Source of the DNA: a virus
IMG/VR virus record: IMGVR_UViG_3300025426_000091
Coordinates: 1-30,161 of that record
Strand: one strand, 5' to 3'
Length of the DNA stretch: 30,161 bases
Shown here: piece by piece, positions 1 through 30,161 of the stretch
How the letters are laid out: the number at the start of each line of letters is the position of its first letter
Position numbering within the stretch: position 1 is the stretch's first letter
Program-made: the position numbers and the translations under genes
The notes under the pieces: model-generated
Databases searched by the model: none
What the model saw: only the letters and a program-made list of their open reading frames with translations
What the model was told of the DNA's origin: nothing

Positions 1-597
1 ACAATTAATGGTATATTTGGCCAATGCAGCCTCACCAATCGAACACCATTTAACATTATCGCCTAGAGCTGATTGGCTTGTTCGAATAATACGTTCTGCT
101 TCACGCATATATAGTTTATTTTTACCGCCAATGATACAGAATGTACCGTTAATATAATCTCGATTAGCATTAGCCGCAGTAAGGAATTCAGGAGCATGGA
201 CAAGATTTGGATATTGTTCATTTAATCGTTCATAGACATCGGGTGGTGCTGTACATTTACTAATGATAACACCTTGGTATCCTACAACAGCTAGATTGTG
301 TAGTACATCTTCCAAAGGAGTTGTATCGCAAGTGCCATCATCATCTTGTGGAGTTGGCACACAAACAAATACACCATCGCAATCTGCGAGATCAGCAATG
401 GTATTATTATACCCTTTAGCGGGATCTACGCAGGTTACTTCGTGACCCCAAATGTCGTTTAAAGCGTTTTTAATAGCGCCACCTACAAAACCTAGACCGA
501 TAATTCCAATTTTATCCATGTTTGAATTTTTAAAAATAATTTTAGCCCCACCAATAGTGCCAGGCATACTCATCATTCGTTGATCACCATTACTCAT
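1..597 (-). CDS. UDP-glucose/nucleotide-sugar dehydrogenase, N-terminal part (cut by window edge)
   Basis: NAD-dependent nucleotide-sugar 6-dehydrogenase family (UDP-glucose to UDP-glucuronate type). The Rossmann motif GIIGLGFVGGA opens the domain, followed by a VPTPQDDDG strand-loop and the APEFLTAANANRDY segment typical of this family. The reading frame is still open at base 1, so the catalytic Cys region lies outside. Start: an ATG at 597 overlaps the stop of the preceding gene (ATGA), suggesting coupling, but it adds 26 residues with no family resemblance; ATG 519, just before the Rossmann strand, is the alternative and lacks a clear ribosome site. In phages such genes usually serve sugar modification of surface glycans or capsule; that role is inferred here. 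Confidence 0.85.
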   Translation of the reverse strand, partial: MSNGDQRMMSMPGTIGGAKIIFKNSNMDKIGIIGLGFVGGAIKNALNDIWGHEVTCVDPAKGYNNTIADLADCDGVFVCVPTPQDDDGTCDTTPLEDVLHNLAVVGYQGVIISKCTAPPDVYERLNEQYPNLVHAPEFLTAANANRDYINGTFCIIGGKNKLYMREAERIIRTSQSALGDNVKWCSIGEAALAKYTINC

Positions 598-821
598 TTA
601 GTCAACCCCATAAACAACAATTCTCGTTCTGTGACATGTGCTACAGGTTTGAGCCACCCATGTATAATACATTCCTGAATAAGGCTTGCATAATTCTCTG
701 GGCATCGATTACTGATTTCAATTCCTGCTCGAGGTGCCTGCATTAGTCCGTCGTTGATTACAAAGTTAGGATCACCCTGCTTGAGAGTGCGTATAGTGCT
801 GGTATGAGTTTTATATGTCAT
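594..821 (-). CDS. small hypothetical protein (75 aa)
   Basis: Unrecognised small protein. It is credible as a gene because a near-consensus promoter lies directly upstream and its TGA stop overlaps the next start (ATGA). The -10 box ends only six bases before the ATG, so the transcript should start at or next to the start codon: a leaderless mRNA. No membrane segment or metal motif is visible. Confidence 0.65.
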   Translation of the reverse strand: MTYKTHTSTIRTLKQGDPNFVINDGLMQAPRAGIEISNRCPENYASLIQECIIHGWLKPVAHVTERELLFMGLTK

Positions 822-827
822 AACACT

Positions 828-856
828 ATTTTAACATAGTGTTATTTAAATGTCAA
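828..856 (-). promoter_or_regulatory. sigma70 promoter of the 75-aa gene
   Basis: -35 TTGACA (851-856), 17-base spacer, -10 TAAAAT (828-833). The -10 lies between the arms of an inverted repeat (AACACTA / TAGTGTT) that could be an operator. The TGA stop of the upstream gene is inside the -35 hexamer. Confidence 0.75.
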
Positions 857-1569
857 TAGCAGATCCAGTCGCTACTCTTGAAAGGTTTTCCAACTACTGC
901 TCTGGGCAAATAGCGTATTACTTTTTTCTTTAACTTCTTGATAACTTCATGTTTATGATTATGTTCAAATGCTTTGAGATACATTTTGAAACAACCACCA
1001 TGTTTTCTACTTTCTTTAAAATCAGTATTCAAATGTTTGATAACTGCTCGTTGGTTACCTTTGTATTTTTCCAATAGTTCGCAGGCTATATTAAACCCAT
1101 AGGCATCTATTTCATCATTACATCCTAGATAACTTTGTTCTTCTCTAAGTTTACTGCTAGATGCTGTACTAGGATAGTTGGGTAATGACTTGAATGATCT
1201 ACGACGAAACTGTCTCATATGTATAATTTCGTGTAATAATGTATCAGTGATAGTTATACATATTTGATTGAATCGAAGTTTGGATATTTTAAATTCTTCA
1301 ACTTCGGGATTGTAGTAAAGATTTAGCTCAATACACTTTTTATCATTTTCGTCATCTTGACTAAAATATGTGCCGCCTATAAAGACACTATGAGATTTAA
1401 CTTTTGTATTCCACCCTTTAGTAACATTTATGGGAAGATGTTTTTTAAGATATCGTGTAATGATATTATGAAATCGAGCTGCTGTAATAGGTTGATCTGT
1501 AAGTTTTGGAGCAAGTTCCTTTAAACGTTCTATCATAGCGGACCGTTCTAGATTACTCCAATCAAACAT
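853..1569 (-). CDS. zincin-like metalloprotease-fold protein (HExxH)
   Basis: 238-residue protein with a zinc-binding HEIIH motif at about residues 113-117 followed by RQFRRR, and a later acidic segment (CNDEIDAYGFNIA) that could give the third ligand. This is the arrangement of SprT/zincin-type phage proteins; substrate unknown. The C-terminal 50 residues are strongly basic, suggesting nucleic acid contact. Start is supported by an AGGAGG ribosome site about 8 bases upstream and by a promoter at 1600-1628. The TGA stop lies inside the -35 box of the next promoter. Confidence 0.7.
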   Translation of the reverse strand: MFDWSNLERSAMIERLKELAPKLTDQPITAARFHNIITRYLKKHLPINVTKGWNTKVKSHSVFIGGTYFSQDDENDKKCIELNLYYNPEVEEFKISKLRFNQICITITDTLLHEIIHMRQFRRRSFKSLPNYPSTASSSKLREEQSYLGCNDEIDAYGFNIACELLEKYKGNQRAVIKHLNTDFKESRKHGGCFKMYLKAFEHNHKHEVIKKLKKKVIRYLPRAVVGKPFKSSDWICY

Positions 1570-1599
1570 TTTAGGTGCCTCCTAAGCAATAATATTTAT

Positions 1600-1628
1600 A
1601 TATTATAACTTAAAGTGGCAAACGTCAA
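1600..1628 (-). promoter_or_regulatory. sigma70 promoter of the zincin gene
   Basis: -35 TTGACG (1623-1628), 17 bases, -10 TAATAT (1600-1605); an overlapping TATAAT gives a 15-base spacer. The stop codon of the carbamoyltransferase gene is inside the -35 hexamer. Confidence 0.65.
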
Positions 1629-3079
1629 TAGATAGGTACTCCGTTCAAATGGTGGAAACGAACAGCATCTTCCCAAGTGTTTACCAAAGGTTCGCCTTTT
1701 ACATTCAAACTGGTGTTCATTAGCACCGGACAGCCTGTTTTTTCACGCCAAAGTTCCAAAATAGCCCTGAAATTTGGGTTATCTTGCTTAGAAACTGTTT
1801 GTACACGACTTGTTCCATCTACGTGGCATACACCGGGCAGTTCTTTTAAACGCAAGCACGGGGCTGTAAACTGCATATAGGGGCTGGTTTTTACCGGCAT
1901 ATCAAAGTATTCATGGGCATATTCTTCCAAAATTGCCGGAGCAAATGGGCGAAATTCTTCCCTACGTTTGAGTTTGTTCATACGCAACTTGGCCATAGGT
2001 CCACGAGGATCGCACAGCAAACTACGATTGCCCAATGCTCTGGGACCAAATTCTGCTCGTCCATTGGCTACTGCTACAACTTCACCAGCTAGTAAATCAT
2101 TAACTATACTTTCTATATCCAAGACTCGATCAATATTGGTTCCCAAATAAGGCGAATCCCAAGTTAAATGTTGTTGTGTCAATGCGGCCACGGCTCCAAT
2201 AGCACTACCTGCATCTCCGGGGTTAGGCATAATCCATACATTGTTAAAACCTGCTTCTCGTGCTATCAGACTATTGGCTACACAGTTTAAAGCACAACCG
2301 CCCATGAACACAAGATTATTACTAGGTAACTGTTCACGTATCCATTTAGTAGTAGATAGCAAATATTCTTCCATAACGGCTTGTACACTAGCAGCAATGT
2401 CAAACTTGTTAACATTGGCTTCGTTGAGCCACCAACGGCACCCACGATGCAGATTGTGTCTTAGCTTAAAATCTGGTCCATTAAACTCTTTAAAAAATTC
2501 TCGTTTAAGATGTTCTGCAATAAGGGGTTTACCAAAAGCAGCCATACCCATTAGGATATATTCTTCTTCGTTGGGTTTAAGTCCTAACCAATCGGTAAAA
2601 GCTGTGTAGAATAATCCTACACTATTTGGATACTGTATACTCCAAAATTTATGTAGCCCAGTTTTATCTGCATGCCAAATACTTACAGTATCCCACTCAC
2701 CTATAGCATCAACAACTAGAACACTAGCATCTTCAAATCCGCTAGTATAAAAACCTGCGGCTGCATGGCTTTCATGATGACTAACATAGTGTACAGGTAA
2801 TCCATTCAACCCAACTAATCGTAGTTCGTCTTTGGGATTTTCTAACCAGGGACGTTGACCGGCATAAAGCCTGCGTAGGGATTTTCTAAAAGGACGCTCA
2901 AACCAAACAACTTCTGTCGGATTACCATACTGGCGCATTTCTTCCACCATCACCCTATTCAATGACGGATCATTCTTTGTGCGTGTATAACGTTCCGAGT
3001 GCGCGGCCCAAATTATCTTATCACCATCGATCAATGCCATACTGGCATCGTGATTCTGACCGGTAATACCTAAAATCAT
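1625..3079 (-). CDS. NodU/CmcH-type carbamoyltransferase
   Basis: Transfers a carbamoyl group from carbamoyl phosphate (via an adenylate) to a hydroxyl of a sugar, antibiotic or, in phages, possibly a nucleotide. Visible landmarks are the N-terminal GITGQNHDAS strand, the metal-binding HHESHAAAGF at residues 101-110, VVDAIGEWD, the GGCALNC loop, GRAEFGPRALGNRS, and the C-terminal carbamoyltransferase-domain segments FRPFAPAI and MNTSLNVKGEP. At 484 residues it is somewhat shorter than the 550-600 residues usual for the family, but both domains are present. It is preceded after one base by a 36-residue gene, so the two are co-translated. The substrate cannot be read from the sequence. Confidence 0.9.
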   Translation of the reverse strand: MILGITGQNHDASMALIDGDKIIWAAHSERYTRTKNDPSLNRVMVEEMRQYGNPTEVVWFERPFRKSLRRLYAGQRPWLENPKDELRLVGLNGLPVHYVSHHESHAAAGFYTSGFEDASVLVVDAIGEWDTVSIWHADKTGLHKFWSIQYPNSVGLFYTAFTDWLGLKPNEEEYILMGMAAFGKPLIAEHLKREFFKEFNGPDFKLRHNLHRGCRWWLNEANVNKFDIAASVQAVMEEYLLSTTKWIREQLPSNNLVFMGGCALNCVANSLIAREAGFNNVWIMPNPGDAGSAIGAVAALTQQHLTWDSPYLGTNIDRVLDIESIVNDLLAGEVVAVANGRAEFGPRALGNRSLLCDPRGPMAKLRMNKLKRREEFRPFAPAILEEYAHEYFDMPVKTSPYMQFTAPCLRLKELPGVCHVDGTSRVQTVSKQDNPNFRAILELWREKTGCPVLMNTSLNVKGEPLVNTWEDAVRFHHLNGVPIY

Positions 3080-3080
3080 T

Positions 3081-3191
3081 TTAGTGATAGATAAATGGGT
3101 CTCGCTTGCGTAACTCTTCGATACGCTTCTTTAGGTCTCGTTTGTTTTTCCAACGACGGTATAATGAAATAAGTTTTTTGAATGGATTCAT
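3081..3191 (-). CDS. small basic phage protein (36 aa)
   Basis: Short gene between the phosphoesterase and carbamoyltransferase genes, starting with MNPFKKLISLYRR and ending RKRDPFIYH. About a third of residues are Lys/Arg, in a pattern of a single amphipathic helix. Its TAA is one base from the next ATG and it begins 11 bases after the upstream stop, so it fills an operon gap. Function unknown. Confidence 0.6.
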   Translation of the reverse strand: MNPFKKLISLYRRWKNKRDLKKRIEELRKRDPFIYH

Positions 3192-3202
3192 AAAAATATT
3201 TA

Positions 3203-3799
3203 TTAATCCACTCCTTTAAAGTTTCCATTTTTGAAACCCACTGTTCCACCTTCTTCTTTGATTCGTTTCATAACATCTTCAAATAGAATTGGTGCAAAAT
3301 CGGTCTGTTCAACACAAACACAATGGTAACGAGTGTCTACCACTTCATCAAAGTTCTTGGTATTACCCCATTGAACTTTTTGCATCACACGGTTTGAATG
3401 TGTGTGGCCATGAATGTTAACACCGAAACGACCAAGACTTGCTTCATGAATTGGAATATGAGAAAGAATCATTCCGTTCATTACATGATATGCACGTAGT
3501 TCACGGAAATGCTGTCTATAATCTTCATCCTTAAAGATATCATGGTTGCCACGGATAAGAACCTTGTCGCCGTTTAAGCGGGCTAACGTGGGTAATGCTT
3601 TGCGGTTAATGACCACATCGCCTAAAAAATAACACTTGTCTTTTGGACGAACTTTTTCGTTATATCTTTTAATTAATTCTTCATCCATTTCCTCGGCATT
3701 ATCCCAAGGCCGTAATTTGGTCACACCATCGTTTCGCATAAAACGACAAACTCCTTGGTGTCCAAAATGTGGATCAGAATATAAAAATACTGCTGGCAT
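3203..3799 (-). CDS. metallophosphoesterase
   Basis: Calcineurin-like phosphoesterase of 198 residues with all the metal-site motifs in order: SDPHFGH (DxH), GDVV (GD), GNHD, LSHIPIH and HGHTHSN (GHxH). Such small phage enzymes hydrolyse phosphodiesters or nucleotides; the true substrate is unknown. The start is set by an AAAGGAGA ribosome site and by a consensus promoter just upstream. First gene of the operon reading into the 36-aa protein and the carbamoyltransferase. Confidence 0.9.
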   Translation of the reverse strand: MPAVFLYSDPHFGHQGVCRFMRNDGVTKLRPWDNAEEMDEELIKRYNEKVRPKDKCYFLGDVVINRKALPTLARLNGDKVLIRGNHDIFKDEDYRQHFRELRAYHVMNGMILSHIPIHEASLGRFGVNIHGHTHSNRVMQKVQWGNTKNFDEVVDTRYHCVCVEQTDFAPILFEDVMKRIKEEGGTVGFKNGNFKGVD

Positions 3800-3824
3800 A
3801 TCGGTCTCCTTTCTTTAATATTGT

Positions 3825-3853
3825 ATTATAACACCAATAGACTAAACTGTCAA
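3825..3853 (-). promoter_or_regulatory. consensus sigma70 promoter of the phosphoesterase operon
   Basis: -35 TTGACA (3848-3853), 17 bases, -10 TATAAT (3825-3830) with an extended TGT before the -10. The TGA stop of the upstream gene is nested inside the -35 hexamer. Confidence 0.85.
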
Positions 3854-4098
3854 TTATTTGTCAACAAATACATTGTGACTTCGGGACCTTCTAACAATAC
3901 TATATCCTGCGGATATTTATTGCCCGATCCCCAATTATTTTTTAATGGTTTAACACCAACCATTTTGGGATTGAGTTTCTTAACAATGCCAATCATCAAA
4001 CTATTACTAGAAGGATACGCAACACAATCTCCTACTTTAAGCAATCGTCCCAACTTGTCTTTATGTTCAATGGGGTCTTTAACTTTCTTTTCAGACAT
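3850..4098 (-). CDS. hypothetical protein (82 aa), possible SH3-like fold
   Basis: Begins MSEKKVKDP; the middle (LKVGDCVAYPSS ... IGIVKKLNPKMVGVKPL) has the short beta-strand rhythm of KOW/SH3-like barrels, a weak inference. The ATG at 4098 lies within the last codons of the preceding gene; an in-frame TTG at 4104 is possible but unlikely. Function not recognised. Confidence 0.55.
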   Translation of the reverse strand: MSEKKVKDPIEHKDKLGRLLKVGDCVAYPSSNSLMIGIVKKLNPKMVGVKPLKNNWGSGNKYPQDIVLLEGPEVTMYLLTNN

Positions 4099-4348
4099 AT
4101 TCAATCCTGTATTGTGAATGTGGGTAATGTTCTTGTAGCCATTCTAGCAAACCATCCTCGTAGGGAAGATTTACTGAGCCGTCGTAGTTTGTAATATACA
4201 TTATGATGACATCAAAATAAGAAAGCCCAAAAAAACTGCCAATCCTGGATAACCAAAAAGTACCAGAATTAATACAACCAACCACCCTAGTTCGTGGTTC
4301 ATATGGCTCTCCAGATTTGTGTAAAACCTTCTTCTTCTGTTGGCTCAT
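4091..4348 (-). CDS. hypothetical protein (up to 85 aa)
   Basis: Not recognised. The long form starts 50 bases inside the preceding kinase gene; a GTG further in (giving VVGCINSG...) would shorten the overlap, so the start is uncertain. The middle has a hydrophobic stretch (LSYFDVIIMYITN). Its end overlaps the next gene by eight bases. Confidence 0.45.
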   Translation of the reverse strand: MSQQKKKVLHKSGEPYEPRTRVVGCINSGTFWLSRIGSFFGLSYFDVIIMYITNYDGSVNLPYEDGLLEWLQEHYPHSQYRIEYV

Positions 4349-4763
4349 CCCAACCGGCTATCATACTAGCGATAACATGTTCTGGAATTTCTTTTCCAGG
4401 GCGACTTTTCAATCTCTGTTCTAGTTCTTTATGTTCAGGAGTAGCAAATACTACAGCAATATGTTCATAGTCGGGCAACATCCCAAACTTACGAGCTCGA
4501 CTAGCAAGAGTCGTGCTAGTTTGATCCCAAATAACGTCTCGACCTGATTCGCGTGCCACAACAACTTCTTGTGCCATAAGATCCACAGCCCAGGGCATAA
4601 ATTCTGTAAACACTTCGCTATAGGTCTTGCCTACTTCTTGAGCATACAGATCTACAAACTTGTCTGTACTAATATAAGCACAGGTCATGGCCCAATCTTG
4701 ATTGTTAATCCAGGTAGTTTTGCCGCTACCTGGAACTCCTACTAGTTGATAACACTTGGGCAT
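4299..4763 (-). CDS. P-loop kinase, polynucleotide-kinase-like
   Basis: 154-residue AAA_33/PNK-type kinase: Walker A GVPGSGKTT at residues 8-16, then STDKF, WDQTSTT in the position of the acidic substrate/metal segment, and a C-terminal RLKSR lid-like basic segment. The family phosphorylates 5'-OH ends of RNA/DNA or small molecules and acts with phage RNA ligase in tRNA repair; no ligase is in this window, so the repair role is only suggested by the nearby tRNA array. Confidence 0.8.
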   Translation of the reverse strand: MPKCYQLVGVPGSGKTTWINNQDWAMTCAYISTDKFVDLYAQEVGKTYSEVFTEFMPWAVDLMAQEVVVARESGRDVIWDQTSTTLASRARKFGMLPDYEHIAVVFATPEHKELEQRLKSRPGKEIPEHVIASMIAGWDEPTEEEGFTQIWRAI

Positions 4764-4764
4764 A

Positions 4765-4938
4765 TTACTCTTTCTTCATCCAAAAGACTTTTGGATCGGG
4801 TTTGAAATTATCGCATTTGTTGGCACAATCGTGACATTTGGGTTTACTGCCTAAGCATAACGATCTAATAGTGTGTATTATAGCACCTATTACTATAAAA
4901 GTCACTATCGCAGTTTGCCAATCAAAGTTCAATTTCAC
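4765..4938 (-). CDS. small membrane protein with Cys-rich tail (57 aa, GTG start)
   Basis: One transmembrane helix at about residues 8-25 (AIVTFIVIGAIIHT) followed by a CHDCANKC motif and a charged tail ending WMKKE. The compact helix-plus-zinc-type-cluster layout argues for a real gene although it is short. The GTG at 4938 lies inside the end of the upstream gene behind AGAGGAAG; a TTG two codons on has better spacing. Function unknown. Confidence 0.55.
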   Translation of the reverse strand: MKLNFDWQTAIVTFIVIGAIIHTIRSLCLGSKPKCHDCANKCDNFKPDPKVFWMKKE

Positions 4939-5173
4939 CTTCCTCTACAAGTTCTGCCACAGCATCGTGAAACTCGCTTTCTAGATTCCAGTATGCTTCA
5001 GCACGACGAATATCTTTTTTACGACGACGAACAGCGGTGCCTTCTTTATACACCAACCAAAGATGATCCGGGCAATAGTTACGACCTTCTACAGTTCGAC
5101 ATCCGCAACTTGGTTGAAGTGTGGGACTATTACCAATCCATTGACATTCGGTAAATGGTTCATTCATCGACAT
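4922..5173 (-). CDS. hypothetical protein with CxC...CxxH cluster (83 aa)
   Basis: Contains CGCRTVEGRNYCPDH at about residues 23-37, a likely zinc site, then a basic patch (RRRKKDIRR) and an acidic C-terminus. Two starts overlap the end of the upstream gene: ATG 5173 and ATG 5167 (MNEPF). Resembles small conserved proteins of T4-like marine phages from memory; no function known. Confidence 0.65.
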   Translation of the reverse strand: MSMNEPFTECQWIGNSPTLQPSCGCRTVEGRNYCPDHLWLVYKEGTAVRRRKKDIRRAEAYWNLESEFHDAVAELVEEGEIEL

Positions 5174-5471
5174 TCTTATCTTCTTTCTTCAAAATTGTAT
5201 TCAATTCTTCTTCACTATGATCACCGCCGCGCTCTACCTTGTCCATAAAATCTTTTAACTTTAGCAGTTTGCCTCGTGGCATACCCAAAAGATTTTCTGT
5301 ACCGTGTTGCATACCTTCCATATGTGCCAAATGTTCTAGCACAAACAGCAGTACAATAAAGCACCAAAAGCGGCTATCATCCCATGTAATATTTGCGGTA
5401 CTTAGCAGATAACTGATGGTGCAGAACACCACCAGTCTCTGCATAGTTTTGCCTGTTAGCAATTCCCACAT
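5160..5471 (-). CDS. small membrane protein (103 aa)
   Basis: Two hydrophobic segments near the N-terminus (about residues 12-25 and 35-47) followed by a charged tail with KLLKLKDFMDKVERGGD. Coupled to the AAA ATPase gene upstream (stop and ATG almost touching) and overlapping the next gene. Not recognised. Confidence 0.6.
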   Translation of the reverse strand: MWELLTGKTMQRLVVFCTISYLLSTANITWDDSRFWCFIVLLFVLEHLAHMEGMQHGTENLLGMPRGKLLKLKDFMDKVERGGDHSEEELNTILKKEDKNVDE

Positions 5472-5472
5472 A

Positions 5473-6336
5473 TTAGATTCTTCGCATACATGTCGTTCTT
5501 GCCATTGCTTGCCAGTTTGAAGGAAAGCTCTTACGCAGGTCTGCCAACTTCAAGACCATACGCAGGCTCAACTCACGCAACTTGTCCTTGTTGGCTTCGA
5601 TGAACTCAACCAAATCGTGTTTGACAATTTCAACATTGTCAAAGTCATAACGGTCCAACATACCATCAGTGATGATTTGTTTGATACGCAGGATCTTCTC
5701 ACGAGTGGTATCCATTTGAAGGTCAATGTAGTGGCAACGTGATTCCAGTGCATCCAAGTGGTCACGCAACTTTTTACTGCGAACGTGTTCAAACTTGATG
5801 TTAGTAATGAAGATAGCCGCACCTTTGAACTCAAAACGATCCGGGATGCCTTCGCTACGCAAAATACGGCTGTCAGTATTCCAGCTGATAAAGCGGCGTG
5901 AGCTAGAGTCCAAAGCGCCTTTCAAAATGTTAAGGCTAAGGTCTTCCATCAAAATGCTGTCGCAGTCATCAAACACAACAACATTGCCTGGAGCACTGAA
6001 CTCAAACAACTTGGCATATAAGCCAATCGCTGACATAGCACCTTTGACCACTTCAAACTTGGGTTTCTTTTCTGCCAAGGTGTTAAACAAGTCTGCTTTT
6101 TGCAGAACATTCTCAACACCGTATGATTTACCAACACCTGGAGGGCCACTGACAATCATAGCACGGACATTGCCGTCTTTAACTGCCTTGGTCATGTCGT
6201 CCAGAATTTGGAAACGCTCACGGAGACGATCCATAATCTGTTCATCTGTTTCTTGTGCCACTTCACGTTCACGAGCCTTGATAGCGTCTGTATCAAACTC
6301 AAGAATGTTACCAGTTGCCTTTGCTGCCTTTGCCAT
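5473..6336 (-). CDS. AAA family ATPase
   Basis: 287-residue AAA+ protein: Walker A GPPGVGKSY at about residues 60-68, Walker B VVVFDDCDS, sensor-1-like FITN and an arginine-rich segment around ESRCHYID. Start is MAKAAKATGN at 6336, behind TAGGAG; a longer in-frame version lacks a ribosome site. Phage AAA proteins of this size act as remodelling or loader ATPases; the partner is unknown. Heads an operon with the membrane and Cys-cluster proteins below it. Confidence 0.85.
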   Translation of the reverse strand: MAKAAKATGNILEFDTDAIKAREREVAQETDEQIMDRLRERFQILDDMTKAVKDGNVRAMIVSGPPGVGKSYGVENVLQKADLFNTLAEKKPKFEVVKGAMSAIGLYAKLFEFSAPGNVVVFDDCDSILMEDLSLNILKGALDSSSRRFISWNTDSRILRSEGIPDRFEFKGAAIFITNIKFEHVRSKKLRDHLDALESRCHYIDLQMDTTREKILRIKQIITDGMLDRYDFDNVEIVKHDLVEFIEANKDKLRELSLRMVLKLADLRKSFPSNWQAMARTTCMRRI

Positions 6337-6369
6337 TTTTACTCCTATAAAGTTATTTAACAAGTGTGT

Positions 6370-6398
6370 ATTATAGCACTATTGTAAGTGCCTGTCAA
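6370..6398 (-). promoter_or_regulatory. consensus sigma70 promoter of the AAA ATPase operon
   Basis: -35 TTGACA (6393-6398), 17 bases, -10 TATAAT (6370-6375), extended TGC before the -10. The TGA of the upstream gene is inside the -35 hexamer. Confidence 0.85.
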
Positions 6399-6778
6399 TC
6401 AATTGCACGTCGAAAAATCAATTCTTGTTGCTCAAATGCCTGTACTTCCCAAGGGAGATCCAAATATTTGGTGCGTTTGGAAACTTTTTTGCCATTCCAA
6501 ACACGGCCTTTGAGTTTGCCCGAAGCCATTTGTTTGACATGGACCATTTCGTGTGCCAAAGTTAAACCCATTTGGATAATGTCCGCAGGGTTAATAACAA
6601 CCAAATAAGTGTCCAAACCATCCATAGGCATAGTAAGTCCGTTGCTACCATCCAACTTGTCAACCTTGACCACAAGATACTTGCGGCTACGGGTCAATTT
6701 GAGTTGCTGGATCATACTGGGAAGGATTGCTTCCAAGTACTTTTTGCGTTTTGGACTTGCTTGAACTACGAACTCCAT
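6395..6778 (-). CDS. zincin-like protein (HExxH), 127 aa
   Basis: HEMVH motif at about residues 76-80 within LTLAHEMVHVKQ, and a downstream PWEVQAFEQQE helix that would supply the third zinc ligand. A minimal metallopeptidase-like fold common in marine phages; target unknown. Second HExxH protein of this window, only distantly similar to the one at 853-1569. AAGGAG ribosome site and own promoter fix the start. Confidence 0.75.
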   Translation of the reverse strand: MEFVVQASPKRKKYLEAILPSMIQQLKLTRSRKYLVVKVDKLDGSNGLTMPMDGLDTYLVVINPADIIQMGLTLAHEMVHVKQMASGKLKGRVWNGKKVSKRTKYLDLPWEVQAFEQQELIFRRAID

Positions 6779-6804
6779 TTGGACTCCTTGTTGTTTAAGT
6801 GTGT

Positions 6805-6833
6805 ATTATAACAAGAAATAAGTCCGTTGTCAA
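6805..6833 (-). promoter_or_regulatory. consensus sigma70 promoter of the 127-aa zincin gene
   Basis: -35 TTGACA (6828-6833), 17 bases, -10 TATAAT (6805-6810), extended TGT. Contains the TGA stop of the upstream gene. Confidence 0.85.
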
Positions 6834-7117
6834 CGGTCAATCTTATAATTTCCGCTCAAAAGAATCATTGAAATATCCGTTTCGTTTCGAAGATTGATCC
6901 AAAAAGGCCGACTATCACTCCTACTTGGGCGTGATCCAAAATTCGAACTCCATTGGCTATTGCCATGACGTTTGTACCAATTGTACTGGCTACCATAGCG
7001 TTTGGTCAAGAACTGTTCGATATCACCAGCATGTTTTTCCCAGTGGTCAAAACGCAAGGCGTGGGTAAACCCTTCCTTGTATGCTTTGTATCTACGGTCT
7101 AATTTAACTACTTTCAT
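6830..7117 (-). CDS. hypothetical protein (95 aa)
   Basis: Not recognised; rich in aromatic and basic residues (YNWYKRH, RPSRSDSRPFW). Its own strong promoter ends nine bases before the ATG, giving a leader of only a few bases. The stop codon is part of the next promoter's -35 box. Confidence 0.6.
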   Translation of the reverse strand: MKVVKLDRRYKAYKEGFTHALRFDHWEKHAGDIEQFLTKRYGSQYNWYKRHGNSQWSSNFGSRPSRSDSRPFWINLRNETDISMILLSGNYKIDR

Positions 7118-7126
7118 AATAGTGCT

Positions 7127-7155
7127 ATTATAGCACCAAAGCAGTTATTTGTCAA
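7127..7155 (-). promoter_or_regulatory. consensus sigma70 promoter, near-leaderless
   Basis: -35 TTGACA (7150-7155), 17 bases, -10 TATAAT (7127-7132) with extended TGC. Transcription should begin about three bases before the ATG at 7117. The -35 lies in the last codons of the upstream gene. Confidence 0.8.
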
Positions 7156-7768
7156 ATATTTCTTCTAGTGTTTTGTCTAATGCTACAGTTACAATAAGTC
7201 TAGGTCCGGGACTTACATGTACAGTATGGGCACAGTTTGTTTTAACAAATGCGCTTGGAGAATAAACATTTGGTAATCTAAAATCGGGTTCTCCTAATGT
7301 TTTCCATCGTTCTTCGGGACCATTACCCGGAATACCCCAACTGGTATATTCTATCCCATTGTGTGTTTTAAACTGATGTCGAACTAACCTTTTATCAGCA
7401 TAAGTCCAATCAGTCCACCAAACCATTTCATCTTCGGAGTTACCTAATACAATAACATTAAATCGTGTTTTGATTTCAAATGTTTCATTAACGCCAAACT
7501 TTAAATCGATATGAGGATTACCGATATAATCGTAGTCCCAGTTACTAATAAAAGCACCAATACCATAGTAGTCAGTATTGAGTTTATATTTTTTTAAATA
7601 ATCTTTGAGTTCTTTATTAACTGGACTGTTGGTCCATTCATCTTGAGTTTGTAAAGGATCGATATCTAAATCGTGGAAGAACTTGTTTTTAAATGTAGGT
7701 TGGTACCTATCTATTAACCATTTGGTGGCTTTCTTTGAAAACTTAAAATCTGTTTGATGGTATAGCAT
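7145..7768 (-). CDS. 2-oxoglutarate/Fe(II) oxygenase-like protein
   Basis: 207 residues with the double-stranded beta-helix signature: NPHIDLKFG supplies His-x-Asp (about residues 87-89), CAHTVHV the distal His, and PGPRLIV the Arg that binds 2-oxoglutarate. Similar stand-alone phage oxygenases hydroxylate unknown protein, lipid or nucleotide substrates. An extended -10 (TGC TATAAT, 7786-7791) lies about 17 bases upstream of the start. No clear ribosome site. Confidence 0.65.
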   Translation of the reverse strand: MLYHQTDFKFSKKATKWLIDRYQPTFKNKFFHDLDIDPLQTQDEWTNSPVNKELKDYLKKYKLNTDYYGIGAFISNWDYDYIGNPHIDLKFGVNETFEIKTRFNVIVLGNSEDEMVWWTDWTYADKRLVRHQFKTHNGIEYTSWGIPGNGPEERWKTLGEPDFRLPNVYSPSAFVKTNCAHTVHVSPGPRLIVTVALDKTLEEIFDK

Positions 7769-7841
7769 ATAATTTATTTACTACCATTATAGCACAATAT
7801 AAATATTTCACCACTTGCAGGAGGGCAACCCCGGAGTGGCA

Positions 7842-7914
7842 GGGAGAGTAGCTCAAACAGAGCAGTGTCTAGATGGGGCAAAGGTTGTGGGTGCGAATCC
7901 CATCTCTCCTACCA
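7842..7914 (+). tRNA. atypical tRNA-like gene, GAU anticodon position (Ile?)
   Basis: Folds with tRNA spacing: acceptor GGGAGAG/CTCTCCT, D stem GCTC/GAGC, T stem GTGGG/CCCAT, A73 and encoded CCA. But the D loop is only AAACA (no G18-G19), the T loop is TGCGAAT, the base before the anticodon is A instead of the near-universal U33, and one anticodon-stem pair is lost. It is the only tRNA-like gene on the plus strand, directly before the 7,927 operon, and follows a short hairpin (CCACT ... AGTGG, 7812-7840). It may be a divergent functional tRNA or a decaying one. Confidence 0.5.
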
Positions 7915-7926
7915 GTTATTAAATAA

Positions 7927-8619
7927 ATGAATATACATATTTTCGGTCATAGTGTTTGTTATAGGGCTACCAAGCGAGATCCTATTCCTACTTTTACAGA
8001 TATGTTAGCTGAAAAGTATAACATACCAGACGAACATATTTTAGCAACTACTTTTAGTTCTGAAGAAAGATTGCTATATCATTTAAAAAAATCAAAGAAC
8101 ATAGATCTTGCTATTATATTTCATAGTTTACCAGGTTCTTTATTTGTTCCCACCATTAGCAGAGACTTTGGTGAAAAGATGAAAACTAGCACAGAATCTG
8201 ATTTGTGGACTAAAAAATATTTTGATAACAGAGTACAATATTTTGAAAATCCTGATAGTAAGAACGCTGAACCGTCAGATTTAGATTTTGAAGAATTTAA
8301 AACGGCATATTCTTTGTATTTGAAATATTTTGTCACTCACGATTTAATAAAAAACAGATATTACGGTGCGTTGATACAAATTGATCAATACCTAACATAT
8401 AAAAAAATCCCAGCGATTCATTGTGTTCTTAAGGAATGTGTTCCTGCATGGTTTACATTTAGCAGTGGAATAGTTGATTTAGATCTAGCAGAACCGGGAA
8501 ATCATCGAGGCCCTTATGCCTGTAGTAATCAACATACTGTTAACTCAGTTACTCCTACAGGTAATAGACATATTTTTAATAAACTAGTTGAGTATATAGA
8601 TGACCTACGAAGAGTTTGA
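7927..8619 (+). CDS. SGNH-hydrolase-like protein
   Basis: 230 residues. The N-terminal IHIFGHSVCYR places a Ser in the block I position of SGNH/GDSL esterases, a hydrophobic strand (IDLAIIFHSLPGS) follows, and the C-terminus (NQHTVNSVTPTGNRHIFNKL) resembles the Asp/His block V. Family members remove acyl or acetyl groups from sugars or lipids. First gene of a plus-strand operon; its end overlaps the next gene. Confidence 0.5.
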   Translation: MNIHIFGHSVCYRATKRDPIPTFTDMLAEKYNIPDEHILATTFSSEERLLYHLKKSKNIDLAIIFHSLPGSLFVPTISRDFGEKMKTSTESDLWTKKYFDNRVQYFENPDSKNAEPSDLDFEEFKTAYSLYLKYFVTHDLIKNRYYGALIQIDQYLTYKKIPAIHCVLKECVPAWFTFSSGIVDLDLAEPGNHRGPYACSNQHTVNSVTPTGNRHIFNKLVEYIDDLRRV

Positions 8620-8923
8620 ATTTTTAGATTTATTAAAAACTAAAATGCCTGCTGGCAGTATCTTTTTACATGCCAGCGAAGTAGACCTTTCTCAAAAAAA
8701 TGTTGGCATGGTATTTTTTGATAAAGATTCCTCAGTCAGTATTAATTTTTATAGAGCGGCATGGAACATTCTTGTACCTAATGGAATCTTATGTGTAAGA
8801 ACCAATAAGTGGGCAGTATCTGCCATTAAAGAAATACGGGATATAGCAATAGAAGCTGATATTGAAATTATATTGCCGCCTTGCCCTGATATATTTTATA
8901 TAGTTAATCCCTATGACATTTAA
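8600..8923 (+). CDS. truncated methyltransferase-like protein (107 aa)
   Basis: Aligns by eye with the C-terminal half of the next gene product: VGMVFFDKDSS / CVYIDLWSEDS, then RAAWNILVPNGILC / SSAWDLLMPGGIIC, then DIFYIVNPYD / EFFYMVKPDE. It lacks the SAM-binding motif I, so it is probably not an enzyme alone and may form a heterodimer with its neighbour or be a decaying duplicate. Overlaps both flanking genes. Confidence 0.65.
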   Translation: MTYEEFEFLDLLKTKMPAGSIFLHASEVDLSQKNVGMVFFDKDSSVSINFYRAAWNILVPNGILCVRTNKWAVSAIKEIRDIAIEADIEIILPPCPDIFYIVNPYDI

Positions 8924-9491
8924 TAAACTAATACCAGGATGCTTGTCACCTAGTGATATACCGTTATTACAAAAAATTTGTAATATGTCTCCTCCGGAAT
9001 CTAATGCTATTGAAGTTGGGCCTTATGCAGGAAGGACTACACAAGTATTAAAAAATATATTTCAAACTGTTTATGCCATTGATCCTTGGGAAGAAAATGT
9101 ACCCAAGGGATTCGTTCAATACGGAATACCTATCGATCCTAAAAATATATATACAGTATTCGATAAACATATATCATTTTATAATAATGTGAAATCAATA
9201 ACTGGATATTTTCCCAAAGACTATCCGGAAGAGTTTAAAAATAACATAGGGTGTGTTTATATCGATCTTTGGTCAGAAGATAGCCAGTATCAAATATTTT
9301 CTTCTGCTTGGGATTTATTAATGCCTGGAGGAATTATTTGTGGTAAAACATTTCTTAAATGGACTGATTATGTTTTAATATCCGCAAGGCAACTGGCCTA
9401 TTATAGGGACACAACAATTTTTATAAGTCCTGGTAACGAATTCTTTTATATGGTCAAACCCGATGAGCAAAAAATACTTTCAACAGATTAA
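8913..9491 (+). CDS. class I SAM-dependent methyltransferase
   Basis: 192 residues with motif I AIEVGPYAGRTT (residues 32-43), acidic motif YAIDPWE, and strand/loop YIDLW ... WDLLMPGGIICG. This matches the Methyltransf_24 type used for sugar and small-molecule methylation. It starts 11 bases inside the preceding gene and its end overlaps the oxygenase gene by 29 bases, so the operon is tightly coupled. Confidence 0.75.
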   Translation: MTFNKLIPGCLSPSDIPLLQKICNMSPPESNAIEVGPYAGRTTQVLKNIFQTVYAIDPWEENVPKGFVQYGIPIDPKNIYTVFDKHISFYNNVKSITGYFPKDYPEEFKNNIGCVYIDLWSEDSQYQIFSSAWDLLMPGGIICGKTFLKWTDYVLISARQLAYYRDTTIFISPGNEFFYMVKPDEQKILSTD

Positions 9492-9984
9492 TTTTACCTT
9501 ACCCGATTTTTCGTTGGAGCAACTTAAAGGGAAAGAAATAGACAGTCAAACAGACGGTACTGTGGGATTCTTTTATTATAGTATTGCCGACTCCGAAGTA
9601 TTAGAATATATAAAAAAACATTCACCTATTCCAAATCCCTTTGTGGCATATTCAGAAATCATAGGTACCATTCTTCCACATATCGATGCCGGAGGTACCT
9701 GTGTAATAAATCATTATCTTGAAACTAATGCAGCCGATACTATCTTTTACAACTCAAAGGATAATTCCAATCCCATTGTTCTTTCAAACGGTGCTAAAAT
9801 ATTTCAAGAATCAGATTGTCAGGAAGTAGCAAGATTCCATGCCGAACCCAAAAGTACCTGGATACTAAACATAGGTAAAATACATAATGTAACGCAACCT
9901 GCAACAGGAGTCCGTAGAACTATTTCTATAGGTTATCCTGGGGTGAAATATTCACAGTTGCTTAAATTAATCTCCGGGGATTAA
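9463..9984 (+). CDS. 2-oxoglutarate/Fe(II) oxygenase-like protein
   Basis: 173 residues: PHIDAGG gives the His-x-Asp, GKIHNVTQP the distal His, and RRTISIGY the 2-oxoglutarate Arg. The layout matches phage 2OG oxygenases that share neighbourhoods with SGNH and methyltransferase genes. Last gene of the plus-strand operon; the C-terminal 18 bases overlap the convergent gene, with a small perfect inverted repeat (TTAATC/GATTAA) at the junction. Confidence 0.7.
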   Translation: MSKKYFQQINFTLPDFSLEQLKGKEIDSQTDGTVGFFYYSIADSEVLEYIKKHSPIPNPFVAYSEIIGTILPHIDAGGTCVINHYLETNAADTIFYNSKDNSNPIVLSNGAKIFQESDCQEVARFHAEPKSTWILNIGKIHNVTQPATGVRRTISIGYPGVKYSQLLKLISGD

Positions 9985-10599
9985 ATCGTCCCATTCTTCT
10001 TGAGTGAGTATTTGTGGGTTCCATTCAGCAAATGTGCCTGGCTTGATATCAGCATAGACAAAGTTCTGCCAGCACTTTTGTACCATATGTGGACAGGTTT
10101 GTAGATATCCTCCCGGTACTGTCCAATAGTTATTACTGGCAGCATTCATAGTTTGATTCCAGACATCCCACCATCTCTTGGTAGATTTTTTGTCTCTGTT
10201 CTGCATGGTAATAAAATAAGCATCATAGTTATTAACTTCAATCAAAGGAAAGATTAAATGATGGTGTAATAGTTTATAACCATTAACTAACTGCCTTACA
10301 CTTTTACGCCTAAAATTTTGAAATACAAAAGCACGGTTTAACATTCTGCCAATGTTTTTTGGCCAACGACTATCATTAAAAACACCTCCCATGATCATGG
10401 GTTCGTCAGTGGCTGTTTCATATACAACACAGTAACCTGTATGATCTTCTATTACTAAATTTTCTTTGGTATAGTTTTTTATAAGCCAGTTATCTTCTTC
10501 TTGAAGACAAATTTCTCGTACCCGTTCAAACTCGTCACAGGTTTCATAGAAGATTTTATGATAACCGTAATCTAAATCGACCAATCCTCGTTCTAACAT
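9967..10599 (-). CDS. hypothetical protein, weak GNAT-like features
   Basis: 210 residues. The part YCVVYETATDEPMIMGGVF followed by NRAFVFQNFR looks like the central beta-hairpin and following strand of GNAT acetyltransferases, but no clear acetyl-CoA loop is seen. Tryptophan- and tyrosine-rich C-terminal half. Single gene, divergent from the desaturase gene. Confidence 0.5.
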   Translation of the reverse strand: MLERGLVDLDYGYHKIFYETCDEFERVREICLQEEDNWLIKNYTKENLVIEDHTGYCVVYETATDEPMIMGGVFNDSRWPKNIGRMLNRAFVFQNFRRKSVRQLVNGYKLLHHHLIFPLIEVNNYDAYFITMQNRDKKSTKRWWDVWNQTMNAASNNYWTVPGGYLQTCPHMVQKCWQNFVYADIKPGTFAEWNPQILTQEEWDDLIPGD

Positions 10600-10667
10600 T
10601 TTATTTTTCTTCCTTGCGATAGTGTTGTTAAATATGTTACACTGTATTAATATAATAACACAGCTCT

Positions 10668-11438
10668 ATGAAACTTTCAAATTTTAATTTCAAAATCCGT
10701 TCTCTCCAAATAGCCAACCATATTGCAGCGGTAACAGGCATTGTTTGGCTGTCCTTGGGATACATTGATATTAGTTATCTCTGGATAGGCCTTGTATTTT
10801 ATATTTGGTTTGCATTATTTGGTACTGTGATAGGACTACATCGTTATTTTAGTCATAGAAGTTTTAAAACTAATAAGACTTGGCATTATCTATTAGGAGT
10901 AACTGGCACATTGGCCACTGTTGGTAGTATCATTGGTTTTGCTGGACTACATCGATATCACCATGCCAATACCGATACTGATCTAGATCCACATGATCCT
11001 AGACGTATAGGTTGGTTCAATGCATGGATCTATAACTGGAAACCTAGTCACTTTACTAAAAACTATATTCGTCCGGAACTAAAAGATCCTATGATTGTAT
11101 TTCTGCATAAACATTATTTTAAAGTTATCTTGGCCTATGTGGTATTCTTGGCTTTAATCAACCCTTGGTTAGTTGTTTGGTGTTATTGTATACCTGCTTG
11201 CGGTAGTTATATGGGACTTAGTGCTGTTACTGTGATAGGACATTTACACGGGTATAAAACGCATGACATTGGCGATGAATCGAGAAATAGTTGGATCTGT
11301 GCATTGTTGAGTGTAGGTGAAGGTTGGCATAATAACCATCATGCAAATAGCAGTAGTCACAGGACTGGAGAACAATGGTGGGAGTTAGATCCTGCTGCTT
11401 GGTTGATTGAAAACATTATACGAACAAACAATGCCTAA
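10668..11438 (+). CDS. fatty acid (acyl-CoA type) desaturase
   Basis: Integral membrane di-iron desaturase of 256 residues that introduces a double bond into acyl chains. The three histidine boxes are complete: HRYFSH (58-63), HRYHH (95-99) and HNNHH (221-225), between hydrophobic helices at roughly 18-53, 73-92 and 145-185. It is compact compared with the 300 or more residues common in bacterial acyl-CoA delta-9 desaturases. A TAATAT/TATAAT-type -10 lies in the 70-base divergent gap. Its end overlaps the radical SAM gene, implying joint action on membrane lipids. Confidence 0.9.
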   Translation: MKLSNFNFKIRSLQIANHIAAVTGIVWLSLGYIDISYLWIGLVFYIWFALFGTVIGLHRYFSHRSFKTNKTWHYLLGVTGTLATVGSIIGFAGLHRYHHANTDTDLDPHDPRRIGWFNAWIYNWKPSHFTKNYIRPELKDPMIVFLHKHYFKVILAYVVFLALINPWLVVWCYCIPACGSYMGLSAVTVIGHLHGYKTHDIGDESRNSWICALLSVGEGWHNNHHANSSSHRTGEQWWELDPAAWLIENIIRTNNA

Positions 11439-12600
11439 TGTAACAACTAAGTTTAATCAGTTTTCTAAATCAAATTGTAATAAGGCCTTAAAAAATATTA
11501 AGGGCGAGTTAGTATGTAATACTGTTAGTCTGTGCCATCATTGCCACCAGCATATTCCTGCATACAACTATCATATTAATAATCAGTATTGGATGAGTAA
11601 ATCCTGTGCTCTCCACGGAACATCTAATCATATGATTGATAGAGACTATAGTTTTATTAGTAAGCTCAAATATGCTAACAATGATTTATTCCCTATGGTG
11701 CTTACAGAAGTAACTGATCGGTGTAATATAGATTGCCCACATTGTTATCATATTCCTGATAATAAAACTGCTGATGTTGGAACCGAACAACTAATATGCC
11801 GTATTAAAGAATGGCGTTCTATTTTTCCAGAGTTGAGTGTATGCCTAGCTGGTGCTGAACCAACGCTACACAAAGATCTAGTAGGCCTCATAGGACGAAT
11901 GTCAAAAGAAGTTAGTCCAAGAATGATTTTGATATTAACCAATGGTATTCGTTTTTCTGATAAAGTCCTAATGTCAGATTGCCAAGCTGCGGGCCTTCAC
12001 ATAGTTACTATGGGACTGAACCATCCTAGTTATATTAACAATCCGACTATAAGAAAAAAACAAATAACAGCTATTGAAAATGGTTTAAGTTTGGGTCTAT
12101 TTGAGAATGGTTATGTGGGATATACAATGTCCAGTATTTCTGAACTTGAAGACATTTTAGAGGAAACAACAACCGCTGGATGGAATCCGGGTATGTTTAG
12201 AATACGCTATGGTAGTGACATTGGGCGATATCCTGATCAGGAAAGAATGTATGTTAGTGATATTGTTGCATTAACTAAAAAGTGGTGTGAAAAAAATAAT
12301 AAATCTTTTGAGATAATCGATGATTGGGATAATAACATTTACCATGTTATGGTAAGCATTGACAATCAAAAATACAGACTCATTCAATGGTGTGATGAAA
12401 CAGACATTGACATGGAAGAACTTCGTTCAGGACCATTCTGTGATTTTGTACCAGATGGTATTACAAACTTCTTACATCAAGTAATACGTAGAGATGTTTT
12501 GAAAAATCAAAAAATAGCATTACCTGATGCTCCGCCTATTAGGTATCAACCTATGGGTGTGAACGATCCTAGTCCGTTAGATTTTAAAAAACTATACTAA
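11431..12600 (+). CDS. radical SAM enzyme with N-terminal Cys cluster, Tes/MJ0619-like layout
   Basis: 389 residues from ATG 11431 (an ATG at 11407 adds 8). The 4Fe-4S/SAM motif is CNIDCPHC at residues 98-105, with LAGAEPT as the GGE-like motif and TNGIRFSD following. The N-terminus has CHHC near residue 35 and a KSCALHG segment, the same order as the zinc/Fe-S N-terminal region of tetraether lipid synthase (Tes) and relatives. Those enzymes act on lipid alkyl chains; that, plus the overlapping desaturase gene, suggests lipid remodelling, but the resemblance is judged by eye only. Confidence 0.75.
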   Translation: MPNVTTKFNQFSKSNCNKALKNIKGELVCNTVSLCHHCHQHIPAYNYHINNQYWMSKSCALHGTSNHMIDRDYSFISKLKYANNDLFPMVLTEVTDRCNIDCPHCYHIPDNKTADVGTEQLICRIKEWRSIFPELSVCLAGAEPTLHKDLVGLIGRMSKEVSPRMILILTNGIRFSDKVLMSDCQAAGLHIVTMGLNHPSYINNPTIRKKQITAIENGLSLGLFENGYVGYTMSSISELEDILEETTTAGWNPGMFRIRYGSDIGRYPDQERMYVSDIVALTKKWCEKNNKSFEIIDDWDNNIYHVMVSIDNQKYRLIQWCDETDIDMEELRSGPFCDFVPDGITNFLHQVIRRDVLKNQKIALPDAPPIRYQPMGVNDPSPLDFKKLY

Positions 12601-13200
12601 TCCTACTATATTACAGCCTAGAATAATCCTAGGCTTTTTACTTGTATTTTTAGTAGTTTTATGCTTTAACCAGCCTGGAAACATAACTAAATTTCCTTCT
12701 TTTACATCAATTTCTTCCTGAAACCAACTGCCGTAGTTATCTATGTTGCTATGGTCAATGGGCTGGTGTTTTAGCAAAGTTTCCAATGGGTTTTCAAAAA
12801 CAATATTTCCAGAATCACTTGATTCTTTTGACAAATTAAAACTTGCAGTTATTGTTATTGGACTATGATTATGAAGGTCAATAAATGCACCTTGGTCATA
12901 TCGATTGGCCCACATTTCAAAAACAACAGGATTCTTGTTTAAATCATAACCTAACTCTTTCCAATAAAGTTCAATATGCGGTTGTATCCAATCAATAAAA
13001 GGTTTCAGTTCGGGCCAATGCTGTATATCCCTTACTGCATTATATGAGCACAAACCTCCAGATCGCATAGAGTCTTGGTTGTTTAGTTTTGTTTTTTCAA
13101 ACACACTTTCTAGTTTGGGCAATAAGGATTTTTTTAATGCTTTAAGATTTTCTGTGTATTCGGTTTTATAAATCTTAACAGGGAAAAATGAATTAATCAT
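12592..13200 (-). CDS. 2-oxoglutarate/Fe(II) oxygenase-like protein
   Basis: 202 residues: ANRYDQGAFIDLHNHSP carries the metal-binding His segment, then NIVFENP, GNLVMFPGWLKHKT (distal His) and PRIILGCNI (2OG-binding Arg). This is the pattern of the phage putative 2OG-Fe(II) oxygenase family found in cyanophages. Start is ATGA-coupled to the SGNH gene; it is the last gene of the four-gene operon, and its C-terminal codons overlap the terminator of the convergent radical SAM gene. Confidence 0.8.
   Translation of the reverse strand: MINSFFPVKIYKTEYTENLKALKKSLLPKLESVFEKTKLNNQDSMRSGGLCSYNAVRDIQHWPELKPFIDWIQPHIELYWKELGYDLNKNPVVFEMWANRYDQGAFIDLHNHSPITITASFNLSKESSDSGNIVFENPLETLLKHQPIDHSNIDNYGSWFQEEIDVKEGNLVMFPGWLKHKTTKNTSKKPRIILGCNIVGLV
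12615..12639 (+). terminator. Rho-independent terminator of the desaturase/radical SAM operon
   Basis: Stem AGCCTAG/CTAGGCT with a 7-base loop and a run of T, 15 bases after the radical SAM stop. It lies inside the coding sequence of the convergent oxygenase. Confidence 0.7.
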
Positions 13201-13946
13201 AGTAAGTTGTAATATTTTTCTGCAACAATATCAGCAGTGGCTCTTCCGTAATGATGAGCATCTCGAGCTCGATCTATTCTTTCAACTGCCTCGAAGAACT
13301 TAAATTTATTATGCCTAAACATTTCGTATACCGATGTACTAGTTAGGCGCGGCTCTTTCTTTCTAGAATAACCATAGTAATCTAAATATTCTATACTACA
13401 GGCATTTGGTATTAGAGAATGTACAATAGTGACATTTTTCTTATTGGTATTTACAATGTTTAGATTGTTTGAAAAGTTTTCAAGGTCTTTGGAATCATTG
13501 ACGTCAAAATGCATAATCCTTTCTTCGTCCAATAGTTTGCTATTAGAGTTTTCTCTACGATGTAAGTAACTCCATAATATTAAAATAGCCTTGGGTTTTA
13601 GATTTTGTAAAATATAGGACGCCCGTCGAGCGATCCAATCGTTACTGGCACCATTCATACTAATATTGATAGTACGTTTCTGTAACTTTTGTTCTAGATA
13701 CTTTGGCCAAGTTTCGTTATAGGGTTGACCTAGTCCTAGTGTAAAACTATCACCAATGCACCATATTTGGTTAGTTAGTTTTTCTGGCCATTCTGCATCT
13801 CTATAACCCATGCTATTATATTGATAAGATACTTGGTCAGGAAAATTTAAAAAGTGTTCTTTAACCGGACAATGCTCTAGGCTATCTATTCCGGAAGTTA
13901 ACTCAAACTTATTTGCTAAAGTAGATAATTTTATTTCTTCAATCAT
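13197..13946 (-). CDS. SGNH/GDSL-family hydrolase
   Basis: 249 residues with block I IGDSFTLGLG (nucleophilic Ser near residue 68), block III-like GASND, and a C-terminal DAHHYG (Asp-x-x-His pair). Family members are esterases or acetyltransferase-partner hydrolases on glycans and lipids. Both ends overlap neighbouring genes through ATGA, so it is translated with the two sulfotransferase-like genes and the oxygenase. Confidence 0.8.
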   Translation of the reverse strand: MIEEIKLSTLANKFELTSGIDSLEHCPVKEHFLNFPDQVSYQYNSMGYRDAEWPEKLTNQIWCIGDSFTLGLGQPYNETWPKYLEQKLQKRTINISMNGASNDWIARRASYILQNLKPKAILILWSYLHRRENSNSKLLDEERIMHFDVNDSKDLENFSNNLNIVNTNKKNVTIVHSLIPNACSIEYLDYYGYSRKKEPRLTSTSVYEMFRHNKFKFFEAVERIDRARDAHHYGRATADIVAEKYYNLL

Positions 13947-15025
13947 GTAATGTTATACCAGGATCTAGCTTCGGCAAGTGCTTGATACCCTAGTTCTTCC
14001 AATGTATATGTTTTTCCAATATTATTTTTAGAAGACCAGTTATTATAAGTATCTAAACAGTCTTTAAAGTTTTTTACAATAAGAGCCTTTTCTGCAAGTG
14101 TTTGGAGTTTAATGGGAATACCAAATAACAAATTTCTATCTTCGTGCAGTTGTTTAGTAAGTACTTCTAGTTTTTTATAGGCAGTTAAATGAGTATTTAA
14201 AAATCGTGTATCTACTACAGAAAGTTCTGAGTTCATTTTAACATTGTTAGATTCATCAGTTAACAGTTTGATATCGACATTATGTTTTAATTTAGAAAAT
14301 CCTGATTTATCGCTAGACAAATAGTGACACTTGTTCCAATCGTTCCAACTAATATTGTATAATTCTTTCCAAGATTTGCGTTGTGTATCTGGAGGAAATA
14401 TATCTAAGTTATTTACATAACCTTCTAAGTCTTTAAGATGTGTTTCATAACTAAAAATAGAGTTAACACCAAAATGGTCGTCAACCCATTCGAGGTATTT
14501 GACATACTTATCAAGATAGTTTTCGAACACTATTTGATCAATAGTTATTTTGTTCTTGTGTAAATGATCAGTTAACATCATTTTATGTTCTGCTTCAAAC
14601 AGATTTAGATGTTTGGTAAAGTTAACAATGCACCAACTCAATGCATGTTCAAACAAATTTTCTCGCCTTGCACTGATAATAAAAAAGTTATTGTTTATAT
14701 ACTTGTAAAGACTTAACTGATCTGGTAAAGAATCTTTTCTGTTGTTGATATGATACTGGGCCAACCGACTGACACTATACTGATCTACGCTAGATAATAA
14801 GGCGACTACTTCTTTTAAACTTTGATGATATCCCCATTCTTGCCAATGTGGTTTGCCTATCATGTCCTGATTATATTTGGTTGAGTGATATTTTTCAAGA
14901 CCGTTGGTTAACTCATGTAGATTAACAACTGGTTTGCCATAATCATAGTTTTGCATTGTCACCGATAGGTATTTTTGCAACAAGGTAGATCCTACCCTAT
15001 CTGGAGTTAATACTATAACGTTCAT
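13943..15025 (-). CDS. sulfotransferase-like protein
   Basis: 360 residues. The N-terminal strand-loop TPDRVGSTLLQKY is the 5'-phosphosulfate (PAPS) binding loop of sulfotransferases, and ISARRENLFEHALSW resembles the 3'-phosphate-binding strand with Arg and Ser-type residues. Family: sulfo-group transfer to carbohydrate or other hydroxyls. Overlaps the genes on both sides by ATGA. The acceptor is unknown. Confidence 0.75.
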   Translation of the reverse strand: MNVIVLTPDRVGSTLLQKYLSVTMQNYDYGKPVVNLHELTNGLEKYHSTKYNQDMIGKPHWQEWGYHQSLKEVVALLSSVDQYSVSRLAQYHINNRKDSLPDQLSLYKYINNNFFIISARRENLFEHALSWCIVNFTKHLNLFEAEHKMMLTDHLHKNKITIDQIVFENYLDKYVKYLEWVDDHFGVNSIFSYETHLKDLEGYVNNLDIFPPDTQRKSWKELYNISWNDWNKCHYLSSDKSGFSKLKHNVDIKLLTDESNNVKMNSELSVVDTRFLNTHLTAYKKLEVLTKQLHEDRNLLFGIPIKLQTLAEKALIVKNFKDCLDTYNNWSSKNNIGKTYTLEELGYQALAEARSWYNIT

Positions 15026-15849
15026 ATGTATTTTTTAATCATTTTATCTAAATCAAATGCATCTAACACACGTTGAATAGATTTGGTATTGGGTTTTAAC
15101 CCTATTTCTTTATGGAGTTTTACAATAGCATCGACATCCATTCTGTTTTTAGATTCAAAAACATAGTCAGCTAGATGTTTGCTATTATTTAAATCATCCA
15201 TATCGGCTATAAGAGTTTTTGCAGTCCACTTTACAAAATCGGTATCATTGAGTTTGTGTTTATGTTTAATCCAATCCCTTAATAAATCTTGTCCAGTAAG
15301 ACTATGCCAATTTTGTATATCTTCAGGTGCATTAAACAAATGATACATAGTAGAAAACGATCCTGTTTTTTCTATTTGATTTTTAACAACATTAAACCAA
15401 TCGCTGTCTGATACATTTATTAAAATAACTTTACAGTTAGGGAATCGTTTTTTAAGATATTCTGGACTATTGTGAGTTGAGTATATGATCTTTTTACTAT
15501 TTAGGATATCTACTATCCAATCTTGATTGAACAGCTCAGGAGTTGCCCGGTCAGTCCATAGTTGCTGTTCTCCAAAATAAGGAAGCAAATTAAAATTATC
15601 AAACCTACAAACCGCAGATTTTGAAGTCTTAAAGAACATTACAAAATGTGCTGGAGCTACTCCCCAACTCATGTTTGATGCTGGTGGAAAATGATTCCAC
15701 TCCCACGGATGGTCGCCATTAAGCGGATGATCATACCAAACAGAATCAGGACTAGTCATTAATGACCTTGACAACAAGTGACCAAAACTTCCTCCTACAT
15801 AGGAGACAAATATCCAGTTAGGATGATTACTTAGTACAGATTCGTTCAT
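15022..15849 (-). CDS. P-loop sulfotransferase-like protein
   Basis: 275 residues; VSYVGGSFGHLLSR near the N-terminus fits a degenerate PAPS/P-loop motif, followed by KIIYSTHNSPEYLKKRFPNCKVILI, which matches the second core strand region of phage sulfotransferase-like proteins. First gene of the operon. Related in layout to the protein at 22505-23161 (FIGGVGGDGFANLL). Confidence 0.55.
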   Translation of the reverse strand: MNESVLSNHPNWIFVSYVGGSFGHLLSRSLMTSPDSVWYDHPLNGDHPWEWNHFPPASNMSWGVAPAHFVMFFKTSKSAVCRFDNFNLLPYFGEQQLWTDRATPELFNQDWIVDILNSKKIIYSTHNSPEYLKKRFPNCKVILINVSDSDWFNVVKNQIEKTGSFSTMYHLFNAPEDIQNWHSLTGQDLLRDWIKHKHKLNDTDFVKWTAKTLIADMDDLNNSKHLADYVFESKNRMDVDAIVKLHKEIGLKPNTKSIQRVLDAFDLDKMIKKYI

Positions 15850-15885
15850 AGATTTATATTAACACTTTTAGATTTTAAAGTCAAT

Positions 15886-15924
15886 AAAAAACCCCGCCAT
15901 ATCACTATGTGACAGTGGGCGAGG
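15886..15924 (-). terminator. Rho-independent terminator at the end of the tRNA array
   Basis: Outer stem CCTCGCC/GGCGGGG (one G-U), inner CACT/AGTG, then a T run. Placed just after tRNA-Gly(GCC) and before the sulfotransferase operon, so it should insulate the two. Confidence 0.85.
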
Positions 15925-15934
15925 ACATATTATT

Positions 15935-16008
15935 TGGAGCGGGATACCAGAATCGAACTGGTCACTAAACCTTGGCAAGATTTCGTTTTACCAATAAACT
16001 AATCCCGC
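15935..16008 (-). tRNA. tRNA-Gly(GCC)
   Basis: Acceptor GCGGGAT/ATCCCGC, D loop ATTGGTA, anticodon loop TTGCCAA, T loop TTCGATT, U73 as expected for Gly, encoded CCA. Confidence 0.95.
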
Positions 16009-16026
16009 ATTAAAACTATTTATAAC

Positions 16027-16104
16027 TGGAGTACAGGGTCGGATTTGAACCGACGGTTTTACGGATTTGCAATCCGATGCAATGGGCCGCTCTGCCACCT
16101 GTAC
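16027..16104 (-). tRNA. tRNA-Cys(GCA)
   Basis: Acceptor GTACAGG/CCTGTAC, anticodon loop TTGCAAA, T loop TTCAAAT, U73 as in Cys tRNAs, encoded CCA. The anticodon stem has one T-T mismatch at its base. It begins one base after the end of the hotdog-fold gene. Confidence 0.93.
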
Positions 16105-16105
16105 A

Positions 16106-16828
16106 TTATCTTTCTATCCTACAAAATGCTATTGGCTTGTTCTTTGCTAGTAGTATTGTTTCATATACATTACCATTCTCAGTAGTTGATCCAAACACTT
16201 GATCAGTTTCAGATATATTCTTAAAGAAGTATAAGTTAATCTTTTTAATAGGTCGTTGTATTTTATTAAAAGTACGATACTCGCTTAGTAAAACTAAATT
16301 CAAATAGTTAGCACAATACAGTATTTTTACACCATTGAAATATGCTTCGGGACTAAACGGCAAAATATTAAACTCAGATTGATCAATGCCTTTTAGTTTC
16401 TTTTTTATTTGTTTATGTTCTTCTAAGAAAGTTCTATCTACCGAATCAATATTTTTATGAACTTGATTAGGTTCATCTCTGATTAACAATCCACTGACTA
16501 GATCTTTCTTAACAAATATGCTATCTAGTCGAACTGTAGCACTATTGTCTTCAACACTTGCAGTATGTATGGATCTGTAGATCTGACTGTTAAACTTGAA
16601 TATTTTACTTTTTAGATTTAGGTAATCATTTTCTTTAAAATGATCCTGTCCTTTATTAAAGTCTATTTCTATACCAAAGAAACTAGCGTACAATCTTTCT
16701 GTTTCATTATAAAACGAAACTGCTTCACTTAACAAAGCCCAATGATTACCGCCTAGTTCTTTTAAAAGCCAAACAGGATCGAGTCCGTTATAACTCAGGT
16801 GAGGCATTCCTATTTTTATTTTTGACAT
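16106..16828 (-). CDS. LnmK/Pnap_2097-like hotdog-fold protein
   Basis: 240 residues starting MSKIKIGMPHLSYNGLD at 16828 (an in-frame upstream ATG would run through tRNA sequence and is unlikely). The segment GMPHLSYNGLDPVWLLKELG...HWALLSEA recalls the N-terminal hotdog domain of LnmK and the Pnap_2097 family of biosynthetic-cluster proteins that act on acyl carrier-bound substrates. Recognition is from memory of the motif, so moderate. It sits alone among tRNA genes. A link to the acyl-chain enzymes elsewhere in the window is possible but unproven. Confidence 0.5.
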   Translation of the reverse strand: MSKIKIGMPHLSYNGLDPVWLLKELGGNHWALLSEAVSFYNETERLYASFFGIEIDFNKGQDHFKENDYLNLKSKIFKFNSQIYRSIHTASVEDNSATVRLDSIFVKKDLVSGLLIRDEPNQVHKNIDSVDRTFLEEHKQIKKKLKGIDQSEFNILPFSPEAYFNGVKILYCANYLNLVLLSEYRTFNKIQRPIKKINLYFFKNISETDQVFGSTTENGNVYETILLAKNKPIAFCRIER

Positions 16829-16843
16829 GGCTATTTTTATAAA

Positions 16844-16881
16844 TGGTCGGAGTACAAGGATTCGAACCTTATACTCTAAAT
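16844..16881 (-). pseudogene. 3' half of a tRNA (remnant)
   Basis: T arm TAAGG TTCGAAT CCTTG, acceptor strand TACTCCG, A73 and CCA are intact, but there is no 5' half: the piece directly follows the CCA of tRNA-Pro(UGG). The missing partner would read CGGAGTA; a 5' remnant of a Pro tRNA lies 800 bases upstream at 17647-17688. Confidence 0.7.
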
Positions 16882-16956
16882 TGGTCTCGGTGGTAGAGCT
16901 CGAATCTACCACTCATGGTCCCAAACCACGTATGTCGCCATCAACACCTCACCGAG
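16882..16956 (-). tRNA. tRNA-Pro(UGG)
   Basis: Acceptor CTCGGTG/CACCGAG, anticodon stem CGTGG/CCATG with loop TTTGGGA, T loop TTCGAGC, A73, encoded CCA. The first eight bases double as the last codons and TGA stop of the HNH gene upstream. Confidence 0.92.
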
Positions 16957-17602
16957 ATATAATTATGTATTCTGGAAAGCTATCACTCTTAAACCTCATT
17001 CTTGCTGTTTCGTGCCCAATTCCTATAGAATCGGCGGCCTGCGAAATCGAGTTGTAAGATACATTGTCTACCAAAACTTCATAACCGTGTAAGTATTTTT
17101 TAGATACTTTTTCTTTAACTATTTTTTTAGGACGAGTAGCAGGTACCTTCCATTTATTTCTACCAGCTATCCATCCATTTGGTATTTGTCCATTAAGTAC
17201 TTTTTTATTTTCTTTAGTCTCTAAATTACAAATCCACATTGTTCCTGCTTGGGAATTATTTTCACCAACTTGTAAAGCACTCATTGCCTTACTCATATCC
17301 TCCCGGTAAACTGAAAATATCCTCGAACAAGCTCTATACTTTTCTTGTTTGTTGGATATTGAATTACACATCATGTTAAATGCTTTTAGCATCTTGTAAT
17401 ATGAATTCTTATTACCTTTATACATCTTAACTAATATCCAATGACATATAAAATGTTCCCTGGCGGTAAGCCTTACTAAATTATCTTTAGAGTCAGATCC
17501 ACCAAGACTTATTGGAACAATATGATGTTTTTCAGTATATCCATCATAAGGATTGTTTAATCTATTCTCAATAATTTGATTGTATAGTTTTGCGTAGTTC
17601 AT
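16949..17602 (-). CDS. HNH homing endonuclease with NUMOD-type C-terminus
   Basis: 217 residues. The N-terminal EKHHIVPISLGG ... DNLVRLTAREHFICHW is the HNH/EH domain (His pair, Asn and distal His) of free-standing phage endonucleases. The C-terminal half contains a NUMOD1-like helix-turn-helix (VSYNSISQAADSIGI) for DNA binding. The gene sits between a 5' piece of a tRNA-Pro and an intact tRNA-Pro, and its TGA lies in the latter. Lower GC than the tRNAs, as is usual for such genes. Confidence 0.88.
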   Translation of the reverse strand: MNYAKLYNQIIENRLNNPYDGYTEKHHIVPISLGGSDSKDNLVRLTAREHFICHWILVKMYKGNKNSYYKMLKAFNMMCNSISNKQEKYRACSRIFSVYREDMSKAMSALQVGENNSQAGTMWICNLETKENKKVLNGQIPNGWIAGRNKWKVPATRPKKIVKEKVSKKYLHGYEVLVDNVSYNSISQAADSIGIGHETARMRFKSDSFPEYIIISR

Positions 17603-17646
17603 AATATTTGGGTTCTATTGTATTTAGTTCGGTTTCAAACTAATAC

Positions 17647-17688
17647 TCCCAAATAGTTTACTTCGCTACCAGATTACGCTAATCCGAG
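17647..17688 (-). pseudogene. 5' half of a tRNA-Pro(UGG) (remnant)
   Basis: Reads CTCGGAT TA GCGTAATCTGGTAGCG and reaches TTTGGGA, the Pro(UGG) anticodon loop. It closely matches the first part of the intact Pro tRNA at 29183-29258 (TAGCGTAACCTGGTAGCG). No T arm or acceptor 3' strand follows; the HNH gene begins instead. Confidence 0.7.
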
Positions 17689-17695
17689 TTTAACT

Positions 17696-17770
17696 TGGTA
17701 CCTGGACACGGTTTCGAACCGCGGACCCTCTCCGTGTAAAGGAGACGCTCTACCCCTGAGCTATCCAGGC
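17696..17770 (-). tRNA. tRNA-Val(UAC)
   Basis: Acceptor GCCTGGA/TCCAGGT, D stem GCTC/GAGC, anticodon stem TCTCC/GGAGA with loop TTTACAC, T loop TTCGAAA, A73, CCA encoded. Confidence 0.95.
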
Positions 17771-17777
17771 AAAATCT

Positions 17778-18602
17778 TTACTTATATACTTTACTGTAAT
17801 CAAAAGCAATACGATGCAATACACGGTTTTCCATATCGTCGAAATCCCATCGTTTGTGTATACTTAACCATTGCTCTGATATTACAACATCTCCATCATC
17901 CCAATCATGATGATAACAATATTTAGGCTTCAATACGTGCTTCTTGAGCGTTTCCATTATTGAATTAAACTCGTCATCTTCATAACCTTCAAAACCAAAA
18001 ATCTGTAGGAATGGAAAGAACAATCCTGTCTTTCCAGCCTTGTTGGTTTGAACTAGGTTAATGGGATAATCTCTATTCACATGTTCGACAAAAAACTTAC
18101 TGTCAGAATACATACCTGATTTATATCCGCAGTATACTCTAATGTCTTTAATCTTATCTTTCAGTTTATTGCTGAGTCCTTCATAACTCGCAATGTTATT
18201 AATCCAACTTGTACGTGAACCTTTGGTACCTTGGTCGCCATACAACCAAATCAAAGGCTTTCTGTCAGGATTACTTGTTTGATTAGCATGCCAATCCAAT
18301 GCCACACGATGTCCAAATAGTCCTTCTTCACCGTACTTGTCTTTTTGACCAGTAACTCGTAAAATACCTTCGTTCAATCTAATGTGTTTAAATCTTTCAT
18401 AGTCGGCAGGATAATATTGATACTCACCGATTACACTACAGAAGTCAAGTTCTTGTTGTGGTGTCATAGACTGTTTTTTAAACACAACAACCATGTTTGA
18501 AACAATTAACTTAGCAACTTCTTTTATTTCTTTCTTTTTTAAACTATTAATATCTTCGTTTACAAAGACTGTCCAACCGTTTTTATCATATGTAATGTTC
18601 AT
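17778..18602 (-). CDS. TauD/TfdA-like dioxygenase
   Basis: 274 residues with the TauD-family layout: VVVFKKQSMTPQQELDF, then LDWHANQTSNPDRKPLIWLYG at the first metal motif, WDDGDVVISEQWLSIHKRW with the distal His, and a C-terminal RVLHRIAF Arg. The first motif is His-Ala-Asn where a His-x-Asp/Glu is expected, so the metal carboxylate ligand appears to be missing. This might mark altered chemistry or an inactive protein. Eight bases from tRNA-Val and directly after the deaminase gene. Confidence 0.8.
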   Translation of the reverse strand: MNITYDKNGWTVFVNEDINSLKKKEIKEVAKLIVSNMVVVFKKQSMTPQQELDFCSVIGEYQYYPADYERFKHIRLNEGILRVTGQKDKYGEEGLFGHRVALDWHANQTSNPDRKPLIWLYGDQGTKGSRTSWINNIASYEGLSNKLKDKIKDIRVYCGYKSGMYSDSKFFVEHVNRDYPINLVQTNKAGKTGLFFPFLQIFGFEGYEDDEFNSIMETLKKHVLKPKYCYHHDWDDGDVVISEQWLSIHKRWDFDDMENRVLHRIAFDYSKVYK

Positions 18603-18609
18603 AAAACTT

Positions 18610-19047
18610 TTACTTAATTTGTTCTACAAGTATACCTGACTTCTCTAAAAATGTCAAGCCATAATCATCTCTATATGCTTCACGATAAAAAACTCTCTTA
18701 ATACCGCTTTGGTGAATAAGTTTAGCACAATCCAAACAAGGACTATGTGTAATGAACATATCAGCATCTAATCCACTTTCACTGCTACGAGCTAGTTTTG
18801 AAATAGCATTAGTCTCTGCGTGAAGTACTTCAGGACGAGTTTTTAACTCTGGTTCATTATTAATGTTATAGCCAACAACAACTTCGCAGTTGTTATCCCA
18901 ACCGGCGGGCATACCGTTATAACCTATGCTTATGATCCTATCATCCTTAACAACGATAGCACCGACTTTTAATCGACGAGCATGACTGAGTTCAGCAAAT
19001 CTACGTGCTGTGTCCATGTATGCTTGCTTAAACTTTTCTTTCATCAT
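18610..19047 (-). CDS. deoxycytidylate (dCMP) deaminase
   Basis: Zinc-dependent dCMP deaminase supplying dUMP for thymidylate synthesis. HAETNAI gives the zinc His and catalytic Glu, and PCLDCAKLI the two zinc Cys. MPAGW and the GAIVVKDDRI strand match the T4-like enzyme. About 145 residues; tandem ATGs at 19047 and 19044, the longer reading frame to 19068 has no ribosome site. It follows the T run after tRNA-Gly(UCC). Confidence 0.88.
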   Translation of the reverse strand: MMKEKFKQAYMDTARRFAELSHARRLKVGAIVVKDDRIISIGYNGMPAGWDNNCEVVVGYNINNEPELKTRPEVLHAETNAISKLARSSESGLDADMFITHSPCLDCAKLIHQSGIKRVFYREAYRDDYGLTFLEKSGILVEQIK

Positions 19048-19070
19048 ACCTATCTTAAAAAAATACACCG

Positions 19071-19144
19071 AGCAGGCAACAGGATTCGAACCTGCGACGA
19101 ACAGCTTGGAAGGCTGACACTCTACCGGGCTGAGTTATACCTGC
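19071..19144 (-). tRNA. tRNA-Gly(UCC), no encoded CCA
   Basis: Acceptor GCAGGTA/TGCCTGC, anticodon loop CTTCCAA, T loop TTCGAAT, U73. Unlike its neighbours the 3' end reads CGG instead of CCA. The bases outside the acceptor stem on both sides pair perfectly (ACACCGA/TCGGTGT), making a stem of about 15 pairs followed by seven T. Confidence 0.9.
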
Positions 19145-19149
19145 TCGGT

Positions 19150-19181
19150 GTATTCTTACATTACCACTATACGAATCCCGC
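19150..19181 (-). pseudogene. 5' half of a tRNA-Gly (remnant)
   Basis: GCGGGAT followed by GTATAGTGGTAATG, matching the start and D arm of a Gly tRNA; the acceptor strand is the same as that of tRNA-Gly(GCC) at 15935-16008. No 3' half follows; an intact tRNA-Gly(UCC) starts six bases on. Confidence 0.5.
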
Positions 19182-19255
19182 ATTTTTAATATGTACTTCT
19201 TTTTCACTTACAGAGCCTGTCTTATCTGCAGGGTGTGAAACACATATTAAAAATG
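19181..19255 (-). repeat. long inverted repeat / structured spacer
   Basis: Perfect 14-base arms (CATTTTTAATATGT and its complement) enclosing nested stems TTCAC/GTGAA and CCTG/CAGG. Lies between tRNA-Thr(UGU) and the Gly remnant; probably an RNA processing or termination structure. Confidence 0.6.
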
Positions 19256-19280
19256 TCTTACTAAAGACATTTTGTTTTTT
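19251..19280 (+). terminator. bidirectional terminator-like hairpin
   Basis: Stem AAATGTCTT/AAGACATTT with T-rich tails on both sides (TTTTGTTTTTT on plus, ATTTTTAA on minus), just after tRNA-Thr(UGU) in the minus direction. Confidence 0.5.
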
Positions 19281-19353
19281 GGTGCCCCTACACAGAATCG
19301 AACTGCAAATTACGGATTACAAAACCGTCGTTATACCATTTAACTATAAGGGC
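19280..19353 (-). tRNA. tRNA-Thr(UGU)
   Basis: Acceptor GCCCTTA/TAGGGGC, D loop AATGGTA, anticodon loop TTTGTAA, T loop TTCGATT, A73, CCA encoded. One T-T mismatch at the top of the anticodon stem. Confidence 0.9.
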
Positions 19354-19363
19354 GTAAAACTAT

Positions 19364-19537
19364 TTAATCTTCAATCTTGTTATGCTTTGGGTCAACCATT
19401 TTGGCTTCCCACTTGGCCAACTCTTGACGGAACTCGTCTTCGGTTAGTGCATGCCAACCGATACAATGTCCCACAGGACTACGACCACAACCACAACGGC
19501 CAAAACTTTCACTAACTTCTTTTACTTTTGGACTCAT
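19364..19537 (-). CDS. small CDGSH-like Cys/His protein (57 aa)
   Basis: Contains CGCGRSPVGHCIGWH at residues 15-29, i.e. C-x-C-x2-S-x4-C-x-G-x-H, close to the CDGSH iron-sulfur signature (C-x-C-x2-S/T-x3-P-x-C-D-G-x-H) but without the Asp. A helical tail (LTEDEFRQELAKWEAKM) follows. AAAGGA ribosome site and one-base spacing from the previous stop support it. A 2Fe-2S or zinc site is plausible; function unknown. Confidence 0.65.
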   Translation of the reverse strand: MSPKVKEVSESFGRCGCGRSPVGHCIGWHALTEDEFRQELAKWEAKMVDPKHNKIED

Positions 19538-19538
19538 A

Positions 19539-19718
19539 TTATTCCTTTGTTTTCTTGTCTAACGATTGGTTACGTTCTTCTATCAACTTAAAAGCTTCGT
19601 CTTCTGCTTGAGCATCTTCGATATCTTTCGGACTTGGTTTACGAAAGATAGCATCAAAGTTATTACCAAATTCTTCTTGGCTAACACTGTATGGACGTGG
19701 CCTACTTCCTTTGCTCAT
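19539..19718 (-). CDS. small acidic protein (59 aa)
   Basis: MSKGSRPRPYSVSQEEFGNN and a charged helix after; no recognised domain. ATGA overlap with the omega-subunit gene upstream and near contact with the Cys/His gene downstream place it in one translation-coupled operon with rpoZ. Confidence 0.6.
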   Translation of the reverse strand: MSKGSRPRPYSVSQEEFGNNFDAIFRKPSPKDIEDAQAEDEAFKLIEERNQSLDKKTKE

Positions 19719-19945
19719 CGAATCTTCCTCAAATACTCTAATCCGACTTTACCTTCTTGAATCTCTTTCAATGCCAAAACATTGGGAGTGGTCTTGTTGG
19801 CATTGTCTACCAAGGGACGACTACCTCGTTTCAGTTCACGGGCACGAATAGCAGCCACCAGAACTAGTGCAAAACGATTACCGATATTGTCAACACACTT
19901 GTTGGTGTCAATAACAGTACGGGTCAGCAGTTTAGGATCAAACAT
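19715..19945 (-). CDS. rpoZ: RNA polymerase omega subunit homologue
   Basis: 76 residues. The core CVDNIGNRFALVLVAAIRAR, then RPLVDNANKTT and ALKEIQEGKV, follows bacterial RpoZ nearly position by position (E. coli: VEKIGNRFDLVLVAARRAR, PLV...NDKTT, ALREIEEG). Omega binds the beta-prime C-terminus, aids RNAP assembly and forms part of a ppGpp site. The N-terminal MFDPKLLTRTVIDTN differs from cellular omega and the C-terminal tail is absent, fitting a divergent phage copy. It heads a three-gene coupled operon within the tRNA array, after tRNA-Leu(UAG). Confidence 0.92.
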   Translation of the reverse strand: MFDPKLLTRTVIDTNKCVDNIGNRFALVLVAAIRARELKRGSRPLVDNANKTTPNVLALKEIQEGKVGLEYLRKIR

Positions 19946-19968
19946 GTAAAATCACTTTCTATAAAATG

Positions 19969-19986
19969 TGGTGCCCAGGGGCGATT
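19969..19986 (-). pseudogene. 3' end of a split tRNA (remnant)
   Basis: Ends CCTGGGC A CCA directly after the CCA of tRNA-Leu(UAG). The strand pairs perfectly, 7 of 7, with GCCCAGG at 20551-20557 on the far side of the HNH gene. Confidence 0.65.
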
Positions 19987-20071
19987 TGGTGCGGATGGTG
20001 AGACTCGAACTCACACGCCTTTCGGCGACGGCTTCTAAGACCGTTGCGGCTACCAGTTACGCCACATCCGC
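19987..20071 (-). tRNA. tRNA-Leu(UAG)
   Basis: Acceptor GCGGATG/CATCCGC, anticodon loop CTTAGAA, long variable arm CGCCGAAAGGCG, T loop TTCGAGT, A73, CCA encoded. Its first 15 bases also encode the end and TAA of the HNH gene. Confidence 0.95.
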
Positions 20072-20509
20072 TTTAACTTTCTTAGGTCTACCGCCCTTAC
20101 GATTAAGGGCAATCTTCCTTTTATGTTCTTCTGATTTAGGTTTACCTTTGTTACCAGCTCCTCCTTGGTTACCCAATTTACTTTTGCTGTTTAACTTTTT
20201 AGCTTCCTCTAAACCGTATTTCTCTACAGTTCTTTCCCAAACAGATTTACCCTTGTTCTCTACTTGATCTTGCCTGTTTTCTTGTGCTGTTCCCCAATAC
20301 ATATGATTAGGATTTCCACAAGCACCATTATTACAAGCATGACATAAATGTATTTTATGTCCAGTAGGAACTGTTGTATCTAATTGATGTGCTAGTAATC
20401 CTTTAAAATAATAACTACCAGCACCTCTTTCGATACAGGTTTCATCTAATTTAAGATGTTCCTGTCTTATTTCTTTTGCTAAGGTAATGTATTCGTAAAT
20501 GTTTTTCAT
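20057..20509 (-). CDS. HNH homing endonuclease
   Basis: 150 residues. The HNH core is HLCHACNNGACGNPNHMYWGTAQEN at about residues 54-78 (zinc Cys, central Asn, distal His), the form seen in free-standing phage HNH enzymes. The C-terminus is Lys/Gly-rich with SEEHKRKIALN, a NUMOD3-like DNA-binding motif. The last five codons lie in tRNA-Leu(UAG). It is flanked by matching 5' and 3' pieces of another tRNA. Confidence 0.88.
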   Translation of the reverse strand: MKNIYEYITLAKEIRQEHLKLDETCIERGAGSYYFKGLLAHQLDTTVPTGHKIHLCHACNNGACGNPNHMYWGTAQENRQDQVENKGKSVWERTVEKYGLEEAKKLNSKSKLGNQGGAGNKGKPKSEEHKRKIALNRKGGRPKKVKADVA

Positions 20510-20529
20510 ATATTTATTTAGCTAAACAC

Positions 20530-20557
20530 GCTGAAAAACACATATACCAACCTGGGC
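20530..20557 (-). pseudogene. 5' end of a split tRNA (remnant)
   Basis: GCCCAGG TTGGTATATG, a tRNA-Leu-like beginning, located before the HNH gene. Partner strand CCTGGGC-A-CCA is found at 19969-19980, beyond the HNH gene and tRNA-Leu(UAG). Confidence 0.55.
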
Positions 20558-20577
20558 TATTAACTAACTAAAACATT

Positions 20578-20606
20578 ATTATAGCATACTATTTAACATA
20601 TGTCTA
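20578..20606 (-). promoter_or_regulatory. sigma70 promoter before the split tRNA / HNH gene
   Basis: -35 TAGACA (20601-20606), 17 bases, -10 TATAAT (20578-20583) with extended TGC. It may be the promoter of the original tRNA, now also driving the HNH gene, tRNA-Leu(UAG) and the rpoZ operon. Confidence 0.7.
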
Positions 20607-20609
20607 TAT

Positions 20610-20998
20610 CTATTAAACAAAAATGGCAACAATATCTACGCAGGTCTCATGATATTGTCCCGTTCGACTTTCCCTCCTGGGAACTCCAGGTAGCCCTAAC
20701 CGCCGGTAAGCACGGTAGTCGACTTGCAGTGTCTACGGGAGAACTATGTCCCAAATCCCTCATCAAAGTGTCTTCAACTCCCAGGCTTCCGGCCCCTGTT
20801 GATTCTTCTTTGAATATATCACCACCGCTCTCGGTTTACCATTAAGCGATAATACTCAAATCTTACAGACCGAGCGAATTTTGGAGTGGGTTGCGGCCCT
20901 CCTAAGCCATTGCTCACGGTTATCTCAAAAGGGTAAGATGGCCCTATCCTTCATAAGTTTATGCGTCCATAAACGGTACCCGTTGAATACTATCACTT
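20610..20998 (-). ncRNA. candidate structured non-coding RNA downstream of tRNA-Leu(UAA)
   Basis: About 390 bases without a credible protein frame, GC-richer than the surrounding genes and full of local stems: GCCAT/ATGGC, CTCGGT/ACCGAG, CCTGG/CCAGG, ACCG/CGGT. The 3' end closes with ACAATATC/GATATTGT followed by CCATTTTTG, like a terminator. It would be transcribed together with tRNA-Leu(UAA). It does not match the core of RNase P RNA or tmRNA. Large phage RNAs such as GOLLD and ROOL occur next to tRNAs, so membership or relation is possible. Confidence 0.4.
20617..20658 (-). terminator. terminator-like hairpin ending the structured RNA
   Basis: Stem ACAATATC/GATATTGT with a 14-base loop, followed by a T-rich tract (ATTTTTGTTT) on the minus strand, directly before the next promoter. 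Confidence 0.55.
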
Positions 20999-21000
20999 AA

Positions 21001-21297
21001 TGGTGCCCGGAGCCGGACTCGAACCGGCACGCCCTTTCGAGCGAGAGATTTTCTTACCACTATAGTTTTCACTACCTATTAAGTTTGTGGTCTGGACTAT
21101 ACCTTAACCATTGCTTACGCTTTAGGTTCCCGCCGTCTAGTCTCTACACGTTCAAAAGTATTTCTACTTAGGCTTCGCTCGGTATTAGCATTTTACAGCC
21201 TTCACCGAATTTGACGGGTTCTACTCCTATCGTTTCCAATAGGGCACTCAAATTTTACTCTCAAGTCTCTTGTGTCTACCTATTTCACCACCCGGGC
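21001..21297 (-). tRNA. tRNA-Leu(UAA) interrupted by a group I intron
   Basis: Exon 1 (21263-21297) and exon 2 (21001-21052) join to give acceptor GCCCGGG/TCCGGGC, D loop with GG, anticodon stem AGAGA/TCTCT and loop CTTAAAA (anticodon UAA), variable arm CGCTCGAAAGGGCG, T loop TTCGAGT, A73 and CCA. The break lies between U34 and A35, the same place as the tRNA-Leu(UAA) introns of cyanobacteria and plastids. First tRNA of an operon whose leader carries boxB/boxA-like signals. Confidence 0.93.
21053..21262 (-). other. group I intron (210 nt, ORF-less) in tRNA-Leu(UAA)
   Basis: Core helices can be drawn: P1 exon ACTT with intron GAGT (U-G at the 5' splice site), P2 CCTAT/ATAGG, P3 CCGTC/GACGG, P4 TTCGGT/ACCGAG, P6a AAGTA-GAAA-TACTT, P7 GACTA/TAGTC with the S-element AAGGTATAGTCC, P8 AACC/GGTT, P9 TAGT-GAAA-ACTA, and a terminal G. 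All are expected for autocatalytic splicing with guanosine. It is shorter than typical cyanobacterial copies and has no homing endonuclease. Confidence 0.9.
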
Positions 21298-21314
21298 AAA
21301 TTTTTTAAATTAAC

Positions 21315-21345
21315 TTTTTAAAGAACAACTACTAATTGCTTAGTA
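21315..21345 (-). promoter_or_regulatory. boxB-like hairpin and boxA antitermination leader
   Basis: In the minus direction: TACTAA-GCAA-TTAGTA (GNRA tetraloop hairpin) followed two bases later by TGTTCTTTAAAAA, matching proteobacterial rRNA boxA. The same pair occurs at 26293-26321 with compensatory stem changes. Confidence 0.75.
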
Positions 21346-21352
21346 AGTATAT

Positions 21353-21381
21353 ATTGTAACGCCTTTTCAAGGTATTGTCAA
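21353..21381 (-). promoter_or_regulatory. sigma70 promoter of the tRNA-Leu(UAA) operon
   Basis: -35 TTGACA (21376-21381), 17 bases, -10 TACAAT (21353-21358), directly upstream of the boxB/boxA leader. Confidence 0.85.
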
Positions 21382-21390
21382 CAAGTATTT

Positions 21391-21464
21391 TGGTGCTCCC
21401 AAGAGGTAACGCTCCTCTGTTTCGGCATTACCAATGCCGTGTAATACTTTTATACTATGAGAGC
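21391..21464 (-). tRNA. tRNA-Thr(GGU), non-canonical D and T loops
   Basis: Acceptor GCTCTCA/TGGGAGC, perfect anticodon stem CGGCA/TGCCG with loop TTGGTAA, A73 and CCA. The D region has no GG pair and the T loop is AGCGTTA rather than TTCRANY, so the usual D-T loop contacts cannot form. Confidence 0.8.
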
Positions 21465-21466
21465 GA

Positions 21467-21886
21467 TTAACTCAATGTTGGAGGAACTCGGTCACTGGCA
21501 TCATAAGCAGGACCGATTGCTGGTGCAGGCACTGGCTCAGGAGCTGGTGGTGCAGGCGGCGTAATGACTTGACTGGCCTGTGTTTTAAAATCTGCCAAGT
21601 GGGCGGAAATTGCAGCCTTGAGTCTAACAGCATCTGCTTCAGCGGCATCAGCGGCCTTTTGTGCGGCTTCTGCGGCAGCTTGGTGTAGATCACGTGCTCG
21701 GGCCAAAGCAGACTGTAATTCAGCCTTGAGACGATTTACTTCACCGTTAGCGGCAATAGCATCAGCCTTGGCTTTTTCGAATAAAGATTTAGCATCTAAT
21801 TCAACGGCCTTAACTTCTTCAATAACAATATTTTCAACTTTCTTTGCAGTTTGTTCTACTGCTTTAAACTTATCAAAAAATCCCAT
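21467..21886 (-). CDS. alanine-rich coiled-coil protein with Pro-rich tail (139 aa)
   Basis: Starts MGFFDKFKAVEQTAKKVENI at 21886 behind AAAGGA. Residues about 10-105 are a continuous helical heptad pattern rich in Ala, Glu and Lys (KAELQSALARARDLHQAA), followed by PPAPPAPEPVPAPA. Such proteins can be structural or scaffold-like; nothing more specific. It sits between two tRNA genes, stop three bases from tRNA-Thr(GGU). Confidence 0.7.
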   Translation of the reverse strand: MGFFDKFKAVEQTAKKVENIVIEEVKAVELDAKSLFEKAKADAIAANGEVNRLKAELQSALARARDLHQAAAEAAQKAADAAEADAVRLKAAISAHLADFKTQASQVITPPAPPAPEPVPAPAIGPAYDASDRVPPTLS

Positions 21887-21912
21887 TTTGGTTCCTTTGT
21901 GTGTTATGTGTT

Positions 21913-21988
21913 TGGCTCCGGTACGTGGATTCGAACCACGCTTCACGGATTAACAGTCCGCTGCCTTCACCTAGATTGCTCTACCGGA
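21913..21988 (-). tRNA. tRNA-Asn(GUU)
   Basis: Acceptor TCCGGTA/TACCGGA, anticodon stem GCGGA/TCCGT with loop CTGTTAA, T loop TTCGAAT, G73 as in Asn, CCA encoded. Confidence 0.94.
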
Positions 21989-21996
21989 ATATTTCT

Positions 21997-22209
21997 TTAC
22001 TCTGTTGTACTACCGTCAACTGCTACATAACCAGTTAGCAGTCCAGTCTTACGTTCATTCTTTGTGCTCTTGGGAACGATAGCGGCAGCAAGATCTGCTT
22101 GAATCATCATTGCTTTCCAGCCAGCACGTTCTTTACGACCCATACGACCACCAAGCAAGTTCTTGGTAGCATTTTTCATTCTGTAGTTTGCGCTTGGTTT
22201 AATGTACAT
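21997..22209 (-). CDS. small basic hypothetical protein (70 aa)
   Basis: MYIKPSANYRMKNATKN followed by GGRMGRKERAGWKAMMIQADLA; strongly basic N-terminal half. No known family seen. AAGAAG upstream is a possible ribosome site. Lies between tRNA-Ser and tRNA-Asn, so it would be translated from a tRNA precursor transcript. Confidence 0.55.
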   Translation of the reverse strand: MYIKPSANYRMKNATKNLLGGRMGRKERAGWKAMMIQADLAAAIVPKSTKNERKTGLLTGYVAVDGSTTE

Positions 22210-22228
22210 ATTCTTCTTTATTGTTATT

Positions 22229-22321
22229 TGGCAGAGAGTGAGGGATTCGAACCCTCGATACAGTTCTACACTATATGCCTCCTTAGCAGGGAGGTACCTT
22301 CGGCCTCTCGGTCAACTCTCT
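22229..22321 (-). tRNA. tRNA-Ser(GCU)
   Basis: Acceptor AGAGAGT/ACTCTCT, anticodon loop CTGCTAA, long variable arm, T loop TTCGAAT, G73 as in Ser, CCA encoded. Its 5' end is only about two bases from the predicted transcription start. Confidence 0.94.
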
Positions 22322-22329
22322 ATATTTTT

Positions 22330-22359
22330 ATTATAACATTACTTATTGATCTTTGTCAA
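22330..22359 (-). promoter_or_regulatory. sigma70 promoter of tRNA-Ser(GCU)
   Basis: -35 TTGACA (22354-22359), 18 bases, -10 TATAAT (22330-22335). No boxA; almost no leader. Confidence 0.8.
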
Positions 22360-22374
22360 CAGGTATTTAAAATC

Positions 22375-22488
22375 TGGTACGGCTGGTAGGTCCTGCCCCT
22401 ACAAAGGCCGTTGTCTATGACACAGCCCCGTCCCCTTTCCTAACTATGGGTTAGGCGGGAGGTCTACTATATTTCCACTCACAGCCGC
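22375..22488 (-). tRNA. large tRNA-like element (114 nt) with CCA
   Basis: Acceptor GCGGCTG/CAGCCGT (7 bp), A73 and CCA; T-stem GTAGG/CCTAC with non-canonical loop GGCAGGA. An arm CCTAA-CCCATAG-TTAGG stands where the anticodon arm should be (CAU if read, but with C33), and an extra 30-40 base structured region takes the place of the variable loop. It may be an aberrant tRNA or another RNA using a tRNA-like end. Confidence 0.45.
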
Positions 22489-22504
22489 ATATACAATTAT
22501 ATAC

Positions 22505-23161
22505 TTATCTGCTGTTAGTGTCAATGATAGACCGACGTTTAGCTATGTCTAAATATTCTTCGTAGTATTTTCTATCTAAATCTATTCCTATACTGGTTAG
22601 AATGCCATTTAAATAATCCCAATCTTTCCATACTTGATCGATGTTGATATATGTATTGTAGTTTAAATCTGGCATCCAATACAGTGGAGGTTTAGAGTTA
22701 GAAAATCCTTCCATCATTTCTAACTGTGTTTTTCCGTTTCTCACATCCTGAAGATTTTTATTTTTTTCACAGAACTCTTCTGTTATTCTTTTGGTGTCGG
22801 TTGAATATAAAAATATTTTATGTTGATCTTGTTCAAAAAGATCCCAGTACTTAAATGTTTTATCAAAATCATAAATCAAAGGATGATCCGCAATCACGGT
22901 ATTACAACCTTGTTCTACCAAATTTCGATAATAAGTTTTTGGTTCTACTTCATCTTTTTTTATATGATTATCATTAAATCTTAAAAAGTGATGATTTAAA
23001 TAACTTGCCGAATAAAATCCAACACTATCATTTGCATACCGTATAGGTCTTACACGCCATAATAGTTTACCATCTGCTGGTGTTATATTATTGGCATGTT
23101 CTAAGAGATTTGCAAATCCATCTCCACCGACACCACCTATAAAAAATACCCAATATTGCAT
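22505..23161 (-). CDS. sulfotransferase-like P-loop protein
   Basis: 218 residues; N-terminal FFIGGVGGDGFANLLEHA resembles the glycine-rich loop of the protein at 15022-15849. Later strands HKIFLYSTDTKRITEEF fit the second core strand. Tyr/Trp-rich, as in other phage proteins of this type. Coupled to the oxygenase gene upstream (6-base gap). Sulfate transfer is not certain because the PAPS loop is degenerate. Confidence 0.45.
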   Translation of the reverse strand: MQYWVFFIGGVGGDGFANLLEHANNITPADGKLLWRVRPIRYANDSVGFYSASYLNHHFLRFNDNHIKKDEVEPKTYYRNLVEQGCNTVIADHPLIYDFDKTFKYWDLFEQDQHKIFLYSTDTKRITEEFCEKNKNLQDVRNGKTQLEMMEGFSNSKPPLYWMPDLNYNTYINIDQVWKDWDYLNGILTSIGIDLDRKYYEEYLDIAKRRSIIDTNSR

Positions 23162-23166
23162 AGATA

Positions 23167-23748
23167 TTATTTGTAGATTAGATCATGCACTTCGGGAATA
23201 AATCTAGCAGTTATCAAAGCACGTGGTTTCGAATGTGTACTGAGTGGCATATGCGGGATCATTGTGTTAATCCACATTGTGTTTGTAGCTTCCACTCTAC
23301 ATATTTCAGTAGCTGGTGCACCTTCACGCTGTATTCTTACTTCGTGTATTACATTACTATCTTTAACAGGCTGCTCTTCACATATTTCTGTGTCATAAAA
23401 TGCAGTATAAGTACCTTCGCAGTTTATCAACGGTATGTTTAAACCGTAGCATTTATTGCGCCAATCCATACTATCGATGTGTATTGGTATAGGATCTCCA
23501 ATAGGGGATGTTGTAACAAACGCACTAAACACCCAACGATCTAGTAAACCCATGGAGTTAATAAATTTGGTATACAAAGGTGCGTAGGGTTCGATACGAC
23601 TGCGATCTACATATACAAATCTTCCTTCACTGGTTTCAAACTCAGGAAACTCTTTATACAGTAAAGGCAATAACTCTTGTTGAATCGCCTTGAGTTTTTT
23701 TACAACTACAGGTTTATAAAACCATTTTGGTGGAACAGTGTATTGCAT
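23167..23748 (-). CDS. 2-oxoglutarate/Fe(II) oxygenase-like protein
   Basis: 193 residues: IPIHIDSMDW provides the His-x-Asp, TMIPHMPLSTHSKPRALITAR the distal His and 2OG Arg. Between them lies YGLNIPLINCEGTYTAFYDT, the central beta-helix strands. Similar in layout to the plus-strand protein at 27843-28409. Forms a two-gene unit with the sulfotransferase-like gene. Confidence 0.7.
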   Translation of the reverse strand: MQYTVPPKWFYKPVVVKKLKAIQQELLPLLYKEFPEFETSEGRFVYVDRSRIEPYAPLYTKFINSMGLLDRWVFSAFVTTSPIGDPIPIHIDSMDWRNKCYGLNIPLINCEGTYTAFYDTEICEEQPVKDSNVIHEVRIQREGAPATEICRVEATNTMWINTMIPHMPLSTHSKPRALITARFIPEVHDLIYK

Positions 23749-23761
23749 ACTATTATTTAAA

Positions 23762-23838
23762 TGGTAGGTCGGGTGGGATTCTAACCCACGATCAACGGCT
23801 TATGAGGCCGCTGCTTTAGGACACTAAGCTACCAACCC
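23762..23838 (-). tRNA. tRNA with CAU anticodon (Met or Ile2)
   Basis: Acceptor GGGTTGG/CCGACCT, anticodon stem GCGGC/GCCGT with loop CTCATAA, T loop TTAGAAT (A in place of C56), A73, CCA. No initiator features. Ten bases of its 5' end carry the end of the nuclease gene. Confidence 0.9.
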
Positions 23839-24497
23839 ACTCTTATCTGGTCCGGCGTATAATTTTTACACTCTTCTAAACCTTTTATAATTATAAGATT
23901 TTTTATTTGTTCTGTCAAGCATTTTATTTTTGCCTGTTGTGCTTTAATTGCATATGGGTTTTTGGGATCTAAATATATATCGAAATCTATCAAATAAAAG
24001 TCTGGAAAATAATTATGTGATATTCCTTTTTCATCTATCCATTTTATTGGATTAGGGCGAATCCAATTTACATTAATTTCATCTAACCGGGTAGCCAATG
24101 CCTCTTCCCAAGACGAATCTAAATTAATAATAGTTCCGTCTTTCTTTATATATTGCCTAATAGATCTAACTAGTCTTCTATGCGGACTTGCTAATGCTTT
24201 TTCTTTAAGATGTTGTTTAGTTTTTTCAGTATGATTTAATTTACCATTTATTTTTTTAGTCTCAACTGCTTTTTGATGTGATCCTGTATATTTTCCATTT
24301 GCATGTGCTTGTTTAATCTTTTCACTTCTTTTTGCAATAGCATCGGCAGTTTGCATCTGTGAGCAATTATTTGCTTTTTTATATTCTGATCTTTTAGGAT
24401 TACTATGGCACCATCTAGAATGATTGGCTATTTCAGATCGCGACAATGTTAAAAAATTTAACGAACAGTATTTACAACAACTAAGTTTTTTATACAT
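23829..24497 (-). CDS. PD-(D/E)XK-type homing endonuclease with Cys motif
   Basis: 222 residues starting MYKKLSCCKYCS behind AAGG. An N-terminal CxxCxxC...H-type finger is followed by a basic linker, then DSSWEEALATRLDEINVNW, YFPDFYLIDFDIYLDPKN: the Pro-Asp and Asp-x-Lys of a Vsr/I-Ssp6803I-like PD-(D/E)XK core. Free-standing endonuclease between tRNA-Arg and a CAU tRNA; the TAG stop is inside that tRNA. Confidence 0.8.
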   Translation of the reverse strand: MYKKLSCCKYCSLNFLTLSRSEIANHSRWCHSNPKRSEYKKANNCSQMQTADAIAKRSEKIKQAHANGKYTGSHQKAVETKKINGKLNHTEKTKQHLKEKALASPHRRLVRSIRQYIKKDGTIINLDSSWEEALATRLDEINVNWIRPNPIKWIDEKGISHNYFPDFYLIDFDIYLDPKNPYAIKAQQAKIKCLTEQIKNLIIIKGLEECKNYTPDQIRVGW

Positions 24498-24512
24498 ATA
24501 GTACCTTATAAT

Positions 24513-24589
24513 TGGTACCACCGGCGGGATTCAAACCCACATCGTACGCTTTAGAAGAACGTTGCCTTATTCAATTAGACCACGGTGGT
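24513..24589 (-). tRNA. tRNA-Arg(UCU)
   Basis: Acceptor ACCACCG/CGGTGGT, anticodon stem ACGTT/AGCGT with loop CTTCTAA, T loop TTTGAAT, A73, CCA. Confidence 0.93.
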
Positions 24590-24627
24590 ATGTTGTTATT
24601 TATACTAAGGCTGCTATATTATCCATT

Positions 24628-24656
24628 AGTATACAACGATTTCGATACGTTGTCAA
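24628..24656 (-). promoter_or_regulatory. sigma70 promoter of tRNA-Arg(UCU)
   Basis: -35 TTGACA (24651-24656), 17 bases, -10 TATACT (24628-24633). The leader holds an ATACTAA/TTAGTAT hairpin but no boxA. Confidence 0.8.
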
Positions 24657-24675
24657 CTAATATATAAATATTTAC

Positions 24676-24840
24676 GTGAAGATTTACGAAAACCTTACAC
24701 CAACTGGCCTACACATCCATCTATCATATGAAGATGGCGTTTGCTGTATCATGGTCCAAGACATATACGATAACACCTATTTTGAAATGCAATATTTCAC
24801 CAACGTCAATAAAGCACTACGTTGGGTAAACAATCTTTAA
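24676..24840 (+). CDS. small protein (54 aa, GTG start)
   Basis: Reads M(K)IYENLTPTGLHIHLSY to RWVNNL, with alternating strands typical of a small alpha/beta protein (IHLSYED, VCCIMVQD, YFEMQYF). It is divergent from the tRNA-Arg(UCU) promoter and its TAA touches the 3' end of the tRNA-Arg(UCG) gene on the other strand. Composition is gene-like, but no family is known. Confidence 0.55.
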   Translation: MKIYENLTPTGLHIHLSYEDGVCCIMVQDIYDNTYFEMQYFTNVNKALRWVNNL

Positions 24841-24917
24841 TGGCGGGTCACACAGGACTCGAACCTGCAACAACCGGTTTCGAAGACCGGGACTCTATCC
24901 AGTTGAGCTAATGACCC
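24841..24917 (-). tRNA. tRNA-Arg(UCG)
   Basis: Acceptor GGGTCAT/GTGACCC, D loop with GG, anticodon stem CCGGT/ACCGG and loop CTTCGAA, T loop TTCGAGT, G73, CCA. The unmodified U34 suggests wide CGN reading. Confidence 0.94.
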
Positions 24918-24920
24918 ATA

Positions 24921-24996
24921 TGGTGGTAATGGCGGGACTCGAACCTGCGATAGACTGCGTATGAAGCAGTTGCATTAGCCACTATGCTACATTACC
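24921..24996 (-). tRNA. tRNA with CAU anticodon (Met or Ile2)
   Basis: Acceptor GGTAATG/CATTACC, anticodon stem ACTGC/GCAGT, loop TTCATAC, T loop TTCGAGT, A73, CCA. Second of three CAU tRNAs; which one is the lysidine-modified AUA reader cannot be told here. Confidence 0.92.
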
Positions 24997-25073
24997 ATAT
25001 AGAAACACACTTGATATAGGAGATCGCTCTCTCACGGATGAACCCGAATTTAGTCAAATATGTTTTTATATGG
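24995..25073 (-). repeat. inter-tRNA hairpin spacer, copy a
   Basis: Arms CCATATAGAAACACA and TATGTTTTTATATGG pair over about 13-15 bases with a 48-base loop. The arms include the CCA of tRNA-Lys and the first G of the following CAU tRNA. Confidence 0.7.
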
Positions 25074-25147
25074 TAGGACGAGTGGGGTTCGAACCCACGA
25101 CTCTCGGATTAAAAGTCCGATACTCTAGCCAACTGAGTTATCGTCCC
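25071..25147 (-). tRNA. tRNA-Lys(UUU)
   Basis: Acceptor GGGACGA/TCGTCCT, anticodon stem TCGGA/TCCGA with loop CTTTTAA, T loop TTCGAAC, A73, CCA. Confidence 0.95.
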
Positions 25148-25152
25148 ATGTC

Positions 25153-25242
25153 TGGTCCCCCGTTGTGGAATCGAACCACATCCTGGACCTTATCTAGATT
25201 AATCGGTTATAAGCCGACCTGCTCTCCATGAGCTAACGGGGG
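25153..25242 (-). tRNA. tRNA with UAU anticodon (Ile) and long variable arm
   Basis: Acceptor CCCCCGT/ACGGGGG, D stem GCTC/GAGC, anticodon stem GTCGG/CCGAT with loop CTTATAA (UAU), T loop TTCGATT, A73, CCA. The variable region is about 21 bases with a short stem (CTAGA/TCCAG, one mismatch), a class II feature normal only for Leu, Ser and Tyr. Confidence 0.85.
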
Positions 25243-25251
25243 AATAATATT

Positions 25252-25327
25252 TGGTACCGACGACAAGAATTGAACTTGTGACACCCTGTTCTTCAGACAG
25301 GTGCTCTACCAACTGAGCTACATCGGC
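25252..25327 (-). tRNA. tRNA-Phe(GAA)
   Basis: Acceptor GCCGATG/CGTCGGT, anticodon stem CCTGT/ACAGG with loop CTGAAGA, T loop TTCAATT, A73, CCA. Confidence 0.95.
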
Positions 25328-25328
25328 A

Positions 25329-25402
25329 TGGCATCCCCCCAGAGACTCGAACTCCGACGAACAGTTTTGGAGACTGTCATGCTGCCATTACATCAGGGAG
25401 AT
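25329..25402 (-). tRNA. tRNA-Trp(CCA)
   Basis: Acceptor ATCTCCC/GGGGGAT, anticodon stem ACAGT/ACTGT with loop CTCCAAA, T loop TTCGAGT, G73 as in Trp, CCA. Confidence 0.94.
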
Positions 25403-25410
25403 ATTATACT

Positions 25411-25502
25411 TGGAGGAAGCGGTGGGATTCGAACCCACGGACCCATTTCTGAGCCGCTAGTTTTCAAGACTAGTTCAATAAGCCGGACTCTGACACACTT
25501 CC
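25411..25502 (-). tRNA. tRNA-Ser(UGA)
   Basis: Acceptor GGAAGTG/CGCTTCC, anticodon stem CTAGT/ACTAG with loop CTTGAAA, long variable arm, T loop TTCGAAT, CCA. U73 instead of the usual G73 of Ser tRNAs. Confidence 0.92.
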
Positions 25503-25782
25503 ATAAATTGAATTTGTAAGCATAGCGTCTCTCTCATCGCTATCATTTTCCCTTGTAATAAAGCCGGCAGGGTCAAGATCCGTCACTTGGGATACTTGTC
25601 CAACGTGTCTATATTTTTGCTAGGGTTTTGCGCCCCCCGTTGCTTTACACTACATAGCCCTTCGAAGAAACTATATTGTAGCGTGACTTTCTCTTGCTGA
25701 CACTTACAAAACTTGCTACGGGACGCCGACTCGGCTTGGTCATTTAAGCCACGCAGGACATCTGCGTGACTCCCTATAAACT

Positions 25783-25874
25783 TGGCGTATGAAGCTGGCC
25801 TCGCACCCTGCTATCACCATACCTCACTTTTCAGGAAAGATTTACTGGCACCATCACTCTTCTGGCTTTCATAC
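25783..25874 (-). tRNA. tRNA-like element with CCA (92 nt)
   Basis: Perfect 7-bp acceptor GTATGAA/TTCATAC, G73, CCA; a T-stem-like GCAGG/CCAGC with 8-base loop and one mismatch; weak anticodon-type arm with loop CCTGAAA (UGA, Ser, but C33) and a long variable region. Possibly an aberrant Ser tRNA. Confidence 0.4.
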
Positions 25875-25881
25875 ATAAACT

Positions 25882-25994
25882 TGGTGGAGACCGCCTATGT
25901 ACAGGCATGACCCATACACCGTCCACGTTATCCGCTTATCTGAGAACAATGACGGTGTCGGTACCGGTTGCACCCGTGATAAGTTTCTGTCTCC
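25882..25994 (-). ncRNA. pseudoknotted RNA with tRNA-like acceptor and CCA
   Basis: Ends pair as GGAGAC/GTCTCC with A73 and CCA. Inside, ACACCGTC/GACGGTGT (8 bp) and CTTATC/GATAAG interleave, so both can form only as a pseudoknot. No T-loop consensus. Confidence 0.4.
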
Positions 25995-26000
25995 GTAACT

Positions 26001-26083
26001 TGGTGAAGCACGTAGGATTCGAACCTACCTAGCGATACTCATTAGAGTTTCAGCACACCACATACCGTCTCACGCGGTGCTTC
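26001..26083 (-). tRNA. tRNA-like gene, isotype unclear
   Basis: Acceptor GAAGCAC/GTGCTTC, canonical T arm GTAGG-TTCGAAT-CCTAC, A73 and CCA. The 48 bases between are too long for class I, the D arm is weak (CGT/ATG) and no proper anticodon arm can be drawn; a GAGT/ACTC stem may be a variable arm. Either highly divergent or a pseudogene. Confidence 0.5.
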
Positions 26084-26089
26084 ATAACT

Positions 26090-26164
26090 TGGCATCCTGT
26101 ACGGGAATTGAACCCGTATTACCGACTTGAAAGGCCAGCGTTCTCGCCATTAAACTAACAGGAT
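26090..26164 (-). tRNA. tRNA-Glu(UUC), copy 1
   Basis: Acceptor ATCCTGT/ACAGGAT, anticodon stem CTGGC/GTCGG with loop CTTTCAA, T loop TTCAATT, G73, CCA. Confidence 0.94.
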
Positions 26165-26170
26165 ATAAAC

Positions 26171-26257
26171 TATATGAAAACACACTAAAAGGGATCTAGT
26201 ACCCGGTGCGCCTGAGCGGTGCGAGCCACTAAAAGGGATCTAGTGCGTTTACATATA
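26171..26257 (-). repeat. inter-tRNA hairpin, copy e, with internal direct repeat
   Basis: Outer arms TATATGAAAACACACT and its near-complement, related to copies a-d. Inside, CACTAAAAGGGATCTAGT occurs twice, each able to fold as a CACTA/TAGTG stem. Located in the leader between the promoter at 26332 and tRNA-Glu. Confidence 0.55.
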
Positions 26258-26292
26258 GCGGCTATCTCACGATAGCATATATGATGGATCAA

Positions 26293-26321
26293 TTTTTAAA
26301 GAACATTGTTAATTGCTTAAC
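26293..26321 (-). promoter_or_regulatory. boxB-like hairpin and boxA antitermination leader
   Basis: Minus direction: GTTAA-GCAA-TTAAC hairpin, then TGTTCTTTAAAAA (boxA). Same order as at 21315-21345, with changed but still paired stem bases. Confidence 0.75.
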
Positions 26322-26331
26322 GTATGCTTGT

Positions 26332-26360
26332 ATTATATAACGGTTTTGCACCATTGTCAA
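26332..26360 (-). promoter_or_regulatory. perfect consensus sigma70 promoter of a tRNA operon
   Basis: -35 TTGACA (26355-26360), exactly 17 bases, -10 TATAAT (26332-26337). Drives the boxB/boxA leader and the array from tRNA-Glu onward. Confidence 0.9.
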
Positions 26361-26392
26361 CACTTATTTTTGTTGTATTTTTACAACAAATT

Positions 26393-26467
26393 TGGCAGGG
26401 AATGAAGGTACCGCCCCTTCTCACCCAGTTTCAAAGACTGGTATCTGCTCTTATCGATTTATTCCCT
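26393..26467 (-). tRNA. tRNA-Gln(UUG), non-canonical D and T loops
   Basis: Acceptor AGGGAAT/ATTCCCT, perfect anticodon stem CCAGT/ACTGG with loop CTTTGAA (UUG), T stem GAAGG/CCTTC, G73 as in Gln, CCA. But the T loop is GGCGGTA and the D region has no GG. Nine bases of its 5' end carry the end of the upstream nuclease gene. Confidence 0.78.
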
Positions 26468-27109
26468 AATTAAATTTATCAAATCATTTTTCATAATGAT
26501 TTTAATTTCTAGTGATGGATTTTGTTCTATAACCCATTTCATTTTGAGTTTATCATTATTCCACCAATGACCTTTTATTTCTATAATTTCGTCTGTGTCT
26601 ATTAAATGGAAGTCTGGTTTATACCAATGATTTTTTCCAAGAGGATCTGTATATTTTATAGATTCTGGCTTTTTCCATTTGATAGAATTTTTCTCTAAAT
26701 ATTCGTAATATTGAATTTCCATCGAAGACATAAGTCTAACACTATCTCCGTTACTATCAATAACTGATAATCTTTTATAGTTTTTAAAATGATGTCCTCT
26801 TGCTTCTAAACTTATATCACTTTTAATATAACATTCCCAACACATATTATGTTTATTTTTGTTTATTAATGATTTACAACAAATACATAAATTAGCAGGA
26901 GTGTGGTTCCTATAAGTAGATAATCGTTTTTCGATCATCTCCTTTTTCTTATCATCAGATAATCTTTGATACGCTCTGCTATTTGCTAAACTTCTTTTCT
27001 TGTTTGTTTCACTAGTGAATGTTCTACTATTTGAACATTTTCTTGAACAAAACGCTTTATTCCATTTACCTGGATCAAATTCTATGTTACATTTGGGGCA
27101 TATTTTCAT
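26459..27109 (-). CDS. PD-(D/E)XK-type homing endonuclease with zinc fingers
   Basis: 216 residues starting MKICPKCNIEF at 27109, behind AAAGG; the longer frame to 27193 has no ribosome site. An N-terminal CPKC...CSRKC finger, a second CICC...CWEC finger, then SSMEIQYYEYLEKNSIKW, YKPDFHLIDTDEIIEIKG: the PD...ExK catalytic core of Vsr-like nucleases. Located just before tRNA-Gln with the TAA inside that tRNA. Confidence 0.8.
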   Translation of the reverse strand: MKICPKCNIEFDPGKWNKAFCSRKCSNSRTFTSETNKKRSLANSRAYQRLSDDKKKEMIEKRLSTYRNHTPANLCICCKSLINKNKHNMCWECYIKSDISLEARGHHFKNYKRLSVIDSNGDSVRLMSSMEIQYYEYLEKNSIKWKKPESIKYTDPLGKNHWYKPDFHLIDTDEIIEIKGHWWNNDKLKMKWVIEQNPSLEIKIIMKNDLINLIRE

Positions 27110-27129
27110 AATCGAACCTTTACTAACAT

Positions 27130-27167
27130 ATTTAGTATACTCGTTAATCTTTGGTACGATTCCCCAA
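27130..27167 (-). pseudogene. possible 5' half of a tRNA-Gln (remnant)
   Basis: TTGGGGAATCG TACCAAAG resembles the start of bacterial tRNA-Gln (TGGGGTATCGCCAAG). It follows a hairpin spacer arm as normal tRNAs do here, and no 3' half follows; the nuclease gene begins instead. Confidence 0.4.
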
Positions 27168-27168
27168 C

Positions 27169-27241
27169 ATACATAAACACACTTGGTCGTCACATTGTTA
27201 GGGACTAGTCTTACAGAATACCCGCAAATGTGTTTGTGTAT
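27169..27241 (-). repeat. hairpin spacer, copy f (divergent)
   Basis: Arms ATACATAAACACACTT and AAATGTGTTTGTGTAT, about 14 pairs with a wobble and a mismatch, 41-base loop; same family as the inter-tRNA hairpins a-e. Confidence 0.55.
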
Positions 27242-27279
27242 ATTTTCTTATTGACTACAAATAGGTCAATAAATAAAAG

Positions 27280-27831
27280 ATGAAAGAATATTACAGACCA
27301 TTAAAAAACTTACCTGAAATAACTGATCCAACGAAACTTAGTAAATATCAAGGAATGGTTTATTCCGGGTTTAACATAAATGATGTTAATCCTGAAATAA
27401 TTAGTTTGTTTGACAAACTAGGGTTAATTTTACAACGTGTACAGGTATTTCATAAAAAACCATCAAATGATAAAGTTTGGGCAATACATACTGATTCAAC
27501 TGTATCCGGAGAAGATTTTGCCAAAGTAAATTGGGTCTACGGCGGGCAAGGAAGCCTAATGAAATGGTACAAACAAAAACCTAATATAAGTAAAACTACT
27601 TCTAGTTTCCCTCACGGCCCGGGTGTTATGCTATATACAGAAGATGAAGTCGAGTTAGTTTATTCAACCGAACTACCTAGTCCTAGTATTGTACAGGTAG
27701 GAATACCTCACGATGTTGTCAATCCATTAGAAGAACGTTATTGTATCAGTATAATACCTTTTTCAAAAGAAACTAATAATAGAATATCTATAGATCAACT
27801 TTCAAAGATTTTTAAAGATTATCTAGTTTAA
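27280..27831 (+). CDS. 2-oxoglutarate/Fe(II) oxygenase-like protein
   Basis: 183 residues: VWAIHTDST has the His-x-Asp, VQVGIPHDVVNPLEERYCISIIP the distal His and Arg. VYGGQGSLMKWYK forms the strands between. Plus strand, against the tRNA array; preceded by an inverted repeat (ATTGAC/GTCAAT, 27252-27275) that could be an operator. Confidence 0.7.
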   Translation: MKEYYRPLKNLPEITDPTKLSKYQGMVYSGFNINDVNPEIISLFDKLGLILQRVQVFHKKPSNDKVWAIHTDSTVSGEDFAKVNWVYGGQGSLMKWYKQKPNISKTTSSFPHGPGVMLYTEDEVELVYSTELPSPSIVQVGIPHDVVNPLEERYCISIIPFSKETNNRISIDQLSKIFKDYLV

Positions 27832-27842
27832 CATTGCTTTTT

Positions 27843-28409
27843 TATATGACATTGTACAAAAAAATCAAGATTAAAAATCTTAAACAAATACAAAAAGATG
27901 CACTAAGTATTTTTCCAAAAGAACGATACGATTCTACATCTTTTTTCTTTCTTCCAGACAGTGCAAAAACTTTTTTAAAGTTTAAGTCCATTAGAACTAT
28001 GCTTGACAGCTATGGTCTAACCTCGTATGTAGAAAATTGCTGTGTTGGATATAGTGCTATATCGCCAAAAATAAGAATACCTATCCACAAAGATAGTGGA
28101 GGTTTTACTTATAGTTTTAACATTCCACTAACAGAATCTAAAAAATCTTTTGTAAATTTTTACGAAACAGCAGTGGAACCTAAACTGATCATTGCTGATA
28201 ATGAAAAAAACGATAAATCATTACACTACTATGATTACAATATTAAAGATTGTACTGTAATAGATAAACTCGAAACATCTAGTCCCTATGTTCTAGACAC
28301 ACAGGTTCCTCACGATGTTTATAACGGTTCGGATGAATTTAGAATAATGCTTTTACTAAGAATTGATAACTCAGGTAATCAAGTCTTTGAAAAAGTATTT
28401 GATTGGTAA
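27843..28409 (+). CDS. 2-oxoglutarate/Fe(II) oxygenase-like protein
   Basis: About 190 residues; RIPIHKDSGGFTYSFNIPL carries the His-x-Asp and first strand, DTQVPHDVYNGSDEFRIMLLLRI the distal His and Arg. The start is uncertain among close candidates (27834 onward); the ATG before ACATTGTAC is at 27846. Follows the previous oxygenase within a dozen bases, so they form a pair. Confidence 0.68.
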   Translation, partial: YMTLYKKIKIKNLKQIQKDALSIFPKERYDSTSFFFLPDSAKTFLKFKSIRTMLDSYGLTSYVENCCVGYSAISPKIRIPIHKDSGGFTYSFNIPLTESKKSFVNFYETAVEPKLIIADNEKNDKSLHYYDYNIKDCTVIDKLETSSPYVLDTQVPHDVYNGSDEFRIMLLLRIDNSGNQVFEKVFDW

Positions 28410-28411
28410 AC

Positions 28412-28486
28412 TGGCGTCCCTACCCGGAGTTGAACCGGGCTCTTCGCCTTGAAAGGGCAACGATCTGGCCGATAATCTATAGGGAC
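28412..28486 (-). tRNA. tRNA-Glu(UUC), copy 2
   Basis: Acceptor GTCCCTA/TAGGGAC, anticodon stem TTGCC/GGCGA with loop CTTTCAA, T loop TTCAACT, G73, CCA. Differs widely from copy 1, so not a recent duplicate. Confidence 0.94.
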
Positions 28487-28491
28487 AAACT

Positions 28492-28567
28492 TGGGGTGAT
28501 TGATGGGACTCGAACCCACAACAACAGGAATCACAATCCTGGATTCTACCATTGAACTACAATCACC
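28492..28567 (-). tRNA. tRNA-His(GUG)
   Basis: Acceptor GTGATTG/CAATCAC with the extra encoded G-1 opposite C73, the His identity pair. Anticodon loop TTGTGAT, T loop TTCGAGT, CCA. Confidence 0.95.
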
Positions 28568-28628
28568 ATATAGAAACACACTCGGCCACGCTCTGAACCT
28601 GGACTCTTAGTAATGTGTTTTTATATGG
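28566..28628 (-). repeat. inter-tRNA hairpin spacer, copy b
   Basis: Arms CCATATAGAAACACA / TGTGTTTTTATATGG, 15 pairs with one G-U. The loop matches copy d almost fully over about 30 bases (CCACGCTCTGAACCTGGACT). Confidence 0.75.
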
Positions 28629-28747
28629 CGTATCAACAATGCCGTATGCATCCGTCATTGCGTCTGTAATTAGTATCCGAGATTCCGAGCCTCGATATCT
28701 ATCCCGTAGGTAGCAGTCCCGTGTATGACTTACTAAAAACTGATATA
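28629..28747 (-). other. tRNA-like or unknown RNA element between hairpins b and c
   Basis: Occupies a tRNA slot: it starts after an ATATG arm end and finishes ATAC-G-CCA. The ends pair as GTAT/ATAC, and CAATG/CATTG sits just before the acceptor strand where a T stem would be, with a 14-base loop. No anticodon arm recognised. Confidence 0.35.
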
Positions 28748-28832
28748 CCATATAGAAACACACTCGGGGATGTGCTGAAAGTACCCCTTGATGATCCTAA
28801 ATCGTTATGTTTTAGAATGTGTTTTTATATGG
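28748..28832 (-). repeat. inter-tRNA hairpin spacer, copy c
   Basis: Same 15-bp arms as copy b, loop of about 55 bases with an internal stem (GGGG/CCCC). Confidence 0.75.
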
Positions 28833-28961
28833 AATCCATTGTGTGTAGGGCATCGAAACCTACATTAAGCCCCATAACGGGCCTTTATTACCACTTATAA
28901 GAACACGGATTCTTGAGGTCATGACTCCCCAATATGGACAGGGTAATTACTCCTGTTTTTA
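28833..28961 (-). other. tRNA-like or unknown RNA element between hairpins c and d
   Basis: Another tRNA slot, ending in TCCA. Contains GTAGG-TTTCGATGC-CCTAC, a T-arm-like stem with a 9-base loop, but 12 bases (not 8) separate it from CCA and no acceptor pairing is seen. Confidence 0.3.
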
Positions 28962-29024
28962 CCATATAGAAACACACTATGCCACGCTCTGAACCTGGAC
29001 TCTTAGTAATGTGTTTTTATATGG
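28962..29024 (-). repeat. inter-tRNA hairpin spacer, copy d
   Basis: Same arms as copy b and nearly the same loop; its 3' arm contains the CCA of tRNA-Met(CAU). Confidence 0.75.
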
Positions 29025-29096
29025 TGGTGATAGAAGGTAACGATCCTTCCTTTGAGGCTTATGAGACCCCCGCATATCCGTCTATGCTATATCACC
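29022..29096 (-). tRNA. tRNA with CAU anticodon (Met or Ile2), third copy
   Basis: Acceptor GGTGATA/TATCACC, anticodon loop CTCATAA, stem GGGGT/GCCTC, A73, CCA. T loop ATCGTTA is non-canonical, D loop keeps GG. Confidence 0.85.
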
Positions 29097-29100
29097 GAAA

Positions 29101-29175
29101 TGGCTCCACAGGCAGGGATCGAACCTACGACCAATTGATTAACAGTCAACTGCACTACCGCTGTGCTACTGTGGA
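29101..29175 (-). tRNA. tRNA-Asn(GUU), copy 2
   Basis: Acceptor TCCACAG/CTGTGGA, anticodon stem GTTGA/TCAAT with loop CTGTTAA, T loop TTCGATC, G73, CCA. Confidence 0.94.
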
Positions 29176-29182
29176 ATAAAAA

Positions 29183-29258
29183 TGGTCTCCGTAGAGGGAT
29201 TTGAACCCCCACTACCTGCTCCCAAAGCAGGGGCGCTACCAGGTTACGCTATACGGAG
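29183..29258 (-). tRNA. tRNA-Pro(UGG), copy 2
   Basis: Acceptor CTCCGTA/TACGGAG, anticodon stem CCTGC/GCAGG with loop TTTGGGA, T loop TTCAAAT, A73, CCA. Its 5' part resembles the Pro remnant at 17647-17688. Confidence 0.94.
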
Positions 29259-29264
29259 AAAAAC

Positions 29265-29331
29265 TGGAGCGGTAATATTGATTCTCACAACACTCCCAAG
29301 GTGGACCCCCAGGCAGTTAATACCTTACCGC
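29265..29331 (-). tRNA. short D-arm-less tRNA-like gene, UCC anticodon (Gly?)
   Basis: 67 bases with CCA. Acceptor GCGGTAA/TTACCGC, T stem TGTTG/CAATA with loop TGAGAAT, anticodon-type stem CTGGG/CTTGG (several G-U) and loop GGTCCAC (UCC). Only 12 bases lie between acceptor and anticodon stem, too few for a D arm. U73 agrees with the other Gly tRNAs here. Confidence 0.5.
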
Positions 29332-29339
29332 ATAAAACT

Positions 29340-29414
29340 TGGTGCCCAATGTCTGGTTCGAACAGACGACCTATCGCTTACAAGGCGATTGCGCTACCAC
29401 TACGCTAATCGGGC
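29340..29414 (-). tRNA. tRNA-Thr(UGU), copy 2
   Basis: Acceptor GCCCGAT/ATTGGGC, anticodon stem ATCGC/GCGAT with loop CTTGTAA, T loop TTCGAAC, A73, CCA. Its first base is the last base of the HNH gene stop codon. Confidence 0.95.
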
Positions 29415-29908
29415 TAATAACTTTTACCTTCAGAGTAACGAAGTCTTCTATAATGACGGCCGTTACCCTTATTCTTATTCTTATATGTATCTGTTTGTGA
29501 ATGACAGTTTGGACAAAGTAAACACACATTATCTAATGAATTATTACTAGAATTTCCATCTTTATGTTCTAATTCCATTACAATGGGTTTTTTATTCCAT
29601 TCTTCTATTCCACAACATGAACATTTATTTCCATATTCTTTTAATAAAAATCTTTTGGTGGTCTTCGATGAGGCATCACCATTAACAATTCTTTCATTCA
29701 ACTCATGTTCTTTTATACATTTCCTTGAACAATATTTTGCATCTGTTTTTTTAACAACTTTACCACAATTTAAACAATTTGATAGACCTTTTAGTATACC
29801 TTTTTGTTTTCTCCAATGGTTATTTTTATTGTTAAATGAAACAGAACAACTAGAACAACAAAATTTTGGATTTTCTGTTGTCACACCACAATTTAAACAA
29901 TTCGACAT
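29414..29908 (-). CDS. HNH homing endonuclease with zinc fingers
   Basis: 164 residues starting MSNCLNCGVT behind AGGAG. Two N-terminal Cys fingers (CLNCG...CCSSC and CLNCG...CSRKC) precede the HNH core CSCCG...MELEHKDGNSSNNSLDN and CLLCPNCHSQT (zinc Cys pairs, catalytic His, Asn). The double finger is like that of the nuclease at 26459. Ends exactly at tRNA-Thr(UGU), sharing one base with it. Confidence 0.9.
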   Translation of the reverse strand: MSNCLNCGVTTENPKFCCSSCSVSFNNKNNHWRKQKGILKGLSNCLNCGKVVKKTDAKYCSRKCIKEHELNERIVNGDASSKTTKRFLLKEYGNKCSCCGIEEWNKKPIVMELEHKDGNSSNNSLDNVCLLCPNCHSQTDTYKNKNKGNGRHYRRLRYSEGKSY

Positions 29909-29958
29909 TCGAACTCCTAATGATTCACTCTATATATTTATAAGAAGTTCGGTTTATA

Positions 29959-30032
29959 TGGTGGACCGTGAGAGAATCGAACTCTCAATCTCGGCTTGCA
30001 AAGCCGATGTTATCCCATTTAACTAACAGCCC
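29959..30032 (-). tRNA. tRNA-Ala(UGC)
   Basis: Acceptor GGGCTGT/ACGGTCC, anticodon stem TCGGC/GCCGA with loop TTTGCAA, T loop TTCGATT, A73, CCA. The acceptor has G-T pairs at the third and fifth positions; the Ala G3-U70 identity pair is thus present. Confidence 0.94.
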
Positions 30033-30039
30033 ATAAAAT

Positions 30040-30124
30040 TGGTGGAGACGACTGGAGTCGAACCAGTAGTGCCAGAGGCGGCGGATTTACAGTCCACTGG
30101 GGTTACCAATTTTCCTACATCTCC
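30040..30124 (-). tRNA. tRNA-Tyr(GUA)
   Basis: Acceptor GGAGATG/CGTCTCC, anticodon stem GTGGA/TCCGC with loop CTGTAAA, class II variable arm, T loop TTCGACT, A73, CCA. Confidence 0.95.
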
Positions 30125-30161
30125 AAAATTAGGATAAGCTACTTGTTTCCACACAAGCCCT

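Follow-up and report, generated by a model that had tools for sequence, protein, structure and literature searches.

A phage desaturase gene with a recurrent, predicted GNAT-fold partner and a rare radical SAM neighbour

The usual view of phage desaturases is that they act alone, on membrane fluidity. The stretch of DNA analysed here, an IMG/VR virus record of 30,161 bases (hereafter the window), carries overlapping genes for a desaturase and a radical SAM (rSAM) protein, which a preliminary description had interpreted as a lipid-remodelling pair that could act together on the membrane of the host. This arrangement raises the question of which neighbour, if any, the desaturase works with.

An intact desaturase gene and its surroundings

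The desaturase gene (DES; 10668–11438, + strand) encodes a Delta9/SCD-like membrane fatty-acid desaturase of 256 residues that passes the Pfam FA_desaturase model (PF00487; 2.7e-16, 60.5 bits against a cut-off of 29.7) and matches SCD1 and other acyl-CoA desaturases of solved structure, with E-values from 3e-18 (4ymk) to 5.5e-18. Three histidine boxes are present on the + strand, HRYFSH (residues 58–63; 10839–10856), HRYHH (residues 95–99; 10950–10964) and HNNHH (residues 221–225; 11328–11342), and their histidines, together with an extra conserved pair in HLH (H192 and H194; 11241–11249), are invariant in a family alignment of 12 phage desaturases. The gene is therefore intact, as first described, and encodes a desaturase whose predicted activity is the desaturation of acyl chains. 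DES shares its three boxes, a near full-length match and the third-box sequence GEGWHNNHH with Delta9 enzymes of the stearoyl-CoA desaturase/DesC type (PF00487). Its best match among plasmid-borne cellular desaturases shows only about 34–35% identity, and in our desaturase tree the phage enzymes are separate from the seven reference desaturases.

Membrane desaturases on phages are already known. A study of Arctic brine phages describes viral desaturases (vFADs) with three histidine motifs and Delta9-type assignments, and proposes that they raise host membrane fluidity; the passages on these enzymes that were consulted mention no partnership with a GNAT protein (PMC7300359). Pelagibacter phage Mosig likewise carries a membrane desaturase, with 29% identity over 67% of the query and an adjoining Asp_Arg_Hydrox gene.

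The rSAM open reading frame was listed at 11407–12600 (+ strand) with a TTG start at 11407; we favour the ATG at 11431, since relatives begin at comparable places, which makes the TTG less likely and gives a protein of 389 residues (11431–12600). The overlap of the two genes is real, but with this start it spans 8 nt (ATGCCTAA; 11431–11438, + strand), and the larger value of 32 nt applies only to the TTG. A terminator-like hairpin with a T tail (12615–12635, + strand) starts 15 bases past the rSAM stop codon, between the convergent rSAM and 2OG-oxygenase genes. Because of the overlap and this hairpin, DES and rSAM are probably carried on one transcript. On the other side of DES, the ORF map shows a divergent intergenic region of 68 bp (10600–10667) that separates it from a gene on the − strand, o9967. 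This region likely holds the promoters of both genes, and it contains 16 promoter-like matches against a mean of 12.2 in shuffled sequence, which is no clear excess.

A radical SAM family on the Tes/TrsS branch

The rSAM protein contains two domains above cut-off, Radical_SAM (PF04055; 2.3e-10) and Zn_ribbon_HMPTM (PF23545; 2.7e-9). The KxCxxHG layout reported at its N terminus is borne out as K57-S-C59-A-L-H62-G63 (numbered from the ATG at 11431). We aligned 43 phage members of the family, non-redundant at 90% identity, and found that a rubredoxin-like metal site, C35-X2-C38-X20-C59-X2-H62 (11533–11616, + strand), and the radical SAM cluster motif, C98-X3-C102-X2-C105 (11722–11745, + strand), are kept in 43/43; these seven residues are the sole invariant candidate metal ligands of the family. 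No cysteine in the C-terminal part is fully conserved (C286 in 29/43, C321 in 31/42 and C337 in 36/42). The window protein has all three, and its subgroup may carry a C-terminal cluster, which would not be a family feature. The alignment also reveals a family-specific C-terminal block, IQWCDETDIDMEELRSGPxCDFVPDGxTNFLHQxIRRD (12382–12495, + strand), with no Pfam or NCBIfam match and one marginal PHROG match (residues 303–342, E 0.009).

How close the protein comes to tetraether lipid synthase (Tes), the enzyme to which it had been likened, was judged by profile, fold and motif. Tes was the best match in a profile search of the PDB (2e-21, followed by MoaA at 8e-7). It was also the top fold match when the predicted structure was compared by Foldseek (6.8e-13, with MoaA at 4.5e-7), as the preliminary description had proposed to check; we take this ranking as supporting evidence only, because the confidence of the model is low (pLDDT 65.8). 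Among NCBIfam models, TrsS (NF045646) came first (3.2e-22; 78.7 bits against a cut-off of 490, with the best stretch covering residues 89–198 and not the full length) and Tes second (1.3e-16; 60.3 bits for the equivalog, cut-off 450), both far under their cut-offs. Both models were also matched by 12/12 close family members, with TrsS reaching 4.7e-28 at best. Scores below these two drop to HxsC and MoaA, and the protein thus does not group with peptide- or nucleotide-modifying families, the outcome that had been set against a lipid role.

The motifs delimit this relationship further. Tes (GDGT-MAS; MJ0619, PDB 7TOL) has a rubredoxin-like site, C9X2C12X20C33X2H36, and three [4Fe-4S] clusters, and its coupling reaction passes through a cluster-bound intermediate (PMC9433317). 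The rSAM family shares the CX2CX20CX2H site with the same spacing and the CX3CX2C core, but the window protein is about 100 residues shorter (389 residues against 493 in the solved Tes chain), the N-terminal auxiliary [4Fe-4S] motif of Tes (C73X3C77X2C80) is absent from the family, with NGCPYDCGLC aligning to a cysteine-free region, and the C-terminal auxiliary cluster lacks a fully conserved ligand set. The reading as a relative of Tes therefore stands for the closest solved structure and for the N-terminal Cys3His site, and fails on the score, which is below cut-off, and on the missing N-terminal [4Fe-4S] motif. From these comparisons of sequence, we regard the protein as a distant, stripped-down cousin of Tes that resembles it and yet lies outside it. 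Since the family lacks the N-terminal auxiliary motif and has no fully conserved counterpart of the C-terminal one, coupling of the Tes type is unlikely; lipid chemistry of some kind is nonetheless possible, as GrsA/B, which are thought to carry a single cluster, act on lipids (PMC11186832). TrsS, in turn, is named a radical SAM (seleno)protein; the window rSAM frame has no in-frame TGA and hence no selenocysteine. We also rejected a recoded or selenocysteine-containing rSAM in two matches (G037 and G043), whose stops lie beyond the point where the reading frame closes.

Family members are common among IMG/VR phages, with 16 close relatives in viral contigs and 146 when searched by the core region. 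A tblastn search of 50,697 phage records was negative, plasmids yielded two matches, both weak and partial (26–33%), and two peptide-seeded scans of bacterial and archaeal genomes, which are sensitive only to near relatives carrying the peptides, returned no cellular relative. The commoner neighbours of family members are unknown proteins of 229 and 267 residues, B12-rSAM proteins, other rSAMs, Aminotran_3, Trp_halogenase and a GNAT-like gene of 184 aa whose family differs from that of o9967. Asp_Arg_Hydrox, sulfotransferase, amidinotransferase-like and SGNH-type genes also occur in the islands of tailoring genes where the family is usually located (contigs L002–L175). They are possible biosynthetic islands, in which the tailoring genes suggest a mostly non-lipid theme. 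The family thus adds to the Tes/TrsS branch a group, widespread in phages, in which the rubredoxin-like site is retained and the auxiliary cluster motifs are absent or only partly conserved, and would be useful for asking what role the rubredoxin-like site plays.

Genomic partners of the desaturase

Adjacency of desaturase and rSAM genes is rare. In a set of 131 phage desaturases, non-redundant at 90%, an immediate neighbour is another desaturase in 67 cases, a member of the o9967 family in 36 and a member of the rSAM family in 2, namely in the window and in a contig (L107) with a distant desaturase in divergent orientation. Viewed from the rSAM side, 7/43 non-redundant family members have a desaturase no more than five genes away, and only 3/50 contigs retrieved by desaturase contain the rSAM. 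The closest relatives (L018, L019 and L021) have the desaturase and lack the rSAM; in the closest of all (L018; desaturase 67%, o9967 69%), an Asp_Arg_Hydrox (Asp/Asn-hydroxylase-type) gene overlaps the desaturase in the place of the rSAM. Around desaturase and GNAT, L016, L018 and L019 show a modular arrangement with the genes in shuffled order. On the 2/131 adjacency we reject a conserved desaturase–rSAM pair.

The gene on the other side of the divergent region, o9967 (9967–10599, − strand), encodes a protein of 210 residues that is predicted to be GNAT-fold and acyltransferase-like. Its AlphaFold2 model is confident (pLDDT 89.8), and the top Foldseek matches in the PDB are all GNATs (probability about 1.0, E 1e-4, TM 0.4–0.5), at identities of about 10%. 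It has no Pfam match, and at E<=1 the families matched by 16 members include no GNAT. The protein thus has the predicted fold in common with GNAT N-acyltransferases, while the acetyl-CoA loop of those enzymes, Q/R-x-x-G-x-G/A, is unrecognisable in the o9967 alignment.

Linkage was assessed in viral contigs searched with o9967 alone, a set free of ascertainment through the desaturase. A desaturase adjoins o9967 in 36/46 non-redundant loci, at position +1 in 28 and −1 in 9, with one locus having both, and no desaturase lies farther than four genes away (n = 46); after clustering at 70%, adjacency holds in 18/26. In the desaturase tree, the GNAT-adjacent genes fall into several distinct clades, and the association has therefore been kept or remade. 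The two genes are transcribed divergently in both the window and L018, L019 carries one divergent and one co-directional desaturase, and a search for desaturase–GNAT fusions found none. By the conservation of gene neighbourhoods, the lasting genomic partner of the desaturase is o9967 and not rSAM. Our search of a mainly open-access literature found no title or abstract describing a phage desaturase linked to an acyltransferase or acyl carrier protein (ACP). The phage desaturase thus belongs to a module that had drawn no comment in that literature, and the recurrent linkage across clades says that many phage desaturases may supply a further step that has gone unrecognised.

Three other contigs classed as viral carry desaturase genes in arrays of 5 to 11 (L023:1794–16744, L024:7983–16744 and L022:2397–6211). 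The first also contains a ketosynthase (8744–9904), an ACP (14516–14758) and an AcpS (6291–6623), and the second an AcpS and an ATP-grasp gene, with tail-fibre-like giant ORFs in its remainder. These arrays resemble a polyene/polyyne-type pathway in gene content. Fragments of these contigs gave no match to Terminase_6N, and their GNAT-like genes have no significant profile match to o9967. In the desaturase tree, the clade of the window DES (support 0.98) takes in array desaturases of L022 and L023.

Possible roles of the module and other genes of the window

We give an even chance to a reading of the locus as a phage acyl-chain module, made of desaturase and GNAT, to which a tailoring rSAM has been added in this one lineage. 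DES, as a membrane di-iron enzyme, would introduce a double bond in a fatty-acyl chain, and o9967 would use the product, most likely by transferring the unsaturated chain, for instance from an acyl-thioester to an amine. Acyl-thioester substrates are favoured, by association only, because the clade-mate contig L023 has ketosynthase, ACP and AcpS genes; a simple motif scan for an ACP in the window gave only one protein, which is not an ACP. The rSAM, presumably a recent arrival, would have joined in the lineage of the window directly behind the desaturase, where it is probably co-transcribed, and would use one [4Fe-4S] cluster to cleave SAM and then take a hydrogen from a substrate. That substrate may be an acyl chain; many whole contigs have both rSAM and o9967 (22/50 and 18/50), though the two genes are often tens of kilobases apart and the counts are uncorrected for shared phage ancestry. 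Counting against an acyl module are the remoteness of the GNAT fold matches, the failure of o9967 to match any Pfam GNAT family, the divergent orientation of o9967 and desaturase in the window, and the lack of fusions between them.

The pair originally proposed, in which acyl chains of the host membrane are unsaturated by the desaturase and then coupled or modified by a Tes-like rSAM, would account for the gene overlap and the likely co-transcription, and it draws on Tes being the best PDB match by both profile and fold, on the identical spacing of the rubredoxin-like site and on the 7/43 family members near a desaturase. Against this, adjacency is found in only 2/131 desaturases and the closest relatives do without the rSAM; the Tes N-terminal cluster motif is absent, the C-terminal cysteines are not fully conserved and the score stays at 60 bits where 450 are required; neighbours across the rSAM family are mostly non-lipid, and the C-terminal part is polar (GRAVY −0.62). 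The pair is thus not supported, and we consider it improbable. Only slightly short of an even chance, by our estimate, is that the rSAM is functionally unrelated to the desaturase and tailors peptides, sugars or nucleotides in a phage biosynthetic or surface-modification island, the adjacency being a product of shuffling. The halogenase, aminotransferase, B12-rSAM, other rSAM, Asp_Arg_Hydrox, sulfotransferase and SGNH-type neighbours of the family argue for it, as does the modular gene order among L016, L018 and L019, whereas the gene overlap and the terminator that follows the rSAM point to co-expression in the window phage, and the 22/50 whole-contig co-occurrence with the GNAT also counts against it. 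An unrelated rSAM is compatible with the desaturase–GNAT half of the acyl-chain module.

An ordinary auxiliary metabolic gene, raising the membrane fluidity of the host as suggested for cold-water phages and surrounded by incidental neighbours, has the published three-motif, Delta9-type phage desaturases (PMC7300359) and the Mosig gene in its favour; it leaves unexplained both the strong GNAT linkage and the desaturase arrays with ketosynthase, ACP and AcpS, and we hold it to be doubtful. Taking the acyl-chain module further, one may imagine a compact phage acyl-tailoring pathway that passes an unsaturated acyl group from thioester to amine by way of the GNAT, with rSAM decoration in some lineages, and yields an acylated metabolite or an acylated component of the phage or host surface. 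We think this extension unlikely as it stands; if it were true, its most elaborate form would be represented by the contigs that combine as many as 11 desaturases with ketosynthase, ACP and AcpS.

A third acyl-handling enzyme had been suspected in a hotdog-fold LnmK-like gene. The gene is real as a remote match to LnmK/Pnap_2097-like proteins (TIGR04099, 7.7e-25, 87.9 bits, cut-off 125; TIGR04098, 6.2e-20, 71.6 bits, cut-off 100), with no match in the PDB. Its listed GTG start at 16912 falls within a tRNA-Ser gene (16844–16937), and the start is likely the ATG at 16828, which fits the homologue on L256 and places the gene at 16106–16828 (− strand). The link to acyl chemistry was dropped: there are only two viral relatives, and neither has a desaturase or ACP neighbour.

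Further tailoring-type genes of the window encode a NodU-type carbamoyltransferase (1625–3079), a TauD-family dioxygenase (17778–18602) and a 2OG-Fe(II) oxygenase (phrog_81; 12592–13200). The window probably derives from a larger phage rich in tRNA genes: 28 of them lie on the − strand between 15935 and 30124, with endonuclease-like ORFs between them (23829–24521, 26459–27193 and an HNH type at 16949–17602).

Follow-up and report, generated by a model that had tools for sequence, protein, structure and literature searches.

A conserved D-armless, glycine-type tRNA-like RNA encoded in phage tRNA clusters

Background

Natural tRNAs lacking an arm have been stated to exist in mitochondria only (2024 study, PMC11551756), and in the sections of a review cited here arm-less tRNAs are mentioned for mitochondria only (PMC7609411). 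An engineered D-armless tRNA-His works in Escherichia coli, which makes loss of the D arm compatible with decoding (PMC11551756). In the literature that we found, outside whose scope most subscription journals lie, natural arm-less tRNAs are confined to mitochondria.

Bacterial Y RNAs mimic tRNAs, and several toxins target tRNA-Gly. Phage tRNAs are thought to counter host defences that target tRNA (PMC10264068, PMC11559606). With respect to glycine, the (alpha-beta)2 glycyl-tRNA synthetase (GlyRS) contacts the first four acceptor pairs, U73, C35 and C36 (PMC9908026), and the bacterial glycine identity set comprises G1-C72, C2-G71, U73, C35 and C36 (PMC9976931).

We report a 67-nt tRNA-like gene lacking a D arm in a phage tRNA cluster, together with its homologues in related phage contigs, and discuss how far its conserved features are consistent with a glycine tRNA mimic.

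Results

A 67-nt tRNA-like gene fills a gap in a phage tRNA cluster

The window, i.e. the whole 30,161-nt stretch of viral DNA that was analysed (IMG/VR record IMGVR_UViG_3300025426_000091), carries 28 ARAGORN-predicted tRNAs on its minus strand. Within this cluster, the 81-nt gap between tRNA-Thr(UGU) and tRNA-Pro(UGG) is filled by a 67-nt tRNA-like element on the same strand (exact sequence GCGGUAAGGUAUUAACUGCCUGGGGGUCCACCUUGGGAGUGUUGUGAGAAUCAAUAUUACCGCUCCA). The features of the locus, all on the minus strand, are:

29265-29331, minus: whole D-armless tRNA-Gly-like RNA gene, 67 nt, CCA encoded (sequence, homologues, covariation)
29325-29331, minus: acceptor stem 5' strand GCGGUAA, pairing with 29269-29275 (seven Watson-Crick pairs; compensatory changes in relatives at pairs 6 and 7)
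29318-29324, minus: unpaired linker GGUAUUA at the place of the D arm (alignment; invariant in six sequences)
29315-29317, minus: ACU, pairing with AGU at 29292-29294, base of the lengthened anticodon arm (consensus fold; invariant, without covariation support)
29314, minus: bulged G (consensus fold)
29307-29313, minus: anticodon-like hairpin 5' strand CCUGGGG, pairing with 29295-29301 (7/7 pairs vary yet stay paired, six with changes on both sides)
29302-29306, minus: pentaloop GUCCA (alignment; C35-C36 invariant)
29303-29305, minus: anticodon-like UCC, GCC in the L017/L042 type (alignment)
29295-29301, minus: anticodon-like hairpin 3' strand CCUUGGG (covariation analysis)
29276-29292, minus: T arm UGUUG-UGAGAAU-CAAUA (invariant except R57; T loop without U55-C56)
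29269-29275, minus: acceptor stem 3' strand UUACCGC (covariation analysis)
29265-29268, minus: U73 at 29268 and encoded CCA at 29265-29267 (invariant in six sequences)
29332-29336, minus: leader UUUAU, directly upstream (precedes all six homologues)
29340-29414, minus: neighbouring tRNA-Thr(UGU) (ARAGORN)
29183-29258, minus: neighbouring tRNA-Pro(UGG) (ARAGORN)
15935-16008, minus: normal tRNA-Gly(GCC) of the same genome (ARAGORN)
19070-19144, minus: normal tRNA-Gly(UCC) of the same genome (ARAGORN)

The original prediction, a 67-base tRNA without a D arm at this position, was exact as to the sequence, and a D arm is absent from all six distinct sequences described below. It also holds as to the consistent acceptor stem, U73, CCA and T stem (seven perfect Watson-Crick pairs with an abutting 5-bp T stem possible) and as to a T loop without the TTC motif (UGAGAAU, with no UUC). 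The T stem has 5 bp if U29292 pairs with A29276 and otherwise 4 bp (GUUG/CAAU). Twelve bases had been assigned to the place of the D arm; no normal D arm can be formed there, but the unpaired stretch is 7 nt (GGUAUUA), since ACU and AGU can form pairs that lengthen the anticodon arm at its base. As for the leader, UUAU precedes only 20 of 157 other tRNAs of the same loci.

The element was detected neither by ARAGORN, in its normal or mitochondrial mode, nor by Rfam searches up to E = 10. A structural scan of the window for a perfect 7-bp acceptor stem, N73-CCA and an abutting 5-bp T stem within 60-71 nt gave the element as the sole match, and the same scan of 100 shuffled windows gave none. 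Although its single-sequence folding energy is insignificant (z = -0.9), comparison between phages settles that the element is real. The shuffled windows and the homologues rule out a chance origin, and we regard the D-armless 67-nt element as confirmed.

Homologues adjoin tRNA genes in related phage contigs

Pattern scans revealed the element in eight further uncultivated phage contigs, each time adjoining tRNA genes. The first homologue (L012) was found with an acceptor pattern and a short interior, and further patterns led to L013, L038, L017, L042, L021, L029 and L031. Together with the window this gives nine contigs and six distinct 67-nt sequences, one of them identical in L042, L021, L029 and L031. 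Each of the eight related contigs scanned has a single copy, and the contigs show 20-31 tRNA matches, except L021, where little of the cluster is covered. The element lies directly downstream of tRNA-Gly(UCC) in L013, L017, L038, L042, L021, L029 and L031; its neighbours in the window and in L012 are tRNA-Thr and tRNA-Pro, one on either side.

A T4-type DNA polymerase is encoded in L017, L021 and L042 (the L017 copy is ~51% identical to cyanophage enzymes), and these contigs therefore probably represent T4-like uncultivated phages. A Cpn10-like gene downstream of the element is common to several contigs, from which no function can be inferred; a neighbouring gene of telling function, or a partner gene for the element, was sought and not found.

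Searches elsewhere gave no homologues. This applies to blastn against sequenced phages and plasmids with E up to 10 (a Vequintavirinae record gave a single 32-nt match, which is insignificant) and to a covariance model run on 12 tRNA-rich or related phage genomes; in genome contigs the pattern matches were those of chance. Weak covariance-model matches in L111 and L122 were likewise taken as chance, since tRNAs are absent nearby. An exact 20-base hairpin pattern, used in the first search, returned no match because that hairpin is the fastest-evolving part of the element.

Covariation supports the structure and conservation is high

Across the six aligned sequences a 21-pair structure has standard pairs in every cell (126/126), with compensatory changes in 8 of the 21 pairs. 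The covariation score is 0.457, compared with 0.211 in shuffles, none of which reached it, and ≤0.130 in slid controls. RNAalifold, unaided, gave the same structure. Acceptor variation is confined to pairs 6 and 7, and the central hairpin is almost wholly replaced with its pairing retained, from CCUGGGG-GUCCA-CCUUGGG to CACGAAA-UGCCC-UUUCGUG; 12 of its 19 positions differ between the window and the L017 type while C35-C36 are unchanged. The T stem and the ACU/AGU pairs are invariant and hence lack covariation support. The original prediction had named loss of stem complementarity in relatives as a refuting outcome; the stems are instead maintained through compensatory changes.

Constraint is greatest in the linker GGUAUUAACUG and in the T arm GUGUUGUGARAAUCAAUA, both of them essentially invariant. 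No change at all is seen in GGUAUUA and ACUG, in the T arm apart from R57, in acceptor pairs 1 to 5, in U73, in CCA or in the two loop Cs. Among 27 tRNA classes in the six genomes the element is the best conserved (mean pairwise identity 0.86 vs 0.66-0.83), and that it exceeds the 26 other classes speaks against decay.

Glycine identity elements are retained while the decoding loop and elbow are changed

All six sequences retain C35-C36 and a Gly-type acceptor (GCGG/CCGC, U73, CCA), and their anticodon is UCC or GCC. Among the other tRNAs of these phages, GCGG together with U73 occurs in tRNA-Gly only (11/11). All the GlyRS contact and identity positions given above are invariant in the six sequences, on which basis GlyRS likely binds and charges the element. 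No GlyRS gene (PF02091) was found in any of the phage records.

While the element has the canonical 7-bp acceptor stem, N73 and CCA, it departs from a canonical tRNA in other respects. The D arm (a 3-4 bp stem with a GG loop) is absent in 6/6 sequences. The UGUUG/CAAUA stem with a 7-nt loop is possible in all six, its columns being invariant and thus without covariation support, and the T loop is UGARAAU throughout, keeping U54, R57 and A58 with GA at 55-56 instead of U55-C56. The anticodon arm forms a hairpin of 7 bp whose loop has 5 nt, since positions 32 and 38 form a Watson-Crick pair in all six sequences, and each form breaks a decoding rule, the four UCC forms by G33 and the two GCC forms by C37. 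The predicted UCC anticodon hence stands insofar as UCC lies in the loop with C35-C36 invariant, but U33 is replaced by G and the loop has 5 nt. Normal tRNA-Gly(GCC) and tRNA-Gly(UCC) genes are present in each of the six genomes compared.

In overall form, with a linker replacing the D arm and the acceptor, anticodon and T arms remaining, the element resembles mitochondrial tRNAs. The mitochondrial trait noted originally thus applies to the D-armless form and the changed T loop; it is a likeness of form with no sign of kinship. Taken together, the tRNA reading is partly supported: what the comparison supports is that this tRNA-like RNA is real and conserved, is of Gly type, and has no D arm and a changed T loop.

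Y-RNA-like, hairpin and unusual tRNA elements

Several other RNA elements were observed in the window and the compared contigs. In L123 (11959-12078), L124 (reverse complement, 1212-1332) and L125 (reverse complement, 14504-14623) an outer stem AGGATACTT...AGTATCCT-GTTR surrounds apparently circularly permuted tRNAs, in the order anticodon arm, T arm, acceptor closed by a short loop, and D arm; the tRNA types are Arg-UCU, one with an ACA loop, and Phe-GAA. The L123 copy gives a weak match to Rfam YrlA (33 bits). Since these RNAs occur in only the three phages with a Ro-like gene, they perhaps constitute a phage Y RNA set. A similar outer stem with CAGCAA...CTGTTR occurs in L124 (reverse complement, 2640 and 6129), L125 (reverse complement, 8507, 8652, 9286, 9355 and 10500) and L123 (14144, 15901 and 16058), with acceptor-less tRNA-Lys(UUU)-like or tRNA-Arg(UCU)-like cores as cargo, or only a Thr-UGU-like anticodon arm (TTCAACTTGTAATTGAA). 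L017 encodes at 1440-2867 a phrog_850 'RNA-binding protein' with DUF2828 and DUF7788, with homologues in L038, L042, L029, L031 and L021 (475-480 aa; 80-86% identity among L017, L038 and L042); it is possibly Ro60-like, and gave no match to PDB sequences.

The tRNA cluster of the window also has three hairpin elements on the minus strand (28566-28628, 28748-28832 and 28962-29024) of the form TATAAAAACACATT...AGTGTGTTTCTATATGG with short cargo, and similar ones are present in L012, L013, L017 and L042. The tRNA-Thr(GGU) of the window (21391-21464, minus strand) has the T loop AGCGTTA and a D loop without GG, while its L012 and L013 orthologues have normal T loops. An apparent 5' fragment of a second tRNA-Gly (GCGGGATTCGTATAGTGGTAATG...; 19145-19181, minus strand), apparently a remnant, lies directly upstream of tRNA-Gly(UCC). 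In L013, an initiator-type tRNA-Met (6028-6102) with a C1-A72 mismatch and the T loop TGCGAAT has the element directly upstream. Finally, L125 has a long-variable-arm tRNA (10716-10800, minus strand) that was missed by ARAGORN and scores 46.5 bits with the Rfam tRNA-Sec model (cut-off 47); its loop, CTTGAAA, suggests tRNA-Ser(UGA).

Discussion

The gene, its structure and its conservation are demonstrated here. As to function, our best explanation, which we hold tentatively, is that the element is a conserved phage gene for a D-armless tRNA-Gly mimic which GlyRS recognises and whose main role lies outside ordinary decoding, perhaps in counter-defence. The element would be co-transcribed with the adjacent tRNAs and processed to a 67-nt RNA with a CCA end. 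Given the retained identity elements, host GlyRS would recognise G1-C72, C2-G71, G3-C70, G4-C69, U73 and C35-C36 and probably charge the RNA with glycine. It would be no ordinary elongator, since it has lost both the elbow (D arm, U55-C56) and the decoding loop (U33 with purine 37) although both normal tRNA-Gly genes are retained; the linker and T arm, which are invariant, may build another tertiary core or serve as a binding site. In the least certain step, the RNA would most likely be a stand-in glycyl-RNA, engaging during infection either GlyRS or those host factors that attack tRNA-Gly, in counter-defence or in control of the glycine tRNA pool.

A FaRel2 decoy is unsupported, acceptor pair 5 being U-A and not the required Pu5-Py68, as is an AtaT decoy, for the lower acceptor stem lacks the G-C pairs that AtaT prefers. 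The U73 and G71 set of TacT (PMC9976931) is present. No FemAB gene (PF02388) was found in the nine records, which are possibly fragments; this counts against use as a donor tRNA for FemAB-type transferases. With the FaRel2/AtaT, FemAB, GlyRS and Y-RNA leads unsupported, counter-defence is the weakest part of the proposal.

The non-standard anticodon hairpin and the presence of both normal tRNA-Gly genes favour a mimic, and ordinary decoding is less likely. The main rival, which we consider unlikely yet to be reckoned with, is nevertheless a D-armless tRNA-Gly that does decode, i.e. a backup isoacceptor whose altered loop, elbow and D region resist host tRNA nucleases or toxins while glycine codons are still read. 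Its loop always retains UCC or GCC, CCA and Gly identity are kept, and a variable stem around an invariant core is the pattern expected of a tRNA with another tertiary core. E. coli EF-Tu and ribosomes accept the engineered D-armless tRNA-His unadapted (PMC11551756), and its function in translation also weighs against a mimic; anticodon-loop mutations have been proposed to let phage tRNAs evade tRNA-targeting defences (PMC10264068). That both loop forms still read as glycine anticodons, that C35-C36 retention rests on two clearly different loop types only, and that no partner gene was found also count against a mimic. Against decoding stand G33 or C37 in every member, the Watson-Crick 32-38 pair with its resulting 5-nt loop, poorly suited to a U-turn, the two normal tRNA-Gly genes in each of the six genomes, and the low stability of the engineered D-armless tRNA (PMC11551756).

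Rather improbable is an uncharged structured RNA that borrows the tRNA processing signals (acceptor, T arm, CCA) and serves, for example, as regulator or ligand of a phage or host protein reading the invariant linker and T arm. Such a role would agree with the near-invariance of exactly these two parts and with the whole RNA being better conserved than normal tRNAs, and also with the UGARA T loop, which we take to be a form of the T-loop motif known from other RNAs, e.g. the TPP riboswitch. It leaves unexplained that the hairpin turned over while the GlyRS identity set, to which C35-C36 of its loop belong, was preserved. We find it highly improbable that the element is a Y-RNA-like partner of a phage Ro60-like protein. 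Although bacterial Y RNAs are tRNA mimics and in L017, L038 and L042 tRNA-Gly(UCC) and the element are immediately preceded by the phrog_850/DUF2828-DUF7788 gene, this Ro-like gene is absent from the element-bearing L013 (174.5-kb) and L012 (61.5-kb) contigs, possibly incomplete, and phages that have it carry separate YrlA-like RNAs with permuted tRNA modules, which together make this reading unlikely; the Rfam YrlA model gave no match to the window element up to E = 10. Scarcely credible, finally, is a decaying tRNA-Gly remnant with stems intact by chance. The normal tRNA-Gly would render the element redundant and a tRNA-Gly 5' fragment exists elsewhere in the window (19145-19181), but 67 nt are kept in six distinct sequences with compensatory changes and with conservation above that of the clusters' ordinary tRNAs; this covariation and conservation refute a pseudogene.

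Returning to the tRNA mimic, we consider the chances evenly balanced that the element is the first natural D-armless tRNA outside mitochondria, one that would be phage-encoded, charged by GlyRS, endowed with its own tertiary core and maintained beside normal tRNA-Gly, and that would either decode glycine codons in the face of tRNA-targeting defences or serve as a charged decoy. In form, the element is a natural, covariation-supported counter-example, in phages, to the mitochondria-only view. With it, the question whether bacterial GlyRS, EF-Tu and ribosomes encounter D-armless tRNAs in nature becomes testable, as does the question why phages with almost complete tRNA sets keep a tRNA mimic as well.

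Comparison with known systems

With bacterial tRNA-Gly (U73; substrate of (alpha-beta)2 GlyRS) the element shares the GCGG...CCGC acceptor, U73, the encoded CCA, C35-C36 and its place in a tRNA cluster, but it has no D arm, no U55-C56 and no U33 with purine 37, its 32-38 pair is Watson-Crick, its anticodon arm is lengthened and its length is 67 nt vs 73-76 nt. Mitochondrial D-armless tRNA-Ser(AGY/GCU) and the short mitochondrial tRNAs of nematodes and mites likewise have a short linker for the D arm and an altered T loop; the element differs in its phage setting, Gly identity, longer anticodon arm and in being highly conserved rather than eroding, and we claim no homology.

The engineered mini HisT, a 62-nt D-armless tRNA-His used by E. 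coli (PMC11551756), likewise consists of acceptor, T and anticodon arms. It is artificial, bases 11-25 of the normal tRNA having been deleted (PMC11551756), whereas the element is natural and conserved, with an altered anticodon arm and T loop. YrlA is also a small tRNA mimic, and YrlA-like RNAs are present in some of the same phages; in contrast to YrlA, the element has no outer Ro-binding stem, is unpermuted, has CCA and acceptor identity, and is present in L012 and L013, where the Ro-like gene is missing. Finally, the phage tRNAs that evade anticodon nucleases (PMC10264068) are, as the element, phage-encoded and changed in the anticodon loop, but these are ordinary genes with point changes in the loop, whereas in the element the whole fold differs.
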